A DNA stretch of 64,000 bases. Source: Ilumatobacteraceae bacterium. GTDB taxonomy: Bacteria; Actinomycetota; Acidimicrobiia; Acidimicrobiales; Ilumatobacteraceae. The notes below the pieces were generated by a model. The model searched no databases and was not told where the DNA came from. It saw nothing but the letters and a program-made list of their open reading frames with translations. This document shows positions 1 through 64,000 of this stretch, one piece after another (the first letter of the stretch is position 1; each line of letters begins with the position of its first letter). The stretch covers positions 3,249,595 to 3,313,594 of the forward strand of contig JAWPMO010000001.1 in assembly GCA_033344875.1 (NCBI GenBank), given 5' to 3'. Position numbers and translations under genes: made by a program.

Positions 1-372
1 TTGGGTCGTCAGGCCCAGGCTGCGAGCGAACGAGCGCGTGAACTCGCCAAGACCGACGGGGGCGGCGGCCCGCTCGCCCAGGCCCGTCGTGATCTCGCCG
101 ATGCCAAGAAGGGCGCCAAGAGCGACAGCAAGAACGGCGACAGCAAGAACAGCGACAGCAAGAACAGCGGGGGGAAGAACGGCGGGGGGAAGCAGCAGCC
201 CGCCGCCAAGAAGAAGGGCAAGGGCGCCGAGACGCCCGAGCCCGCCGTGCGTCCGTCCAAGCGGACGACGCCACCGAAGAATCGACCGACACCATCCGCC
301 AAGTCGGGTGGCCGTCCGGCCGGACGTCCAGGAGGACGCCCGGCATCGAGCAACCGCCGCAAGCGTAAGTAG
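1..372 (+). CDS. yidC: Probable C-terminal tail of YidC membrane insertase (partial)
   Basis: The open frame is already running at base 1 and stops at 370-372, so only the 3' end is present. The 123 visible residues are a hydrophilic, Lys/Ser/Asn/Gly-rich tail with SKN-type repeats, ending in an Arg/Lys cluster (RRKRK). No membrane segment is visible. YidC proteins that lie directly upstream of jag and rsmG often end in such a basic ribosome-facing tail, so the call rests on position and tail character. The first codon TTG is probably an internal Leu rather than a start. The jag start follows 35 bp later, suggesting one transcript. Confidence 0.6.
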   Translation: MGRQAQAASERARELAKTDGGGGPLAQARRDLADAKKGAKSDSKNGDSKNSDSKNSGGKNGGGKQQPAAKKKGKGAETPEPAVRPSKRTTPPKNRPTPSAKSGGRPAGRPGGRPASSNRRKRK

Positions 373-407
373 ACGTCGGCGCCGAGCAGGAGCAGGAGAA
401 CAACACG

Positions 408-1271
408 ATGGAATGGGTGGAAACCACCGCCAAGACGGTCGCCGAGGCGCAGGATGTGGCGCTCGACCAACTCGGCGTCGCCGCCGACGAGGCCGAGTTC
501 GAGGTCCTCGAAGAACCGAAGTCCGGTCTGTTCGGACGAGTGCGTGGCGAGGCCCGCGTTCGCGCCCGGGTGAAGCCGACGGCCGTCCGACCCAAGCAGG
601 AGCGCCGCCAGCGCGGCAAGGGTCCGAAGCGTGACGGCGCGAAGAAGTCGGGTGGCAGGTCGAAGAGCAACGATGACCGGTCCGAATCCAAGGCATCCGA
701 CGGGGCCGACGACGCCCCCGCGACCGAGTCCAGCAAGCCTGCTCGACCGAAGCAACAGCGTCAGAACAAGGAGAGCAAGCGTATGGAGCACGAGCACCCC
801 CAGTCCGACGTGACCCCGCAGGAGGTGGGCGACGCCGCGGCGGCCTTCATGTCCCAGCTGGCCACGGCGTTCGGCGCCGAGAACGCCGAGACCGAACTCA
901 CGGTCGACGGCACCGACCTCGACGTCCGGGTCACCGGGAGCGAGCTCGGTCTGATGGTCGGCCCGGGCGGCCGCACCCTCACCGCGATCCAGGACCTGGT
1001 CCGGGTGTCGGCGCAGCGTCGCCTCGGCGACCACGAGACCCGCCTGCGGATCGACGTCGGTGGCTACCGCGAGAAGCGCCGCGCCGCACTCGAGCAGTTC
1101 GCCGGCAAGGTGGCCGCTCAGGTCATCGAGACCAACACCGCCAAGGCACTCGAGCCGATGTCGTCGAGCGACCGCAAGGCCGTGCACGATGCGGTCATCG
1201 AGATCGACGGCGTCACCAGCCATTCCGAAGGCGATGACCCGAACCGCCGGGTGGTCATCACGCCGAACTGA
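408..1271 (+). CDS. jag: Jag/KhpB RNA-binding protein (Jag-N, KH, R3H)
   Basis: This 287-residue protein has the three Jag/KhpB parts in order. Residues 1-52 are a Jag_N domain (AKTVAEAQDVALDQLG, then SGLFG). A charged low-complexity linker of about 80 residues follows. A KH-like domain with the loop VGPGGRTL lies around 180-195, and a C-terminal R3H domain ends with the VHDAVIEIDGV and SEGDDPNRRVVI segments. Jag/KhpB proteins bind RNA and influence envelope growth and division. ATG 408 is preceded by a GGAG-type ribosome site at 390-397. The gene sits between yidC and rsmG as in most Gram-positive chromosomes and is probably cotranscribed with both. Confidence 0.92.
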   Translation: MEWVETTAKTVAEAQDVALDQLGVAADEAEFEVLEEPKSGLFGRVRGEARVRARVKPTAVRPKQERRQRGKGPKRDGAKKSGGRSKSNDDRSESKASDGADDAPATESSKPARPKQQRQNKESKRMEHEHPQSDVTPQEVGDAAAAFMSQLATAFGAENAETELTVDGTDLDVRVTGSELGLMVGPGGRTLTAIQDLVRVSAQRRLGDHETRLRIDVGGYREKRRAALEQFAGKVAAQVIETNTAKALEPMSSSDRKAVHDAVIEIDGVTSHSEGDDPNRRVVITPN

Positions 1272-1289
1272 TCGGCTGATCCGATCGCC

Positions 1290-1826
1290 ATGAACACCGA
1301 GTTGCTCGAAACGCTGCGCGACGCGCAGCGTTTCGGCTTTTTCGGCGGCCGTCCGGTCGAGCAGGCGGCAGAACACGCGCTCGGCTTCGTCGATGCGCTG
1401 GGCCCGCTCGACGCCGGTTGCCGGCTGGTCGACCTCGGGAGCGGTGGCGGGCTCCCCGGTTTGGTGCTCGCCGACGCCTATCCCGAAATCCGCATCACGC
1501 TGGTCGATCGTCGCGAGAAGCGCACCGACTTCCTGCGACGCGCCGTCCTGCGTCTCGACTTCACCCACGTCGATGTCGTCGCCGCCGACGTCGACGTGTT
1601 GATCGGAGAGGTCGATGACGGGATCCGGCATCGCTTCGACGTCGTGACGGCTCGGGGATTCGGCCCCCCGTCGACGACGCTGACGGTCGCCTGTGACCTG
1701 CTCGCCCCCGCTGGTCGAGTGGTGATCAGCGAGCCGCCCGCCGGCGACCGGTGGGACGCAGAGCTCCTGACATCGCTCGGTGTGACTCGCCTGCCGGTGG
1801 GGCACGTGAGCGTCTTCCAGCGCTGA
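1290..1826 (+). CDS. rsmG: 16S rRNA (guanine527-N7)-methyltransferase RsmG
   Basis: RsmG transfers a methyl group from S-adenosylmethionine to N7 of G527 in 16S rRNA. The 178-residue protein has the SAM-binding motif DLGSGGGLPG around residue 48, the acidic strand end LVDRREKRTDFLRR and the motif IV-like FDVVTARGFG. It is shorter than the usual 205-240 residues, lacking part of the N-terminal lead-in and C-terminal end, but the catalytic core is complete. It starts 18 bp after jag and is the last gene before the parS region. Loss of RsmG gives low-level streptomycin resistance in other bacteria. Confidence 0.86.
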   Translation: MNTELLETLRDAQRFGFFGGRPVEQAAEHALGFVDALGPLDAGCRLVDLGSGGGLPGLVLADAYPEIRITLVDRREKRTDFLRRAVLRLDFTHVDVVAADVDVLIGEVDDGIRHRFDVVTARGFGPPSTTLTVACDLLAPAGRVVISEPPAGDRWDAELLTSLGVTRLPVGHVSVFQR

Positions 1827-2099
1827 CGACGCCGATTCGCTGCTGGAACGTCGGTCGACGGAGGTCGGCGGGGTACGCATCGCGAGGTCGGTACGGGCGG
1901 CACCGCTCGATCGGCCCGATGGCGCGAACCCGGTCGGCGCGACGGGGCGGCCGGACGGAACGGCGCGTTCGGTCCCCGTCGCCCGGCGACCGATGCCGTG
2001 ACAGGACGGAAGTGTGCTGTGGGTCGACCGCAGCAGTGACCGCACCGGACCCGGAAGCATCCGGCACGCGCGATCGGGGTGGGACGCTGCAGTTGGTGA

Positions 2100-2115
2100 T
2101 GTTCCACGTGGAACC
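2100..2115. other. parS: parS site 1
   Basis: TGTTCCACGTGGAACC contains a perfect 14-bp palindrome at 2101-2114 and matches the ParB recognition consensus TGTTNCACGTGAAACA except at the right flank. Confidence 0.85.
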
Positions 2116-2373
2116 TCGAGCCGCTCGAGTGGTGTGCGCACCGCCCGCTACACCGACCGAACGGCCCGTCCACGCGATGAGCCACAGGGTTGCTGTCTCT
2201 GGTGCAGGTGATGGGCGACGAGCCGCAGAGCCGTGCGGCGTCGAGACGTCCATGGAAGCCACGGCGCCGATGTGACTCACCAGTATCGGGTGTATACCTC
2301 TGGGCTGCCGAACATCGGGTCGACGATGACCGGGTAGGTGGTCGAGTGGTGGGCCGGGCTCTGCACGTTCGAT

Positions 2374-2389
2374 CGTTCCACGTGGGACA
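2374..2389. other. parS: parS site 2 (imperfect)
   Basis: CGTTCCACGTGGGACA keeps the CACGTG core and both half-sites with single departures. It is preceded by ACGTTCGATC, a flank shared with sites 3 and 4. Confidence 0.7.
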
Positions 2390-2503
2390 GGGGGCGGCTC
2401 CGCCGGATGAACGTCCGGGGAGCGGAAGCCACGGGCCGGACCGACGGTTCTCGGTGCCACCAGGGGCGACGACTCCCAGGTGCCCGGCTGATGGACGTTC
2501 GAT

Positions 2504-2519
2504 TGTTCCACGTGAAACA
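2504..2519. other. parS: parS site 3 (consensus)
   Basis: TGTTCCACGTGAAACA is identical to the classical bacterial parS consensus. The flanking sequence is homologous to that of site 4. Confidence 0.92.
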
Positions 2520-2643
2520 TGTCTGGAGCCCGCCGTGGGAGGGTCCGTCGGTGGGGTGCGGTTTGTCGGCCGGACCCGTGGTTCGCCGGCGGCCGTCACC
2601 AGGGGCGAGGACATCTCAGATCACCCGGCTGCCGGGCGTTCGA

Positions 2644-2659
2644 TGTTCCACGTGAAACA
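2644..2659. other. parS: parS site 4 (consensus)
   Basis: TGTTCCACGTGAAACA is a second exact consensus site, 140 bp from site 3 with recognisably duplicated flanks. Confidence 0.92.
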
Positions 2660-2910
2660 TGGCGGATGGCTCGCGGGGCGGGCCGGCCGGGGAACGGCTC
2701 AACCCGGCTCTCGTGACGTCGGTCGCAGCACGTCTGCGGATCGTCGCCGGTCCGTCGGCCGCTCGCGAACGGTGACGTTGTTGCACCTTGAACGTCGGAC
2801 AACCCTCGGGGCGGTCGTCGCCGAGCTGGGGGCGGATGTGCTGTCCTGCGCACAGTGTGGAGTTGCCTGCGGCCCTGTCCCGTGTCGGTTACCAGCATCT
2901 GACCGCGCGA

Positions 2911-2926
2911 TGTTTCACGTGGAACA
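2911..2926. other. parS: parS site 5
   Basis: TGTTTCACGTGGAACA has both half-sites and the CACGTG core, with one departure from the consensus. Confidence 0.88.
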
Positions 2927-3043
2927 ACGACGTCTCGGTGCCCGGCAATCGAGGGTCCCGAGGTCGGGTCGGTTTGCGGTGGTCAGAGACGGTCGCCGTT
3001 CGCGACCGAGACCCTCGTGTTCGCTCCCCGACGACACGTTCGG

Positions 3044-3059
3044 TGTCTCACGTGGAACC
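3044..3059. other. parS: parS site 6 (imperfect)
   Basis: TGTCTCACGTGGAACC keeps the CACGTG core and the GGAAC half-site. The left half-site and right flank carry changes. Confidence 0.7.
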
Positions 3060-3190
3060 GGGGCCAGGATGACGCAGATCCCGCAAACGAAGCGGTCGGC
3101 CCGGCCACCCTGCCGCTTCGGCCGGGAGCCCACCCAACCGTCCGGCTGTGTTCGTCGGGCGAGTGGAACGGTCGTCGGACGCGCCCGGAT

Positions 3191-3206
3191 GGTTTCACGT
3201 GGAACA
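3191..3206. other. parS: parS site 7
   Basis: GGTTTCACGTGGAACA is the site closest to parA, 67 bp before its start codon. ParB spreading from here would cover the parA promoter. Confidence 0.85.
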
Positions 3207-3272
3207 TCTGACGCCGCGGTGAAACCGTGACCATCCTCGCATTTGGCTCGTTGACCGGCCAGACTGTGTGCA

Positions 3273-4073
3273 ATGGACGCCGAAGCACCACGCCCGACCG
3301 GGCGGCCACTCCCCCGCGTCATCGCGATCGCCAACCAGAAGGGTGGCGTCGGGAAGACGACCACCACCATCAACGTCGGGGCCTGCCTGGCCGAGATGGG
3401 ACTGCGGACCCTCGTGGTCGACCTCGATCCGCAGGGGAACGCCTCCACGGGGCTGGGGATCGAGAACCGAGGTCTCGAGACGTCGATGTACCACGTGCTG
3501 ATGCACGACGTCCCGCTGGAGAACTGCATCGAGCCGACGGACGTTCGGAACCTCTTCGTCGCGCCGGCGAGCCTCGATCTGGCAGGTGCGGAGATCGAAC
3601 TCGTTCCGGCCTTCAGCCGCGAGACTCGCCTCAAGAACGCCATCGCCGCCGTGATCGACGACTACGACTATGTCCTCATCGACTGTCCGCCCACACTCGG
3701 CCTTCTGACGGTCAACGGCCTGGCCGCAGCGACCGAGGTGATGGTGCCGATCCAGACCGAGTACTACGCGCTCGAAGGCCTGGGCCAGCTGCTGCGCAAC
3801 GTCGACCTCGTCAAACGGAACCTGAACCCGACGCTCGAGGTGTCGACCATCGTCTGCGTGATGTACGACGCACGAACGAAGCTGTCCGACCAGGTCGTGC
3901 AAGAGGTCCGTGAGCATTTCGGCGACAAGGTGGTCCGCAGTGTGGTCCCGAGGTCGGTCCGATTGTCGGAAGCCCCCTCGTTCGGACAACCGATCATCAC
4001 GTTCGATCCACGTTCGCGGGGCGCCGTCGCCTATCGCGATGTGGCCAAGGAGGTACACGATGGCGCGGCGTAG
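3273..4073 (+). CDS. parA: Chromosome partitioning ATPase ParA (Soj)
   Basis: ParA is the deviant-Walker ATPase that moves ParB-parS complexes over the nucleoid. The 266-residue protein shows the signature P-loop KGGVGKTT at residues 23-30, the Walker A' region VDLDPQGNASTGLG, the Walker B strand YVLIDCPP and the late RSVRLSEAPSFGQPI segment typical of chromosomal ParA/Soj. There is no N-terminal DNA-binding domain, as expected for the chromosomal type. It follows the parS region and overlaps parB by 14 bp, so the two are translated together. Confidence 0.95.
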   Translation: MDAEAPRPTGRPLPRVIAIANQKGGVGKTTTTINVGACLAEMGLRTLVVDLDPQGNASTGLGIENRGLETSMYHVLMHDVPLENCIEPTDVRNLFVAPASLDLAGAEIELVPAFSRETRLKNAIAAVIDDYDYVLIDCPPTLGLLTVNGLAAATEVMVPIQTEYYALEGLGQLLRNVDLVKRNLNPTLEVSTIVCVMYDARTKLSDQVVQEVREHFGDKVVRSVVPRSVRLSEAPSFGQPIITFDPRSRGAVAYRDVAKEVHDGAA

Positions 4074-4977
4074 CGGTTTGGGCAAGGGGCTGAGTTCGCT
4101 GATCCCGCCAGGCGAGGCAGAACCAGGGGAGTCCGACGCCGGAGCGTTCCTCCGCGACATCCCGGTCGGTGATGTGACCCCGAATCCCCACCAGCCGCGC
4201 GTGCACTTCGATGAGGAATCACTCGCGGAACTGACGGCCTCGGTGCAGCAGCTCGGTGTCCTGCAACCGATCCTGGTGCGACCGACCGACCACGGCTTCG
4301 AACTGATCGCGGGGGAGCGACGGTGGCGGGCTGCCGGCCGTGCCGGTCTCGCGATGATCCCGGCTGTAATCCGGGTGACCGATGACCTTGCGTCGGTCGA
4401 GCAAGCGTTGGTGGAGAACCTGCACCGCCAGGACCTGACGGCGCTGGAGGAGGCAGCGGCCTACCAACAGCTGATCGACGATTTCGACCTCACGCACGAG
4501 CAACTCGCTGATCGGGTCGGGAAGAGTCGCTCGTCGATCACCAACACTCTGCGTTTGCTGGGACTGCCGCCGGGCATCCAGCATCTGCTCGCCGACGGCA
4601 AACTCAGTGCCGGTCACGCCCGTGCGCTCCTGGCGACGCCCGACCGCAGTCTGCAGGAATCGCTTGCCCGGCAGGCCGCCGACGAAGGATGGAGCGTTCG
4701 CGCCGTCGAAGAGGCCGTCAAGGCCGGTGGCGCGGTACCGACGATCGACGAGGAAGCCGTCACCGAGGCTCCGGTGCCGGCGCCGGAACACGACGGCGCC
4801 GGCGTGGCACCCTCGACCCGCTTGCGGCCGCCGGGTCTGCTCGAACTCGAAGAGCTCCTGGCCGATCACCTCGAGACCCGGGTCTCGGTACAGATGGGTG
4901 CCAAGCGGGGGCGGATCTCGATCGAGTTCGCCGACCTCGAGGACTTGGAGCGGATCTACCGCCGTATGGCGGACTGA
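4060..4977 (+). CDS. parB: Chromosome partitioning protein ParB (Spo0J)
   Basis: ParB is the CTP-dependent clamp that loads at parS and spreads. ATG 4060 is chosen because it gives the canonical N-terminus MARRSGLGKGLSSLIP and is preceded by AAGGAGG at 4047-4053, inside the parA end. The 305-residue protein has the ParB/Srx CTP-binding domain with GERRWRA at 85-91 and ENLHRQDLTALEEA. A helix-turn-helix domain (LADRVGKSRSSITNTLRLL) reads parS, and a C-terminal dimer domain follows. A variable Glu/Pro linker lies around residues 225-260. A longer in-frame extension to 3910 overlaps parA and is not credible. Confidence 0.95.
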   Translation: MARRSGLGKGLSSLIPPGEAEPGESDAGAFLRDIPVGDVTPNPHQPRVHFDEESLAELTASVQQLGVLQPILVRPTDHGFELIAGERRWRAAGRAGLAMIPAVIRVTDDLASVEQALVENLHRQDLTALEEAAAYQQLIDDFDLTHEQLADRVGKSRSSITNTLRLLGLPPGIQHLLADGKLSAGHARALLATPDRSLQESLARQAADEGWSVRAVEEAVKAGGAVPTIDEEAVTEAPVPAPEHDGAGVAPSTRLRPPGLLELEELLADHLETRVSVQMGAKRGRISIEFADLEDLERIYRRMAD

Positions 4978-5077
4978 GGGCACCTCGGTGATACGTCCGA
5001 ATCCACATTGTCCGGACCTATTTGACCCTCAACATTCGACCCGCGCGTGACGTTCAGTCACAGGGTGGGGAGAATTC

Positions 5078-5086
5078 TGTGGATAA
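5078..5086 (-). other. DnaA box
   Basis: TGTGGATAA, read as TTATCCACA on the minus strand, is a perfect DnaA box. It lies between the convergent parB and cwlM genes. A single box is weak evidence of function, but a variant box lies 41 bp away. Confidence 0.45.
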
Positions 5087-5095
5087 ACCATCGAT

Positions 5096-5122
5096 CCCAG
5101 GGTGAGTTCGGCTCAACCTGGG
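5096..5122. terminator. Hairpin between convergent parB and cwlM
   Basis: CCCAGG-G-TGAG (5096-5106) can pair with CTCA-A-CCTGGG (5112-5122) around a TTCGG loop, giving a stem of 10 pairs with one internal mismatch. There is no T-tract on either strand. The cwlM stop codon is inside the hairpin. Its position between two gene ends suggests a bidirectional transcription stop. Confidence 0.5.
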
Positions 5123-6084
5123 GATAACACCGGTATTCTTCCCCAGTCCTCGAGGGCCTCGACCACTGCGTGAACGATCTGCGGAGCGTGGTCGAGCGCC
5201 TGTTGGATCGCGCCGAGCGTGAACAACACCGCCGGCATGCGGGTTTCGCGGAGCACCTGCAGTCGCATGCCCTCGACCTGTGGATCAAGGTCCATCTCAC
5301 GCGACGCGCAGCACTGCGAGATCCGGAGCGCAAGGGCACGCCCGCCCGCCGATTCGAACTGTGGCACCGCGTAGTAGTGGATCGTCGATGCCGGACCCGC
5401 CTGCGCCTCGAACCCGATGTACACCGTGGCCGCGAACCGGTTCGCGGTCGCCGCCTGGACCCCGGCATCGGGCTCGTCGGAGGCGACCACGGTCGCGCTC
5501 CGCTGCCGCAGGGCCTGGACGAGCTGGCGTGACAGTGCACTCAGGCCGCCGAACTGGCCCACGACGACCCGGAGATCGCTCAGCGAGCGAGCGGTCGCCG
5601 TCAGCGCCTCGAGTTCGCGGAGCGCGGTGATGCCCGGGCCCCTGCCGGTCTGCCGGGCCAACACCTCGAGGGCACGCACCGTTGCCGGTCCACAGACCCC
5701 GTCGACGTTGAGCCCGCTGTTGTGCTGGAAGTCCTCGAGTGCGCCGGCCGTCGCCGGGCCGAAGATGCCGTCGACACGGCCGGAATCGAAACCGATCCGT
5801 GCCAACGACGACTGGAGTTCGGCGACGTCGTCACCGCGCAGGTTCGGCGCGACCAGCATGAGCAGGCGGTCGCCGAGCTTCCAGGAAGCTTCGACGATGG
5901 CGCGCCAGGTGCCCTGATCACAGCGTCCGGTGGCTCGCAGGCCCCGCCCTTGCTGGAACTCGATGACGCTGCGCTCGGTGACCGCACAGAAAAAGCCCGC
6001 CTCGGCGCCGACCGGCGGGAAGCCGGCGGTACCGAGGCGGCGTTGCAGGTCGCGGATCGCTTCGCCGCGTTGACCGGGGGTCAG
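5113..6084 (-). CDS. cwlM: CwlM-like protein: two peptidoglycan-binding domains plus degenerate amidase domain
   Basis: The frame encodes about 323 residues. A first PG-binding domain covers residues 5-65 (RDLQRRLG, VIEFQQGRGL, GTWRAIVEASWKLGDRLL). A second covers 85-150 (DDVAELQSSL, VDGIFGPATAGALEDFQ). An amidase_3-like domain fills 165-320. ATG 5859 would delete the whole first PG domain, yet no ATG, GTG or TTG exists upstream in frame. The best start is CTG 6084, which overlaps the trxA stop as CTGA. The amidase domain has VVVGQFGG where zinc amidases have DPGHGG, and YIGFEAQ where they have an S-H-N type motif, so zinc ligands are missing. Mycobacterial CwlM is likewise a non-catalytic regulator of peptidoglycan synthesis controlled by a Ser/Thr kinase. 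Confidence 0.8.
   Translation of the reverse strand: MTPGQRGEAIRDLQRRLGTAGFPPVGAEAGFFCAVTERSVIEFQQGRGLRATGRCDQGTWRAIVEASWKLGDRLLMLVAPNLRGDDVAELQSSLARIGFDSGRVDGIFGPATAGALEDFQHNSGLNVDGVCGPATVRALEVLARQTGRGPGITALRELEALTATARSLSDLRVVVGQFGGLSALSRQLVQALRQRSATVVASDEPDAGVQAATANRFAATVYIGFEAQAGPASTIHYYAVPQFESAGGRALALRISQCCASREMDLDPQVEGMRLQVLRETRMPAVLFTLGAIQQALDHAPQIVHAVVEALEDWGRIPVLSPG
5119..5127 (-). other. DnaA-box-like site
   Basis: TGGGGATAA, read as TTATCCCCA on the minus strand, has one mismatch to TTATCCACA and overlaps the last codons of cwlM. Confidence 0.35.
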
Positions 6085-6419
6085 TGGGAAGTGGCCAGAA
6101 ATTCGTCGAGCTCCTGGAGGAGGGCACCCTTGCCCTTGGCACCGACGATCTTCTTCTTGACGTCGCCGTCCTGGAGGACGAGGAGCGTCGGAATGCTCAT
6201 CACGCTGAACCGCATCGCGATCTCGGGGTTTTCGTCGACGTTGAGCTTGGTGATGTTGATCTGCTCACCGAGTTCGCCGGCCAGTTCTTCGAGGATCGGT
6301 GCGATCTGCTTGCACGGACCACACCACTCGGCCCAGAAGTCGACGAGGACGGGTGCCGACGAGCTGTTGACGGTCTCGTCGAAGGTCGCAGTGGTGAGGT
6401 TGGTGATCCCGTTGGCCAT
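6081..6419 (-). CDS. trxA: Thioredoxin
   Basis: This 112-residue thioredoxin has the active site WCGPC at residues 32-36, the FWAEWCGPCK context and the cis-Pro segment MSIPTLLV. It reduces protein disulfides with electrons from the thioredoxin reductase encoded just upstream. ATG 6419 (MANGIT) is preferred over the upstream ATG 6437 because AAAGGA lies 8-9 nt before it. Its TGA stop overlaps the proposed CTG start of cwlM by 4 nt, suggesting translational coupling. Confidence 0.95.
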   Translation of the reverse strand: MANGITNLTTATFDETVNSSSAPVLVDFWAEWCGPCKQIAPILEELAGELGEQINITKLNVDENPEIAMRFSVMSIPTLLVLQDGDVKKKIVGAKGKGALLQELDEFLATSH

Positions 6420-6667
6420 GGTTTCGGTCCTTTGCATCTCGCCCGATGGGGCGTAGGGGAGTGTACCGAAAGGGAACCGGGTGCCCGGGTCATCTATTCC
6501 GCGTCGACGGTCGGCGACTGGTCGCCGACCGCCTGGGGCTCACTTCGACCGCTCACCGACTGCGCCTCGTCGCTGGCGCTTCCGTCGTCGCGTCGTTGAT
6601 GGCCGGGCGTGACGGGTCGCCGTTGGCCCTGGGGTCAGGGCGCCTGTCGCGCCGTTGGGGTGGCGAC

Positions 6668-7666
6668 TCAGGCGTCGACCTGGGTGGGGGCCCAGTGCTC
6701 CTCGATGGTGGCGATGTCGTCGTCTTCGCGGTCTTCGAGCCAGCGCTCGGCGTCGATCGCGGCCATACAGCCGGAGCCGGCGGCGGTGATCGCCTGCCGG
6801 TAGGTGTGATCCTGCACATCACCGCAGGCGAACACGCCGTCGATGTTGGTGTACGTCGACCCTTCCTTGGTGATCAGGTAGCCGTTGTCCTCCATGTCGA
6901 GCACACCCTGGAACAGGTCGGTGTTGGGGCGGTGGCCGATCGCCACGAACAGACCCGCCACCGGCATCTCGGAGACGGCGCCGTCGACCGTGCTGGTGAC
7001 TTCGATCCCCTCGACCCGATCATCGCCCCTGATGGCGGTGACCGTGTGGTTCCACAGGAACTCGATCTTCGGGTTCGCCTTCGCACGATCCTGCATGATC
7101 TTCGAGGCGCGCAATTCGTCGCGACGGTGGACGATCGTCACCTTGTCGGCGAACTTCGTGAGGAAGGTCGCCTCCTCGATGGCGGAGTCGCCACCGCCGA
7201 CGACCGCGATCTCCTGGCCGCGGAAGAAGAAGCCGTCACAGGTCGCACACGTCGACAGACCGTGCCCCATCAGGCGCGATTCCTCCTCGAGGCCGAGCAT
7301 CAGCGACTGGGCACCGGTCGACACGATGATCGAGGCGGCCTGGTATTCCTGATCGCGGATCCACACCTTGAACGGACGCTGCGAGAAGTCGATGCGGCTC
7401 ACCTTCTCGGTGATGAACTCGGCGCCGAAACGTTCGGCCTGCGAGCGGAAGTTCATCATGAGCTCGGGGCCCATGATGCCGTCGGGGAAGCCGGGGAAGT
7501 TCTCGACCTCGGTGGTGAGCATCAGCTGACCACCCGGCTGGTCGGAGGTGGACGACGGTTCACCCTCGATCACCAGCGGCGCCAGGTTGGCGCGGGCGGC
7601 GTAGATCGCAGCGGTCAGGCCGGCGGGGCCGGAACCGATCACGATGACGTTGCGGACTTCGGACAT
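6668..7666 (-). CDS. trxB: Thioredoxin reductase (NADPH)
   Basis: This FAD enzyme passes electrons from NADPH to thioredoxin. The 332-residue protein has the FAD-binding GSGPAG at residues 11-16, the redox pair CATC at 140-143, the NADPH-binding VVGGGDSAIEEA and the C-terminal FAD motif GVFACGDVQD. ATG 7666 is selected by GGGAGG a few bases upstream. The in-frame extension to 7795 reads through the next gene's tail and is rejected. A 248-bp gap separates it from trxA; I saw no gene in that gap. Confidence 0.95.
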   Translation of the reverse strand: MSEVRNVIVIGSGPAGLTAAIYAARANLAPLVIEGEPSSTSDQPGGQLMLTTEVENFPGFPDGIMGPELMMNFRSQAERFGAEFITEKVSRIDFSQRPFKVWIRDQEYQAASIIVSTGAQSLMLGLEEESRLMGHGLSTCATCDGFFFRGQEIAVVGGGDSAIEEATFLTKFADKVTIVHRRDELRASKIMQDRAKANPKIEFLWNHTVTAIRGDDRVEGIEVTSTVDGAVSEMPVAGLFVAIGHRPNTDLFQGVLDMEDNGYLITKEGSTYTNIDGVFACGDVQDHTYRQAITAAGSGCMAAIDAERWLEDREDDDIATIEEHWAPTQVDA

Positions 7667-7695
7667 GGTGCCTCCCGGAGGGCGAAGAGCGAGGG

Positions 7696-8019
7696 TCAGG
7701 CGGAGGTGCTGTGACGCTTCGACATGAGGAACCATCCACCGACCGTCAAGATTCCACCGACGATGAAGTAGCTGATGTAGACCGACTTGTCCCACTCGAA
7801 GAAGATGTCGAGCAGCGACTGCAGCCCGCGGGTGGCGATGATCAGCAGCAACACGATCGCGACCATTCCGAGGAACAGGCTCATGAGCCCGAAGACGACG
7901 CCCCGTACGACCTTGATCGCGTTGTTGGTCGTCTTGTCGCGCACGTTGCCGACGAACGTCGTGATCTGTTCGGTGAGGTCGTTCGCCCAGTTCGGGTCGG
8001 TCAATGGATTGCCCGGCAT
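7696..8019 (-). CDS. Small two-helix membrane protein of unknown function
   Basis: The 107-residue protein starts MPGNPLTDPNW, has an amphipathic N-terminal third (NDLTEQITTFVGNVRDKTTN), then two hydrophobic helices at roughly residues 44-66 and 81-100, and ends in a basic tail (SKRHSTSA). The layout is holin- or DUF-like but no family is recognised with confidence. It lies between the anti-sigma gene and trxB in the same direction. ATG 8019 is used; ATG 8058 is an in-frame alternative only 6 nt after the anti-sigma stop. It could be a membrane partner of the sigma/anti-sigma system; that is only positional. Confidence 0.7.
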   Translation of the reverse strand: MPGNPLTDPNWANDLTEQITTFVGNVRDKTTNNAIKVVRGVVFGLMSLFLGMVAIVLLLIIATRGLQSLLDIFFEWDKSVYISYFIVGGILTVGGWFLMSKRHSTSA

Positions 8020-8064
8020 CCCCTGAACTGTAGCGGCGATGCGGAACGGCTCCCGCATGCGCGG

Positions 8065-9015
8065 TCAGCCGGCGAAGAGCGACCCGACCACGAGCTCGAC
8101 GCAGGTGTCGGTTTGCAGGGCCACGACGAGACCGTCGGTCTCCCGGACGTCGATGTACACGGGCACCGGTTCGTCGTCGAGCAGCAGGGTCGCCTCGTCG
8201 AGGATCTGTCGGGCATCGACGCAGGCGTGGTTCGGGGTGGGCGGCAACGTGCCGGCGTCGCGCTCGCCGAGCAGGTAGACGCCGTAGACGCCGAGCTCGA
8301 CCTCGTCGGCGATCGGCGCCTCGGGGTCGAAGTCGGTCGGCACCGCCATGTAGGCGAGCGAGTCGGACGTGGGGACTTCGCCTGCATCGTTCGAGCCGTC
8401 GTCCGCCGCGTCGTCGTCCGCGTCGTCGTCCGTGTCGGCGGTGCTCTCGTCGGTCGGTTCGAACTCGCCGTCGTCGGCCATCTCGTCGTCGGCCGTTTCG
8501 TCGTCGCCGGCCATGTCGGCACCGCCGGCGTCCTCGGCGACCATGACCTCGCTCTCGGCAGCGTCGGCGGTGTCGGCCGATTCGGTGAAGGCGCCGTCGC
8601 GTTCGACGCTCGCGGCTGCTGGTTCGGCGGTGTCGGCCGAGTCGTCGTCACCACCGAGGCCGGCCTGGGAGACGATGATGCCGAGCCCCGCCACCGCGAC
8701 GACGGCAGCCGCCACACCCAGGTATTTCGCGTATGCCGGACGCGGTCGGAACGGGACCACGGGCGAGGTGGCCGGCTCGGGCACGTCGGTGTCAGCGGTG
8801 TCGGCGGCAGCACCGAACGCAGCCATCGCGGCGTTGATCGCCGACTCACGAGCGTCGGCGCTCGGGCCGGGAACGTCGCGCAGTCCGGCCTGCAGGACGC
8901 GGAGTTCCTCGACCTCGGCCATCACCTCGGGGTCGGCTTCGGCGATCCGACGTTCGTCGGCGGTGAGTTCACCGTCGAGGTACGCGTTCGCGAGGAAGTA
9001 CTGCTCGTCGTTCAT
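8065..9015 (-). CDS. Transmembrane anti-sigma factor
   Basis: The 316-residue protein begins with a short cytoplasmic domain (NAYLDGELTADERR, like zf-HC2 anti-sigma domains but without the Cys/His zinc cluster). One membrane helix covers residues 98-117. A very acidic Asp/Ala/Glu linker of about 110 residues then precedes a small extracytoplasmic domain with two Cys (NHACVDARQIL, QTDTCVELV). Its ATG overlaps the sigma stop as ATGA, the usual arrangement for an ECF sigma and its inhibitor. It is positioned as RsmA is beside SigM in mycobacteria. It is expected to hold the sigma factor at the membrane. Confidence 0.85.
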   Translation of the reverse strand: MNDEQYFLANAYLDGELTADERRIAEADPEVMAEVEELRVLQAGLRDVPGPSADARESAINAAMAAFGAAADTADTDVPEPATSPVVPFRPRPAYAKYLGVAAAVVAVAGLGIIVSQAGLGGDDDSADTAEPAAASVERDGAFTESADTADAAESEVMVAEDAGGADMAGDDETADDEMADDGEFEPTDESTADTDDDADDDAADDGSNDAGEVPTSDSLAYMAVPTDFDPEAPIADEVELGVYGVYLLGERDAGTLPPTPNHACVDARQILDEATLLLDDEPVPVYIDVRETDGLVVALQTDTCVELVVGSLFAG

Positions 9016-9611
9016 GGTTCGTTGGGGGGATTGCTGATTGGACGTTCGCCGGGAGGGTTCTGGTTCCCGAGTTTCTCGACGAGCATGCGTCGACCGCGAG
9101 CGATCCGGGATTTGACGGTACCGACGGGGATCCCGAGCGCCTCGGCGATCTCCGCGTAGTCGAGGTCGCCGACGTCGCGCATGACCACGGCGGCCTTGAA
9201 CTCTTCGGGCAGACCGGCCAGTGCCGCGTCGATCGTGATGCGATCGGCGACGTCGTCGATGTGCCGGTGGGCGAACTCGTCGGCGGGCTCCGGCACGTCG
9301 CCGTCGTCGTCGACGACGTGGAACTGCGGTCGACGCTTGCGCTTGCGGAGTTCGTCGAGCGCCGTGTTCGTGGCGATCCGGTACACCCAGGTGCCGAACG
9401 CCGAACGGCCGTCGAACTTGTCGATGTTGCGGACGACGCGGATCATCGCCTCCTGGGCGGCGTCGTCGGCGTCACGGGTGCTGCCGGCGATCCGACGACA
9501 CACCGCATGCGCCCGGTCGTAGTGCCGGCGCAGGAGCAGATCCATGGCGGCGCCGTCGCCACGCTGTGCCGCAGCGACGAGATCGTCGTCGCTGCGCTCG
9601 AGGGAGCTCAC
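9012..9611 (-). CDS. sigM: ECF RNA polymerase sigma factor, SigM-like
   Basis: The 199-residue protein has sigma region 2 at about residues 8-85 (DLVAAAQRGDGAAMDLLLRR, DDAAQEAMIRVVRN, GTWVYRIATNTALDELRKRK) and region 4 at 130-185 (LPEEFKAAVVMRDVGDLDY, IPVGTVKSRIARGRRML). GTG 9611 is chosen because it forms a GTGA overlap with the kinase stop; longer in-frame starts would lie within the kinase gene. Kinase, sigma and anti-sigma are thus coupled by 4-nt overlaps. The place between the kinase/DUF6049 genes and trxB-trxA-cwlM matches SigM of mycobacteria. Confidence 0.9.
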   Translation of the reverse strand: MSSLERSDDDLVAAAQRGDGAAMDLLLRRHYDRAHAVCRRIAGSTRDADDAAQEAMIRVVRNIDKFDGRSAFGTWVYRIATNTALDELRKRKRRPQFHVVDDDGDVPEPADEFAHRHIDDVADRITIDAALAGLPEEFKAAVVMRDVGDLDYAEIAEALGIPVGTVKSRIARGRRMLVEKLGNQNPPGERPISNPPNEP

Positions 9612-11443
9612 GGCCCGAAGGAGATCTCGCCGAGCCGACCCCGATAGGGGTTCGCCGAGGTGCACACCTCGTCGGGGCCGAGCTCCTTCAGCCAGACGAG
9701 CAGGTAGTTCGCCGGTTCGGTGATCTCCACCTCGATGGTGCCGGGTGCGTCGTCGAACCGGGTGTCGCCGACCTTGCTCCAGCCGTCGAGCTCCGCTGGT
9801 GCCGCCGCGCCGTTCGCCGTCATGACGTCGATCTGGTACGGCCCGTTGGCCGACTCGATCGACAGGGTGCCGGTGGCGGCCCCGTTGAGGCCGAGGATGA
9901 GGCCGACGCCGCTCTTGCCGCCCATGTAGCGATCTTGATAGCACTCGGTCGGCCACATGGTGCTCTCGCTACCGTCGGCGATCGCCAGGTTCGCCTGGGC
10001 GTCGTTCTCCTGCCCGTTGTCACCGTCGGGGTCGAACGCCTGCACCGTGATGATGCGGGCATCGGCGGGGTCGATCGCACCGGGCGCCGCTGCAGCGGTC
10101 TCGCCGTCGTCGGATCCGGCCGGGTCGCCTTGGTCGGCGTCGGGTTGCTCGGCGTCGTCGGCCCGGGTGTCGTCGGTCTGGGCGGTGTCGGTCTGGGCGG
10201 TGTCGGCCCCCGGATCGACGACCGTCGGCAGATCGTCGGGCGAATCGCCCCGGTTCACGCTGACGAACAGCACGAGCGCGACGACGAGCGCGACGGCCAG
10301 GAGGGCCCCGACGGCGATCAGGCTCGGCGTCCAGCGTTGTTGGTCCTGCCGGGCGGGTGCGCCGCGGATCGGCTTGGGTGCCGACGGTGTGCTGTCGCGG
10401 CGCGCGACGGGCTCGGTGCCGGCGTCGGGTTGCGATGGCTGCGGTCGTGGCCGTGCCGGGCGGGTCACGGGCACCACGCCGCTCACGTGCGGGTCGCCGG
10501 GTACGCCGGGCCCGGCACCGAGGGCGCGCTTGGGCGGATTGGCGATGCGCGGTGGCGGGTCGGCGGGTGTGCCGTCGATCTCGGGCGGCGTCGTGTCGAC
10601 CGAGAGCAGCGAGCTGCGCAGTTCGTTGCCGGACTGTGGCCGGTGTGCCGGGTTGCGGGCGAGCGACTTGTGGATCAGGTTGACGAGCCCGATCGGGAGG
10701 GTCGGACGCAGGTGACCGAGGTCGGTCGGGTCGCGCTGCAGGCGCGCCAGGGCGGTGTCGGCGTCGCTCTCGCCGAGGAACGGCACGCGGCCGGCGAGGC
10801 ACTCGTAGAGCACGAGACCGAGCGAGTAGAGGTCGGCGCGACCGTCGAGCCGACGTCCGCGCACCTGCTCGGGCGACAGGTACTTGGCCGTGCCCATCAT
10901 CACGTTGTCGCTGGTCAGGTCTTCGTCGCCGACCTGCAGACCCTTGGCGATGCCGAAGTCGGTGAGCAGCACCCGCCCGTCGGAGGTGACGAGGATGTTG
11001 CCCGGCTTGACGTCGCGGTGGACGAACCCGGCGCGGTGTGCCTCGTCGAGCGCACCGGCGATGGCGGCACCGATGTGGATGGTGAGTTCGGGGCCGAGCC
11101 GGCGCTGCGAATCGAGCAACTGCCGGAGGCTCTTGCCGTCGACGAGCTGCATCACGACCGCCTGGCGGCCTTCGTGCACGAACACGTCGTGGACGGCGAC
11201 GATATTCGGGTGTGTCAGCCGGGCGACCGCGATGGCCTCACGCCGGAAGCGTTCGGTGACGACCGGGTCGGTGGCGAGGTTGGTCTTCAACCACTTGACG
11301 GCGACCCGGCGATCGAGGTCGGTGTCGGTCGCGACCCAGACCTCGGCCATACCACCCTGGCCGATGCGACGTTCCAGCTGGTACCGGTCCGCAAGCAGCG
11401 CGCCCGCGGGCGCCTGCGATGGGTTGGGTGCACTGGAGGCCAT
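9608..11443 (-). CDS. Transmembrane Ser/Thr protein kinase with extracellular jelly-roll-like domain
   Basis: Residues 20-285 are a Hanks-type kinase domain with intact motifs: glycine loop IGQGGMAEV, Lys50 in VAVKWL, HRDVKPGN at 142-149 and DFG at 162-164. A Pro/Arg-rich stretch is followed by a membrane helix near 372-397, an Asp/Thr/Ala-rich linker, and a C-terminal domain resembling discoidin or galactose-binding folds (SESTMWPTECYQ, GLILGLNGAATGTLSIES, YLLVWLKEL). In mycobacteria this slot holds MviN, a MurJ flippase fused to a pseudokinase, a membrane helix and an extracellular jelly roll. Here the kinase part stands alone, looks active, and no MurJ gene is in the window. CwlM and envelope proteins nearby are candidate substrates. 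Confidence 0.9.
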   Translation of the reverse strand: MASSAPNPSQAPAGALLADRYQLERRIGQGGMAEVWVATDTDLDRRVAVKWLKTNLATDPVVTERFRREAIAVARLTHPNIVAVHDVFVHEGRQAVVMQLVDGKSLRQLLDSQRRLGPELTIHIGAAIAGALDEAHRAGFVHRDVKPGNILVTSDGRVLLTDFGIAKGLQVGDEDLTSDNVMMGTAKYLSPEQVRGRRLDGRADLYSLGLVLYECLAGRVPFLGESDADTALARLQRDPTDLGHLRPTLPIGLVNLIHKSLARNPAHRPQSGNELRSSLLSVDTTPPEIDGTPADPPPRIANPPKRALGAGPGVPGDPHVSGVVPVTRPARPRPQPSQPDAGTEPVARRDSTPSAPKPIRGAPARQDQQRWTPSLIAVGALLAVALVVALVLFVSVNRGDSPDDLPTVVDPGADTAQTDTAQTDDTRADDAEQPDADQGDPAGSDDGETAAAAPGAIDPADARIITVQAFDPDGDNGQENDAQANLAIADGSESTMWPTECYQDRYMGGKSGVGLILGLNGAATGTLSIESANGPYQIDVMTANGAAAPAELDGWSKVGDTRFDDAPGTIEVEITEPANYLLVWLKELGPDEVCTSANPYRGRLGEISFGP

Positions 11444-11525
11444 GATCGGTCGTCACGCTAGTGGGCTGGAACCCATGGAAACCGGCATTGAATCGACGAA
11501 TCGAAGGTCGGCGCGCCGGTTCAGG

Positions 11526-12362
11526 TCACGCTCGGACGTCGAACGCGACCCCGATCGTGCCGCGACCGGCATGTGTGCCGATCACGGGCCCGATCTCGCC
11601 GACGACGATCTCACCGTCGTAGTGGGGTCGGAGCAGTTCGACGAACTGGTCGACGTCACTGCAGTCGGCGTGCAGCACGGCGAGGTCGCTGATGCGTCCC
11701 TCGTACTCGGCGACCTTGTCGACCAGGAACTTGAGGGCCTTCGAGCGGGTGCGCTGCTTACCGCTCTGTTCGACCGCACCGTCGACGACCTCGATGATCG
11801 GCTTGATCGCGAGCGCCGTGGCGAGCAGCGCCTTGGCGTTGCCGATCCGGCCGCCCTTCTTGAGGTTCTCGAGCGTGTCGAGCGCCCCGAACACCTTGGT
11901 GCGCGAGGCCCGGTCGACCGCGAGTGCCTCGACCTCGTCGATGGACGCGCCGTCGGCGGCGAGTCGGGCGCAGGCGAGCACGATGGTGCCGACGCCGAGC
12001 GTGACCGAGCGGCTGTCGACCACCCGGATGGGGACCTCGTCGATGGAGCGGGCGGCGAGCTCGGCGCTCTGCATCGTGGCCGACAGCGCACCGGAGAGCG
12101 AGACCACGACGATCCCGGTGGCACCCTCGGCGATGAGCTCACGGTACGTCTGCTCGAACTGGCCCGGTGCCGGCGCGGCCGTCTCGGGCAGGGTGTCCTG
12201 CTGACTGCAGCGCGCCCAGAACTCGGCGGTCGTGAGTTGTTCGCGGTCGATGAACTCCTCGTCGCCGAAGCGGATCGACAGCGGCACGACGCGCACGCCG
12301 TGTTCGGCGACGACGGCCTCGGGCAGGTCGCAGGATGAGTCGGTGACGATACGGATGCTCAC
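11526..12362 (-). CDS. DegV family fatty-acid-binding protein
   Basis: The 278-residue protein starts VSIRIVTDSSCDLP, the DegV signature N-terminus. It also has VVSLSGALSATMQSAELAA, VVDSRSVTLGVG and the late GTHAGRGTIGVAF segment. DegV/FakB proteins bind a fatty acid and, in firmicutes, present it to the FakA kinase. No FakA homologue is in the window, so the partner is unknown. GTG 12362 is the start; a TAGGCT box lies 9 nt upstream of it. It sits between the kinase gene and the DUF6049 gene in the same direction, an insertion relative to the mycobacterial order. Confidence 0.9.
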   Translation of the reverse strand: MSIRIVTDSSCDLPEAVVAEHGVRVVPLSIRFGDEEFIDREQLTTAEFWARCSQQDTLPETAAPAPGQFEQTYRELIAEGATGIVVVSLSGALSATMQSAELAARSIDEVPIRVVDSRSVTLGVGTIVLACARLAADGASIDEVEALAVDRASRTKVFGALDTLENLKKGGRIGNAKALLATALAIKPIIEVVDGAVEQSGKQRTRSKALKFLVDKVAEYEGRISDLAVLHADCSDVDQFVELLRPHYDGEIVVGEIGPVIGTHAGRGTIGVAFDVRA

Positions 12363-12374
12363 GGGGACGCGAGC

Positions 12375-14600
12375 CTACTGCTCGTCGTCGGCATCGTGTG
12401 CCGGGCGTGGGTCGGCGGCCACGGTCGGGTGCCGTTCCTGTGCTTCGACGATGCCGTTGGCGCGGCGCTCGATCCGGCGTCGTCGGAAGTAGCTGAACCA
12501 CCAGGTGGCCAGCACCAGCAGGGCGCCGACGGTGACGAGCCGACCGAGGCCGGTGAGCGTGCTGACGCGGGCCGTCAGCTCGACCGGTTCGGTGAGCGCC
12601 GTGCCGTTCGGCGTGCGGAGTTCGACCACCACGGGGAACACACCGTTGGAGCGAGCCTCGACCGGGATGTCGACGTTGGTGATCTGGTTGGCTTCGAGCA
12701 ACTGTTCGAAGTCGCCGCTCGGGAAGTCGAGCTTGTCGGACTCGACGTGCACCTGGACGCGCAGCGGTGTGTCACCACGGTTCTCGACGCGCAGCGGGAT
12801 CGGCGCCGCGTCGCCGGCGATCGTGAACGAGAACGGTTCGGGCTGGACGACCTGGGCGCGCACCAGGTCGATGTCGGTGTCGACCGCATCGACGATCTCG
12901 GCCGACTCCCTCCCGGTGAGTCCGGTCGACAGCGCGGTCCGCAGGTCCTGGTCCCACGCTCCGGGCCTCGGGTCGTCGGCGGGCAGCATCGACGCGGTGT
13001 CGGCCGCGTGGAGCCGCACGATCTGGGCGGCCTGTGCCCGAGCGCCGAGGCTGATGCCGGGACGGGGGTCGAGGTCGACGACGACGGGTGTGCCGCCGTT
13101 GAACAGCGTGTTGGTGAGGTCGGGGATCTGCCCGACGGTCTGGAACGTGATGGCCGGGTGCTGGGCCGCGAGCAGGGAGAGTTCGCCGAGCACAGCGGGG
13201 TCGGGGATGCCGATGTCGGGCGTGGTGAGGATCAGCGAACGTCGGTCGGGGTCGAGCTGGTAGCGCAGTGCGCTCGCGTCGGCCATCAGATGGACCGCCC
13301 GTTCGATCGGGCTGCCCTCGGCATCGGGGTCGAGCAGTTCGACGATCGGATCGACCACCATCATCCGCATCGCCGAGTCGTCGGTGAGCGCGGCGTCGAA
13401 CATCAACGTCGGATCGGTGAACGCGCCGAGGTTGTTGCCGAGGGTGAGGTACCGATCGAACGGCACGACGAGCAGCGGGATGCCGAGACTTCTGATCGCC
13501 GTGGCCCCCTCGGCGGTGATCGGCCCGTCGGCGATCCAGGCCCCTCGGACGGTCGGCGTCACGCTGAACCGCTGGTCGAGCTGCGCCTCGCCGTTGGCGA
13601 TGCCCCGAGCGAGTTCGTCCTCGAGCCCCGCCTCGACGGCGGCCGAGGGATCGAGTGGCTGGTCGGGCAGCACGAGCAGTCGGTCGTCGGCGTCGAGCGC
13701 CGCCGTCAGTTCGCCACCGAGCTGGACGGTGCGGTCGAGCACCGTGGACAGGTAGGTCGGGGGCAGCGCGACGGTGACGGGTTCATCGACGGCGTTCACG
13801 AGTTCGATGAGTCGCTCGATCTCGACCGCGGCGGCGACCGACTCGCTCTCATTCGGCAGCGGCCCGCTGTCGCGCAGCGCAGCGAGGATCGTGAACGCGA
13901 GCGGTCCGCGCCCCGGACCGTCGGTGCGGATCACGTCGACCAACGTGGTCGCTTCGGCGATGAGCAGTCCGCCGCGTCGGATCTGGACCGACACGGGGTG
14001 GACGCCCTCCTGCAGCAGGTCGAGTTGGTTGACCTCGGCCACCCCGGCCGCGATCGGCACGTCGACCATCAGCCGTCGTTCGCCGGTCTCCTCGTCGAAC
14101 ACCGCGACGTCGTCGAGATCGAACTCGAGGATGTCGAGCACCGGGCCCGGGTCGCCGGCGACCGCCGCGGCGACCCCGGCTCGTGTCGCGATCGCGCGGT
14201 GCGATCGGACCTGCACCGTCATGCGCGGTCCCGGCGGCAACGTCGTGGTGGTCGTCGTGCTCGGTGCCGTCGTCGTCACCGCCGGCGTCGACGGCTCGGT
14301 GGGTGTCGGCACCGTGGACGCCACCTGGCCCGGCAACGTGGTGGTGGTCGTCGTCGTGGTCGTGGTGGTGGTCGTCGTGGTCGTGGTGGTGGTCGTGGTG
14401 GTCGTCGTCGGTGCGATCTCGGGGACGTCGCCGGTCACCATGAACTCGAACCTGGCCACCCCACCCGGCGAGACGGCGAACGTCTGCGCCGTCAGCTCCA
14501 GCCCGGAAGCGGTGCTCTGGGACGACGCCGGCTGACCCCACCAGAGGGGCACGGCCCCCGCGAGCACCAGGGCGCCCGCCGCGATCGACCGGCGCTTCAT
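12375..14600 (-). CDS. Exported, C-terminally anchored DUF6049-type protein with poly-Thr linker
   Basis: The 741-residue protein has a signal peptide (MKRRSIAAGALVLAGAVPLW) and a short beta region. An uninterrupted run of over 20 Thr lies around residues 64-87 and a second Thr/Pro stretch to 120. A long extracytoplasmic region follows, then a C-terminal membrane helix near 690-712 with basic FRRRRIERR. This layout and the position next to the kinase, sigM and CCA-enzyme genes match the mycobacterial Rv3909 family (DUF6049), whose function is unknown but which neighbours envelope genes. Its ATG overlaps the GNAT stop as ATGA. The frame's upstream extension to 15371 lies within the GNAT gene and is rejected. 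Confidence 0.82.
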   Translation of the reverse strand: MKRRSIAAGALVLAGAVPLWWGQPASSQSTASGLELTAQTFAVSPGGVARFEFMVTGDVPEIAPTTTTTTTTTTTTTTTTTTTTTTTTLPGQVASTVPTPTEPSTPAVTTTAPSTTTTTTLPPGPRMTVQVRSHRAIATRAGVAAAVAGDPGPVLDILEFDLDDVAVFDEETGERRLMVDVPIAAGVAEVNQLDLLQEGVHPVSVQIRRGGLLIAEATTLVDVIRTDGPGRGPLAFTILAALRDSGPLPNESESVAAAVEIERLIELVNAVDEPVTVALPPTYLSTVLDRTVQLGGELTAALDADDRLLVLPDQPLDPSAAVEAGLEDELARGIANGEAQLDQRFSVTPTVRGAWIADGPITAEGATAIRSLGIPLLVVPFDRYLTLGNNLGAFTDPTLMFDAALTDDSAMRMMVVDPIVELLDPDAEGSPIERAVHLMADASALRYQLDPDRRSLILTTPDIGIPDPAVLGELSLLAAQHPAITFQTVGQIPDLTNTLFNGGTPVVVDLDPRPGISLGARAQAAQIVRLHAADTASMLPADDPRPGAWDQDLRTALSTGLTGRESAEIVDAVDTDIDLVRAQVVQPEPFSFTIAGDAAPIPLRVENRGDTPLRVQVHVESDKLDFPSGDFEQLLEANQITNVDIPVEARSNGVFPVVVELRTPNGTALTEPVELTARVSTLTGLGRLVTVGALLVLATWWFSYFRRRRIERRANGIVEAQERHPTVAADPRPAHDADDEQ

Positions 14601-15322
14601 TCTGGTGAGCGTCGCTCGGCGATGGTCAGGAGGTCGGGCAACCGGGTGAACCCGAGCCCTTCGTACAACGCGAGGGCGGCGTGGTTGTCGACACCGGTGT
14701 TGACGAGGGCACGGAGCCGCCGGTCGGCGTGCATCCACGTCAAGGCGTCGATGACCAGGTCGCGAGCGATGCCCAGACGCCGATGCTCCGGGTCGACGGC
14801 GATCCGCTGGAGGTAACCGCTGTCGGCCGCTGCGCCGGCGAGCGCGAACCCGGCGAGGCGACGACCCACCCGCACCATCCGAGCCCGGTGCGCAGGCGTG
14901 GCGGTGCGGATGTCGCGCAGGCTGGCAGCGTCGTTGCCCCACAGCGGCCCGAACGCCCGCTGGTCGACCGCGGCGGCCACGTGATGGCTCCACGGCGTCA
15001 TCGACCGGGTTCGGTGACGCGGTTCGCCCAGGCGGCGCATCGTGGTCTGGTCGAGCTGGACCTGGAGCAGCGCGAGCTGATCGATCGGCGCGAAGCCGGC
15101 CGACGCGACCATCGCCGCCGACGCCGGGAAGAGCGCCGAGGTCCGGATCGCGCGGGCGCCCTTGGCCCAGGCGTGCTCGACGGCCGACTCGACGACCTCC
15201 CTGGTCGGCACCGTCTGGTGGTCGACGAAGATCAGGTGCGCGACGGTGGGGTCGTTGGGCCACTGGCGCATCCGCCAGATCCGCGCGGAAGCTCTCGACG
15301 TCCGCACGACCGACCCGTTCAC
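14597..15322 (-). CDS. GNAT-family N-acetyltransferase
   Basis: The 241-residue protein carries the acetyl-CoA-binding motif A of GNAT enzymes (LQRIAVDPEHRRLGIARDLV) near residues 165-184 and motif B (NHAALALYEGLGFTRL) at the C-terminus. The N-terminal half resembles a second, degenerate GNAT repeat. The substrate is unknown; bacterial GNATs of this layout acetylate small molecules or protein N-termini. GTG 15322 is preferred over GTG 15367 because TACCGT lies exactly 7 nt upstream, as in other leaderless genes here. The stop overlaps the DUF6049 start, so the two are cotranscribed. Confidence 0.78.
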   Translation of the reverse strand: MNGSVVRTSRASARIWRMRQWPNDPTVAHLIFVDHQTVPTREVVESAVEHAWAKGARAIRTSALFPASAAMVASAGFAPIDQLALLQVQLDQTTMRRLGEPRHRTRSMTPWSHHVAAAVDQRAFGPLWGNDAASLRDIRTATPAHRARMVRVGRRLAGFALAGAAADSGYLQRIAVDPEHRRLGIARDLVIDALTWMHADRRLRALVNTGVDNHAALALYEGLGFTRLPDLLTIAERRSPE

Positions 15323-15329
15323 AGCTCCG

Positions 15330-15335
15330 ACGGTA
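15330..15335 (-). promoter_or_regulatory. -10 box for the GNAT gene (leaderless)
   Basis: TACCGT on the minus strand, followed by 7 nt and GTG 15322. Confidence 0.55.
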
Positions 15336-15420
15336 GTCCGGCGACGACGCGCGAGTACGTCGTTCACGCACGGTCGCAGCGTCGGTCGAACCGAACCGCC
15401 CCGATCGCCCGGCGGTCTCC

Positions 15421-15426
15421 TAGCCT
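15421..15426 (+). promoter_or_regulatory. -10 box for the CCA-adding enzyme gene
   Basis: TAGCCT, 9 nt before ATG 15436; the transcript would have at most a few leader bases. Confidence 0.45.
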
Positions 15427-15435
15427 GGGCGCGCC

Positions 15436-16860
15436 ATGATTCCCGATCGTTTCACCCCGGTGCTCGCCGAGCTCGCACCGCTCGCCGAACGCTTCGAGTC
15501 GGCCGGTCATCGGTTGTACCTGGTCGGCGGCACGGTGCGCGACCTGCTGATGGACGCCCAGGGCGACGAGCACGACCTCGATCTGACCACCGACGCACGT
15601 CCCGACGAGATCAAGGCCTGCCTCGCCGGTTGGGCGACGGCGTTGTGGACCCAGGGCGAACGCTTCGGAACGATCGGCGCCAAGTTCGGCGAACGCGTCT
15701 ACGAGATCACCACGTTCCGCGCCGAGTCGTACACCGACGACTCCCGCAAACCGCACGTCACCTACGCCGACGACATCGAGACCGACCTCGGGCGTCGCGA
15801 CTTCACCATCAACGCGATGGCCCTCGAGCTCACCGGCGGCGGCACGCCGACGCTCGTCGATCCGCACGGCGGTGCCGTCGACCTGCTCCAGAAGGTGCTC
15901 AGGACCCCGCTCGGGCCCGACATCAGCTTCAGCGACGATCCGCTCCGGATGCTTCGAGCGGCCCGGTTCATCGCCCGGTTCGAGCTGGAGCCGACCGAGC
16001 AGCTGCTCGCCGCGGTCGCAGCGATGGCGACGCGGCTCGAGATCGTGTCGGCCGAACGCATCCGCGACGAGTTCGACAAGTTGATCACGGTCGACCATCC
16101 GGCCGGTGGCCTGTGGTTCCTCTACGACACCGGTCTCGCCGACCAGTTCCTCCCCGAGCTCTCGCTGATGCGGCTCGAGCACGACCCGATCCATCGTCAC
16201 AAGGACGTGCTGTCGCACACGATCGCCGTCGTCGAGAACGTCCGTCCGCCCCGTGAACAGCCCGAGGGTCGCCCCGAGTTCGACTTCCGGATCGTGCGGC
16301 TCGCGGCCCTGTTCCACGACATCGGCAAGCCGAGGACCCGTGGCTATCTCGAGGGCAAGGGCACCACGTTCCACCACCACGACGCGGTCGGGGCGCGCAT
16401 GACCAAGAAGCGCATGACCGCCCTGCGTTACTCGAACGACGACGTCGCGTCGGTCACGGCGTTGGTTGCGCTCCACCTGCGGTTCCACACGTACCGGCTG
16501 GGCTGGTCCGATGCGGCGGTGCGTCGGTACGTGCGCGACGCCGACGACCTCCTGCACGAGCTGAACGTGTTGACGCGCTGCGACTGCACGACGCGCAACG
16601 AGAAGAAGGCCAAGCAGCTGTCGAAACGGATGGACGACCTCGAGGCGCGCATCGAGACGTTGGCCGAAGCCGAGGAGATCGCCAAGATCCGCCCGGAACT
16701 CGACGGCAAGGCGGTGATGGATCACCTGGGTCTGGCACCCGGCCGCGAGATCGGCGAGGCGCTCGACTTCCTGCTCGAGATCCGGCTCGAGGAGGGCTTG
16801 ATCGGCGAGGAGGCGAGCAAACAGCGGCTCGACGCCTGGTGGTCGGAGCGCTCGTCGTGA
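15436..16860 (+). CDS. cca: CCA-adding tRNA nucleotidyltransferase with HD domain
   Basis: The 474-residue enzyme builds or repairs the 3' CCA end of tRNAs. The class II nucleotidyltransferase head shows GGTVRDLL at residues 31-38 and the metal-binding DLD at 47-49, followed by RRDFTINAMAL and the neck segment DPLRMLRAARFIARF. A C-terminal HD domain has FHDIGKPRTR around residue 293 and a downstream LVALHLRFH. Actinobacterial CCA enzymes (annotated pcnA in mycobacteria) have this same HD-bearing length. It is divergent from the GNAT/DUF6049 unit, as in the mycobacterial order. Confidence 0.93.
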   Translation: MIPDRFTPVLAELAPLAERFESAGHRLYLVGGTVRDLLMDAQGDEHDLDLTTDARPDEIKACLAGWATALWTQGERFGTIGAKFGERVYEITTFRAESYTDDSRKPHVTYADDIETDLGRRDFTINAMALELTGGGTPTLVDPHGGAVDLLQKVLRTPLGPDISFSDDPLRMLRAARFIARFELEPTEQLLAAVAAMATRLEIVSAERIRDEFDKLITVDHPAGGLWFLYDTGLADQFLPELSLMRLEHDPIHRHKDVLSHTIAVVENVRPPREQPEGRPEFDFRIVRLAALFHDIGKPRTRGYLEGKGTTFHHHDAVGARMTKKRMTALRYSNDDVASVTALVALHLRFHTYRLGWSDAAVRRYVRDADDLLHELNVLTRCDCTTRNEKKAKQLSKRMDDLEARIETLAEAEEIAKIRPELDGKAVMDHLGLAPGREIGEALDFLLEIRLEEGLIGEEASKQRLDAWWSERSS

Positions 16861-16927
16861 CGGTCGCGACCGGTGGCGGCGGTGCTCGATCCGACGGGAA
16901 TCGCTCGCACCACGGCCCGTGTGGCTC

Positions 16928-16933
16928 TAACCT
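16928..16933 (+). promoter_or_regulatory. -10 box for the GGDEF-EAL gene (leaderless)
   Basis: TAACCT followed by exactly 6 nt and GTG 16940. Confidence 0.6.
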
Positions 16934-16939
16934 CTCCCC

Positions 16940-19099
16940 GTGAGCAGTAGTTCGAACTTCGCCGCGGTCGTCATCGGCCTCGTCGCGATCGTCACCCTGG
17001 TGCTCAGCGTGTGGAACTCACGGCGGCAGCGGCGAAAGCTCCAGTGGCAGCTCGCCGCGGTGCGTTCGGCGGGCGCCGAGGTGAAGCGGCTGCTCGACGA
17101 GTTGCCCGAGGCGGTCCTCCTCGTCGACCGCGAGTTCGTGGTGCAGTCGACGAACGCGGCAGCGATGACCCTGTTCGACATGGACACGTCCGACCTGGTC
17201 GGCGCCCACCTGCTCGATCACACCGACGGCGAAGACGAACTCGCACTCGACGCGGCGATGCGGCGGGCGCTCGACGGTGAGGTCGACCCGATCCAGATCG
17301 AAGTCGTCGCCGGTGCCGATCGTCGCGTGATCGTCGAGGCGTCGTTCCACCTGCCGAAGCACCACGACGAGGCATCCCTCGACGGTCAGCGTCTCCTCGT
17401 ACGACTCCGCGATGTGTCCGAACGCGAGCAGCAGACCCGGGCGCTCGACCAGGCCCGCCGCCGGTTCCAGCAGGCGTTCCAGTCGGCGCCGACCGGGATG
17501 GCGCTGGTGCGGCTCGACGACGGCCGGATCGTCGACGCCAACCAGTCGCTCGGCGAGATGTTGCGCCGCAACGTGAAGGAACTCGTCGGCTGCACCCTCC
17601 GGGAGTTCACCCACCCCGACGATGTCCGGGCCGCCCAGCCGCACCGGGCCCGACTCGAACTCGGCATCGTCGATTCGTTCCGGATCGACCAGCGCTACCG
17701 CCGCCGCGACGGCGAGTTCGTCTGGGCGCGGACCCGGGTCTCGACCACCGAGGACGACGGCGTGATGCTCGCGATCACGCACATCGAAGACGTCACCGAG
17801 CAGCGGCGGGCGGCCGAGCAGCTCCGGTACGCGGCCCGTCACGACGAACTGACCGCGCTGCCCAACCGGTCGTACCTGATGCACATCCTCCACGACCGGC
17901 TCGCGACCGCCGGCATCGACGGAGTCGCCGTGCTCTTCGTCGACCTCGACCAGTTCAAGGTCGTCAACGACAGCCTCGGGCACGAAGTCGGCGACCTGCT
18001 GATCCAGGAGGTCGCCGGACGACTGCGCTCGGCGTTGCGTGACGACGACGTGCTCGCCCGCTTCGGCGGTGACGAGTTCATCGTCGTGCTGAGCGGCGAA
18101 CCGGTCGACGTCGCCGAACGGCTCCGAAAGGCGGTGCACCCTCCGATCACGATCGGTGAGCACGAGCTGTACGTCACCGCGTCGATCGGCTACGCGACCA
18201 ATCACGAGGTCGGGATGAGCCCCAACGACATGCTGCGCGACGCCGACGCAGCGATGTACCGGGCCAAGGCGCGCGGCCGCGACTGCGTCGAGGCGTTCGA
18301 GGCCGGCGGTCACGAGACCGGCGTGCAGGCGCTGCGCACCACCGGTGAACTGCGGCGCGGCATCGAGCGCGGCGAGGTGGTGCCGTACTTCCAGCCGATC
18401 GTCGATCTCGAGTCGGGTCGTGCGCTCGGCTTCGAGGTCCTCGCACGGTGGCTCCATCCCGACCGCGGGCTCCTGCCGCCCGTCGAGTTCCTCCCGCTGG
18501 CCGAGGAGACCGGTCTGCTCGTCGATCTCGGCGCGCGCATCCTCCGTGACTCGATGGCCCAGCTCGCCCAATGGCGCACCGCCGGCCATGCGTTCGCCAA
18601 CTGCAGCCTGTCGGTCAACGTCGGCACCCGCCAGCTGGTCGATCCCAACTTCTACGACGTGGTCGTCGACGCGCTCGCCGAGACCGGTCTCGACGCCGGT
18701 TCGCTGTGGCTCGAGATCACCGAGACGGCCCTGCTCGCCGACGTCAAGGCCGCAACGGTCGCCCTGCGCGAGCTGCGCAGCCTCGGTCTGCACCTGTCCG
18801 TCGACGACTTCGGAACGGGTTACTCGTCGCTCACGTACCTCAAGCGGTTCCCGGTCGAGGCGATCAAGATCGACCGATCGTTCGTCGCCGGACTCGGGAT
18901 CGAGAGCGAGGACTCGACCATCGTCGAGGCCGTCGTCCGGCTGGGTCAGTCGCTCGGCCTCAACGTCGTCGCCGAAGGCATCGAGTCACCGCTGCAGCTG
19001 GCCCGGCTGCGCGACCTCGGCTGCGATCGTGGTCAGGGCTACCTGTTCGGCCGCCCCCGCCCCGCCGAGCTCATCGAACGCGAACGCGCCAACGTCTGA
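16940..19099 (+). CDS. Membrane PAS-PAS-GGDEF-EAL cyclic-di-GMP signalling protein
   Basis: The 719-residue protein starts with one membrane helix (residues 5-22), then a PAS domain at about 45-150, a second PAS domain at 170-290 with the usual EDVTEQRRAAEQ exit helix, a GGDEF domain at 300-455 and an EAL domain at 465-715. GGDEF is intact near residue 376 and DLDQFKVVNDSLGH precedes it. The EAL domain has EVLARW, LEITETAL, DDFGTGYSS and IKIDRSF, so metal-binding acids of active phosphodiesterases are present although the signature reads EVL. It could make and break c-di-GMP in response to a PAS-sensed signal. It is a single-gene unit with a leaderless-type promoter. Confidence 0.93.
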   Translation: MSSSSNFAAVVIGLVAIVTLVLSVWNSRRQRRKLQWQLAAVRSAGAEVKRLLDELPEAVLLVDREFVVQSTNAAAMTLFDMDTSDLVGAHLLDHTDGEDELALDAAMRRALDGEVDPIQIEVVAGADRRVIVEASFHLPKHHDEASLDGQRLLVRLRDVSEREQQTRALDQARRRFQQAFQSAPTGMALVRLDDGRIVDANQSLGEMLRRNVKELVGCTLREFTHPDDVRAAQPHRARLELGIVDSFRIDQRYRRRDGEFVWARTRVSTTEDDGVMLAITHIEDVTEQRRAAEQLRYAARHDELTALPNRSYLMHILHDRLATAGIDGVAVLFVDLDQFKVVNDSLGHEVGDLLIQEVAGRLRSALRDDDVLARFGGDEFIVVLSGEPVDVAERLRKAVHPPITIGEHELYVTASIGYATNHEVGMSPNDMLRDADAAMYRAKARGRDCVEAFEAGGHETGVQALRTTGELRRGIERGEVVPYFQPIVDLESGRALGFEVLARWLHPDRGLLPPVEFLPLAEETGLLVDLGARILRDSMAQLAQWRTAGHAFANCSLSVNVGTRQLVDPNFYDVVVDALAETGLDAGSLWLEITETALLADVKAATVALRELRSLGLHLSVDDFGTGYSSLTYLKRFPVEAIKIDRSFVAGLGIESEDSTIVEAVVRLGQSLGLNVVAEGIESPLQLARLRDLGCDRGQGYLFGRPRPAELIERERANV

Positions 19100-19195
19100 G
19101 GCGGGCCGAGTCCGTCGGCCGCGGCGTTGCATCTCACCGCGCTCGACCGCGGTCAGCAGGCCGATCGGTGTCGGCGTGCGCCCGGTCGGGTCGAG

Positions 19196-19792
19196 TCAGT
19201 CGCCTTCTTTTTGGGCTCGGATGACGAGGGTGGTCGGCACGGGCGAGATGTTGCTGACGCCCAGTTCGAGGATGCGGTCGACCCGGAAGTTGGCCCGGTT
19301 GAGTTGGATGTGCCAGTCGCCGATCGTGCGGCCGACCGTGCCGTACGGCAGCACCTTCGACCCCAGCTCGTCGGTCGAGTGCACGCCGGCGAACGGGTGC
19401 GGGACCGAGATCACGAACGGGCGGCTCGACTTGAGCACCCGGTGCACCTGACGCAGGAGCCGACCGAAGTCGTCGACGCTGTCGTCGATCGTGTGGTCGG
19501 CCACGACCAGTTCGATCGACCCGCTGGTCGCGAAACCGAGGTCGGCGAGGTCGGTGACGTGGCAGGCGACGGTGACCTCCGCCTCGGTGGCCGCGGCGCG
19601 GATCGACTCGATCTTGCCCTCGTCGGGATCGACGGCGATGGCCTTGGCGCCGGCGAGCGCGAACGCGATGGCGTTCTGCGATCGACCGATGCCCAGTTCG
19701 AGGGCTCGCTTGCCGCCGGCGATGTCGCCGCAGAGGCGCAGCTCGGCGTCATCGGGGATGTCGCGTCCGAATGAGATTGCCTTGGTCGTCAC
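19196..19792 (-). CDS. Class I SAM-dependent methyltransferase
   Basis: The 198-residue protein has the SAM-binding motif LELGIGRSQNAIAFALAG near residue 30, the acidic AVDPDE end of strand 2, and a methyltransferase-11-like FDELVVADHTID-to-LRQVHRVLKSSRPFV layout. The substrate is unknown. GTG 19792 (VTTKAISFG) is used; the frame continues upstream into the divergent DUF5318 gene, which makes longer starts unlikely. A CAGACT box 6 nt upstream of the GTG supports a leaderless start. Confidence 0.8.
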   Translation of the reverse strand: MTTKAISFGRDIPDDAELRLCGDIAGGKRALELGIGRSQNAIAFALAGAKAIAVDPDEGKIESIRAAATEAEVTVACHVTDLADLGFATSGSIELVVADHTIDDSVDDFGRLLRQVHRVLKSSRPFVISVPHPFAGVHSTDELGSKVLPYGTVGRTIGDWHIQLNRANFRVDRILELGVSNISPVPTTLVIRAQKEGD

Positions 19793-19813
19793 GGGACCAG
19801 TCTGGCGGATCGG

Positions 19814-19819
19814 TACCCT
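19814..19819 (+). promoter_or_regulatory. -10 box for the DUF5318 gene (leaderless)
   Basis: TACCCT followed by exactly 6 nt and ATG 19826. Confidence 0.6.
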
Positions 19820-19825
19820 GAAGCG

Positions 19826-20218
19826 ATGGGTTTCTCGGTCGGCGCACTGCGAGGGGGTCAGCAACGACGCGGCATCGTCGATCATCGGCTCGCTCGCCGC
19901 ATGCTGATCAACCAGGTGCGGCTCGGCCGGATCAGCCGGACCGAAGTCTGCGACGCCCACCCCGAGTTGATCAGGGCCGCCAAGAACGTCGGCACCGAAA
20001 CCACCGCCGACTGCCCGGTCTGCGAGGACGACAAGCTCCGCATCATCACGTACGTGTTCGGTTACCGGCTGCCCGCCTCAGGCCGCTGCGTCAGCACCAA
20101 GAAGGAGCTGCGACAGCTCGCGGCCCAGGCGCAGGGCGAGTTGACGGCGTACGTGGTCGAGGCCTGCCCGGGCTGTCGCTGGCACCACCTGCTGCGCGTG
20201 TTACCGCTCTCCGGCTGA
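19826..20218 (+). CDS. DUF5318 zinc-ribbon-like actinobacterial protein
   Basis: The 130-residue protein matches what I know of DUF5318: a basic N-terminal region (RRGIVDHRLARRMLINQVR) followed by HPELIRAAKNVG. It then has two Cys pairs, CPVC in the middle and CPGCRWHH near the end, likely to bind one zinc. The family is largely limited to Actinobacteria and has no established function. It is a single-gene unit divergent from the methyltransferase gene. Confidence 0.78.
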   Translation: MGFSVGALRGGQQRRGIVDHRLARRMLINQVRLGRISRTEVCDAHPELIRAAKNVGTETTADCPVCEDDKLRIITYVFGYRLPASGRCVSTKKELRQLAAQAQGELTAYVVEACPGCRWHHLLRVLPLSG

Positions 20219-20232
20219 GCCGACGGGGCCGC

Positions 20233-20238
20233 TACGTT
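20233..20238 (+). promoter_or_regulatory. -10 box for the DinB-like gene (leaderless)
   Basis: TACGTT followed by exactly 6 nt and ATG 20245; it lies just past the DUF5318 stop. Confidence 0.58.
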
Positions 20239-20244
20239 CGGACC

Positions 20245-20793
20245 ATGGCGATCACCCCCGACACGAAGAACTGGACCTGGGTGCTCGACCAGGTGTGCCC
20301 CGAGTGTGGGTTCGACGCTGCCGCTGTCGACCTGGCCTCCGTCGGTGCGCTGGTGCGCGACAACGTCGCGGCGTGGCCGACGCTGCTCGCCGATGCACGT
20401 GTGCGTGAGCGGCCGGCCGACGACCAGTGGTCGGCGCTCGAGTACGGCTGCCACGTCCGTGACGTGTTCATCCTGTTCGACGAACGTCTCCACCGGATGC
20501 TGAACGAGGACGGTCCGCAGTTCGCGAACTGGGACCAGGACGTCACCGCCGTCGAGCAGCGCTACGACCTCCAGGACCCGGCCGTCGTGAGCGACGAACT
20601 GGTGGCGGCCGGCACCGCCTGTGCGGCCCGATGGGACGAGGTCACCGATGGCGACTGGGGACGAACCGGCGACCGCAGCGACGGATCGTCGTTCACGATC
20701 GACAGCTTCGCCCGCTACTTCCTGCACGACCCCGTCCACCATCTGGCCGACGTCCTGGCCGGCTACGGACGACTCGGCCCGCCTGCTCGCTGA
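20245..20793 (+). CDS. DinB-superfamily putative metalloenzyme
   Basis: The 182-residue protein looks like a DinB four-helix bundle. The metal-binding His positions typical of the fold appear as EYGCHVRD near residue 72 and as HDPVHHLADV near 165. Actinobacterial members of this superfamily often act in mycothiol-dependent isomerisation or S-transfer, so a thiol-dependent role is possible but unproven. A CPECGF motif sits near the N-terminus. It converges with the DUF4234 gene, leaving only 15 bp between the stops. Confidence 0.78.
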   Translation: MAITPDTKNWTWVLDQVCPECGFDAAAVDLASVGALVRDNVAAWPTLLADARVRERPADDQWSALEYGCHVRDVFILFDERLHRMLNEDGPQFANWDQDVTAVEQRYDLQDPAVVSDELVAAGTACAARWDEVTDGDWGRTGDRSDGSSFTIDSFARYFLHDPVHHLADVLAGYGRLGPPAR

Positions 20794-20808
20794 GCAACCC
20801 GTCGGGTC

Positions 20809-21294
20809 TCAGAGACTCGGGTCGTTCGTCTGCCCGTGTGCGGTCCAGTACCCGTTGATCGCGTCCTGGATGCGGAGGTACCAGATCAGGTTGCCGATCA
20901 GCGGGAGCAGGAACCACAAACCCCACAGCGTCGTGATCGGCGGTTCCCGTCCGTCGTCGCGGTAGCGCTGCTCGACCTCGCCGGCGAGCAGGAACATGGT
21001 GACCGGCGACGCCAGGATCGTCACGATGAGGTGGACGACGCCGCCGAGTCCCTTGCCCGAGTACCGCTGGAGTTCGTCGCCGTTCTGGTACGACCACACG
21101 ATCGCCCAGATCCCGCAGGTGACGATCGTGAGCAGGACGACGAGGCCGGCCGACCGTCGTTGGCCCGGTTGACCGGTGGGTGGTGCGACCCCGAAACCGC
21201 CGGCGGGCGCGACGGGGTACGACGAAGCGCCGCCGGCGCCCGCCCGCGGGGGCGGTGGTGGCGGTGGCGGCGGGGGCGGCGGCATGTCGGGCAT
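20809..21294 (-). CDS. DUF4234 membrane protein with poly-Pro N-terminus
   Basis: The 161-residue protein begins with a run of twelve Pro after MPDM, then a Gly/Ala/Pro-rich cytoplasmic stretch. DUF4234 follows with three hydrophobic helices (LVVLLTIVTCGIWAIVWSYQ, VVHLIVTILASPVTMFLLAG, LWGLWFLLPLIGNLIWYL). The CGIWAIVWSYQNGDEL segment is the family hallmark. Function is unknown. ATG 21294 is supported by TAACGT exactly 6 nt upstream. Confidence 0.82.
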   Translation of the reverse strand: MPDMPPPPPPPPPPPPRAGAGGASSYPVAPAGGFGVAPPTGQPGQRRSAGLVVLLTIVTCGIWAIVWSYQNGDELQRYSGKGLGGVVHLIVTILASPVTMFLLAGEVEQRYRDDGREPPITTLWGLWFLLPLIGNLIWYLRIQDAINGYWTAHGQTNDPSL

Positions 21295-21300
21295 CGCCGC

Positions 21301-21306
21301 ACGTTA
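21301..21306 (-). promoter_or_regulatory. -10 box for the DUF4234 gene (leaderless)
   Basis: TAACGT on the minus strand, followed by 6 nt and ATG 21294. Confidence 0.6.
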
Positions 21307-21371
21307 GACCGCGTCCCGGGTCACCGCCGCCGACGGCTCGGTCGGCTGCGTCACCCCGGGGGCCGTCCCCC

Positions 21372-21377
21372 TACGCT
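21372..21377 (+). promoter_or_regulatory. -10 box for the MftD-like gene (leaderless)
   Basis: TACGCT followed by exactly 6 nt and GTG 21384; it settles the start of the downstream gene. Confidence 0.62.
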
Positions 21378-21383
21378 GGTCGG

Positions 21384-22556
21384 GTGGCAAATCCCTGGTT
21401 CGAGTCCGTGGCGGTCGCGCAGGAGCGGGCGAAGAAGCGCTTGCCCAAGTCGGTGTACGGCGCGCTGATCGCCGGGACCGAGCGCGGCACGTCGATGAGC
21501 GACAACCTGGGGGCGTTCGACGAGCTCGGTGTCCGCCCGATCACCGCCGGCCAGTCGCCGACCCGCGAGATGGCGACCGAGGTGATGGGGCAACCGATGT
21601 CGATGCCGGTGATGATCTCGCCGACCGGCGTGCAGGCCGTGCATCCCGACGGCGAGGTCGCGGTCGCCCGCGCCGCAGCGGCGCGCGGCGTCGTGATGGG
21701 GCTCAGTTCGTTCGCGAGCAAGCCGCTCGACGAGGTGATCGCAGCCAACCCGCAGACGTTCTTCCAGATCTACTGGGCCGGTGACCGCGACTCGATGGTC
21801 ACGCGGATCGAGCGGGCCAGGGCGGCCGGCGCAGCGGGGTTGATCCTCACGCTCGACTGGTCGTTCGTACACAGCCGCGATTGGGGCAGCCCCTCGATTC
21901 CCCAGTCGATCGATCTCAAGACGGCGGTGCAGTTCGCTCCCGAGGTCGTGGTACGGCCCCGTTGGTTGCTCGACTGGGTCCGCTCCGGCGCGCTCCCCGA
22001 CCTCGGCGTGCCGAACATGGTCACCGGGAACGAGCAGCCTCCCGGCTTCTTCGAGGCGTACGGCATGTGGATGGGGACACCACCTCCGACCTGGGACGAC
22101 GTCGCCTGGCTGCGCGAGCAGTGGGGTGGGCCGTTCATGGTCAAGGGCATCGGCCGGGCCGACGAGGCGCGGCGCGCCGTCGAGGCGGGCGCCACGGCGA
22201 TCTCGGTGTCGAACCACGGCGGCAACAACCTCGATGGCACGCCGGCACCGATCCGGGTGCTCCCCGAAGTCGTCGCCGCGGTCGGCGGCCAGGTCGAGAT
22301 CGTGATGGACGGCGGCATCCGTCGTGGCAGCGACGTCGTCAAGGCGCTCGCGCTCGGCGCGAAGGCCGTGATGATCGGGCGCGCCTACCTGTGGGGCCTC
22401 GCCGCCAACGGTCAGGCCGGTGTCGAGAACGTCCTCGACGTGCTCCGGATGGGGATCGACTCGAATCTGCTCGGCATGGGCAAGTCGTCGATCGGCGAAC
22501 TGGGGCCCGACGACCTCGTGATCCCCGACGATTTCAGCCCGCCGCCGACGAGCTGA
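21384..22556 (+). CDS. mftD: MftD-like FMN-dependent alpha-hydroxy-acid oxidase family protein
   Basis: The 390-residue protein belongs to the LldD/glycolate oxidase FMN family. It resembles MftD, the enzyme that oxidatively deaminates the mycofactocin precursor to pre-mycofactocin, more closely than it resembles lactate dehydrogenases. Points in common include RAKKRLPKSVYGALIAG at the N-terminus, MGLSSFASKPLDEV, ISPTGVQAVHPDGEVAVARA, SNHGGNNLDGTPAPIR near residue 275 and LALGAKAVMIGRAYLWGLAA. GTG 21384 is chosen; the longer frame to 21180 is upstream sequence without a leader. No mftA, mftB, mftC, mftE or mftF is in the window, so this is an isolated copy whose substrate is uncertain. Confidence 0.78.
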   Translation: MANPWFESVAVAQERAKKRLPKSVYGALIAGTERGTSMSDNLGAFDELGVRPITAGQSPTREMATEVMGQPMSMPVMISPTGVQAVHPDGEVAVARAAAARGVVMGLSSFASKPLDEVIAANPQTFFQIYWAGDRDSMVTRIERARAAGAAGLILTLDWSFVHSRDWGSPSIPQSIDLKTAVQFAPEVVVRPRWLLDWVRSGALPDLGVPNMVTGNEQPPGFFEAYGMWMGTPPPTWDDVAWLREQWGGPFMVKGIGRADEARRAVEAGATAISVSNHGGNNLDGTPAPIRVLPEVVAAVGGQVEIVMDGGIRRGSDVVKALALGAKAVMIGRAYLWGLAANGQAGVENVLDVLRMGIDSNLLGMGKSSIGELGPDDLVIPDDFSPPPTS

Positions 22557-22568
22557 CCCCGGCCGGGC

Positions 22569-22739
22569 TCACCCGCCGACGGGCTCGTGCGGATACTGCG
22601 TTCGACACGAGATGCACCAGTGCTCGACCTCGTCGAGGACGCGGCTCACGGTCGTGTCGCCGCCGGGGGCGAGCGTGACGTACTTGCGGTGGACCGGCGT
22701 CAGGTCATGGTCGTCGGCACCGCACGATTCGCAGGTCAT
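22569..22739 (-). CDS. 56-residue two-CxxC zinc-ribbon-like protein
   Basis: This short gene encodes 56 residues beginning MTCESCGADDHDLTPVHRKY, with CESC at residues 3-6 and CISC at 42-45. The two Cys pairs flank a central acidic region (DEVEHW), which suggests a small zinc ribbon. A TAGGTT box lies 7 nt before ATG 22739, in the same geometry as its leaderless neighbours, and the gene ends 12 bp after the convergent mftD-like gene. Function is unknown. Confidence 0.72.
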   Translation of the reverse strand: MTCESCGADDHDLTPVHRKYVTLAPGGDTTVSRVLDEVEHWCISCRTQYPHEPVGG

Positions 22740-22746
22740 GGACCCG

Positions 22747-22777
22747 AACCTACGTCGTCGGTGCCGGCCCGTAGCCT
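22747..22777. promoter_or_regulatory. Divergent overlapping leaderless promoters
   Basis: Minus-strand TAGGTT at 22747-22752 serves the 56-residue gene (7 nt to ATG 22739). Plus-strand TAGCCT at 22772-22777 serves the DUF192 gene (7 nt to GTG 22785). The two -10 boxes are only 19 bp apart, so their -35 regions overlap. Confidence 0.55.
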
Positions 22778-22784
22778 GCGGAGC

Positions 22785-23459
22785 GTGCGATGGACGGTGG
22801 TACTGGCGGTCGTGTTGACGGCGTGTGCCTCTGCGTCCGATCCGTCGGGCTCCGGTCCGACGGGGTCAGCTCCGGCAGGGTCAGCTCCGGCAGGGTCAGC
22901 TCCGACGGAGTCAGCTCCGACGAGGTCAGCTCCGACGGGGTCAGCTCCGGTGCCCGGCACGGCCGGGTCGGACCCCGCCGACACGGCACCGGATTCGACC
23001 CTGAAGCCGGGCCCGGACCGGTCGCCGGTCAGCAGCGATCAGATCGGTGTGCGGCCCGAGGGCTTCGCCACGGTCGCGGCGCGCGCCACGTTGTCCGACG
23101 GCACGGTCTGCGAGCTGTGTGTGTGGCTGGCCGACACGGCGTCCCAGCGATCGCAGGGCCTCATGTTCGTCACCGACCTCGGTCCGGCCGATGCGATGGC
23201 GTTCCGTTATCCCGAGCCGCACACCGGCACGTTCTGGATGAAGAACACCGTGCTGCCGTTGTCGATCGCCTTCTTCGACTCCGACGGCGGCTTCCTGACG
23301 TCGTTCGACATGGAACCGTGCACGTCGGATCCCTGCCCGAACTACCGAACCCCCGACGACTTCTCGATCGCCGTCGAGGTACCGCGGGGAACGCTGGCCG
23401 ACCTCGGCCTCGTCGAGGGCAGCACCTTCGAACTCCTCGACCTCCCCTGCACCCCCTGA
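22785..23459 (+). CDS. DUF192 lipoprotein
   Basis: The 224-residue protein starts VRWTVVLAVVLTAC, a signal peptide with lipobox LTAC and Cys at residue 14, so it should be a membrane-anchored lipoprotein. Residues 20-55 are a low-complexity Gly-Ser-Ala-Pro linker encoded by a 15-bp tandem repeat. The C-terminal 130 residues are a DUF192 domain (RSQGLMFVTDLGPADAMAF, TGTFWMKNTVLPLSIAFFD). The domain has an extra Cys pair (PCTSDPCPNY) likely to form a disulfide. Molecular function of DUF192 is unknown. GTG 22785 is set by the lipobox spacing and by the TAGCCT box. Confidence 0.85.
   Translation: MRWTVVLAVVLTACASASDPSGSGPTGSAPAGSAPAGSAPTESAPTRSAPTGSAPVPGTAGSDPADTAPDSTLKPGPDRSPVSSDQIGVRPEGFATVAARATLSDGTVCELCVWLADTASQRSQGLMFVTDLGPADAMAFRYPEPHTGTFWMKNTVLPLSIAFFDSDGGFLTSFDMEPCTSDPCPNYRTPDDFSIAVEVPRGTLADLGLVEGSTFELLDLPCTP
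22851..22953 (+). repeat. 15-bp tandem repeat inside the DUF192 lipoprotein gene
   Basis: About six to seven copies of a GGTCAGCTCCGRCRG-type 15-mer, starting at 22864, 22879, 22894, 22909, 22924 and 22939. They encode five-residue steps of the type GSAPA/GSAPT in the linker after the lipobox. The unit is a multiple of three, so copy-number change keeps the frame. Confidence 0.9.
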
Positions 23460-23490
23460 TCCCGCGACCCAGGGGTCGGGCGTGGGGTCT

Positions 23491-24296
23491 GTGTCGCGGT
23501 TGTGGGCGTGGCAGGCGCAGGTTCGCGACACGGCGGGTGAGGAAGATGGGCGGTGTCGCGGTTGTGCGCGTGGCAGGCGCAGGTTCGCGACACGGCGGGT
23601 GAGGAAGATGGGCGGTGTCGCGGTCCTGGGCGTGGCAGGCGCAGGTTCGCGACACGGCGGGTGGGTTGCTGGTGTCGGACGGGGTCGAGGGTCCGGGGCG
23701 TGGGGTCTGTGTCGCGGTTGTGCGCGTGGCGGGCGCAGGTTCGCGACACGGCGGGTGGAGAGGATGGGCGGTGTCGCGGTTGTGCGCGTGGCGGGCGCAG
23801 GTTCGCGACATGGCGGGTGGGCAGGGTCCCGGTCGAGGGTTGAGCGTCCGGGGCACCGGGGTCTGTGTCGCGGTTCTGGGCGTGGCGAGCGCAGGTTCGC
23901 GACACGGTGGGTGAGGAGGATGGGCGGTGTCGAGGGTCCTGGGCGTGGGGTCTGTGTCGCGGTCCTGGGCGTGGCGGGCGCAGGTTCGCGACACGGTGGG
24001 TGAGGAGGATGGGCGGTGTCGAGGGTCCTGGGCGTGGGGTCTGTGTCACGGTTCTGGGGGTGGCGGGCGCAGGTTCGCGACACGGCGGTTGGGCAGGGTC
24101 CCGGTCGAGGGTTGAGCGTCCGGGCATGGGGTCTGTGTCGCGGTTCTGGGCGTGGCCGGCCCAGGTTCGACACGGTGCGTGGGGTGCCGCGCGGTGTCGC
24201 GGTTGTGCGCGTGGCAGGCGCAGGTTCGCGACACGGCGGGTGAGGAGGATGGGCGGTGTCGCGGTTCTGGGCGTGGCAGGCGCAGGTTCGCGACAC
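23491..24296 (-). repeat. Array 1: eleven 41-bp hairpin elements (GTGTCGCG-N25-CGCGACAC)
   Basis: Units lie at 23491-23531, 23553-23593, 23615-23655, 23709-23749, 23771-23811, 23865-23905, 23954-23994, 24043-24083, 24135-24173, 24194-24234 and 24256-24296. All are 41 bp except 24135-24173, which has lost 2 bp in its right arm. Each has 8-bp complementary arms; the loop is similar between copies (GTTSTGSGCGTGGCRGGCGC) and often allows an inner TGCGC/GCGCA stem. Start-to-start steps are 62, 62, 94, 62, 94, 89, 89, 92, 59 and 62 bp. Linkers share GGGTGAGGAGGATGGGCG-type sequence and contain half-unit remnants. The array fills the gap between the convergent DUF192 and ABC genes. Strand is given as minus because every locus follows a minus-strand gene. 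Confidence 0.9.
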
Positions 24297-24338
24297 GCCT
24301 GGTCTGCGGCCGGTCGGGTCGGTCGGGTCCGGGGTGGG

Positions 24339-26135
24339 TCAGGAGGTGGAGGTGGCGGACAGCCAGGACTCGAACAGGCGGGCGTAGGTGCCGCCGGCTT
24401 CGAGGAGTTGGTCGTGGTGGCCGTCTTCGACCAGGCGGCCCGCTTCGAGGACGAGCACCCGGTCGGCGCGGGCCGCGGTGGAGAGACGGTGCGCGATCGC
24501 GATCGTCGTCCGTCCGGCGGCGAGCTTCTCGAGGGCGTGCGACGTACGCACCTCCGTCAACGCGTCGACCGACGACGTGGCCTCGTCGAGCAGCAGCACG
24601 TCCGGGTCGGCGATCCCGGCCCGGAGCAGGGCGACCAGCTGACGCTCACCGGCGGAGAGCGACTCGCCACGTTCGCCGACGCGGGTGTCGAGTCCGTCGG
24701 GTAGCCCGTCGATCCAGTCGCGCACGTCGAGGTCGTCGACGATGCGCTCGACGTCGACACGCTCGGCATCAGGGCGCGCGAACCGGACGTTGGCGAGCAG
24801 CGTGTCGTCGAACAGGAACGGCTCCTGCGCGACCACCACGAGTCGATGCCGGAGCTCGGCGTCGTCGACCAGGGTCAGCGGGACCCCACCGAGTCGGATC
24901 TCGCCGATGACCGGGTCGGCCATCCGAGCGATCAGCCGACCGAGCGTGGTCTTGCCCGAGCCGGTCGCGCCGATCATGGCGACCTGCTGGCCCGACGGGA
25001 TGTGGACCGAGATGCGTTCGAGCACGACGTCGTCGTCGAGGTTGCGATCGGCACGACTGCGGTACGAGAACGTCACGTCGTCGATGTCGACGTCGAGACC
25101 GCCAGGGGGCAACGCGCGGGGAGTGGTCGGCGGCGGTGGGCCGGCCGGGATGTCGAGCACGGTCAGGACCCGCCGCAACCCGGCGACGGCGTTCTGCATC
25201 TGGTTGAGGACCTCGGTGAACTCCCAGATCGGTTCGAGGAACCGATACGCGAGGAACACGAATCCGATCAGCGCGCCGGCGGTGAGTCCGCCCGCCGGTC
25301 CGACCCACACCCCGATCGCGACGACGGTCGCGATCGTCACGGCGCTGAACAGGTCGCCGGTCGAACCCATCAGCGCGCTGATCACATTGGCGCGCACCTG
25401 CGCTCGTCGGCGGGCACGGACGGCCGCCTTGGTCCGCTTCCGGAAGAGGGAGCCGGCGTCGTAGGCCCGGATCGTCTCGGCGCCGGTCACGAGTTCGCTG
25501 AGCGCCGCCAGCATGTCGCTGTTGCGTTCGCGCACACGGTCGTACGCATCGCGGAGGTGTCGCTGCACGATCTGCAACACGGCGAAGAGCGGCACCGCGA
25601 GGCCGATCACGATCAGCGCGAGCAACCAGTTGTAGGCGAGCATGACGCCCGCGACGATCACCATCAGCGTGCTGTTGATCAGGAGCGAGAGCCCGCCCCA
25701 CCGGAAGAACTCGGCGAGCGTCTCGATGTCGCTGGTGACGCGAGCCACGAGCGAGCCACGGCGCTCCTCGTTGTGGTCGGCCAGGCTGATGCGGTGGATG
25801 TGCGAGACGAGTCGTCCGCGGAGATCGTTGAGCGCATGCTCGCTGCGCGTGCCGAGTCGGACGATCGCCGTTCGCTGACACCACGCCGCCGCGAACTGCG
25901 CGACGACACCGATCAGGGCACACCAGACGACGAATCGGATGTCGACACCCTGCTCCTGGTCGATGATCCCGCGGTCGACGGCCTGCTGCACGACGATCGG
26001 CACCACGACGCGACCGCCGGCGCCGAGCGCGGCGATCAACCAGGTGAGACCGAGCCCCTGGCGGAGGACGGGTGCCTCCTCGAGACCACGCCCGATCGCG
26101 TTCGCCGCGGTGAACCGGCCCATCGGCTCGCTCAT
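24339..26135 (-). CDS. ABC exporter half-transporter (membrane domain plus ATPase), catalytic partner
   Basis: The 598-residue protein has six membrane helices in the first 320 residues and an ATPase domain after 360. Walker A is GATGSGKTT near 388, the signature is LSAGERQ and Walker B is DVLLLDEATSSVD with the catalytic Glu present, followed by IAHRLST. It is a type I (B-family) exporter half. ATG 26135 overlaps the upstream half-transporter stop as ATGA, so the two form a heterodimer. The substrate is unknown; related pairs export drugs or lipids. The hairpin array begins 43 bp after its stop. Confidence 0.92.
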   Translation of the reverse strand: MSEPMGRFTAANAIGRGLEEAPVLRQGLGLTWLIAALGAGGRVVVPIVVQQAVDRGIIDQEQGVDIRFVVWCALIGVVAQFAAAWCQRTAIVRLGTRSEHALNDLRGRLVSHIHRISLADHNEERRGSLVARVTSDIETLAEFFRWGGLSLLINSTLMVIVAGVMLAYNWLLALIVIGLAVPLFAVLQIVQRHLRDAYDRVRERNSDMLAALSELVTGAETIRAYDAGSLFRKRTKAAVRARRRAQVRANVISALMGSTGDLFSAVTIATVVAIGVWVGPAGGLTAGALIGFVFLAYRFLEPIWEFTEVLNQMQNAVAGLRRVLTVLDIPAGPPPPTTPRALPPGGLDVDIDDVTFSYRSRADRNLDDDVVLERISVHIPSGQQVAMIGATGSGKTTLGRLIARMADPVIGEIRLGGVPLTLVDDAELRHRLVVVAQEPFLFDDTLLANVRFARPDAERVDVERIVDDLDVRDWIDGLPDGLDTRVGERGESLSAGERQLVALLRAGIADPDVLLLDEATSSVDALTEVRTSHALEKLAAGRTTIAIAHRLSTAARADRVLVLEAGRLVEDGHHDQLLEAGGTYARLFESWLSATSTS

Positions 26136-27898
26136 GTCGCACCTCCCGCCGGTGCCGCGCGGTCGGCCTCGAACGCTTCGACGAGTGCCCGGTAGTCGGG
26201 CACGGTCTCCATCAGTTCGTCGTGTGTCCCGTGGGCGGCGATGCGCCCGGCCGCGATGTAGACCACGTCGTCCGCCAGCGAGACGGTCGACGGCCGCGAG
26301 GCGACCATGACGACGGTGGCGTCCGCCAGGGAGCCGCGGAGGTTGTTGAGCACCGTGAGTTCGGTCGACGGGTCGAGGGCCGAGGTCGTGTCGTCGAGGA
26401 ACAGCAGGTCGGGGCGTCGGGCGAGGGCTCGCGCCAGCGCGACCCGTTGCCGCTGGCCGCCGCTGAGGGTCACGCCGCGCTCGCCGACGAGGGTGTCGAG
26501 GCCCGCGGGAAGGTCGCGCACGAACTGGTCGGCCGACGACAGCCGGAGCGCCTCCCACACGGCGTCGTCGTCGAGGTCGGCGTCGATCACGATGTTGTCT
26601 CGCACGGTCCCGCCGAACAGGAATGCCTCCTGGAACACGACGGCACGCGTCCCCTCGCGCAGCGAGACCGTGCCTTCGGTGGGGGCGAGGAGTCCCGACA
26701 GGAGGTCGATCAGTGTCGACTTGCCGGAGCCGGTGGGGCCGACGAATGCCGTCACCGTGCCGCGCGCGACCTGGAGGGTGGCGTGTTCGATCACCGGCTG
26801 CGCCTCGCCGGGGAACCGGAAGCTGACCCGATCGAGCTTGAGCGCGGCCGGAGCCGTCGACGTGCCGATCGAACCTTCGGGGTCGAACTCGAGCGGGTCG
26901 TCGGCCGTCTCCCGGATCCGGCGATACCCGGCGTACGAGTGGGGGAGTTCCGACAGGGCGTAGCCGATCAGCCGCAGCGGGAACACGAGCAGGGTGAACA
27001 TGTAGATGAACCCCGACAACTCGCCGACGGTGACCTCGCCGGCGTCGACCCGGTAGGCGCCGAGGACCACGAGCCCGATGTTCGAGAGCGACGGGAGCAC
27101 TTCGAGCACGGCTTCGAAGTTGCCGCGGATCCTGACGGCGAGGACGCGTGCGTCGCGGATCTTCTCGGACATGACCGAGAGCCGTGCGGTCTCGCGCTCC
27201 TGTGCGCCGTACGCCTTGACCAGCTGCACCGCTTCGAAGCTCTCGTGCACGTCGCCGGAGAATTCGCCGATCGCGTCCTGGGCGTCGTCGAAGTGGACCG
27301 TGACCCGGTTCTGGTAGATCACGTTGAGGACCATCAGCACCGGGAACACCGCGACGGCCGCCAGACCCATGATCCAGTCGGTGTAGAGCAACCATGCCCC
27401 GGCCACGACGACCATGACGATCGTGCCGGTCGCGAACGGGATCGGCGCCATCACGCTGACGCTGGTGTCGACGTCGACGCCGGCACGGGCGAGCAGCTGA
27501 CCGTCGGATTGCCGCTGGTGCCAGCTGGCCGGCTGGTCGACCAGTTGGTCGACGACCTGGTCGCTGAGCGAACCGGCCATCCGCCACTGTGCGATCCCGG
27601 CGAACGAGCGCCGCACGACGACGCCGAGGATGCGAACCATCCCGACGCCGAAGATCAAGGCGCAACCGAGCAGCACGGTGCCGGTCGAGACGTCGACGCC
27701 GTCGTCGAGGTCGAAACGCGGCACGATCACGTGGTCGATGTTCCACTGCACCGCGATGCTCGATGCGACCGTGGCGACCGCGAAGAGCAGCGCACCGCCG
27801 ACCGCGATCGCGAAGGGCTTCGGGTGCAGTCGAACCAGCCCGCGGACGAAGATCGCGTACTCGCGCAGATGCACTCGTTCCTCGGATGGTTTCGGCAC
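26132..27898 (-). CDS. ABC exporter half-transporter with degenerate Walker B
   Basis: The 588-residue protein is the first gene of the exporter pair. Six membrane helices precede an ATPase domain with Walker A GPTGSGKST near residue 385 and a canonical LSGGQRQRVALARAL signature. Walker B reads LLFLDDTTSALD: the catalytic Glu is replaced by Asp, and the H-loop His is absent (VASRPSTVS). Such asymmetry is the rule in heterodimeric exporters like TM287/288 and BmrCD, in which one ATP site is non-hydrolysing. GTG 27898 is the start, 134 bp from the divergent AAA ATPase gene. Confidence 0.92.
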   Translation of the reverse strand: MPKPSEERVHLREYAIFVRGLVRLHPKPFAIAVGGALLFAVATVASSIAVQWNIDHVIVPRFDLDDGVDVSTGTVLLGCALIFGVGMVRILGVVVRRSFAGIAQWRMAGSLSDQVVDQLVDQPASWHQRQSDGQLLARAGVDVDTSVSVMAPIPFATGTIVMVVVAGAWLLYTDWIMGLAAVAVFPVLMVLNVIYQNRVTVHFDDAQDAIGEFSGDVHESFEAVQLVKAYGAQERETARLSVMSEKIRDARVLAVRIRGNFEAVLEVLPSLSNIGLVVLGAYRVDAGEVTVGELSGFIYMFTLLVFPLRLIGYALSELPHSYAGYRRIRETADDPLEFDPEGSIGTSTAPAALKLDRVSFRFPGEAQPVIEHATLQVARGTVTAFVGPTGSGKSTLIDLLSGLLAPTEGTVSLREGTRAVVFQEAFLFGGTVRDNIVIDADLDDDAVWEALRLSSADQFVRDLPAGLDTLVGERGVTLSGGQRQRVALARALARRPDLLFLDDTTSALDPSTELTVLNNLRGSLADATVVMVASRPSTVSLADDVVYIAAGRIAAHGTHDELMETVPDYRALVEAFEADRAAPAGGAT

Positions 27899-28019
27899 GG
27901 AACGTTTCTACCAGCGGACCACGATGCGGCCGCGGTGACTTCCGTCGTCGGGTCGGACGGTGACGGCCAGGCGAGCACGGCCAGGCGAGCGGGGGAGCGC
28001 GGCGAGGGCGTGCTGTCGG

Positions 28020-28025
28020 TACTGT
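28020..28025 (+). promoter_or_regulatory. -10 box for the CbbX-like gene (leaderless)
   Basis: TACTGT followed by 7 nt and ATG 28033. Confidence 0.55.
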
Positions 28026-28032
28026 CAGCGGT

Positions 28033-29007
28033 ATGGCGATACCCGGCAGCGGAATCGGCCGTCGTTTGCGACGGGCCGGCACCACGGCGTTCCGTGAGGC
28101 GGAGCGCCGTGTCGACGAGCGGCGCCATGCGATTCCCACCGGTCGATCGGGCCCGCCGCGACCGCTGACGGAGATCCAGGCCGAACTCGATTCGCTCGTC
28201 GGACTCGAGTCGGTGAAGGAGCAGGTGCGCACGCTGATGGCGTTCCTGCAGATCCAACGCGAGCGCCAACGCCGTGGTCTCAGCGAGGTCCCGACCAGCC
28301 AGCACCTGGTGTTCCTCGGCAACCCGGGCACCGGCAAGACGACGATGGCACGGCTCGTCGCCGAGATGTACGGCTCGATCGGATTGCTCGAACGGGGCCA
28401 TCTCGTCGAGGTCGACCGCGCCAACCTGGTCGGTCAGTACGTGGGTCACACGGCGTTCAAGACCAACCGTGCGATCCGCCGGGCGCTCGACGGCGTGTTG
28501 TTCATCGACGAGGCGTACGCCCTCGCACCACCCGGCCCGAAGAGCCTCGACTTCGGTTCGGAGGCGGTCGAGACGCTGATCAAACGGATGGAGGACCATC
28601 GCGACCGCCTCGTCGTCATCGTGGCCGGCTACCCGAAGCTGATGCATCAGTTCCTCGACTCGAACCCGGGGCTGCGATCACGGTTCGCTCGCGAGATCGA
28701 GTTCCCGGACTATTCCAGCGATGAACTCGTGGCGATCACCCGCTCGATGGTGGACGCGGCCGACTATCGGCTGGGCGACGGCGCCGTCGAAGCGCTGCTC
28801 GGGGTGTACGACAGGGCGCACCGGGCCCCTGGCTTCGGCAACGGCCGCTACGCCAGGAACCTCTTCGAACAGGCACTCAACCGTCAGGCGCTCCGTCTCT
28901 CGGAAGGCGACGTGAGTGCGTTGCGCGAGGACGAACTGACGACCCTCGGCGCCGACGACTTCGAGGCGGCGGCACGACTGCTCTCGGCCGGCGCCGGCGC
29001 CGGTTGA
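28033..29007 (+). CDS. CbbX/SpoVK-type AAA+ ATPase
   Basis: The 324-residue protein has an N-terminal basic region and the AAA+ core LVGLESVKEQVRTLMAF. Walker A is GNPGTGKTT at residues 96-104, the pore-loop region is LVGQYVGHT, Walker B is GVLFIDEAYAL and the sensor-2 region includes FGNGRYARNLFEQA. This is the CbxX/CfxQ family (Rubisco activase CbbX, SpoVK and the ATPase part of EccA). No Rubisco, sporulation or type VII secretion genes are nearby, and the EccA TPR half is absent, so its client protein is unknown. Confidence 0.88.
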   Translation: MAIPGSGIGRRLRRAGTTAFREAERRVDERRHAIPTGRSGPPRPLTEIQAELDSLVGLESVKEQVRTLMAFLQIQRERQRRGLSEVPTSQHLVFLGNPGTGKTTMARLVAEMYGSIGLLERGHLVEVDRANLVGQYVGHTAFKTNRAIRRALDGVLFIDEAYALAPPGPKSLDFGSEAVETLIKRMEDHRDRLVVIVAGYPKLMHQFLDSNPGLRSRFAREIEFPDYSSDELVAITRSMVDAADYRLGDGAVEALLGVYDRAHRAPGFGNGRYARNLFEQALNRQALRLSEGDVSALREDELTTLGADDFEAAARLLSAGAGAG

Positions 29008-29107
29008 GCACCGGCCACGCGAGTGCCGGAAGCGACCCCGAGGGTGATCGCATGGTGGCTGTGACACCCTCCGGGCAGAGTCGTGTCCATGCACCTCGAA
29101 CCGGCGG

Positions 29108-29113
29108 TACACT
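29108..29113 (+). promoter_or_regulatory. Probable -10 box of the rpsF operon
   Basis: TACACT, about 100 nt before the rpsF start, leaving a leader of some 90 nt. The -35 region is not distinctive. The rest of 29008-29213 holds no gene. Confidence 0.5.
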
Positions 29114-29147
29114 GTCGCCCGACATATGACCCTGCTCCATCAACCGG

Positions 29148-29192
29148 ATGGGGCCGTCGGTCACCGGTGCGAATCCTCGTGTCGGTGCCCAT
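29148..29192 (+). promoter_or_regulatory. Possible S6:S18-binding leader structure of rpsF
   Basis: The leader contains GCCG, then CACCG at 29162-29166 and a matching CGGTG at 29183-29187 that can form a stem-loop before the ribosome-binding site. Known rpsF leaders bind the S6:S18 pair through a conserved CACCG bulge. The resemblance is partial and no fold was computed. Confidence 0.3.
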
Positions 29193-29213
29193 GTCCGAAG
29201 GGAGATACCACGC

Positions 29214-29543
29214 ATGATGCGTGCTTATGAATTGATGGTCATCATCGACGGCGACGTCGATGACCCCAAGGCCCAGTCGTTCACCAAGATGGTGGTCGAC
29301 GAGATCGAGAAGGCCGGGGGTTCGATCCACGGCAAGCCCAATTGGTGGGGCAAGCGCCCGTTCGCTTACCCGATCAACAAGAAGGAAGCCGGCTACTACC
29401 TCGTGGTCGAGTGCCTCGCCGACGGTGGCGCACTCGATGAGCTCGAGCGTCAGCTCCGCCTCGCAGACGAGATCGTCCGCCACAAGCTCATCCGACTGCC
29501 CGACGCCGAGGCCGAGCGCCGCGGCATGGCGGTCTCGGCCTGA
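29214..29543 (+). CDS. rpsF: Ribosomal protein bS6
   Basis: The 109-residue protein has the S6 core: RAYELMVIIDGDVDD, GGSIHGKPNWWGKRPFAYPI and EAGYYLVVECLA. It binds 16S rRNA with S18 in the platform of the 30S subunit. AGGGAGA lies upstream at 29199-29205. Two consecutive ATG codons (29214 and 29217) make the exact first Met uncertain by one residue. It is first in the rpsF-ssb-rpsR-rplI operon. Confidence 0.96.
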   Translation: MMRAYELMVIIDGDVDDPKAQSFTKMVVDEIEKAGGSIHGKPNWWGKRPFAYPINKKEAGYYLVVECLADGGALDELERQLRLADEIVRHKLIRLPDAEAERRGMAVSA

Positions 29544-29577
29544 CTCCGGTCGGGTCGACCCACGAAGGGAGCCAAGC

Positions 29578-30045
29578 ATGGCAAACGACAACTACGTTCA
29601 GATCATCGGCAATCTCACCCGAGACCCGGAGCTGCGTTACACCACCGGTGGCGTCGCCGTCTGTTCGTTCGGGATCGCGTGGACGCCTCGCCGTCGCAAC
29701 GCGAACGGCGAATGGGAAGACGGCGAGACGTCGTTCTTCAACTGTTCGGCGTGGCGTGATCTCGGCGAGAACATCGCGGCGTCGGTCGCGAAGGGCAACC
29801 GCGTCGTGGTCACCGGATCGGTCCGTTCTCGCGACTGGGAAGACCGTGACGGCAACAAGCGCACGTCCATCGAGATCGATGTCGACGAGTGCTCGCCGAG
29901 CCTGCGTTGGGCGCAAGCCACCATCGAGCGGACCGAACGGTCCGGCGGTGGCGGTGGCGGTGGCTACTCCGGTGGCGGCGGCAACACCAATGCCCCGGCC
30001 AACCGTGCCCCCGATCCTGTTTACGGCGACGAAGAGCCGTTCTGA
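29578..30045 (+). CDS. ssb: Single-stranded DNA-binding protein
   Basis: The 155-residue protein has an N-terminal OB fold (MANDNYVQIIGNLTRDPELR, FNCSAWRDLGENIAASVAKG, VVVTGSVRSRDWED). A Gly-rich, Asn/Pro-containing tail follows, and the acidic tip ends DEEPF, the site that recruits other replication and repair proteins. The tip is close to the usual DDDIPF. The gene is between rpsF and rpsR, the standard place, with AAGGGAG before ATG 29578. Confidence 0.96.
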   Translation: MANDNYVQIIGNLTRDPELRYTTGGVAVCSFGIAWTPRRRNANGEWEDGETSFFNCSAWRDLGENIAASVAKGNRVVVTGSVRSRDWEDRDGNKRTSIEIDVDECSPSLRWAQATIERTERSGGGGGGGYSGGGGNTNAPANRAPDPVYGDEEPF

Positions 30046-30107
30046 TACGTACCCCTCGATTCTGCGTCGTCACCGACCGGATCGTCCTTGGAAGGACCTG
30101 AAACACC

Positions 30108-30560
30108 ATGGCGAAGAAGCCACAACGAGGCCGCGGGAAGCCTGAAAATCCCCGCAAATACAAGAAGAAGACCAGCCCGCTCCTGATCGAGAAGGTCGAG
30201 TACGTCGATTACAAAGACGTCGACCTCCTCAGCCGTTTCATGAGCGACCGGGCCAAGATCCGCAACATGCGGGTCAGCGGCAACAACCGTCAGCAGCAGC
30301 TCGAGATCGCGAACGCGATCAAGATCGCTCGCGAGATGGCACTGCTGCCGTACGCCCGTCGAGTTGCCTCGACCGGCCGTCCGGGCCGTGGCGGCCGCGA
30401 TCGTGACGGAGGCCGCGACGGCGGTCGCCCGTCGCGCGACGAGAGCCGTGACAGCCAGTCCGACAGCAGCAACGAGTCGACCGAGGCAACCGCCGAGGCC
30501 GACACGAGCGTGTCCGACGGCGCCGCAGCCGAGTCGACGACCGACGAGAGCGAGGCCTGA
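30108..30560 (+). CDS. rpsR: Ribosomal protein bS18 with long C-terminal extension
   Basis: The first 85 residues are S18 ([40 protein letters not shown]). They lack Cys, so this is the zinc-free C-minus form. The protein then continues to 150 residues with an Arg/Gly/Asp-rich stretch ([17 protein letters not shown]) and an acidic Ser/Glu/Thr tail, while S18 is normally 75-90 residues. The tail runs without a break to the rplI start region, and its codon use looks like that of neighbouring genes. The role of the extension is unknown. Confidence 0.95.
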
Positions 30561-30562
30561 TC

Positions 30563-31012
30563 ATGCAGGTGATTCTCCGCAACGACGTCGACGGTCTCGG
30601 CAAGCGCGGCGACCTCGTCGACGTCGCCGATGGCCACGCGCGCAACTTCCTGTTCCCGAAGGGTCACGCCATGAAGGCGACCGACGGCGCAGTGACCCAG
30701 GCCGCGCGGATGCGTCGGGCTCGCGATCTCAAGGACGCGAGCGACCGCGAGGCAGCCACCACGGTGGCGTCGACGCTGGTGCCGAAGGTCATCCAGGTGT
30801 CGGCCAAGGCCGGCGCCGAGGGCAAGCTGTTCGGTTCGATCACCAACGCCGACATCGTGGCGGCGATCGAGGAACAGACCGGCATCGTGCTCGACCGCAA
30901 GGTCCTGTCACACGACGAGCAGATCAAGACGCTCGGTCAGCACACCGTGACGGCAGCGCTGCACAGCGCCGTGTCGTTCCCGGTGACGATCGAGGTCGTC
31001 GCCGAGGACTGA
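30563..31012 (+). CDS. rplI: Ribosomal protein bL9
   Basis: The 149-residue protein has the L9 N-domain MQVILRNDVDGLGKRGDLVDV with DGHARNFLFPKGHAMKAT, a long connecting helix and the C-domain (GKLFGSITNADIVAAI). It binds 23S rRNA near the L1 stalk. It starts 2 bp after the rpsR stop and is the last gene of the operon. In many bacteria dnaB follows rplI; here it is 18.6 kb away on the other strand. Confidence 0.96.
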   Translation: MQVILRNDVDGLGKRGDLVDVADGHARNFLFPKGHAMKATDGAVTQAARMRRARDLKDASDREAATTVASTLVPKVIQVSAKAGAEGKLFGSITNADIVAAIEEQTGIVLDRKVLSHDEQIKTLGQHTVTAALHSAVSFPVTIEVVAED

Positions 31013-31045
31013 CGTCCCACTCCTGACTCCGCCCGAGCGGAGACA

Positions 31046-31081
31046 CGCCACGGGCCCCGCTGTCGAGCGGGGCCCGTGGCG
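31046..31081 (+). terminator. Strong hairpin terminator after rplI
   Basis: CGCCACGGGCCCCGC (31046-31060) pairs perfectly over 15 bp with GCGGGGCCCGTGGCG (31067-31081) around a TGTCGA loop. There is no T-run, as is common in GC-rich actinobacteria. It lies 33 bp after the rplI stop and could also stop the convergent gene. Confidence 0.82.
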
Positions 31082-31125
31082 CGTGTCGGGGTCGGCGCGG
31101 GGTGCGCCGGAAGCCGATCTGAGGG

Positions 31126-31539
31126 TCAGGAACTGCGGCTGATGCCGGCGCGCTTGAGCGTGGCGGCGGAGACGCCGACCTCGCGCCACGAGCCGTACGA
31201 GATCCCCTTGCGCTCGCCATAGGCGGCCGCGACGCCGACGAAGGCCTCCTCGAGCTCGGTCAGGTCGACGCCCTGGTCCATCTGCTCGAGCTCGGCGGTC
31301 AGGTCACGCCGTTCCTGGATGAGCTGGAGCTCCTCGATCGCGGTCGCCTCGGTCAGCGCCTCCTCGATCTTCTGCAGGCGACTATTGATCGACTCAGGGG
31401 TGCGTTTGCGGCCGCGCTTGGGCTTGCTGCTGCGAAGACCTTCGAGATAATCGCGCACGATTCGGCCCTCGGCTCTGCCGCGTTCGAGCGCGGCCTTGTG
31501 CTCGTCGGTCATTTCCTTTGGTCCTCGTTTGGTGGCCAT
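31126..31539 (-). CDS. Unknown basic coiled-coil protein with AT-hook-like motif
   Basis: The 137-residue protein has a basic N-terminal region containing KPKRGRKRTPE, similar to an AT-hook (Arg-Gly-Arg flanked by Lys/Arg). A coiled-coil-like stretch of about 50 residues follows (RLQKIEEALTEA to ELEQMD). The C-terminal domain ends GISYGSWREVGVSAATLKRAGI, which looks like a small winged or helix-turn-helix element. The combination suggests a nucleoid or regulatory DNA-binding protein, but I do not recognise the family with certainty. A TACACT box lies 7 nt before ATG 31539. Confidence 0.75.
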   Translation of the reverse strand: MATKRGPKEMTDEHKAALERGRAEGRIVRDYLEGLRSSKPKRGRKRTPESINSRLQKIEEALTEATAIEELQLIQERRDLTAELEQMDQGVDLTELEEAFVGVAAAYGERKGISYGSWREVGVSAATLKRAGISRSS

Positions 31540-31546
31540 GTATTGA

Positions 31547-31581
31547 AGTGTACGCGGCTCGGTCTATACGACCAATAGCGT
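31547..31581. promoter_or_regulatory. Divergent overlapping leaderless promoters
   Basis: Minus-strand TACACT at 31547-31552 is 7 nt before ATG 31539. Plus-strand TAGCGT at 31576-31581 is 6 nt before ATG 31588. The two transcripts must compete for overlapping promoter DNA. Confidence 0.6.
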
Positions 31582-31587
31582 GGTGGG

Positions 31588-32394
31588 ATGTTCGATCTGG
31601 AGCAGCACGGGCCCGACACCTTCGTCGGAGCCGGCCCGAAATATCCCTGGGGAGGCCTCTATGGCGGCCAGATCGTCGCACAGGCACTTCGCGCAGCGAC
31701 CTACTCGGTCGACGCCGAATTTCTTCCCCATTCGATCCGCGCGTACTTCATCCGCCCTGGCGATCATGCCGAACCGATCAGGTACGAGGTCGACCGGATC
31801 AGGAACGGACGGAGTTTCACCACCCGCCGAGTCGTCGCACGCCAGGCGATCGGCGCGATCCTCAACGCCGAGTGCTCCTTTCAGCGAGCCGAGGGGTCCG
31901 CAGCCATCCAGACCGTCGACGCCCCGTCGGCCCCGTCGTTCGACGTGGTCGCCGACACGTCGTTCACCGACAGGTTCCACCGTCACACGGTCGACGTCGA
32001 CGCCGACGCATCGGCCGAGCGCACCGGGTCGGGTCGCACGACCGCATGGATGAAGGTGCGCGACGAGATCCCGCGAGGCGAGGCTCCCGGTTCGCTGTTC
32101 GACCAGTGCTGGCTCGCCTACCTGTCCGACGACCTGGCGACCGACGCGGTCCGTCGGGCGTACCTGCACCACGTCGAGGGAGCCGTCGGCGAGGATCTGA
32201 CCGGCGTGAGCCTCGATCACACGGTCTGGTTCCACCGTCCGCTCCGGGCCGACGACTGGCACCTCCACGATGTCACGTGCCATCACTTCGCGGGCGGACG
32301 CGGCTTGGTGGTCGGCCACGTGTTCGACTCGTCGGGACGGCACGCGATGACCTACGCCCAGGAGGTGCTGGTCCGGGTTCGCCGACCGGACTGA
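31588..32394 (+). CDS. tesB: Acyl-CoA thioesterase II (TesB-like, double hotdog)
   Basis: The 268-residue protein hydrolyses acyl-CoA to free acid and CoA. It has the tandem hotdog layout of TesB: FVGAGPKYPWGGLYGGQIVAQAL at the N-terminus, RPGDHAEPIRYEVDRIRNGRSFTTRRV in the first fold and SLDHTVWFHRPLRADDWHL in the second, where the catalytic Asp lies. The usual TesB size is 280-290 residues. It forms a single-gene unit that converges with the LLM oxidoreductase gene. Confidence 0.9.
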   Translation: MFDLEQHGPDTFVGAGPKYPWGGLYGGQIVAQALRAATYSVDAEFLPHSIRAYFIRPGDHAEPIRYEVDRIRNGRSFTTRRVVARQAIGAILNAECSFQRAEGSAAIQTVDAPSAPSFDVVADTSFTDRFHRHTVDVDADASAERTGSGRTTAWMKVRDEIPRGEAPGSLFDQCWLAYLSDDLATDAVRRAYLHHVEGAVGEDLTGVSLDHTVWFHRPLRADDWHLHDVTCHHFAGGRGLVVGHVFDSSGRHAMTYAQEVLVRVRRPD

Positions 32395-32408
32395 CCGGAC
32401 GGCGGCGA

Positions 32409-33350
32409 TCAGCCGAGCAGCGGGGCCACCCGTTCGGCGATGAGGTCGAGATGGTCGAGATCGGACAGGTCGAGGATCTGCAGGTAGATCCGCTCGGCGC
32501 CGGCCTCGATCCAACGTTGCATCGTCGCAGCCGCTTCGTCGGGTGTGCCGGCCACACCGTTCTCGCGCAGCTCGCTCGCGTCACGTCCGATGGCGGCGGC
32601 CCGCCGATCGACCTCGGCGTCGTTCTCGCCGACACAGCCGACCAGCGCGATCGAGTACACGAGGCTGTCGGGATCGCGTCCCTCGGTGTCGCACGCGCGC
32701 CGGACGTTGTCGCACTGGCTGGTGAACCGGTCGATCGACACGAACGGCATGTTGAACTCGGCGGCGTACCGAGCGGCGAGGCGCGGCGTGCGGGTCGCCC
32801 CGCCGCCGCCGATCAGGATCGGCGGTCCACCGGCCTGCACCGGTTTGGGCAGTGCGGGTGAGTCGGTGACCTGCCAGACGTCGCCGTCGTACGAGAACGT
32901 GTCGCCGTCAGGCGTGTTCCAGAGTCCGTGGATGATCGCGGTCTGTTCTTCGAGGTTGTCGAATCGTGCCCCGAGTTCGGGGAACGGGATGCCGTACGCC
33001 TCGTGCTCCTGCTGGTACCAACCGGCGCCGATGCCGAGTTCGACGCGGCCGTTCGACATCTGGTCGACCTGCGCGACCGAGATAGCGAGTGGCCCGGGGA
33101 GCCGGAACGTCGCCGCGGTGACCAGCGTGCCGAGGCGGATGGTCGACGTCTCGCGGGCGATGCCGCCGAGGGTGACCCAGGCGTCGGTCGGACCGGGGAG
33201 CCCGTCACCGTCGCCCATGCTGAGGTAGTGGTCGCTGCGGAAGAACGCGCCGAACCCGCACCGCTCGGCGCGCTGTGCCACGGCGAGCAGATCGTCGTAG
33301 GTCGCGCCCTGCTGTGGTTCGGTGAAGATGCGGATGTCGCCCAGTTGCAT
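32409..33350 (-). CDS. LLM-class F420-dependent oxidoreductase
   Basis: The 313-residue protein is a luciferase-like TIM barrel (ADLLAVAQRAERCGF-type first helix, RSDHYLSM, STIRLGTLVTAATFRLPGPLA, SNGRVELGIGAGWYQQEHEAYG, PPILIGGGGATRTPRLAARYA). These features are typical of actinobacterial enzymes using cofactor F420, though FMN use cannot be excluded. The substrate is unknown. ATG 33350 is chosen because TAGCGT lies 7 nt upstream; the frame's extension to 33704 lies over pyrE. Confidence 0.88.
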   Translation of the reverse strand: MQLGDIRIFTEPQQGATYDDLLAVAQRAERCGFGAFFRSDHYLSMGDGDGLPGPTDAWVTLGGIARETSTIRLGTLVTAATFRLPGPLAISVAQVDQMSNGRVELGIGAGWYQQEHEAYGIPFPELGARFDNLEEQTAIIHGLWNTPDGDTFSYDGDVWQVTDSPALPKPVQAGGPPILIGGGGATRTPRLAARYAAEFNMPFVSIDRFTSQCDNVRRACDTEGRDPDSLVYSIALVGCVGENDAEVDRRAAAIGRDASELRENGVAGTPDEAAATMQRWIEAGAERIYLQILDLSDLDHLDLIAERVAPLLG

Positions 33351-33357
33351 GCCGGCG

Positions 33358-33391
33358 ACGCTACCTCCGGCCTCGGCGCCGGAGCTAGCGT
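33358..33391. promoter_or_regulatory. Divergent overlapping promoters of LLM oxidoreductase and pyrE
   Basis: Minus-strand TAGCGT at 33358-33363 is 7 nt before ATG 33350. Plus-strand TAGCGT at 33386-33391 is 8 nt before ATG 33400. The same hexamer is used in both directions. Confidence 0.58.
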
Positions 33392-33399
33392 GCACGGCG

Positions 33400-33969
33400 A
33401 TGAGTGAGCTCCCCGCCCTGTCACCGACCCTCGAGGCCCTGCGGGCGCACGTGTTGGAGCACTCGGTCAAGCGGGGGGAGTTCACCCTCAAGTCGGGTGC
33501 CAGGTCGTCGTGGTTCCTCGACACGAAACAGACGGCGTGTCGGCCCGACGGGATCGTGCTCGTCGCCGACGCGATGCTCGACGTGATCCCCGACGACGCG
33601 ACGGCGATCGGCGGGCTGACGATGGGTGCCGACCCGGTGGCGTTCGGCGTCGCGGCGGTCGCGGCCACACGTGGCCGCAACCTGCGCAGCTTCAGCGTCC
33701 GCAAGGAGGCGAAGGATCACGGGGTCATGGGTCGACTCGCCGGAGCGATCCAGCCGGGCGACCGTGTGGTGATCACCGAGGACACGACCACCCGAGGATC
33801 CTCGTTGATGGAGGCGGTCGACGTGGTCCGTGAGTTCGGCGCGGTGCCGGTGCTCGTGTCGCTGATCGTCGACCGTGGCGACACCTGCGCCGCGATGTGC
33901 GCCGAGGCGGGCGTCGCCTATGCGCCGCTGTTGACGGCGGTCGACCTCGGCTTCCAGCCGGGGGACTGA
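33400..33969 (+). CDS. pyrE: Orotate phosphoribosyltransferase
   Basis: PyrE joins orotate to PRPP to give OMP in pyrimidine synthesis. The 189-residue protein shows GEFTLKSGARSSWFLDTKQT, GGLTMGADPVAFGVAAVAA, SVRKEAKDHGVMGRLAG and the PRPP-binding loop VVITEDTTTRGSSLMEAV. The loop reads EDTTTRGSS where EDVITTGGS is common, but the two acidic residues are kept. No other pyrimidine gene is adjacent. It ends 5 bp before the stop of the convergent prepilin-like gene. Confidence 0.9.
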   Translation: MSELPALSPTLEALRAHVLEHSVKRGEFTLKSGARSSWFLDTKQTACRPDGIVLVADAMLDVIPDDATAIGGLTMGADPVAFGVAAVAATRGRNLRSFSVRKEAKDHGVMGRLAGAIQPGDRVVITEDTTTRGSSLMEAVDVVREFGAVPVLVSLIVDRGDTCAAMCAEAGVAYAPLLTAVDLGFQPGD

Positions 33970-33974
33970 CCGCG

Positions 33975-35393
33975 CTATTCGCGGACGCGCAGTGAGCGCA
34001 CTGCGGTCGTGCCCTGGTCGTCGACCTGTACCACGGCGGTCATGGTGGTCGACTGGTTGTTGAGCGTGGCGGTGGAGTCGAGGCGCAACTCGAACGCGAT
34101 CGGTGAGGTCTCGACTCGGATGATGAACGACGACGCCGACGCCGACGCCTGGAGCACGATCCGCGACACGACAGCGCCGCCGAGGAGCTGACCATTCGCC
34201 GAGTTGGTCACGTTGCCGAACTCGAGTTGAGCCTTCGGCGCCCAGATCAGGCCGTGCATCGCGAGGTCGCTGTTGTTGCCGGACTTCGTGTAGATGACGT
34301 TGTCGTTGTAACCGAGCGTGCTGGCGGCGCGATCGGCGGTGCTGCTGGTGATCGCGTGCACGCTCACGAGCGAGTCGCCCTGGAGCCGGCGCAGGATCTC
34401 GAGGCTGCCCTTGTTGCCGATCTCGATCTTGCTCGAGCCACCGAGGTAGAAGGTGGCGCCGGGGGTCGACCCGACGGTCGAGCTGTCGTCCGAGACGGCG
34501 CCGTCACACGGCTCGTTGGCGATGAACTGCTGGTCGCCGTAGCGATCGAAGTCGGGCCAGCCGGCGGTCACCACGCTGTTCGTGACGTCGAGCGTCACGT
34601 TGTGGAAGTAGTAGTTGCCGCTCTTGAAGTAGGTGTTCGGGCCGAGTGCCGGCATCACCGTGTATCGCCCGGGCGAGAACACGGTGCACGTGCCGTTCAT
34701 CGTCGGTGCCGGATTGGTGTTGGCGATGTCACCGGCGCCGGGGAACGCGCCGACGGCGGGTTCCGTGTACACCTGGTCCCAGGTGCTCTCGACGCAGATC
34801 GTGCCGCGGTAGGCCGGCGTGAAGGTCAGGTTGGATTCGAGTGACAGCGGCGGCGAGGGGTTCTCGCAGTCGGGCCGGTAGTACCAGATGTCGCCGTCCT
34901 CGACCTCGACGGGCGATTTGAGGTCGGAGCGGCCGGGGTCGGTGATCCACACCGGCCCGCCGAGCAGCTTGGTCTTGCCGCCACCGGACTGGCTGCGCCA
35001 CATCCACTGGCCGTTCGGGACGCCTTGGCCGGTCACGACGATCGCCCAGGCCTTGATGTCGCCGATGCCGTTGGAACCCTTGGTGCAGGTGACCTCGACG
35101 TCGGCACCGTTGACCTGGACCGGAAAGTCGATCGAGAAGCCGCTGGTGCCGAGGTTGCTCAGGCAACCGGCGTACGCCGAGTTGCCCAGTCGTTCGATCG
35201 CGTAGCGCAGCCCGCCGTCGGCGGCCGCCAGTCGGTCGGCGCGTTCTTCGACGACCGTGCCGTACCTGAGGCTGGTGGTGACGTACGAGGCCAGCGACAT
35301 GACCACGACGGAGATCACGACCGCCATGACCAGGACGAGAACCAGGATGGCGCCGTCATCGCGTTCGCCGGAGGTGTGCGTTCGAGAGCTCAT
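33975..35393 (-). CDS. PilX-like exported protein (set 2, X position)
   Basis: The 472-residue protein starts with a short basic/charged leader and a hydrophobic helix (DDGAILVLVLVMAVVISVVV) without the G/FTLxE prepilin site, as in PilX-type proteins. The C-terminal half is beta-rich, with ATFYLGGSSKIEIGN, DLAMHGLIWAPKAQLEFGN and QLLGGAVVSRIVLQAS, resembling the polymer-forming or choice-of-anchor-like domains often attached to PilX. ATG 35393 overlaps the preceding prepilin stop as ATGA; the frame's extension to 36431 is an artefact. It is the last gene of the V-W-X set 2. Confidence 0.82.
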   Translation of the reverse strand: MSSRTHTSGERDDGAILVLVLVMAVVISVVVMSLASYVTTSLRYGTVVEERADRLAAADGGLRYAIERLGNSAYAGCLSNLGTSGFSIDFPVQVNGADVEVTCTKGSNGIGDIKAWAIVVTGQGVPNGQWMWRSQSGGGKTKLLGGPVWITDPGRSDLKSPVEVEDGDIWYYRPDCENPSPPLSLESNLTFTPAYRGTICVESTWDQVYTEPAVGAFPGAGDIANTNPAPTMNGTCTVFSPGRYTVMPALGPNTYFKSGNYYFHNVTLDVTNSVVTAGWPDFDRYGDQQFIANEPCDGAVSDDSSTVGSTPGATFYLGGSSKIEIGNKGSLEILRRLQGDSLVSVHAITSSTADRAASTLGYNDNVIYTKSGNNSDLAMHGLIWAPKAQLEFGNVTNSANGQLLGGAVVSRIVLQASASASSFIIRVETSPIAFELRLDSTATLNNQSTTMTAVVQVDDQGTTAVRSLRVRE

Positions 35394-36697
35394 TTGGGGT
35401 TCACCGTCAATGTGGTTGTCGCGAGGAGGTTGTCGAAGCCGTCGCGGACTTCGAGCGTGTGCGTGCCGGTGGCCCACAACTCGGTGCCGTGCGGGTGGCC
35501 GTAGAGCGTGATGTCGTACGGAGCGGCGTTGCCGAGGTTCTGGACGTACTGGCTGTTGGGTGCGCCGGTGTCGTACTGGAGGGTGAGCCCGACGCAGTAG
35601 CCACCGGTGACGTTGACGAGGATGTCGACGTCGTCGGCGAGCTTGCTGGGCGAGCTGTTGAACTTCTGCTTGACCGACCCCGGGTTGACCGAGATGCCCG
35701 ACACGACGCACGGCGGCAACGTGGTCGTCGTCGTGGTGGTCGACGTCGAGGTCGTCGTGGTGGTCGTCGTCGCAGCGGCGGTGATGTTCACGGTCAGCGT
35801 TGAGGTGGCGGTGGCGCCGCTGTTGTCGGTGACCTCGTAGGTGAGCGCGTAGGTGCCCGGTGCGTCGACCGCGACGAGGTCGACGGCGGTGCCGTTCGTC
35901 GTGGCGACCCATCCGGCCGGGAGCGAGCCGATGCTGGACGACACGATCGTGCCGTCGCTGTCGGTCGCGTCGAGCGTCATGGCGCTGAGGACACTCGCAT
36001 TGACGGTCCACGTGGTCGGATTGGCGACCGGAGCGGCGTTCGGGATCGTCGTGGTCGTGGTCGACGTCGTGGTCGTCGACGGGTTGGTGACGTTCGGGGG
36101 CAGCGTCTCGGCCGGGTTCTTGGAGGCGGCATCGATGTAGACGACCTCGCCGGAGAACGTCTCGATCGTGATCTTCAGTTGGTCGACGTCGCCGTCGCCG
36201 TTGCTGTCGTACAGGTCGACGACCGGCAGCGTCGAGCTCAATTGGGCGGTCATGGTGAGCACGGAAGGGCTGCTGAGTGAGAACTGGCCCGAGCAGGTCA
36301 CGCGTTGGATGTAGCCACCGTCGGCGTCGGGCACGTAGCGGTAGTTGGCGACGTAGTTCGTGATCGACCCGTAGAACTCCTCGAACCACGTCATGTGGAC
36401 GACGTTGATGCCGGCGTCGGTGCCGGCGCACCCGGAGGGCGTGCCGGGATCGATGTCGAACGCGCCCGGCTCGGTCGAGTCGACATCGGGCGGCAGGAAG
36501 GTGGTGATGCCCTGCACGGCGATGGAACTGTCGGCCCGACTGGTGACGTTGGGCGCGGTGCGAATGCTCGTGATGATCGCCATGGTCACCACTGAGACGA
36601 GCATCGCCATGAGGGTGATCGCGATCATCAACTCGGGGAGGGTGAAGCCGCGGTCGCTCACGCGGCCCGACGCTGCAGATGGCGTGCGTGGGTTCAC
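35390..36697 (-). CDS. Prepilin-like protein with Ig-like module and Thr-rich linkers (set 2, W position)
   Basis: The 435-residue protein has a type IV prepilin N-terminus: SDRG/FTLPELMIAITLMAM, with cleavage predicted after Gly17. A pilin-like domain of about 190 residues leads to a first Thr run. An Ig/cadherin-like module follows (LDATDSDGTIVSSSIGSLP, GTYALTYEVTDNSGATATS), then a second Thr run and a C-terminal beta domain with TLEVRDGFDNLLATTTLTV. The stop overlaps the next start as ATGA. The Thr runs are likely O-mannosylation sites, an inference from actinobacterial biology. Confidence 0.85.
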   Translation of the reverse strand: MNPRTPSAASGRVSDRGFTLPELMIAITLMAMLVSVVTMAIITSIRTAPNVTSRADSSIAVQGITTFLPPDVDSTEPGAFDIDPGTPSGCAGTDAGINVVHMTWFEEFYGSITNYVANYRYVPDADGGYIQRVTCSGQFSLSSPSVLTMTAQLSSTLPVVDLYDSNGDGDVDQLKITIETFSGEVVYIDAASKNPAETLPPNVTNPSTTTTSTTTTTIPNAAPVANPTTWTVNASVLSAMTLDATDSDGTIVSSSIGSLPAGWVATTNGTAVDLVAVDAPGTYALTYEVTDNSGATATSTLTVNITAAATTTTTTTSTSTTTTTTTLPPCVVSGISVNPGSVKQKFNSSPSKLADDVDILVNVTGGYCVGLTLQYDTGAPNSQYVQNLGNAAPYDITLYGHPHGTELWATGTHTLEVRDGFDNLLATTTLTVNPK

Positions 36698-37221
36698 TTG
36701 ACGATCTCCACCGACTCGATGATCTTGTTGTTCGTGCTCCGGACCTCGAGCTGGATCAGTTGCAGCGTGAGGCTCGGGTCGCAGTCGCTGCCGAAGAAGA
36801 ACTCGATGTCCGGATCGGCGTCGATGTTGGCGGAGTTCCAGAACTGCACCGGCCCGACGACGCGAATCTGCCAGTCCTTCCAGTCCTGCGGATTGGGTAC
36901 ACCGTCGACGACCGTCTCGTAGGCGGCCCGGACGAACGCCTCGCCGTTGTCGGGCTGCGACGAGTCACAGGAGACCTTGGGGGCGGCGTAGAGGATGTCG
37001 GAAGCGGACTGGAGCCAGCCGTGGGCGTTGGAGTGGTCGCGGTGGAGCGTCCCGGCGATGGTGGTGGCACGCAGGGTCGCCATCGTCCCGGCGATCACGC
37101 CGCCGATCAGGACGACGGCGATCAGGATCTCGATGATGGTGACACCGCCGTCGCGTGGACGAGGGTGGTGGCGTACGCGTCCAGCGCGGGCTGCCCGGGC
37201 GAACCCGTGTGGTCGTGGCAT
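36694..37221 (-). CDS. Prepilin-like protein (set 2, V position)
   Basis: The 175-residue protein has a 26-residue basic leader and the prepilin site RDGG/VTIIEILIAVVLIGGV with Glu at position +5, followed by a compact beta domain (FFFGSDCDPSLTLQLIQLEV) with two Cys. It is PilV-like and the first gene of set 2; its stop overlaps the W-gene start as ATGA. It is the simplest pilin of the set and a candidate tip or initiation subunit. Confidence 0.83.
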   Translation of the reverse strand: MPRPHGFARAARAGRVRHHPRPRDGGVTIIEILIAVVLIGGVIAGTMATLRATTIAGTLHRDHSNAHGWLQSASDILYAAPKVSCDSSQPDNGEAFVRAAYETVVDGVPNPQDWKDWQIRVVGPVQFWNSANIDADPDIEFFFGSDCDPSLTLQLIQLEVRSTNNKIIESVEIVK

Positions 37222-37269
37222 GCCATGACATCGCCCTGCGTCGCTCGGGCTTGAGGCAATTCGCGAAGA

Positions 37270-37275
37270 ATTGTA
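37270..37275 (-). promoter_or_regulatory. Possible -10 box for prepilin set 2
   Basis: TACAAT on the minus strand, about 50 bp upstream of the V-like start and just downstream of the larA-like stop. It would give set 2 its own promoter. The -35 is not clear. Confidence 0.4.
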
Positions 37276-37287
37276 CGGATATCGCGG

Positions 37288-38526
37288 TTATGCCGACGAG
37301 GAGGGAGCGAGCGCGTCGCTCACGAGGCACGAGGTGAGGTGCAGGGTGCTCTCGATCCGGACCACACGCTTCGGTTCATCCGGCCCGCGTCCGCACATCG
37401 ACAACGCTGCTTTCACGCACGCTTCCTCGTCGGGGAGCACCATCGGCATCCGGGCGCGACGCATGCCGGCCGGGCCGGCGGTGAAGCAGTTGATGTACGT
37501 CTTGCGGAAATCGAGGCGGTTCGCGAGCGATGCCGGGATGAAGTCGGCGAACCCCATGCCGAGCGCGTTGCCGCCGCTGACGTCGGTCAGGTCGAGCAGG
37601 ACGATGGCGCCGACCCGCGGCGTCTCCAGGTCGTCGAGGCCCGGCACCCAGAAACGCCCGGTGACGTTCGGGTCCATCGTCGTGCCGCTGATGTCCTTGC
37701 CGCCCCGTTCGATGATCAGGACGTCGATCTCGTCGAACGGCAATGCCGGGACCAGCGTTCGCGAGTACTCGGTGAGCTCGTGCTCGAGGTCGGTGCCGAC
37801 GTCGCCGGCTCCCAGCCCGGCGATCCGGACGATGTCGCCCGCCGTCGACTCGATCGACCCGATGCCGCCCAACAGCCGTCCGGTGCCGCGTAGCGCGGCG
37901 CAGGCGGCGAGCAGCCGGTCGCGCATCTCGATCGGCCCACACGAGTGCACCAGGGCCGCGCCGGGCTGTTTGCCGAAGCCGACGACCGCCATCTTCATGC
38001 AACCCGATTCGACCGGGCCCTTGAAGCAGGTGTGCGGCTTGATCCGGTTGACCGGCAGGAAGCGGTCGGCGCCGGCGGCGTTGGCGTCGAGGTGGACCGG
38101 CGTGCCCGCTTCGGTGTGGGCCACGATGACGGTGTCCATCGTGGCCCGGATCTCGGCGCCGACCGTCGCCTCGGTGATGCCGAGTTCGCTCAGGATGTGG
38201 AGTTGCCCCTCGGCGGTCGCCCCGCCGTGCGAGCCCATCGCCGGGACGACGAACGGTTCGGCGCCGAGTTCACGCAGGGCCGAGATCGTGCCACGAACGA
38301 GATCGACCCGACCGGTGAGCCCACGCGATCCGGCGCCGACCGCGACGGTCATGCCCGGTGTGATCGTGTCGCGGAACGTGTTCAGCGCGGCGTCGTACGC
38401 GCCGCGTTCGATGTCGGGAACCGCAGGAGGCGTTGGCACGTCGAGCGGATACGGGTGCAGCTCCGGAATCGTGAGCCCCTCCGCGAACGGCAGCTCCACC
38501 CCCGACACCAACTGCTCCCACGACAT
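37288..38526 (-). CDS. LarA-type (DUF2088) nickel-pincer-like isomerase
   Basis: The 412-residue protein matches the LarA N-terminal (DUF2088) family. It has VAVGAGSRGLTGRVD for the phosphate/cofactor loop, VPAMGSHGGATAEGQ with the first conserved His, and NRIKPHTCFKGPVESGCMKM with the Lys and His that hold the nickel-pincer cofactor in lactate racemase. LarA homologues racemise or epimerise hydroxy acids. No larB, larC or larE is present in the window, so the cofactor source is unknown. ATG 38526 is chosen over GTG 38532 because TAGGCT lies exactly 7 nt before it. It splits the two prepilin sets. Confidence 0.82.
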   Translation of the reverse strand: MSWEQLVSGVELPFAEGLTIPELHPYPLDVPTPPAVPDIERGAYDAALNTFRDTITPGMTVAVGAGSRGLTGRVDLVRGTISALRELGAEPFVVPAMGSHGGATAEGQLHILSELGITEATVGAEIRATMDTVIVAHTEAGTPVHLDANAAGADRFLPVNRIKPHTCFKGPVESGCMKMAVVGFGKQPGAALVHSCGPIEMRDRLLAACAALRGTGRLLGGIGSIESTAGDIVRIAGLGAGDVGTDLEHELTEYSRTLVPALPFDEIDVLIIERGGKDISGTTMDPNVTGRFWVPGLDDLETPRVGAIVLLDLTDVSGGNALGMGFADFIPASLANRLDFRKTYINCFTAGPAGMRRARMPMVLPDEEACVKAALSMCGRGPDEPKRVVRIESTLHLTSCLVSDALAPSSSA

Positions 38527-38533
38527 GGTCACG

Positions 38534-38539
38534 AGCCTA
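38534..38539 (-). promoter_or_regulatory. -10 box for the LarA-type gene (leaderless)
   Basis: TAGGCT on the minus strand, followed by 7 nt and ATG 38526. It decides between two possible starts. Confidence 0.55.
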
Positions 38540-38593
38540 TTCGGCGGTGGGACCGGGCACCCTCCAGGAGGTTGGCCACCTCATGCCCGGCGT

Positions 38594-39793
38594 TCAGGGC
38601 GGATTGATCATCGAACACGTGAACGTGTCGTTCAGAATCAGCTTCTGACCGTTCGGACCGTTCTCGAGCGTGGCAGATGCGATGAACGTCGGACCTTGGT
38701 TGGGCGTGACCGACTCGTTGCTCGCGTCGCTGTCGATGACGTAGGCCGACCCGCCGACACCGACCGGCCCGGGCCACGTGAAGTCCCAAGGCCCGCCGTA
38801 CTTGATGCGACTGACGCTGAGTTGCCAGCCGGTGAACGCCCCGCCACTCGTGTTCGACAGCGACAGGGTCCCGGCACCGCTCTTTCCGCCGTTGTTGACC
38901 GAGCTGATCCGGAACTCGCAATCGGGGTTCGGAGCGATGGTGGTGGTCGTGGTCGTCGACGACGTGGTCGTGGTGGTCGTACTCGGCGGCGTCGTCGATG
39001 TGACGATCTGGATCGTGGACGATGCCGTCGCGCCACCGTCATCGGTGACCGTGTAGTCCAGGTTGTACGTGCCGTCGCTGCTAGCGAAGAACGTGAACGA
39101 ACTCGGTCCAGCCGACACGATGCTGTCGAGACCGGCCGGCAGTGGCGTGGTGTCGATCGTGGCGCTGACGATCGTGCCGTCGCTGTCGAACGCATCGAGC
39201 ACGGCGGTCACCGAGCTCCCGGTTGCGCCGACCCAGTTCGTCGGATTGGCGGTCGGTGCCGCGTTGGCGATGGTCGTGCTCGTGGTGGTGGTCGCGCTCG
39301 GGATCGACGTCGTCGTGGTGACGTACGCAGGGACGTCGATCGGGATGTCGACACGCCAGTCGGCGATGCGGGCCCCATGCGTGTACTTGGGCACCTCGAC
39401 CGTGGCCTCGACGGTGCGCGGCGCGCCACCTGACGGTGTGACCCGAGCGACGAGGTGGACCATGGGTTCGGTCGCGATCGGGGTGGTCTGTGAGCACGTG
39501 AGAGTCGCCGTGTAACCGTTCGGGAGCAGTGCGGTCGGAACGACGATCGGCTGGCTGGCTGGTGCGTCCCCGCAGTCGGCGTCCGGCAGGAGCTGCTTCT
39601 TCGAGAACTGCTCGATCGCCCACGACATGGTGGCAGATGCATCGGCGTTGGTGTCGGTGCGTTGTGTGGCGACCGACGAGGTCTTCAGGCCGGTCGTGGC
39701 GAAGTTGGCGATCGCGATCACGACGACGGCGAGGATGACCGTGAACACCAGGGTCAGAACGAGGATCGTGCCGCCGTCGCGGTGCTTCACCAT
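38594..39793 (-). CDS. PilX-like exported protein with Ig-like module (set 1, X position)
   Basis: The 399-residue protein starts MVKHRDGGTILVLTLVFTVILAVVVI, a PilX-like signal helix without a prepilin FTLxE site. A short beta region is followed by a Thr run and then an Ig/cadherin-like module (LDAFDSDGTIVSATIDTTPLP, YNLDYTVTDDGGATASSTI) closely similar to the one in the set 2 W protein. A second Thr run and a C-terminal beta domain with two Cys follow (CEFRISSVNNGGKSGAGTL to NDTFTCSMINPP). It overlaps the W gene by 7 bp from ATG, or as GTGA from GTG 39790. Confidence 0.82.
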   Translation of the reverse strand: MVKHRDGGTILVLTLVFTVILAVVVIAIANFATTGLKTSSVATQRTDTNADASATMSWAIEQFSKKQLLPDADCGDAPASQPIVVPTALLPNGYTATLTCSQTTPIATEPMVHLVARVTPSGGAPRTVEATVEVPKYTHGARIADWRVDIPIDVPAYVTTTTSIPSATTTTSTTIANAAPTANPTNWVGATGSSVTAVLDAFDSDGTIVSATIDTTPLPAGLDSIVSAGPSSFTFFASSDGTYNLDYTVTDDGGATASSTIQIVTSTTPPSTTTTTTSSTTTTTTIAPNPDCEFRISSVNNGGKSGAGTLSLSNTSGGAFTGWQLSVSRIKYGGPWDFTWPGPVGVGGSAYVIDSDASNESVTPNQGPTFIASATLENGPNGQKLILNDTFTCSMINPP

Positions 39794-41370
39794 CCGAAGA
39801 TCCCCTCGAAGCTGAAGGAGGCGTTCAGCGACGACCCGCTCATGTAGAACTCGCTGGCGATGACCCCGCCTTTGATCGAGATCGTGCTGGTCACGACCGA
39901 GTACGGAGCCATGATCGTGCCGTCGACAGTGCTGGCTCCGGCTCCGGCCACGACGTTGACAACGTCGGCGTTGGGAAAGTTCCAGACGACGTGTACGGAT
40001 GCGCTACCGATCCCGACGAGCGTCGGAGGATTGAAGGTGATCGTGCCCCCGATCTGACTGCCGACATTGATGACCACCGGGGTGTTCTGGTTGATCTGGC
40101 TCGGTGGAAAGTTGAGCTGGATCGACTCGAGATCCAGGAGGTTCGCTTCCTCGAGATTGAGCACGTTGACCTGATTCGGCACCAACGTCAGATCGAGTTG
40201 TGGGCCGCCCGCCGACGCCGTGCCGGGGTAGCCGGTCGGGAGACCGACGTGAGAGGCGCACGCTCCGTTCTTGCAGCTGTCGGGCAGCGCCGCCATCCGG
40301 TCGGAGCAAGACCGCAGCTCGATGAACGCCGCCCCGGGCGGTACGGGGAGGTCGGTGCCGACCGGAGCGATGATCTGACCGCCCGATCCCTGCAGGCTGA
40401 TACGTGGTGTGCCGCCTGCTTCGGAGATCGGGCCGCTGCTGCCACCGACGTAGTTTCCGTCTTGCACGACGGCATCGGTGCCGCTCCGGACCCTGAGGGT
40501 TCCGGACGAAGCCGACCATCCGACGCTGTTCGCGAAGAGCCCGACGTTGTTGTATGGAGACCCCGGGCCCAGATCGGGTGGGTTGGCGTTGCTCTGTGCC
40601 ACATCGGGCTCGCCTTCGAACGTGAGTGTGCCGCCGACGTAGAGGCTGCTCTTGACCGCCGTGCCGTCGAGATGGACATCACCTTCGATGAACGTGTCGA
40701 TGTTCTTGGTTGCTCCGAGAGGATCGGGGCCGCACACGCCGCTCGACGACAGCGGAAGTTCTTCGCGCGGAGCGGCCTGGATGGTCTCGACGTCGCCACG
40801 CTGGACGTAGCGGACCTCGACACCCGTCACCTGCTGGTCGACGATGGGCGCTGCAGGGTTCGAGACCAGCACAGTCGCCTCGGCGATCGGCGAGGCGGTG
40901 CCGTCGAGCGCATCGGCAACGTTGAGCACCGAGGTCGAGTTCCAGGTCGTGCCGTCGAACTCGCACACGAGTCGATCGATCCGGGCGGTCTCGCCGGTCG
41001 ACACGATCTGGTAGGCGATTCGACGGTCGACGACCGTGAGCCGCCGATCGGTGACGTCGATCCGCAGCACGTTCTCGTTGCCGACGTCGTCGCACCCACT
41101 GCCGCGGTCGCCGGCTGCGCCTCCGGTGGCCGCTCGGTACGCGTCGGCTCGGCTGGGTCCGGACGCCACGTCCAGCGGGACGTAGCTGACGATCTGCTGG
41201 GTGTCGTGCGACTCCGAGGTGCTGGACACGACGCCGTCACCATTGCGCAGGATGACGATGATGGCGGCTGCGATCACCGATGACATCAAACCGATCACGA
41301 CGATGGTCACGACGACCTCGACGAACGTGAAGCCTTCGTCGGGGCGGCGAGCAGGACGGTGGTTGGTCAT
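39787..41370 (-). CDS. Prepilin fused to choice-of-anchor-A-like domain (set 1, W position)
   Basis: The 527-residue protein has a prepilin N-terminus (RPDEG/FTFVEVVVTIVVIGLM, cleavage after Gly13) and a pilin-like domain to about residue 215. The rest is a choice-of-anchor-A-like beta domain: EGDVHLDGTAVKSSLYVGG, VNVLNLEEANLLDLESIQL, VHVVWNFPNADVVNVVAGAG, VDGTIMAPYSVVTST and GGVIASEFYMSG. Such domains occur on large surface adhesins. ATG 41370 overlaps the V-gene stop as ATGA; the frame's extension to 42120 is not credible. A pilin carrying this domain would display it along or at the tip of a fibre. Confidence 0.83.
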   Translation of the reverse strand: MTNHRPARRPDEGFTFVEVVVTIVVIGLMSSVIAAAIIVILRNGDGVVSSTSESHDTQQIVSYVPLDVASGPSRADAYRAATGGAAGDRGSGCDDVGNENVLRIDVTDRRLTVVDRRIAYQIVSTGETARIDRLVCEFDGTTWNSTSVLNVADALDGTASPIAEATVLVSNPAAPIVDQQVTGVEVRYVQRGDVETIQAAPREELPLSSSGVCGPDPLGATKNIDTFIEGDVHLDGTAVKSSLYVGGTLTFEGEPDVAQSNANPPDLGPGSPYNNVGLFANSVGWSASSGTLRVRSGTDAVVQDGNYVGGSSGPISEAGGTPRISLQGSGGQIIAPVGTDLPVPPGAAFIELRSCSDRMAALPDSCKNGACASHVGLPTGYPGTASAGGPQLDLTLVPNQVNVLNLEEANLLDLESIQLNFPPSQINQNTPVVINVGSQIGGTITFNPPTLVGIGSASVHVVWNFPNADVVNVVAGAGASTVDGTIMAPYSVVTSTISIKGGVIASEFYMSGSSLNASFSFEGIFGW

Positions 41371-41984
41371 GGTCCGTTGATTCCCGGTGTCGGTGAGACG
41401 GTTGCCTGTCCAGAACCACCGGAGAAGGGCGGCACGGGCGGGGCCGGCACGGTGTCGGCGGTCGGCACGTCGTTGGGGCGCTTGACCACGACGACTTCCT
41501 TGACGGTGCCGTCGACGACCGTCGAGATGGTGAGCTGTTGGAGTCGGTCGCCCTGGGCGTAGCGGCAACCGGCAACGAACGCGCCGCCGGCGCCCGCTGT
41601 GCGATCCCAGTTGGCAACCGAAACAGTCACCGACTGCGGGGGCGGGAACAATGTGGTGAGCACGGCCTGATAACTGGCCTGCGGGTTGCTGTCGCAGTCG
41701 ACGTAGGGGAGGGCTTCGGGCTCGGTGTCGGTGGCGAGATCGGCGGCCTCGGCCAGGAGCGCCTGACTTTGAGCGACGCGGTCGTGGACTCGGGCGCCGA
41801 CGATGGTCGCCTGGAGAGCGGTCAGCACAGCAATACCGACCGTGCCGAGCAGGACGACCGAGACCAGGACCTCGATGAAGGTCGCGCCCAGGTCGCGCCG
41901 CGGGGCATCGATCGATCGCGACCGCACCGCCGATCCCGTCTGGGATCCACGATCGCGTCGTGAGGTGGTGCCGGTGTCGGCCAT
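41367..41984 (-). CDS. Prepilin-like protein (set 1, V position)
   Basis: The 205-residue protein has a 33-residue basic leader and the prepilin site RDLG/ATFIEVLVSVVLLGTV with Glu at +5, then a beta domain with two Cys and a Pro/Gly-rich C-terminus. ATG 41984 (MADTGTTSR) is selected by AAGGA shortly upstream; ATG 42113 would give a leader of over 70 residues. It is first in prepilin set 1 and divergent from the MMPL transporter gene. Confidence 0.8.
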   Translation of the reverse strand: MADTGTTSRRDRGSQTGSAVRSRSIDAPRRDLGATFIEVLVSVVLLGTVGIAVLTALQATIVGARVHDRVAQSQALLAEAADLATDTEPEALPYVDCDSNPQASYQAVLTTLFPPPQSVTVSVANWDRTAGAGGAFVAGCRYAQGDRLQQLTISTVVDGTVKEVVVVKRPNDVPTADTVPAPPVPPFSGGSGQATVSPTPGINGP

Positions 41985-42158
41985 GTGGTCGTCCTTGATG
42001 GTGGTCTGTGTCGACGACGTGTAGCTCGAGAGAGCCAGGTCCGCCGCCCGCACCAACGACTGTACTCGCGCGATCGCGCCCTTGTCCCGCGGAACATCGC
42101 GAAACGTGGCCATGCGTCACCCTCTGCGCGCGCGGAGTGAGGGTGACGGCACATGGCG

Positions 42159-42164
42159 TACGCT
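42159..42164 (+). promoter_or_regulatory. -10 box for the MMPL gene (leaderless)
   Basis: TACGCT followed by exactly 6 nt and ATG 42171. It argues against the upstream ATG 42153, which lies before the box. Confidence 0.55.
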
Positions 42165-42170
42165 CACTTC

Positions 42171-45100
42171 ATGGAATCTTTCTGGAGGGCCACCGGAATC
42201 AACCTGGGGAAGTACTGGAAGGCCGTGGCGGCCGCCGTGGTGGCCGTCACCGCGATCCTCGCGATCGGGCTCACACAGGTTGAGTTCGCGACCGGTCAGG
42301 ACAGCTACCTGAACCCGGAGTCGCAGATCGCGCTCGACAACGTCGAGTTCCAGGAGAACTTCGGTGGGGAGACGGTCATCTTGTTGATGTCGGCCAACGA
42401 GGACGGTGTCGACGTCGCCGACCTGGTCGGTCCGGCGAACCTCTCGGCACTCGAGCAACTCACCGCTGAACTCGAGGCGGTCGACAACGTGTTCTCGGTG
42501 ATCACACCGCCGGTGTCGTTGACGTTCAGCGACGAACTGATCAAGGGTCCGGGCCGGGCCGCGTTGATCGCCGCCGCAGGTCGTGATGCCGACGGTGGTG
42601 AGGCCCGCGGTGCCGACATCCAGGTCGGTCTCGCCAGGCTCGCCGAGGTCGACGACCAAACCCTCGGCAACCCGGCGTGGAACGACGTGCTCATCTACGG
42701 CAACGACGGATTCGAACTCACCGACGGCGAGCTGACCGCCCCGGCCGACGACGAGCGTGCGATCCGGCTGTCGCTGGCCGGCACGTTCCCCGACGCACAG
42801 ACCGCCGTGGCCGGTGTGGTGCTCGACGGCAACCTCGATCTCGATGCCCAATCGCTCGCGACCGAGGAGGTGCTCGACCTCCTGGAGGGCGTCGACCTCG
42901 AGGGCTTTGACCTGACGGTCACCGGCTCGCCGGTGTACCTCAAGGAGATCAACGACTACCTCAAGGGTGGGATGCTCACCCTCGGTGCGATCGCACTCGG
43001 TGTGATGGCGCTCGTGCTCGGTCTCATGTTCCGGGTGCGGTGGCGCCTGCTCCCGCTGCTCGCCGTGCTGATCGGCGTGCTGTGGACGTTCTCGATCCTC
43101 GGCCTGATCGGCATCGACCTGAGCCTCGTCACGATCTCCGGCCTGCCGATCCTGATCGGTCTCGGCATCGACTTCGCGATCCAGATCCACAACCGAGTCG
43201 AGGAAGAGCAGGTCCTCGATCATGACGAGCACCCGATCGCGGAGACGGTCTCGAACCTGGCACCCCCGCTGATCGTCGCGGCCATCGCCGGCATCGTCGC
43301 ATTCCTCGCCCTGCAGTTGTCGAAGGTGCCGATGATCCGTGACTTCGGCGTGCTGCTCGCGATCGGCGTGCTCGTGCTCGTGGCCGTCGGCATCGTCGTG
43401 CCGGCGTCGATCCTCGGCATTCGTGAGTGGACGACGCCGACCGACGATCGTGGTGACTCGCTGGTCGAACGCATCGTGGTCAAGCTCGGCGGGTTGCCGA
43501 CCAAGGCCGGTATCGGCCTCGTACTCGCGTCGGTCGTGCTGTTCGTCGGCGGGATCCTCGTCGAGGGCCGCACCAAGATCGAGAGCGACCCGGTCAAGTG
43601 GATCGACCAGGGCTCCGAGGTCGTCGCCGACATCGAGCGGCTGGAGAACGAGACCGGGTTCGGCACCACGCTCGGTGTCCTCGTGCAGGCCAACAACGTG
43701 TACGACCAGGACGTCATCGACCTGGTGCACGAGTTCACCATCGCGGCCGAAGCGCGCGACGACGTGGTGGCGTCGTCGAGCCTCGTGAACACGATGGCCA
43801 AGATCATCACGATTCCCGGTGCCACCGTGATCCCACCGACGGAGGAGGAGATCGCGGGGGCCGCAGGTGTCATGCCCGAAGCGATCGCGCGGGCGCTGGT
43901 CAACGACGGCCAGACCGCCGCACAGGTCAACCTGCGGCTCGCGCCGGCGAGCCTCGAGGAGCGCGCCGTACTCGTCGACGAGTTGCGCGACGACCTCGAC
44001 GCGCGCCTCGCCGACCTGCAACTCGACCCCGACAGCATCCTGTTGACCGACCTGCCCGCCGATCAGGAACCCGTCAGGGTCACGCCGGCGGGTCTCGCCA
44101 CCGTCGGCATCGGTCTGCTCGAGAACCTGTCCGCCAACCGTGCGGCGCTCACCTACCTGTCGCTGTGTCTCGCCGGGCTGTGGCTCGTGCTCCGCTTCCG
44201 CAGCTTGAGCCGGGCCCTGCTCGCGCTGGTGCCGGTGTTCCTGGCGGTCGGAGCGTCGTCGCTGATCGTCGGTCTCGTCGGTATCCAGCTCAGCCCGCTG
44301 ACGACGGTGTCGGGTCCGCTCGTCATCGCCAGCTGTACCGAGTTCTCGGTGCTGATCTTCGGCAGATACCTGGAGGAACGACAGACAGGTCTGGCCTCGC
44401 GCCTCGCGAGCGACACGGCCGCTGCGCGTACCGGCCGAGCGTTCTTCACCTCGGCCGCGACGACGATCGGCGGGTTCGCCGTGTTGATGATCTCGCCGCT
44501 GCCGCTGCTGCGTGACTTCGGCCTGATCGTGACGCTCAACGTGGCCATCGCCCTGATGGCGGCACTCATCGTGATGCCGCCGATCATGGTGTGGGTCGAC
44601 GACCGCGGTTGGCTCGGCATCGAGCCGCAGGTCGATCCGAACCGGTCGGTCCGTCTCGCCGCCCCGGTGCCCGGAGATCAGACCGTGCTGGCGGGAGTCG
44701 GCGCAGTGGCCTTCATCGGTGCCGCCGCCGGCGTGTACGCGTCGGCCGACACGTCACAGGGAGATGCCACCACGGTCGAGTACGCCTCGGTCGCGCTCCC
44801 CACCACGACGACGACCGTGGCGCCCACCACGACGACCACGGTTCCGCCCACGACGGTCCCGCCGACGACGGTCGAAGGCGAGGAACCGCCGCCGTCGACC
44901 GAGGCGCCGGCCACGACCGAACCGTCCGGCCCCGTGATCGATCCGGCCGACTTCCCCGACACCGTGCCCGCCGGGGTGTTCGCTCCGGCGCTGTTCGGAC
45001 TGCTGACCGACGCGGGCCTCCCCGGCAACACGGCCAATTGCGTGATCGCGACCTCGTTCGAGCGGGGTGGCGGCGAGGAGACGCTCGTGCCGCTCCTCCT

Positions 45101-45206
45101 GGCGAGCGACCCGACCGCACTCGAGACCGTGCGGCAGGCCGGCGCCGACTGCGGTGCCCCAGCCGACCAGGTCGACGCCGCGATCGCCGCCGGCACCGGC
45201 GGCTGA
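42171..45206 (+). CDS. MMPL/RND-family (HAE3) transporter with Thr-rich tail domain
   Basis: The 1,011-residue protein has two RND repeats, each an extracytoplasmic loop domain plus a bundle of helices. The GxxxDY-like segments of the family appear as LPILIGLGIDFAIQIHNR and, in the second half, GPLVIASCTEFSVLIFGRYL. The second has no Asp in the first's position, a difference from the usual repeat. An additional helix near residue 845 (VGAVAFIGAAAGVYA) is followed by Thr/Pro linkers (TTTTTVAPTTTTTVPPTT) and a final domain of about 85 residues with two Cys. HAE3/MMPL proteins export lipids or hopanoids; the substrate here is unknown. Confidence 0.88.
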   Translation: MESFWRATGINLGKYWKAVAAAVVAVTAILAIGLTQVEFATGQDSYLNPESQIALDNVEFQENFGGETVILLMSANEDGVDVADLVGPANLSALEQLTAELEAVDNVFSVITPPVSLTFSDELIKGPGRAALIAAAGRDADGGEARGADIQVGLARLAEVDDQTLGNPAWNDVLIYGNDGFELTDGELTAPADDERAIRLSLAGTFPDAQTAVAGVVLDGNLDLDAQSLATEEVLDLLEGVDLEGFDLTVTGSPVYLKEINDYLKGGMLTLGAIALGVMALVLGLMFRVRWRLLPLLAVLIGVLWTFSILGLIGIDLSLVTISGLPILIGLGIDFAIQIHNRVEEEQVLDHDEHPIAETVSNLAPPLIVAAIAGIVAFLALQLSKVPMIRDFGVLLAIGVLVLVAVGIVVPASILGIREWTTPTDDRGDSLVERIVVKLGGLPTKAGIGLVLASVVLFVGGILVEGRTKIESDPVKWIDQGSEVVADIERLENETGFGTTLGVLVQANNVYDQDVIDLVHEFTIAAEARDDVVASSSLVNTMAKIITIPGATVIPPTEEEIAGAAGVMPEAIARALVNDGQTAAQVNLRLAPASLEERAVLVDELRDDLDARLADLQLDPDSILLTDLPADQEPVRVTPAGLATVGIGLLENLSANRAALTYLSLCLAGLWLVLRFRSLSRALLALVPVFLAVGASSLIVGLVGIQLSPLTTVSGPLVIASCTEFSVLIFGRYLEERQTGLASRLASDTAAARTGRAFFTSAATTIGGFAVLMISPLPLLRDFGLIVTLNVAIALMAALIVMPPIMVWVDDRGWLGIEPQVDPNRSVRLAAPVPGDQTVLAGVGAVAFIGAAAGVYASADTSQGDATTVEYASVALPTTTTTVAPTTTTTVPPTTVPPTTVEGEEPPPSTEAPATTEPSGPVIDPADFPDTVPAGVFAPALFGLLTDAGLPGNTANCVIATSFERGGGEETLVPLLLASDPTALETVRQAGADCGAPADQVDAAIAAGTGG

Positions 45207-45274
45207 CCACTCCCAGCCCGCACCGGTCGCCGCCGACCCCCGGCCCCAGCCCCCAGGCGACTCGTCGAGCAGCC

Positions 45275-45677
45275 CTGTCGCGGTCTCGAGTGCGGGGGAC
45301 TCAGGTTCGCGACATGGTGGGGTGATGGTTGAGGGGTCTGCGGGGCTGTGTCGCGGTTGTGGGTGTGGGGGCCTCAGGTTCGCGACACGGTGGGGTGATG
45401 GTTGAGGGGTCTGCGGGGCTGTGTCGCGGTTGTGGGTGTGGGGGCCTCAGGTTCGCGACACGGTGGGCGGGGATGGCGGACAGCCGTGCTGTGTCGCGAT
45501 TGTGGGTGTGGGGGACTCAGGTTCGCGACACGGCCGGGTGATGGTTGAGGGGTCCGCGGGGCTGTGTCGCGGTTGTGGGTGTGGGGCTCTCAGGTTCGCG
45601 ACATGGTGGGGTGATGGTTGAGGGGTCCGCGGGGCTGTGTCGCGATTGTGGGCGTGGGGGCCTCAGGTTCGCGACAC
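45275..45677 (-). repeat. Array 2: six 41-bp hairpin elements on a 73-bp period
   Basis: Units lie at 45275-45315, 45348-45388, 45421-45461, 45491-45531, 45564-45604 and 45637-45677; steps are 73, 73, 70, 73 and 73 bp. Each is (G/C)TGTCGCG-N25-CGCGACA(C/T). The loop differs from array 1 (GTTGTGGGTGTGGGGGCCTC-type) but the arms and the CAGGTT before the right arm are the same. The 32-bp linker is also repeated (GGTGGGGTGATGGTTGAGGG-type). The array occupies the gap between the convergent MMPL and nitroreductase genes, and no coding gene is credible there. Confidence 0.9.
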
Positions 45678-45715
45678 GGCTGGGTGGTTCGTGGGGCGGG
45701 GTGTGGGGACGGGAG

Positions 45716-46477
45716 TCAGGTGGCTCGGTCGGTGGCCAGGTGGCCTCGGCGGTGGCCGCCTTGCCAGTCCTCGTGCTCGGGGACTGTGGTCGCACCACCG
45801 AGGATCGCGAGTTGCGGGCGCTCGCGCAGGCTGCGCTTCATCTCGGCGAATCCGGGGAACTTCGCGAGCGTGGTGACGGCGTCCCACAGCGGTACCGCCT
45901 CGTCGGGGTGGGGTACGCGTGAGATGACCGGGCCGAAGAACGACACACCGTCCGGGGGTTGGAACGTGATGATCGGGGTCCCGACGTCCCGACCGGTGCG
46001 CGAGAGCGCCAGCTCCGACTCGGCATCGAGGAGCTGATCCCACGACGTGTTGTCGAGCGCCTCGGCGTACCGGGTCGGGAGACCGGCGGCGTCGAGCACC
46101 TCGACGACGTGTTCGTGGGTACTGAGCCGGTCTCGCATCCCCGAACCCTCGGGGAGATCCCAGTAGCTCTCCCCGTAGGCCGTGACGAGCGCGCCGAGCG
46201 GCTCGCGTCCGAGCTCGTCACGGACTGCAGCAGCGACCCGGAGCATGCGGAGACCGGCGGTGTGACCGAACTCGTACTCGGGCGGGAACTCCGTGGCGTA
46301 GTCCTTGTGCTTGTTGATCAACCGCAACGAGATGAACCGCCAGTCGACCCGGAAGTCACGCTGTGCCGCGACCTGCTCGACCCACCGAGAGGTGATCCAG
46401 GCGAACGGACACACCGGGTCCCAGAAGAACTCGATGTCGTAGCTCGGGTCGGAGGGTGGAGGGAAGGTGGAGGGCAT
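45716..46477 (-). CDS. Mycothiol-dependent nitroreductase-like protein (DsbA fold, Rv2466c type)
   Basis: The 253-residue protein has a DsbA/FrnE-like thioredoxin fold with the single-Cys active site DPVCPFAWITSRWVEQV (Cys23). The same DPxCPxAWITSRW context marks the mycobacterial mycothiol-dependent reductase Rv2466c. A CxxC pair is absent. The C-terminal GVSFFGPVISRVPHPDEAVPLWDAV segment fits the family. It would use mycothiol to reduce thiol or nitro substrates. ATG 46477 (MPSTFP) is used. The hairpin array 2 starts 39 bp past its stop. Confidence 0.85.
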   Translation of the reverse strand: MPSTFPPPSDPSYDIEFFWDPVCPFAWITSRWVEQVAAQRDFRVDWRFISLRLINKHKDYATEFPPEYEFGHTAGLRMLRVAAAVRDELGREPLGALVTAYGESYWDLPEGSGMRDRLSTHEHVVEVLDAAGLPTRYAEALDNTSWDQLLDAESELALSRTGRDVGTPIITFQPPDGVSFFGPVISRVPHPDEAVPLWDAVTTLAKFPGFAEMKRSLRERPQLAILGGATTVPEHEDWQGGHRRGHLATDRAT

Positions 46478-46628
46478 GGCCCAGGTCAACGCGACCTGCC
46501 GACCAGGCATTCCCCGACGATGACTGGTGACGGGGAAGCAGTGCCGACCGTCGGGCGGCGCGCGAGTGGAGCACGAGGAGCGGACACACCCCGCCGCGGC
46601 TCGAGCCGATGTCGAACGCGGGCCGTGC

Positions 46629-47408
46629 CTACGCGGACGTCGAGCTGTTGAACTTCCGAATGCTCAGCCCGGCGAACACGACGATGATGCCGACCGACCA
46701 CAGGATCGACCACAGCGCGTCGTTGCCGACCGGGTTGCCGTTGTACAGGGCCCGCGCCGCGTTGGTGACGATCGTGAACGGGTTGGCGTCGGCGACCGGT
46801 TGGAGCCAACCGGGCATCGACTCGGGGTCGACGAACGCCGACGACACGAAGGTCATCGGGAACATCCAGATGAAGCCGGCCGAGTTGGCGGCCTCGACCG
46901 AACCGACCGACAGACCCATCAGTGCCTGCACCCAGCTCAGGGCGTAGCTGAACAGCAGCAGCAGCAACGTGGCCAGCACCGCTTCGAAGAGGGATCCTTC
47001 GAATCGGAAACCGATCGGCCAGAACGACACGGCCAACATCACGAAGAACGTGAGGAGGTTGCGCACCAGGTCGCTCACCGTTCGCCCGATCAGCACCGCC
47101 GCACGCGACATGGGCAACGAACGGAGCCGGTCGACGAGACCCTTGCTGAGGTCTTCGGCGAGGCCGATGCCGGTGAACGCCGAGCCGAACACGAGCGACT
47201 GACTGAAGATGCCGGGGATCAGGAACTGGTCGTAGTTGGCGAACCCGTCGACCTGGATCGCGCCGCCGAACACGTACACGAACAGCACCACGAACATGAT
47301 CGGCTGGATCGTGGCGAAGATCAGCAGCTCGATGTTGCGCGGGATGATGCGCAGGTGGCGCTCGGCTTCGACCCAGGAGTCGCGCAACGTCATCTCGACG
47401 GCGTTCAT
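46629..47408 (-). CDS. ABC-2 type permease (DrrB-like)
   Basis: The 259-residue membrane protein has six hydrophobic helices and the DrrB layout: NIELLIFATIQPIMFVVLFVYVFGG, FLIPGIFSQSLVFGS, GLVDRLRSLPMSRAAVLIGR and a late MPGWLQPVADANPFT loop. ATG 47408 overlaps the ATPase stop as ATGA. It is the channel half of a two-gene exporter. DrrAB systems export antibiotics or lipids; no biosynthetic genes are nearby, so the substrate is open. Confidence 0.9.
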   Translation of the reverse strand: MNAVEMTLRDSWVEAERHLRIIPRNIELLIFATIQPIMFVVLFVYVFGGAIQVDGFANYDQFLIPGIFSQSLVFGSAFTGIGLAEDLSKGLVDRLRSLPMSRAAVLIGRTVSDLVRNLLTFFVMLAVSFWPIGFRFEGSLFEAVLATLLLLLFSYALSWVQALMGLSVGSVEAANSAGFIWMFPMTFVSSAFVDPESMPGWLQPVADANPFTIVTNAARALYNGNPVGNDALWSILWSVGIIVVFAGLSIRKFNSSTSA

Positions 47409-48373
47409 GTCGCCACCTCCTCGAGCTCGTCGCTGGTCGCTCGCCCGGTGAGGGTGAGGAACACGTCGTCGAGCGTCGGTCGCCGGACCTCGACGTCGAG
47501 CACGTCGATGCCGGCATCGTCGAGTGCCCGGATCACGCCGGGCACCACCCGGTCGCCGGACCGGATCGGCGCCGAGAACGAGCGCCCGTCGCCGCTGACC
47601 TCGACGTTTCCGGTGCACAAGGGGGCGAGGGTGGCGAGTGCACCCTCACGGTTCTCGGCGCGGGCGATCGAGACGCTCAGCCGGTCGCCACCGATGCGGT
47701 TCTTCAGCTCGTCGGAGGTGCCGTTGGCGATGACGGTGCCGGAGTCGATCACGATGATGCGCTCGGCGAGCCGGTCGGCCTCGTCGAGGTACTGCGTGGT
47801 GAGCAGGACGGTGGTGCCGTCTTGTTCGAGCTCTTCGATGAGGTCCCACATGGCCAGCCGGCTGCGCGGGTCGAGGCCGGTCGTCGGCTCGTCGAGGAAC
47901 AGCACGGACGGCCGCGCGATCAGGCTCATCGCGATGTCGAGCCGTCGGCGCATACCGCCCGAGTAGCCCTTGACGACGCGGTCGGCTGCATCGACCAGGT
48001 CGAAACGTTGGAGGAGGTCGCGCGCCCGTGACTTCACGTCGCGGGTCGGCAGATGGAACAGCCGGCCGACGTACTCCATGTTCTCGCGACCGGTGAGGCG
48101 TTCCTCGACGGCGGCGTACTGACCGGTGAGCCCGATCCGTTCGCGGACACCGTGCGGGTCCGACAGGACGTCGACGCCGTCGATGGTCGCGTGCCCGGCA
48201 TCGGGGCGGAGCAGGGTGGTCAACACGCGGACCGTCGTGGTCTTGCCCGCACCGTTGGGCCCGAGCAACCCGTAGATCGCCCCGCGCGGGACCTCGAGGT
48301 CGACACCGTCGAGGGCGAGCGTGTCACCGAATCGTTTCACGAGGCCACGTGCCTCGACTGCCAGATCTGTCAT
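47405..48373 (-). CDS. ABC transporter ATPase (DrrA-like)
   Basis: The 322-residue protein has Walker A GPNGAGKTT, the Q-loop LTGQYAAVEERLTGREN, signature YSGGMRRRLDIA, Walker B SVLFLDEPTTGLD and the H-loop strand TVLLTTQYLDEADRLA, all in the order of daunorubicin-resistance DrrA. The C-terminal 100 residues form the DrrA regulatory extension (RRPTLDDVFLTLTGRAT). It is coupled with the permease by a 4-nt overlap. Confidence 0.93.
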   Translation of the reverse strand: MTDLAVEARGLVKRFGDTLALDGVDLEVPRGAIYGLLGPNGAGKTTTVRVLTTLLRPDAGHATIDGVDVLSDPHGVRERIGLTGQYAAVEERLTGRENMEYVGRLFHLPTRDVKSRARDLLQRFDLVDAADRVVKGYSGGMRRRLDIAMSLIARPSVLFLDEPTTGLDPRSRLAMWDLIEELEQDGTTVLLTTQYLDEADRLAERIIVIDSGTVIANGTSDELKNRIGGDRLSVSIARAENREGALATLAPLCTGNVEVSGDGRSFSAPIRSGDRVVPGVIRALDDAGIDVLDVEVRRPTLDDVFLTLTGRATSDELEEVAT

Positions 48374-48448
48374 CCGCTCATCATGCCTGGCGGGTGTGGC
48401 AACCGTCGATGGAGTTCCGGGCCGGCGTGGGCAGCGCGGAATCGCCGG

Positions 48449-48850
48449 TCAGCGAGCGTGCAGGACGGACTGCGTCTGGGTGGTCTTGCCGACCAGGCGT
48501 TCGTCGACGCGCAGCTCGGTCTCGATCACGATGGTGGTCCGGCCGACGTGCAGCGGTGTGGCGGTCGCCGTGAGCGACGAACCCTCGCGGACCGCGCCCA
48601 GGAAGTTGGTCTTGGACTCGATCGTCGAGGTGCCGACCGCGCCCTCCGGAAGGTTGAGGAAGGCGCACGCACCGCCTGTGGCGTCGGCGAGGGCCATGAC
48701 GGCCCCGCCGTGGAGCAGCCCGCCGGCGGTGCACAGCTCGGGGCGCCAGTCGAGGTGGGCCACGACCCGATCGGCGCCCGCCTCGGATCCGGTGATGCCG
48801 AGGGTCGCGCACAGCGGCATCGACGACTGGAGGAGTTGCGTCGGACTCAT
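48449..48850 (-). CDS. PaaI/hotdog-family thioesterase
   Basis: The 133-residue single hotdog protein has the PaaI-type motif LCTAGGLLHGGAVMALADATGG, where the HGG loop and following Asp form the active site, and GTSTIESKTNFLGAV. The substrate is likely an aryl- or short acyl-CoA. It starts 4 bp after the stop of the Thr-rich exported protein gene, so the two are probably cotranscribed although functionally unlike. Confidence 0.85.
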   Translation of the reverse strand: MSPTQLLQSSMPLCATLGITGSEAGADRVVAHLDWRPELCTAGGLLHGGAVMALADATGGACAFLNLPEGAVGTSTIESKTNFLGAVREGSSLTATATPLHVGRTTIVIETELRVDERLVGKTTQTQSVLHAR

Positions 48851-48854
48851 GCGG

Positions 48855-49547
48855 TCAACCTGTCTCGGGGAGTGCCGGTGCGGTCGGGTTGCCTCCGGCC
48901 GGCGCGGTCGTCGGGACGGCGCTCGCCACCATGTCGACACGCAGCGCCGGGTCGATCGACGCGGTCGCCTCGCCGCACCGGAACTGGAAGACGAATGAGG
49001 TGATGGCGTCCGATTCGGTCGGCGCGGTCCACAGGTACGTCCAGGGTGACGTGGTGGCACCGGTGTCGACCTCGCGGGATGCACCGTCGGCTTCGCTGGT
49101 GACCCGGACGATCACCGGGCTCGTCGGTCCAGCGGCGTCGCAGGTGCCGTCGAACCGGACCGTGCCTCCGGCCCCGACGATCGTCTGCGAGGCGACGACG
49201 GACGCGGCGACGACCGGCATGGTCGTGGTGGTCGCGGCGGTGGTGATCGTCGTGGTCGAGGTCGAGGTGGTGGTCGTGGTCGAGGTGGTGGTCGTGGTCG
49301 AGGTGGTGCTGGTCGTCGTCGGGACCGTCGTGCCGGCGGTCGTGGTGGTCGCTGTGGTCGGCGTCGTGGTGGTCGCGGTCGTGGTCGTGGTGGTGCTGGA
49401 CGTCGAGGATGGTTCGTCGGGGGGATCGAGTTCGTCGTCGGCGACGGGGACCCCGTCGGCCGGCGTGGCGGCCAACAGGAACAGCCCGCATGTTGCGACC
49501 GCGGCGACGAGCGCGATCGAAGCCATCCCGCGCCACGGCGTCGTCAT
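48855..49547 (-). CDS. Exported Thr-rich protein ending in LPETG
   Basis: The 230-residue protein has an N-terminal hydrophobic signal segment (SIALVAAVATCGLFLLAATPADG) and a Thr-dominated linker of about 70 residues. An Ig-like domain of about 90 residues follows (TIVGAGGTVRFDGTCDAAG, SFVFQFRCGEATASI) with two Cys. The C-terminus ends PTAPALPETG and stops. LPXTG is the sortase signal, but the hydrophobic helix and basic tail that must follow it are missing. ATG 49547 is used because it fits the signal peptide. No sortase gene is in the window. Confidence 0.75.
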   Translation of the reverse strand: MTTPWRGMASIALVAAVATCGLFLLAATPADGVPVADDELDPPDEPSSTSSTTTTTTATTTTPTTATTTTAGTTVPTTTSTTSTTTTTSTTTTTSTSTTTITTAATTTTMPVVAASVVASQTIVGAGGTVRFDGTCDAAGPTSPVIVRVTSEADGASREVDTGATTSPWTYLWTAPTESDAITSFVFQFRCGEATASIDPALRVDMVASAVPTTAPAGGNPTAPALPETG

Positions 49548-49623
49548 GCCGAAATCTTGACAGATCGGCCGCTCGACGTGGTGGAATCGCGGTGAGTGAT
49601 ACGGACCGTGGTGGACGGGGGTG

Positions 49624-51057
49624 TCAGACGCTGCGCGCCGCGTTGTCGAAGCGGGTGTACTGACCCAGGAAGACGAGCCGTTTGGTGCCGATCGGGCCGG
49701 CACGGTGCTTGGCGACGATCACCTCGGCCGAACCCTTGTCGGGCGAGTCGGCGTGGTACACCTCGTCGCGATAGAGGAACATGACGACGTCGGCGTCCTG
49801 CTCGAGTGATCCGGACTCGCGCAGGTCGCTGAGCATCGGTCGCTTGTCGGCCCGAGCCTCGAGCGAACGGCTGAGCTGGCTCGCGGCGACGATCGGTACC
49901 TCGAGTTCACGGGCGAGGATCTTCAGGTTTCGGCTGATCTCGCTGACCTCGAGCTGCCGGTTCTCGGAGTTGCCCGTGCCGCCCATCAGCTGGAGATAGT
50001 CGATGAGGATCAGGCCGATGCCGCCGAAACGCGCCTTGATGCGTCGGGCCTTGGCCCGGATCTCCATCACGGTCACCCGTGGGTTGTCGTCGAGGAACAG
50101 CGGCACCTCGAGCCGACCGATCGCCTTGCCGATCTTGGCCCAGTCGCTCTCGGCCAGTTTGCCCGTTCGGAGCTTGGTGCGATCGACACGCCCCTCGCCG
50201 GCGAGGATGCTCTGCGTCATCTCCTGGTGGCCCATCTCGAGCGAGAACATCAGCACCGGTTTGGCCGCCTGTTGCGCGACATGGGTCGCCATGCCGAGCA
50301 GGAAGCTCGACTTGCCCATGGCGGGCCGTGCTCCGACGATGTACAGCGCGTTGGGCTGCAGACCCGACAGCAGCTCGTCGAGGTCGGTGTACCCGCTGGG
50401 GACGCCGGTGATCGTGTCGCCACGGTCGTACGTCTCTTGGAGGTGGTCCATCACCTCGGGCAGCAGTTCTTCGATCGTCCGGGTCGAGTCGGTGACGCGC
50501 TGCTCGGCGACGTTGAAGATCTTGGTCTCGGCCTCGTCGAGCGCCTTGACGACGTCGTCGGGCTCGCTGTACGCCAGTTCGGCGATGTCGCCGGCTGCGT
50601 AGATCAGCTGCCGGAGGAGCGCGGTCTCCTGGACGATCTTGGCGTAGTGGCCGGCGGATGAGATCGCCGGGGTCGCGTTCTGGAGTTCGTGCAGCGCGCT
50701 CGGACCGCCGACCTCGTCGAGGAGCCCAGCGCGACGCAGTTCGTCGGCGACGGTGACCGTGTCGGCCGGCGCCGCGCTGGAGTACAGCGCCCGGATCGCG
50801 TCGAAGATGTGACGGTTCGCCGGACGGTAGAAGTCGGCGGGGGTGAGCCCCATCTCGCTGACGACGCCGATCGCGTCGCGCGACAGCAGCATCGCGCCGA
50901 GCACCGATTCTTCGGCGTCGATGTTGTGCGGTGGCACGCGCCCGCGGCTGCCGGACGAGGACCCCGACGAACGAGGCCCATCGGAGTGTCGAGGACCGCC
51001 GCCACCGAAACCGCCACCACCGTCGGTATCGATGGGGAAGTACTCGTCACCGGCCAT
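49624..51057 (-). CDS. dnaB: Replicative DNA helicase DnaB
   Basis: DnaB is the hexameric helicase that opens the fork. The 477-residue protein has a Gly/Ser-rich N-terminal tail (residues 1-40), the N-domain HNIDAEESVLGAMLLSRDAI and a RecA-like C-domain with Walker A ARPAMGKSSFL near residue 244. It also has LFSLEMGHQEMTQ, LILIDYLQLM and SQLSRSLEAR. No intein is present. ATG 51057 (MAGDEYFP) is chosen; the frame's extension to 51177 runs through DnaA-box-like sites. It is detached from the rplI operon, its common neighbour. Confidence 0.95.
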   Translation of the reverse strand: MAGDEYFPIDTDGGGGFGGGGPRHSDGPRSSGSSSGSRGRVPPHNIDAEESVLGAMLLSRDAIGVVSEMGLTPADFYRPANRHIFDAIRALYSSAAPADTVTVADELRRAGLLDEVGGPSALHELQNATPAISSAGHYAKIVQETALLRQLIYAAGDIAELAYSEPDDVVKALDEAETKIFNVAEQRVTDSTRTIEELLPEVMDHLQETYDRGDTITGVPSGYTDLDELLSGLQPNALYIVGARPAMGKSSFLLGMATHVAQQAAKPVLMFSLEMGHQEMTQSILAGEGRVDRTKLRTGKLAESDWAKIGKAIGRLEVPLFLDDNPRVTVMEIRAKARRIKARFGGIGLILIDYLQLMGGTGNSENRQLEVSEISRNLKILARELEVPIVAASQLSRSLEARADKRPMLSDLRESGSLEQDADVVMFLYRDEVYHADSPDKGSAEVIVAKHRAGPIGTKRLVFLGQYTRFDNAARSV

Positions 51058-51095
51058 GAGGCCACCATCCTGGCGGTGTTGCCCTGTGCGTTGAA

Positions 51096-51177
51096 AGGGG
51101 ACAACGCAGCAATGACGTGGACAACCGAGAAATCCCGTGGATAAGACCACCCTGGTTGTGGACGTCCATGTGGACAA
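51096..51177 (-). promoter_or_regulatory. Run of DnaA-box-like sites upstream of dnaB
   Basis: Five same-direction sites, read on the minus strand, lie at 51096-51104 (TTGTCCCCT), 51116-51124 (TTGTCCACG), 51136-51144 (TTATCCACG), 51157-51165 (ACGTCCACA) and 51169-51177 (TTGTCCACA, perfect). Start steps are 20, 20, 21 and 12 bp. The run lies 39-120 bp before the dnaB start, where a promoter should be. Confidence 0.5.
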
Positions 51178-51228
51178 GCCTCGTCGCAGGGTGTGGCAGG
51201 GTGTGGCAGGGTGCCGCGGGCGGGAGTG

Positions 51229-51852
51229 CTAGGACACCCGTCGGAACAGATAGGCGAACGGCGACGTCGTGTAGGCGATGCCGCGCCCGAGTTCGTGGAG
51301 CAGCTCACGGGTGATCGGCGCCGGCCGCTTCGGCACCAGGTGTCGGCCGAGGTCGTCATCGGACACCCGGTACACGCCGTCGCGAGCCGTGACGACAGCC
51401 GCCAGCGCGTATCGGTCGTCGATCGACGCCATCGCCGCGTCGCCGTGGCTGGAGTTGACCAGCAACGTCCCGCCGATCCGCAGGTGGCGGGTGCAGTGCT
51501 CCGAGACGAAGCCGGCATAGAGCGAGATCAGGAGGTCGAATGCTTCGTCGGCGAGTGGGAGTTCGTCGGTGTAGTCGGCGTGGACGAACGCGATCGTGCG
51601 GGTTTGCGTCCCCACCTCGGCCTGCACGATCTGCTCGACACCCGCCCGGTCGCCGAAGAACCGGTTCGCCCGGCGATCGACATCGACGTAGGTGACGTCG
51701 GGGATCGAGAACGACGGAGCGATGTCGACGTAGCTGCCGGGATAGAGGGCCGACGTCGCACCGGTCGCCTCGGCGACGACCTCGAAGAGCCGCCGTCGAT
51801 CGCCGACCGATCGATCCTGGCGCTCCCAGAGCTCGACGGTCGACTCCGGCAT
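51229..51852 (-). CDS. Methyltransferase-like protein of unknown function
   Basis: The 207-residue protein has a Rossmann-like order: ALYPGSYVDIAPSFSIPDVTYVDVD, a middle FVHADYTDELPLADEAFDLLISLY that resembles methyltransferase motif IV, and LRIGGTLLVNSSHGDA. The glycine-rich motif I (usually DxGxGxG) is replaced by YPGSYVDI, so SAM binding is uncertain. It starts 5 bp after purB and is likely cotranscribed with it. Confidence 0.62.
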   Translation of the reverse strand: MPESTVELWERQDRSVGDRRRLFEVVAEATGATSALYPGSYVDIAPSFSIPDVTYVDVDRRANRFFGDRAGVEQIVQAEVGTQTRTIAFVHADYTDELPLADEAFDLLISLYAGFVSEHCTRHLRIGGTLLVNSSHGDAAMASIDDRYALAAVVTARDGVYRVSDDDLGRHLVPKRPAPITRELLHELGRGIAYTTSPFAYLFRRVS

Positions 51853-51857
51853 CGGCG

Positions 51858-53171
51858 TCAGGTCCGGAGGGCGGCGAGTTCGTCGAAGACGACGTCGAGG
51901 TTGCGCAGGCTGCGCCGCAGGTCGAACGCGTCGTCGAGCAGTTCGTTGGGCACCTCGTCGTCGGCCTCGAGCAGCGAGCGGAAGTCGGTGCCCTCGTCCC
52001 AGGCTCGCATCGCGTTGCGCTGCACGATCCGGTATGCGTCGTCGCGGCTCATCCCCGAGGCGACCAGTCCGAGCAGCACCGGCTGGCTGAACACGAGCCC
52101 GTAGCTGGCGTCGAGGTTGGCCTGCATGCGGTCCGGGAACACGACGAGATTCGACAGCAACCGACCCATGCGGCGCATCACGTAGTGGGCCATGTGTGAT
52201 GAGTCGGGCAGCACCACACGTTCGACCGACGAGTGCGAGATGTCGCGCTCGTGCCACAGCGCGACGTCCTGCAACCCGGCGAGCAGGTTCGAACGCAGCA
52301 CCCGCGACAGACCGGTGATGGTCTCCGCCGAGATCGGGTTGCGCTTGTGCGGCATCGCCGACGAACCCTTCTGACCCGGTTTGAATCCCTCCTGGACCTC
52401 GCGGACCTCGGTTCGTTGCAGATGGCGCAGCTCGACCGCCATCAGCTCGCAGGTGGCACCGATCGAAGCGCACGCGTAGAGGAACTCACCGTGGCGGTCG
52501 CGGGCGATCACCTGGGTGGCGGGGACGGGACGGAGTCCGAGTGCGTCGCCGACGAACCGCTCGACCGACGGTGCGATGTTCGAGTAGGTGCCGACGGCGC
52601 CCGAGAGCTTCATGACAGCGATCGACTCGCGAGCAGCCTGGAGTCGGGTGTGGTCGCGGTCGACCTGGAGCGCCCACAGGGCGAGCTTGGCACCGAACGT
52701 GGTCGGTTCGGCATGGACGCCGTGGGTGCGTCCGATCATCACGGTGTCGCGGTGCTCGTCCGCGAGGCCGAGGAGCGTCTGGAGCAGCCGCCCCGACTCG
52801 TCGATCAGGGCGTCGGCGGCGTCGGTCATCTGCCAGCACAGGACGGTGTCGCCGACATCGGACGAGGTCAGCCCGTAGTGGATCCACTTGCCGGCTTCCT
52901 CGGCGCCGCCGGCGGTGATCGAACCCTGGACGACGTCGACGAACGCGGCGACGTCGTGGTCGGTCACGGCCTCGCGTTCGAGGATCGCGGCGACGAACGC
53001 GTCGTCGGCGACCGGTGCGTTGGCGCGGCAGGCCGCCGCGTCGTCGGCCGGCACGACGCCGATCTCGACGTGCGCCTCGGTCGCCAAGAGTTCGACCTCG
53101 AGGTACCGCGCCCACTTCGACGTGTCCGACCAGACCGCCGTCATCTCGGGGGTGGAGTAGCGCGGGATCAT
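51858..53171 (-). CDS. purB: Adenylosuccinate lyase
   Basis: PurB cleaves SAICAR and adenylosuccinate in purine synthesis. The 437-residue protein starts MIPRYSTPEMTAVWSD and has the fumarase-superfamily signature SSAMPHKRNP near residue 267, TSSDVGDTVLCWQM and MIGRTHGVHAEPTTFG with the catalytic His. GGAGGAA lies just before ATG 53171. Upstream lie a (CCGGTG)6 repeat, a 41-bp hairpin element and then purA in the same direction. Confidence 0.96.
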   Translation of the reverse strand: MIPRYSTPEMTAVWSDTSKWARYLEVELLATEAHVEIGVVPADDAAACRANAPVADDAFVAAILEREAVTDHDVAAFVDVVQGSITAGGAEEAGKWIHYGLTSSDVGDTVLCWQMTDAADALIDESGRLLQTLLGLADEHRDTVMIGRTHGVHAEPTTFGAKLALWALQVDRDHTRLQAARESIAVMKLSGAVGTYSNIAPSVERFVGDALGLRPVPATQVIARDRHGEFLYACASIGATCELMAVELRHLQRTEVREVQEGFKPGQKGSSAMPHKRNPISAETITGLSRVLRSNLLAGLQDVALWHERDISHSSVERVVLPDSSHMAHYVMRRMGRLLSNLVVFPDRMQANLDASYGLVFSQPVLLGLVASGMSRDDAYRIVQRNAMRAWDEGTDFRSLLEADDEVPNELLDDAFDLRRSLRNLDVVFDELAALRT

Positions 53172-53180
53172 CGGATTCCT

Positions 53181-53216
53181 CCGGTGCCGGTGCCGGTGCC
53201 GGTGCCGGTGCCGGTG
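53181..53216 (+). repeat. (CCGGTG)6 hexanucleotide repeat upstream of purB
   Basis: Six perfect tandem copies of CCGGTG, 10-45 bp before the purB start codon, between its ribosome site and the 41-bp hairpin element. Confidence 0.95.
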
Positions 53217-53224
53217 ACGCCGCC

Positions 53225-53265
53225 GTGTCGCGGTCTGGGGAGCGTGCGTCCCGGGTTCGCGACAC
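53225..53265 (-). repeat. Single 41-bp hairpin element after purA
   Basis: GTGTCGCG and CGCGACAC arms with a 25-nt centre, exactly 41 bp. The centre (GTCTGGGGAGCGTGCGTCCC-type) differs from the arrays but keeps GGGTT before the right arm. It lies 66 bp from the purA stop. Confidence 0.85.
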
Positions 53266-53330
53266 GGTGGGGTCGGTGGCCGATCCCCGGGGAGCCGGCG
53301 GAGGACGTGGGTGCGTCGGCGGACGTCACG

Positions 53331-54605
53331 TCAGGCAGACCAGAGCAGGTAGTCGTCGCGTTCGGCGCCGACGCCCACCACGTTGACGGGCACGCCGACC
53401 TGTTGCTCGACCAGGGCGAGGAACGCCTTGGCCGCCGGCGGGAGTTCGCCGGTCTCACGGATCCGCGACAGGTCGGTCTTCCAACCGGGCAGCGTCTCGT
53501 ACACCGGCTCCACCGCGCCGAGGACATCGGAGATGTCGGGGTAGTAGTCGATCGGTTCGCCGTCGAGGCGGTAGCCGGTGCAGACCTTGACCTCGTCGAA
53601 CCCGTCGAGGATGTCGAGCTTGGTGAGCGCGATCTCGGTGAGGCTGTTGAGGCGGACGGCCTGGCGCAGCATCACGCAGTCGAGCCAGCCGGCGCGCCGT
53701 CGGCGGCCGGTCACGGTGCCGAACTCGCGGCCGACGTCGATCAGCGTCTCGCCGTCGTCGTCGAGCAGTTCGGTCGGGAACGGTCCGGCACCGACACGGG
53801 TCGTGTACGCCTTGGTGATGCCGACGATGCGGCTGATGTCGCGTGGGCCGAGTCCGCTTCCGGCGCAGGCGCCACCGGCGGTCGGGTTCGACGACGTCAC
53901 ATAGGGGTAGGTGCCGTGGTCGAGGTCGAGGAAGGTCGCCTGCGCGCCCTCGAGCAGGATCTCCGCGCCGCTCGCCAGCGCGTCGTGCAGCAGCGTGACG
54001 GTGTCGGCGACGTACGGCCGCAACCGCTCGCCGAACGCGACGAACCGGGCCACGATCTGGTCGACGTCGAGCGGCTCGCCGCCGGCGTGCTCGATCAGGG
54101 AGTTCTCGGCGATCGCGCGGGCGCGGACGGTGGCCGCGAACCGCTCGGGGTCGACGACTTCGCCGACGCGCACGCCGACGCGGCGCGCCTTGTCGGCGTA
54201 GGCCGGTCCGATGCCCTTGAGGGTGGTGCCGATCTTGTCGTCGCCGCGCATCGCCTCCGCGATCGCGTCGTGGGCCTGATGCCACGGGAAGATCAGGTGG
54301 GCGAGGGTCGAGACCTTGAGCTCGGCGCACGAGATGCCGCGGCCCTCGAGCGTGTCGATCTCGTTGAACAGCGTCGGCAGGTCGACGACGACACCGTTCG
54401 CGATCACGGGGACGACATGGTCGTACAGCACGCCGCTCGGGATGAGCTGGAGTGCGTATTTCTGATCGTCGACCACGACGGTGTGACCGGCGTTGTGACC
54501 ACCCTGGTAGCGCACCACATAGGTGTGCTCCTTCGAGAGCAGGTCGATGATCTTGGCCTTGCCTTCGTCACCCCATTGGGCGCCGACGACGACGGTGACG
54601 GGCAT
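53331..54605 (-). CDS. purA: Adenylosuccinate synthetase
   Basis: PurA joins IMP and aspartate with GTP to form adenylosuccinate. The 424-residue protein has GAQWGDEGKAKIIDLL at the N-terminus, VVRYQGGHNAGHTVV, GTTLKGIGPAYADKARR, LEGAQATFLDLDHGTYPYVTSS and TRVGAGPFPTEL. The GTP loop reads GDEGKAK where GDEGKGK is nearly universal, and TTLKGIGP replaces TTGRGIGP. ATG 54605 has GGGGAG upstream. It precedes purB in the same direction with about 160 bp between. Confidence 0.95.
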   Translation of the reverse strand: MPVTVVVGAQWGDEGKAKIIDLLSKEHTYVVRYQGGHNAGHTVVVDDQKYALQLIPSGVLYDHVVPVIANGVVVDLPTLFNEIDTLEGRGISCAELKVSTLAHLIFPWHQAHDAIAEAMRGDDKIGTTLKGIGPAYADKARRVGVRVGEVVDPERFAATVRARAIAENSLIEHAGGEPLDVDQIVARFVAFGERLRPYVADTVTLLHDALASGAEILLEGAQATFLDLDHGTYPYVTSSNPTAGGACAGSGLGPRDISRIVGITKAYTTRVGAGPFPTELLDDDGETLIDVGREFGTVTGRRRRAGWLDCVMLRQAVRLNSLTEIALTKLDILDGFDEVKVCTGYRLDGEPIDYYPDISDVLGAVEPVYETLPGWKTDLSRIRETGELPPAAKAFLALVEQQVGVPVNVVGVGAERDDYLLWSA

Positions 54606-54751
54606 GGGCACGCTCCCCGGAGAGTTCGGACTGGAACGTGGCATGACTCTACTCCGCACGATCCCGCAGCACCGCTTCCGCGGCCGGTTCTGAACGATTT
54701 GTCCGGTGTGCCCAGGGAGGAACCACCGCCACTGCGTCGGAGATCGGCCGG

Positions 54752-54757
54752 TACCGT
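54752..54757 (+). promoter_or_regulatory. -10 box for the HisD-superfamily gene (leaderless)
   Basis: TACCGT followed by 7 nt and GTG 54765. Confidence 0.55.
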
Positions 54758-54764
54758 GAGACGC

Positions 54765-56084
54765 GTGAGTGTGCTGCGGCTTCAACGGTGGTCGGACATG
54801 GACGAGACGGCTCGGGTCGCGCTCCTCGCCCGAGGGCTCGACGACATCTTCGAGCCCGGGCTCCGGGCGTCGATCGGCGGCCTGATCGACGATGTGCGCG
54901 AACGTGGCGACGACGCGGTCTGCGACGCGCTGGCCCGCTTCGACGGGATCGAGATCGAGCCCGACGGTCTGCGGGTGTCCGATGACGAGCTCGACTCGGC
55001 GAGGGTGTCCGACGAGGTCGACGCGGCGATCGACGATGCGATCGCCCATCTGCGGGCGTTCAACGAACAGCAACTCGCCCGATTCGACGACTGGTCGTTC
55101 GAGTCGGAACCGGGCTTGACCGTCGGCGAGAAGATCACACCGATCTCGTCGGCCGGCCTCTTCACGCCGTCGGGCAAGGCCAGCTATCCGAGTGTCACCT
55201 ACCAACTCGCGGTGCCCGCCGTCGTCGCCGGCGTCCCCGCGGTCACCGTGGTCGTGCCGCCGGTGCCGGGTGGTTCGGGCGAGGTCGACCCGGCGGTCCG
55301 GGTCGTGTGCCGCAAGCTGGGGCTCCGCGACCTCGTGCGCGTCAACGGCCCGGCCGGGATCGCAGCGCTCGGGTTCGGCACGCACACGGTCTCCCGGGTC
55401 GCCAAGGTGATGGGGCCCGGCTCGCCGGCCGTCACGATCGCCCAGGTCGAGATGCAGCGACACGGCGTCTCGACGGTGATGCTGCTCGGTCCGACCGAGA
55501 GCGTCGTCATCGCCGACGAGTCGGCCGATCCGATGCGTCTCGCGGCCGACCTGCTGGTCGAGGCCGAACACGGCACCGACAGTTCCGTGGTCCTGCTGAC
55601 CCCGAGCGCCGACCTCGTCGCGGCCACCGACGAGCACCTCGCACGACAGATCGATGAACTCCCCGAGGCGCGCGCCGAGGCGGCACGCGCCGCACTCGGG
55701 CCCAACGGCGGCGCCGTCGTGGTCGGTGACCTGGGCGTCGCCGTCGAGATCGCGAACGCGTACGCGCCCGAGCACCTGCAGGTCGCCGTCGCCGACGACC
55801 GGGTCGATGAGGTCGTCGGCGGACTGGTCAACGCGGGCGAGATCCTGATCGGCCAGCACACCCCGTTCAGCGCCGCGAACTTCGTGATCGGGTGCCCCGC
55901 CTCACTCCCGACGAGCGGGTTCGCGCACGTCAGTTCGGGGATCACCGCCGCGACGTTCCTCAAACGGACCGCGATCGCGCGGGCGGACCGGGTGGCGTTC
56001 GACCGCATGTCCGACTCGGTGATCGCGCTCGCCGACCACGAGGGTTTTCCGGCGCACGCGGCGGCGATCCACCGCCGCCGCTGA
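54765..56084 (+). CDS. Divergent histidinol-dehydrogenase-superfamily protein
   Basis: The 439-residue protein has the HisD fold throughout: SSAGLFTPSGKASYPSVTYQ, GPTESVVIADESADP, AYAPEHLQVAV with the catalytic Glu-His pair, and the late SSGITAATFLKR. Several HisD hallmarks differ. The NAD segment GPGN-YV is GPGSPAVTIAQ, the zinc-ligand region LSQAEHD is LVEAEHG, and the GDY-x-xG-NHVLPT segment is ANFVIGCPASLPT, losing the zinc Asp and the His. GTG 54765 is set by TACCGT. No other his gene is nearby. It may oxidise a different amino or hydroxy compound; hisD proper may be elsewhere. Confidence 0.82.
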   Translation: MSVLRLQRWSDMDETARVALLARGLDDIFEPGLRASIGGLIDDVRERGDDAVCDALARFDGIEIEPDGLRVSDDELDSARVSDEVDAAIDDAIAHLRAFNEQQLARFDDWSFESEPGLTVGEKITPISSAGLFTPSGKASYPSVTYQLAVPAVVAGVPAVTVVVPPVPGGSGEVDPAVRVVCRKLGLRDLVRVNGPAGIAALGFGTHTVSRVAKVMGPGSPAVTIAQVEMQRHGVSTVMLLGPTESVVIADESADPMRLAADLLVEAEHGTDSSVVLLTPSADLVAATDEHLARQIDELPEARAEAARAALGPNGGAVVVGDLGVAVEIANAYAPEHLQVAVADDRVDEVVGGLVNAGEILIGQHTPFSAANFVIGCPASLPTSGFAHVSSGITAATFLKRTAIARADRVAFDRMSDSVIALADHEGFPAHAAAIHRRR

Positions 56085-56149
56085 CCCGATTCGACCACTC
56101 CCGGCGGGCGAAGGCGCGCACGTCGCGTGATCTGACCGCCGACGTGGCG

Positions 56150-56155
56150 TACGCT
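56150..56155 (+). promoter_or_regulatory. -10 box for the response regulator operon (leaderless)
   Basis: TACGCT followed by 7 nt and GTG 56163. An ATG at 56161 is at once followed by a stop codon, which supports GTG as the start. Confidence 0.58.
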
Positions 56156-56162
56156 GCAACAT

Positions 56163-56843
56163 GTGACGACCATTTTGCTGGTTGAGGACGACGAGCGGAT
56201 CAGCGAGCCGCTGCTCCGGGTACTCGGCACCGAAGGGTTCGAAGCCGTCCACGCATCGAGCGGTCTCGAGGGTCTCGAGCTGCTGACCGCACGACGCCCG
56301 GACCTCATGCTGCTCGACCTCACGCTCCCCGACATCGACGGACTCGACGTGTGCCGCAAGGTCCGCGAGGAGCGACCGGAGCTGCCGATCATCATGTTGA
56401 CGGCCCGCGCCGAGGAGATGGACGTGATCGTCGGTCTGGGTGCCGGCGCCGACGACTACGTGCCCAAGCCGTTCCGGCTCGCGGAGCTGGTCGCTCGGAT
56501 CAAGGCCCGGCTCCGGGTCGCCGAAGCCGCGAACCAGATGCCGCGCGAGATCATCGGCGGCCCACTGCGCGTCAACACCGAGTCCCGTCGGGCGTACCTC
56601 GACGGCGACGAACTCGAACTGACGTCGAAGGAGTTCGACCTGCTCGCGCTGTTGATGAGCAAGCCGGACGCCACCTTCACCCGCGAACAGATCATGGCGT
56701 CGGTGTGGGACGAGAACTACTGGGGTTCGACTCGCACGCTTGACACGCACATCTCCACCCTCCGCCGCAAGATCGGCGACGACACGGATCCGCCGTCGCT
56801 GATCGTGACCGTCAGAGGTGTGGGATTCCGGTTCGAGGGCTGA
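56163..56843 (+). CDS. OmpR/PhoB-family response regulator
   Basis: The 226-residue protein has a receiver domain with the acidic pair EDD at 8-10, phospho-acceptor Asp52 (LLDLTLPD) and Lys in DDYVPKPF. A winged-helix DNA-binding domain follows (ELELTSKEFDLLALLMSKP, TLDTHISTLRRKIGDD, VTVRGVGFRF). It is followed after 12 bp by its histidine kinase gene. Target genes are unknown. Confidence 0.94.
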   Translation: MTTILLVEDDERISEPLLRVLGTEGFEAVHASSGLEGLELLTARRPDLMLLDLTLPDIDGLDVCRKVREERPELPIIMLTARAEEMDVIVGLGAGADDYVPKPFRLAELVARIKARLRVAEAANQMPREIIGGPLRVNTESRRAYLDGDELELTSKEFDLLALLMSKPDATFTREQIMASVWDENYWGSTRTLDTHISTLRRKIGDDTDPPSLIVTVRGVGFRFEG

Positions 56844-56855
56844 CCCGAACCGACC

Positions 56856-58100
56856 ATGCGGCGTCGGCTCGTCATCTCCACGATCGCGATCGTGCTCGTC
56901 GTGCTCGGCGCGCTCGCCGTGCCGGTCGGCAAGATCGTGTTCGACGCCGCCGAGGAGCAGCTCAACGTCAGGCTGAACAGCGATGCGCAATCCCTGGTCG
57001 ACGCCTGGGAGCGAGCGAGCGCTCGCGGTGAGGAACTGACCGACGGTGAACTCGTCGATCTGATCCTTCCCGGTGACGCGCTGGTGGTCATCGAGGACGA
57101 CGGCGCCCGGGCGGTCCAGGACCTGGCGAGCGGCACCTCGTCCACCCGCAACGTCAAGCTCGCGGCGGCCGATGGCACGTCGTTCAGCCTGTCGACGGCC
57201 GCCGATCCGCTGAACGAGGACTTCCGCCGCCAGCTCCGGATCCTGCTCCTGCTCGCGCTGGGCGCGATCGTCGCCGCGGCCGGTCTGGCGGCGGTGCAGG
57301 CCCGACAGTTGGCGCGTCCACTCGAGCGACTGGCGTTGCGCGCCGGCCGGATCGGCGACGGCGACTTCAGCCGGCGACCGTTCACCCCGACGCACATCCC
57401 CGAGATCGACCACATCGGATCGTCGCTCGATTTGAGTGCGATGCGGGTCGAGACGATGTTGGCGAACGAGCGGCACTTCACCGCCGACGCGACCCATCAG
57501 CTCCGCACCGGGATCGCCGGGATCGCGATGCGCCTCGAGCTACTGAGCCTGCACCCCGATGCGCTGGTGGCGACCGATGCGTCCGAGGGCCTCCGTCAGA
57601 CCGACCAGCTCAACGCGACGATCGACGACCTCCTCGCCGCGGCTCGGAACCGGACCACGAACGAGCGTGAGGTGTTCGACCTCGCCACGATCATCAACGA
57701 CCACGCCGACGAATGGCAGCCGAGGTTCCAGGCGGTCCGCCGCCACATCTCGGTGATCACGTCCAACCCGGCACCGCCGGTGTTCGGGACGAAAGGGTTG
57801 ACCGGTCAGGTGCTCGACATCTTGATCGACAACGCGCTCAAGCACGGTGCCGGTGCGGTCACATTGATGATCGACGGGCCGTCGGTCGTGGTGATCGACC
57901 AGGGTTCGGGCATGTCGAAGGCGCGACTGTCGTCGGTGTTCGACGGACCGGTCGATCCGTCGGCCAAGCACGGCCGCGGGCTCGCCCTGGCGCGGCGGTT
58001 GGCCCAGGTCGACGGTGGCGCGCTGTCGGTGGTGGGCAACAACCCGTTGCGACTGCGGCTCGAACTCGTCAGGGGCGACATCGGCCCGGTCGCCGGCTGA
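56856..58100 (+). CDS. Membrane sensor histidine kinase
   Basis: The 414-residue protein has two membrane helices (residues 7-27 and about 128-147) around a sensor domain of 100 residues, a HAMP domain (ARQLARPLERLALRAGRIGDG) and an H-box HFTADATHQLRTGIAG with His near 214. The H-box has Gln for the usual Glu (HQLRT). The ATPase domain shows LIDNALKHGAG, VVIDQGSGM and GRGLALARRLAQ. It is cotranscribed with the response regulator. The signal is unknown. Confidence 0.9.
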   Translation: MRRRLVISTIAIVLVVLGALAVPVGKIVFDAAEEQLNVRLNSDAQSLVDAWERASARGEELTDGELVDLILPGDALVVIEDDGARAVQDLASGTSSTRNVKLAAADGTSFSLSTAADPLNEDFRRQLRILLLLALGAIVAAAGLAAVQARQLARPLERLALRAGRIGDGDFSRRPFTPTHIPEIDHIGSSLDLSAMRVETMLANERHFTADATHQLRTGIAGIAMRLELLSLHPDALVATDASEGLRQTDQLNATIDDLLAAARNRTTNEREVFDLATIINDHADEWQPRFQAVRRHISVITSNPAPPVFGTKGLTGQVLDILIDNALKHGAGAVTLMIDGPSVVVIDQGSGMSKARLSSVFDGPVDPSAKHGRGLALARRLAQVDGGALSVVGNNPLRLRLELVRGDIGPVAG

Positions 58101-58130
58101 GTCGGTCGGCGGCACCGTCGGCACTGCCCC

Positions 58131-58180
58131 GAAAAAACCAGTCGCCGTCTCCAGAAGGCGGGATCTCTGGAGACGGCGAG
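58131..58180 (-). terminator. Intrinsic terminator after clpB
   Basis: TCGCCGTCTCCAGA (58142-58155) pairs with TCTGGAGACGGCGA (58166-58179) over 14 bp around a 10-nt loop. Read on the minus strand, the hairpin is followed after 4 nt by TTTTTT (58135-58130 region). It ends the clpB transcript and may also stop the convergent kinase transcript. Confidence 0.88.
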
Positions 58181-58302
58181 CGGAAGGAAACGCCAACATC
58201 TTGGCGCACCCGACCTGGATCTGCCGACAACTCGATGTCAAGTCTCGGCAAAATGAGGGCGGAACCGGCGGGAGTGCGGCCGCCGGGGTGACGGCCGGGC
58301 CG

Positions 58303-60819
<2,517 letters not shown>

Positions 60820-60825
60820 GCGGTC

Positions 60826-60831
60826 AGTGTA
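60826..60831 (-). promoter_or_regulatory. -10 box of clpB (leaderless)
   Basis: TACACT on the minus strand, followed by 6 nt and ATG 60819. The -35 region falls at the edge of the HAIR-like element. Confidence 0.65.
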
Positions 60832-60846
60832 CGAGTCCCGACCGAT

Positions 60847-60867
60847 CTTGACACGTGACGACTCAAG
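60847..60867. promoter_or_regulatory. HAIR-like operator (HspR binding site) upstream of clpB
   Basis: CTTGACA-N7-ACTCAAG matches the HAIR consensus CTTGAGT-N7-ACTCAAG with a perfect right half and 5 of 7 bases in the left half, with the exact 7-nt spacing. HspR represses clpB and dnaK in Streptomyces and mycobacteria. The site overlaps the expected -35 of the clpB promoter, the right place for a repressor. Confidence 0.72.
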
Positions 60868-60921
60868 TTTTCTGACATCAGCGTTTCGGCGCGTTCGGCC
60901 TCAGCGGGTGCGGGACGGGCC

Positions 60922-60962
60922 GTGTCGCGGGTGTACGGCTGGGAATCTCAGGATCGCGACAC
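60922..60962 (-). repeat. Single 41-bp hairpin element after the acyl-CoA dehydrogenase gene
   Basis: GTGTCGCG and CGCGACAC arms with a 25-nt centre, exactly 41 bp, with CAGGAT before the right arm instead of CAGGTT. It lies 34 bp past the dehydrogenase stop and about 55 bp upstream of the clpB operator. Confidence 0.85.
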
Positions 60963-60995
60963 GGCCGGGGTGAGCGCGATGGCCGCGTCTGGGGG

Positions 60996-62774
60996 TCAGC
61001 GGGTGGCGAGTTGGGTGGCGTCGAGTTCGTAGAGGGCGTCGGCATCGGCGGTGATCGCGGGCAGCAGCCCGGCGACCGTCGGCAAGATCTGCTCGCCGAA
61101 GAAGCGTGCGCTCGCCCGTTTGGCCACCGCATCGGCGTCGTCACCGGCGCCGAGCACACCCTTGGCCAGCAGACCGGCGCACACCGTGGTGCCGAGCAGA
61201 CGCAGGTAGGGGCTCGAGCCTGCGAGCAGCGACCGGGGATCGCCGGGTGCGATGCGAACGAGGTGCTCGGTCGCCCGGCGGGCGTCGGCGACCGCGGTCC
61301 GCAGCCGCTCACCGAACGCACCCGTGTCGCCGGCGGCATCGAGTGCATCGGCCCGCGCGTCGAACTCGTCGAGCAGTTCGGTCACCACACCGCCCGACCG
61401 CATGCCGAGCTTGCGCCCGACCAGGTCGGCGGCCTGGATGCCGTTGGTGCCCTCGTAGATCGCCGCGATGCGCGCATCGCGGTAGTGCTGGGCGGCGCCG
61501 GTCTCCTCGACGTACCCCATGCCACCGTGGATCTGGAGGGCGAGCGACGTCATCTCGTTGCCGACGTCGGTGCACAGGCCCTTGCTGAGCGGGATCAACA
61601 GGTCGGCCAACTCCTGCCAGCTCCGCGCCTCGTCGACCTCGCCCGCCGCCCTGGCCGCGTCGGCCCGGTCGAGCGCGGCGGCATTCGTGTAGACCAGCGC
61701 CCGCATCCCGTCGATCCACGCGCGCTGCGTCATCAGCATGCGACGCACGTCGGGATGGTCGATGATCGGGCTCGACGCTCCGGCGGGGGCGCCGACCGCA
61801 CGGCCCTGTTCGCGGTCCTGCGCGTACTGGAGCGCCTGCTGGTACGCACGCTCGCTGATGCACAAACCTTCCAGCCCGACCGAGAGCCGGGCGCTGTTCA
61901 TCATCGTGAACATGTTGCGCATGCCCTCGTGCTCACCGCCGACGAGCCAGCCGATCGCGTCGTCGTAGGCCATCACGCACGTCGGCGAACCGTGGATGCC
62001 GAGCTTGTGCTCGATCGACACGCACGTGGCGGTGTTGCGGTCGCCGAGCGAGCCGTCCGCCTCGACCAGGTACTTCGGGACGACGAACATCGAGATGCCC
62101 TTGGTCCCCGGAGGCGAGCCGGGGGTGCGCGCCAGGACGAGGTGCACGATGTTCTCGGCGACGTCGTGCTCACCCCACGTGATGAAGATCTTCTGGCCGG
62201 TGATCGCCCACGAACCGTCGTCACGCGGCTGGGCCTTGGTCGCGACGGCGCCGACGTCGGACCCGGCTTGGGGCTCGGTGAGGTTCATCGTGCCGGTCCA
62301 CTCGCCGGTCAGCATCTTCGGCAGGTACATCGCCTTCTGCTCGTCGGAGCCGTGGGCGTGGATCGCCTCGATCGCGCCCTGCGTGAGCAGTGGGCACAGC
62401 GACAGCGCCATGTTCGCCGAGGTGAGCATCTCCTGGACGGCGATCGCCGTGATCCAGGGGAAGCCGGCGCCGCCGTAGTCGGGGTCGAACGGCATCGCCC
62501 CGAAGCCCGATTCGACCCACTTCGCGTACGCGGGTGTGAAGCTGTCGGGGAGCGTCACGGTGCCGTCGTCGTGCCACGTGGCGCCGACCGTGTCGCCGTC
62601 ACGGTTCGTCGGGGCGACGACCTCGGCCATCAGCCGGCCCACTTCGCCGAGCACGTCGTGGATCGTGTCGGGGTCGGCGTGACCGAACAGTTCGGTCGCC
62701 GCGATCTCATCGAGATCCGCGATGTGTTCCATCACGAATCGGATGTCGCGCAGTGGTGGTGTGTAGTCGCTCAC
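60996..62774 (-). CDS. Acyl-CoA dehydrogenase, DmdC-like large type
   Basis: The 592-residue flavoenzyme belongs to the long acyl-CoA dehydrogenases related to DmdC (methylthiopropanoyl-CoA dehydrogenase) and FadE5-type proteins. It has [21 protein letters not shown] at the N-terminus, [36 protein letters not shown]-like [13 protein letters not shown] and [23 protein letters not shown] with the flavin-binding end. The C-terminal 150 residues form the extra domain of this class. GTG 62774 is chosen because it gives the usual SDYTPP start and has GGAAG upstream; ATG 62792 is the alternative. It is divergent from an acyl-CoA synthetase gene, consistent with fatty-acid use. Confidence 0.9.
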
Positions 62775-62842
62775 GCCGAAAGGCTTCCACATCGTGACCA
62801 CCGACCGAAACTCGGGTTTGATCCTGCGCGGGGACCCCCTGC

Positions 62843-62848
62843 TATGTT
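62843..62848 (+). promoter_or_regulatory. Possible -10 box of the acyl-CoA synthetase gene
   Basis: TATGTT, with TTGATC 19 bp upstream at 62818-62823. A leader of about 60 nt follows. Confidence 0.4.
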
Positions 62849-62912
62849 GCCCGCAACACGATCTGGTCTTGGGGAAGACACACAGGTCGTCGATGCATCG
62901 TAGGGGGATGAG

Positions 62913-64000
62913 ATGACGCTGACCGAGCAATCGCAGCCGACGGGATCGGGCACCACTGGCGTGACCACGGTCGCGTCGCTGGCCAGGGACTGGGCCCGAC
63001 GTGCCCCCGATCAGGTCGCCATGCGCGAGAAGGACTTCGGGATCTGGCGCGAGATCACGTGGGGCGCTCTGTGGGAGACGATCGAAGAGGTCGCGCACGG
63101 GCTGCTCGCCCTCGGGATCGAACCCGGCGACCGGGTCGCCATCCACTCGGAAGACCGGCCCGAGTGGGTGATCCTCGATCTCGCCACGGTCGCCGTCCGC
63201 GGCATCACGGTCGGCTTCTATCCCACCAACCCCGCCGCCGAGGTCAAGTACCTGCTCGACGACTGCGGTGCCGCCGTGCACTTCGCCGAAGACGAGGAAC
63301 AGTACGACAAGGTCGACGAGATCGATCCCGCCGAGCTGCCGGGGCTCCGAACGATCCTGTTCGTCGAACCCCGCGGCATGGTCGGCAAGGACGACGAGCG
63401 GCTGCTGTTCTGGGACAGTCTGATCGAACTGGGTCGCGAGCACCGGGCCGCGCACCCCACCGCCGTCGCCGACCGGATGGCTGCCGCCACCGACGACGAC
63501 GTGATGACGCTGGTGTACACGTCGGGCACGACCGGCCCGCCCAAGGGGGCGATGCTCACCAACAAGAACTCGGCATTCTGCATCGACAAGATCGTCAACG
63601 CCGACGAGCGTGTGCCGGGCGGTGCACCGACACCCAGCGACCAGATCGTCACCTACCTGCCGCTCTGTCACGTCGCCGAACGCATCTTCTCCACCTGGAC
63701 GATGGTCGGAGCCGGTCCGGTGCTCAACTTCGCCGAGTCGATCGAGACCGTCAACGAGAACCTGCGCGAGGTGCAGCCGACGATCTTCTTCGCCGTCCCA
63801 CGCATCTGGGAGAAGTTGCACGCGATGGCGCTCATCCGTGCGAACGACGCGACGTGGTTCAAGCGCAAGATGGTCGGGTTCGGGCTCAACCTGGCGTCAC
63901 GGATCGGCAAGATCAAGGTCGCGAACCAGGGTGAGCACACCGTGACGTCACGCTTGCTCGCCGCCGTCGGGTGGGTCCTCGTGTTCCGGCCCCTGCGCGA
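62913..64000 (+). CDS. Long-chain acyl-CoA synthetase, FadD15-like (partial, runs off the window)
   Basis: The frame is open from ATG 62913 to the window end, about 362 residues, so the 3' part is missing. AGGGGG lies before the ATG. Residues 20-60 have LARDWARRAPDQVAMREKD and GIWREITWG. The AMP-binding P-loop YTSGTTGPPKGAML lies near residue 200, and TYLPLCHVAERIFS plus FFAVPRIWEKLH follow, as in FadD15-type long-chain acyl-CoA synthetases. It activates fatty acids with ATP and CoA. It is divergent from the acyl-CoA dehydrogenase. Confidence 0.92.
   Translation, partial: MTLTEQSQPTGSGTTGVTTVASLARDWARRAPDQVAMREKDFGIWREITWGALWETIEEVAHGLLALGIEPGDRVAIHSEDRPEWVILDLATVAVRGITVGFYPTNPAAEVKYLLDDCGAAVHFAEDEEQYDKVDEIDPAELPGLRTILFVEPRGMVGKDDERLLFWDSLIELGREHRAAHPTAVADRMAAATDDDVMTLVYTSGTTGPPKGAMLTNKNSAFCIDKIVNADERVPGGAPTPSDQIVTYLPLCHVAERIFSTWTMVGAGPVLNFAESIETVNENLREVQPTIFFAVPRIWEKLHAMALIRANDATWFKRKMVGFGLNLASRIGKIKVANQGEHTVTSRLLAAVGWVLVFRPLR

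Follow-up and report, generated by a model that had tools for sequence, protein, structure and literature searches.

Two neighbouring minor-prepilin triplets as putative alternative type IV pilus tip kits in an Ilumatobacteraceae bacterium

The window, a 64,000-nucleotide stretch of contig JAWPMO010000001.1 of an Ilumatobacteraceae bacterium, carries six prepilin genes on the minus strand, organised in two consecutive sets that each run V-W-X. Set 1 (41984-38594) consists of V1 (41367..41984), a PilV/GspI-like prepilin, W1 (39787..41370), the second prepilin, in the PilW/GspJ position and with a C-terminal adhesive module, and X1 (38594..39793), the third, in the PilX/GspK position. Set 2 (37221-33975) likewise consists of V2 (36694..37221), W2 (35390..36697), which has a GTG start, and X2 (33975..35393), in which a beta-solenoid is predicted to be inserted in the pilin fold. 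In the type II secretion system (T2SS) the gene order is GspI-GspJ-GspK. Overlaps measure 4 nt for V1/W1, V2/W2 and W2/X2 and 7 nt for W1/X1; reading frames and coordinates thus bear out the two parallel sets with 4-7 nt overlaps described in the initial annotation. Both sets are real, but the genome carries at least four triplets, set 3 lying near 3.40 Mb and set 4 near 3.95 Mb. Between sets 1 and 2 lies the gene of a nickel-pincer nucleotide isomerase of group 22 (LarA superfamily; 37288..38532, minus strand; NF052515, 2.5e-124, over cut-off), and such a gene also lies between prepilin genes in four relatives. Two plus-strand genes mark the ends of the locus, an RND/MMPL-type transporter gene upstream (42153..45206) and pyrE downstream (33322..33969; TIGR00336, over cut-off), and at this RND transporter-to-pyrE address different relatives carry different triplets.

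All six proteins have the leader and hydrophobic helix of class III prepilins in their sequence. Glu5 is present in V1, W1, V2 and W2, and missing from X1 and X2. The Pfam N_methyl model matched W2 over cut-off (26.1 bits), and matched W1 over cut-off in the genome scan while scoring 19.0 of the 21.2 bits needed in the protein scan; in the latter, V1 and V2 fell below cut-off and X1 and X2 were unlisted. We then considered 40 triplets, a sample that is not random, since W1 and X2 served as the queries. Seventeen groups of 1, 2 or 4 prepilin ORFs (lone pilins, groups at contig ends and differently ordered ones) were left out; manual editing removed a surplus pilin ORF at L081, L091 and L093 and split L082, L084 and L090; and 14 further loci (L110-L123) were annotated outside the count and the trees. 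Of 39 V proteins 38 have Glu5, as do 39 of the 40 W proteins, both exceptions being contig-end truncations; because the single X protein flagged by the scan proved spurious by eye, X was counted as lacking Glu5 in 40/40.

Three adjacent minor-pilin genes, the third of them without Glu5, is the arrangement by which we recognised a tip complex, and it was found here; PMC9934059 states that the K subunit has no Glu5. Among the curated PilV, PilW, PilX and GspI-J-K models of Pfam and NCBIfam, none exceeded its cut-off in set 1 or 2: V1 reached 16.6 of 52.2 bits against PilV, with a weak GspI match that was also below cut-off, and X2 reached 11.9 of 25.5 bits against PilX_N. Judged from sequence, V, W and X together resemble a GspI-J-K/PilV-W-X tip complex, in the sense of a likeness and not of membership in those sequence families. 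In the predicted structure, the pilin part of X2 matched GspK/XcpX at Z 8.0-10.0 (9a1f_T 10.0, 3ci0_K 9.6, 6utu_C 9.4, 5vtm_X 8.0) and S. sanguinis PilA at Z 9.5, as high as the GspK-type structures; PilA is compared with GspI by its authors (PMC9934059). The model suggests a tip-type pilin, and its fold does not single out the K type.

The adhesive module of W1 (39835..40722, minus strand, residues about 217-512) was recognised over cut-off by both Pfam pAdhesive_15 (PF20597, 1.1e-26) and NCBIfam choice_anch_A (TIGR04215, 4.4e-21), confirming the choice-of-anchor-A-like domain originally assigned to this protein. Its structure, predicted from one sequence, had a pLDDT of 38 and was discarded. 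The beta domain of X2 (34095..35054, minus strand, residues about 114-433) is DUF7305-like, with a weak match to PF23981 (5.4e-4, 20.3 bits, below the Pfam cut-off of 27), and takes the form of a solenoid in a model built from 7 sequences (pLDDT 75). This modelled insert resembled the ice-binding protein LeIBP (3uyv; VIA Z 12.5, 197 residues, 3.2 Å), and the X2 model also matched ComZ (Z 9.7, with a superposition rmsd of 10.0 Å); Foldseek returned no match for it at E <= 0.001 (best 0.14). As in ComZ-type pilins, the modelled solenoid is of the ice-binding type and sits within the pilin sheet. Sequence searches for solved relatives gave chance matches or the prepilin helix only, ComZ being absent from the 5 matches, and viral contigs searched for W1 relatives gave 31 pattern matches and no relative.

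An anchor-like beta domain had also been proposed for X2, and of this the beta architecture holds in the model while the kinship with W1 is not supported. Domain against domain, hhalign gave the W1 pAdhesive_15 module and the X2 solenoid a probability of 0.6%, and the whole proteins showed no significant match; the last coils of the two beta domains fell in register in the alignment, without significance. At the level of sequence these are different families. They are also mounted differently, the modules of W1, X1 and W2 lying C-terminal to the pilin part and the X2 solenoid, in the model, within the pilin fold.

X1 consists of a pilin part followed by a Thr-rich linker, an Ig module, a second Thr-rich linker and a CBM2-like tail, with no solenoid match, and W2 of a pilin part followed by linker, Ig, linker and tail; the extra C-terminal domain beyond the second linker of each was absent from the initial annotation. 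The linkers on both sides of the Ig module are repetitive DNA in both genes. The Ig module of X1 (39005..39265, minus strand) is Big_9-like at 22.7 bits against a cut-off of 23.6, which its orthologue in genome G001 exceeds (29.6 bits), and that of W2 (35786..36040, minus strand) passes it at 27.3 bits. With 47% identity over a 91-column alignment, the two belong to one family, as had been proposed. The W2 module is only 36-37% identical to the Ig modules of W2 orthologues, whose flanks are 51-66% identical, and about 46% identical to X1-type Igs. AU tests rejected orthology between this module and its counterparts in the W2 proteins of G003 and G009 (p = 0.0038 and 0.0049). A node with support of 92/97 in a 16-row Ig tree collapsed in a 25-row tree (2 of 27 Ig matches having been lost in extraction), in which the rejection of orthology alone holds and not an exact grouping; path lengths from the W2 Ig in that tree were 1.08 and 1.28 to X1 Igs, 1.70 to the G009 W2 Ig and 1.83 to a non-pilin module. 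These sequence comparisons suggest that the W2 Ig is mosaic, non-orthologous to the Ig of W2 orthologues and nearest to X1-type copies, and so looks exchanged.

The X1 tail (38597..38932, minus strand) is a divergent, weakly supported CBM2-like domain, with no CBM_2 match in Pfam and hhalign probabilities of 87% to six CBM2-type tails and 60% to four Pfam-confirmed ones (controls 0.2-2.4%). Among other tails, those of the V proteins in set 2 of L074 and set 2 of L078 passed the Pfam CBM_2 cut-off, the X tail of L074 set 1 fell below it (2.9e-4), the X1 tails of the window and G001 are CBM2-like by profile only, and the V tail of L078 set 1 was unsupported (0.4% and 1.8%). Because support is uneven across the six tails, we keep the CBM2 claim weak; its extension to every set 1-type triplet was rejected, since of six tails tested Pfam confirms two and one is unsupported. 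The W2 tail (35393..35716, minus strand) recurs in several W proteins of the set 2 type and belongs to no Pfam family, and the idea that it forms one domain with the X1 tail was discarded (hhalign 0.2%).

Of the 40 triplets, 33 carry a DUF7305-type solenoid on X, 6 carry pAdhesive on W with no X solenoid, one has neither and none has both. Set 1-type proteins formed a single clade in each of the V, W and X trees (97/96, 100/100 and 99/97), which argues that triplets travel as units; set 2-type rows formed one clade in the W and X trees and not in the V tree. Among 395 sampled genomes of the class, 8 gave X-solenoid matches, which in 7 of them span almost the full profile; the families concerned are f1, f29, f66 and f78. 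W-pAdhesive matches covering the full profile came from 2 of the 395, each belonging to the genus of the window. Of these arrangements, the one with the solenoid on X is probably the older, set 1 being a derived clade whose X has no recognised solenoid and whose W bears an adhesive domain of another family. In three relatives (G027, G060 and G002) the gene order differs and the W-type protein, which carries pAdhesive, is much longer; in G027 and G060 there is also, by eye, a second solenoid-like stretch. As for machinery, counted genome-wide through T2SSF only, one two-domain PilC-type (T2SSF) gene was found, with genes for two T2SSE ATPases and for an A24 peptidase next to it. Other T2SSF matches, in adjacent pairs at 0.32 and 3.92 Mb and singly at 2.74 Mb, may belong to other machines, which we infer to be Tad-type.

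From the computed gene anatomy, clades, mosaic Ig and address, we consider it reasonably probable that the triplets are alternative type IV pilus tip kits, inherited as units and replaced at a fixed address, with an Ig module having moved between X1-type and W2-type proteins. Each triplet would encode the minor pilins that prime a type IV pilus and form its tip, and the ligand-binding part would be grafted directly onto these pilins. Prepilin peptidase would remove the leaders of V, W and X; V and W, with Glu5, would then assemble with X and initiate the fibre, X being placed topmost because it lacks Glu5. A single PilB-PilC machine would polymerise the major pilin below, and the triplet expressed would therefore determine the tip. 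In set 1, W would display the choice-of-anchor A adhesive domain, and X an Ig stalk and a CBM2-like tail. In set 2, X itself would contain the ComZ/ice-binding-type solenoid and W would carry the Ig stalk and a tail; in sets 3 and 4, W would bear a VWA-like domain and X a solenoid. Triplets would be inherited whole and replaced between the RND transporter gene and pyrE, and the Ig module, which lies between Thr-rich linkers, may have moved between X1-type and W2-type proteins.

The initial annotation had envisaged accessory domains exchanged between the sets, and profile and tree checks divide this claim: the Ig module looks exchanged, while the beta domains do not. Were sets 1 and 2 sisters that had swapped a beta domain one way and the Ig the other, one would expect a shared, mosaic Ig family, as found, and both beta domains are ice-binding-like (W1 by Pfam family name, X2 by model), with the in-register last coils as a further, non-significant hint. 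Such a two-way swap is nevertheless argued against for the beta domains by their mismatched profiles, by the appended mounting of one and inserted mounting of the other, and by the placement of the sets in different triplet clades; solenoid-bearing X proteins also occur in other families of the class. Reciprocal exchange of the beta domain is largely refuted, and we regard the scheme as a whole as highly improbable. A less unlikely account, though still one that we doubt, is that each module was acquired separately from a pool of surface-protein domains, the Ig likeness reflecting a common, fast-evolving family: further large proteins of the genus do contain Big_9-type modules and the 25-row tree gives no firm Ig grouping, but in that tree the two X1 Igs are the nearest to the W2 Ig by path, orthology with the G003 and G009 copies is rejected, and repetitive linkers flank the module in both proteins.

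The alternative tips favoured here must also be set against two separate fibres or pseudopili with one triplet each, for instance a secretion pseudopilus and a pilus. The modelled X2 pilin part resembles T2SS GspK and a pilus pilin equally well, and the genome has several T2SSF genes; yet no second two-domain PilC/GspF gene was found, the others being the two adjacent pairs and the single match, and three minor-pilin clusters serve one machine in Myxococcus xanthus (PMC7541494). Two fibres are accordingly improbable, and of the two possibilities raised at the outset, two fibres or two tip complexes, the finding of one two-domain PilC-type gene makes alternative tips the likelier. More speculatively, the RND-pyrE interval may be a tip-cassette locus in which whole triplets are replaced between species and single modules hop between subunits via Thr-rich linkers without a change in what the complex as a whole contains. 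In set 1-type triplets W, and not X, would then bear the beta-solenoid-type domain, and a CBM2-like tail would sit on V in some of them and on X in others; the cell would choose among four interchangeable tips for one pilus, and the isomerase would supply or modify a sugar-acid ligand or a pilin glycan tied to the tips. We put this fuller scheme forward tentatively, as a possibility that is itself rather unlikely.

Precedents exist for the separate elements. PMC8179133 and PMC9934059 describe S. sanguinis PilA-PilB-PilC as a modular minor-pilin tip complex with VWA and lectin modules on pilins; the present loci likewise have three minor pilins with grafted effector modules and no PilY1, but there are four paralogous sets in one genome, the modules are solenoid, Ig, CBM2-like and anchor A, and in set 2 the solenoid is inserted in the third subunit. 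ComZ of Thermus thermophilus (PMC6561018) is a pilin with an ice-binding-protein-type beta-solenoid inserted in its sheet, a proposed tip DNA receptor with GspK and an ice-binding protein as nearest folds; modelled X2 shares this architecture, with a different insertion point. In M. xanthus (PMC7541494), minor-pilin/PilY1 clusters 1-3 serve one T4aP machine and cluster 1 or 3 alone suffices for pili. Here too several complete sets would share one machine, but the loci are limited to V, W and X, whose modules are part of the pilins themselves; in M. xanthus the adhesin is a separate PilY1 and each cluster has a FimU. The GspI-J-K tip of the T2SS offers three minor pilins of similar fold and a K subunit that lacks Glu5 and bears a bulky insert; the GspK insert is helical whereas that of X2 is modelled as a solenoid, the GspI-J-K models were not passed, and nothing indicates a secretion role. 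Among the literature matches listed, none concerned pili of Ilumatobacter or Acidimicrobiia, choice-of-anchor, pAdhesive or ice-binding-like domains, or domain shuffling, module exchange or domain swapping; we do not claim that any of these is absent from print.

Taken together, this analysis points to modular pilins that work in Acidimicrobiia as three-gene tip kits open to exchange. The kits form a natural series of complexes that mount one kind of display module on different subunits. With such a series it could be tested whether V, W and X serve equally well to carry a module at the tip of a type IV pilus, and whether solenoid tips like that of ComZ are a more general solution or a Thermus oddity.

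Six prepilin genes on the minus strand, between 41984 and 33975, form two V-W-X triplets with overlaps of 4-7 nt (set 1, 41984-38594; set 2, 37221-33975), confirming the two parallel triplets proposed in the initial annotation. The interval between them encodes a group 22 nickel-pincer nucleotide isomerase (37288-38532). The genome, a single contig of 4.97 Mb, carries two extra triplets, at loci L011 and L013, approximately 0.1 and 0.7 Mb from the window sets. Their W proteins display a VWA-like domain, sub-threshold in Pfam, and their X proteins a DUF7305-like solenoid recognised by our own profile; X3, the third prepilin of set 3, also has fn3 and Ig parts. A lone prepilin at 0.15 Mb in the genome (L012, 7085-8302) has two CBM2 domains as well as a lengthy linker of Thr/Ala/Pro repeats.

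W1 consists of a pilin and a C-terminal pAdhesive_15/choice-of-anchor A module, whilst X1 is a short pilin followed by a Thr-rich linker, an Ig module, a second Thr-rich linker and a CBM2-like tail. W2 runs pilin, linker, Ig, linker and a tail that is recognised in several set 2-type W proteins, and X2 is a pilin with an inserted solenoid. Among named records, X2 relatives were five MAG contigs (two Ilumatobacter, two Acidimicrobiaceae and one Actinomycetes). An AlphaFold model of X2 built from 7 sequences (pLDDT 75, pTM 0.65) places a long helix, a strand (97-110), the solenoid and three final strands (434-471) in that order. VIA-align on this model matched the insert to ice-binding proteins (Z 12.5, 197 residues, 3.2 Å) and the pilin part to GspK/XcpX (Z 8.0-10.0) and S. 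sanguinis PilA (Z 9.5); ComZ aligned at Z 9.7 over 266 residues, though with an rmsd of 10.0 Å. A Foldseek search with the same model yielded no match at E ≤ 0.001; its top seven ranks included ice-binding proteins and ComZ. For ComZ, PMC6561018 likewise names GspK and an ice-binding protein as the two closest folds, and it places the ComZ insert between the penultimate and last strands.

The initial annotation had the beta domains of W1 and X2 exchanged between the sets. Profile comparison of the whole proteins aligned the signal helix alone, and that of the beta domains gave a probability of 0.6%, with only the last coils aligned. A single shared module is therefore rejected by sequence and the proposed exchange fails; at most, the two domains may have a fold class in common. 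Since the predicted structure of the W1 module is poor (pLDDT 38), its fold rests on the Pfam family name.

The Ig module behaves otherwise. Window W2 and its orthologue in genome G003 are 66%, 36% and 62% identical over pilin, Ig and tail, respectively, and window W2 and the G009 orthologue 51%, 37% and 59%; identity between the G003 and G009 Igs is 48%. With the X1 Igs of the window and G001, the window W2 Ig shares 46% identity; those two X1 Igs are 38% identical to one another, and all three group at 92/97 in a tree of 16 Igs. Constraining the window W2 Ig to a clade with the W2 Igs of G003 and G009 was rejected (p = 0.0038), and again with 25 Igs from the genus (p = 0.0049); with these 25, the W2/X1 grouping does not hold firm (p = 0.36 against the free tree). 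The orthology expectation was taken from the W tree, and the Ig tree was already known when the test was run. Between the two Ig genes one stretch of 33 nt reaches 91% identity, and the DNA of the Thr linkers is repetitive; recombination through these elements is therefore a plausible route. Transfer from X1 to W2 is favoured, only because the other W2 Igs resemble each other.

Searching 120 close genomes with W1 and X2 as queries, plus the window's own genome, we recognised 40 triplets, one without V at a contig end. X carries a solenoid in 33 of the 40; the W of these has VWA in 20 and, in the other 13, either Ig/tail or no recognised domain. Six combine a W-borne pAdhesive with an X that lacks the solenoid (set 1-type), one has neither and none has both. 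Trees were built of V (39 rows), W (40) and X (40). In all three, the six rows of set 1 type form one clade (97/96, 100/100 and 99/97), as do the VWA-type rows (97/95, 92/82 and 100/98); those of set 2 type do so for W and X (95/88 and 76/82) but not for V. Triplets are thus passed on for the most part as whole sets. L074 (11739-12878) and L078 (11060-12190) encode V-type prepilins with a C-terminal CBM2 over the Pfam cut-off; others of the set 1-type triplets have a CBM2-like tail on X.

Of 395 sampled genomes of the class, eight have X-solenoid matches at E ≤ 1e-15: seven span nearly the whole profile (families f1, f29, f66 and f78) and one a part of it (f81). W-pAdhesive over the whole profile occurs in two, G000 and G001. 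Among 221 genomes of the family, complete W-pAdhesive is seen in G000, G001 and G004, and fragments of it in G006 and G003. The X-solenoid is therefore probably the older state. G027 and G060 have pilin and pAdhesive parts within one long open frame, and G002 a similar protein; these differ in gene order, with a second solenoid-like stretch seen by eye in G027 and G060, and were left out of the triplet counts. Loci L110, L111 and L114 encode W-type proteins with pAdhesive in open frames of 1196-1606 aa, ordered unlike V-W-X, the first two with an Ig-like part and a second solenoid-like stretch by eye. In G001, a complete relative, a pAdhesive_15 protein without prepilin match (L096, 6710-8299) is a possible donor type for the W1 module. 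In G003, L112 (61-1481) has a V of set 1 type after which a pAdhesive module is present as its C-terminal half alone; either W1 looks shortened there or the assembly breaks at the contig end.

The sets lie between an RND/MMPL-type transporter gene and pyrE. A single contig spans both flanks in the window, G001, G007 and G002, and separate contigs carry them in G003, G005 and G034; G006 and G032 offer the pyrE side alone. The transporter-side slot is occupied by genes of set 1 type in the window and G001, and by fragments of such genes in G003; in G007 and G002 its genes are of set 2 type, as they apparently are in G005 too, where they are split between contigs. In G006 a set 1-type W-X pair adjoins pyrE. 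In the window, G001 and G007 the isomerase gene separates two sets; in G003 and G005 it has a full set on one side and contig-end prepilin genes on the other; it follows X in G034 and is nearby in G002. The other loci searched, many ending early, gave no match to it. We read this interval as a cassette address.

V, W and X are likened to GspI-J-K/PilV-W-X. Every V and W whose start is covered has Glu5, and X lacks it in all 40 triplets, as does the K subunit (PMC9934059). In S. sanguinis, modules grafted on a three-pilin tip carry out binding (PMC8179133, PMC9934059), and in M. xanthus one machine serves several minor-pilin sets (PMC7541494). A single two-domain T2SSF gene is present in the window's genome, alongside two T2SSE ATPases and an A24 peptidase. 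On these grounds we read the triplets as candidate alternative tips of one type IV pilus. That V-W-X form tip complexes, with the expressed triplet setting the tip of one pilus, is our best explanation and a reasonably probable one, our confidence being trimmed as the fold comparison does not point specifically to a K-type subunit. We would guess at glycan ligands for the anchor A and CBM2-like parts, and at DNA or surface ligands for the solenoid. Taken together, the exchange claimed at the outset is supported not for the beta domains but for whole triplets at one address and, with the reservation that its grouping softens with 25 Igs, for the Ig module; the triplets are real and would represent a novel form of modular pilus tip.
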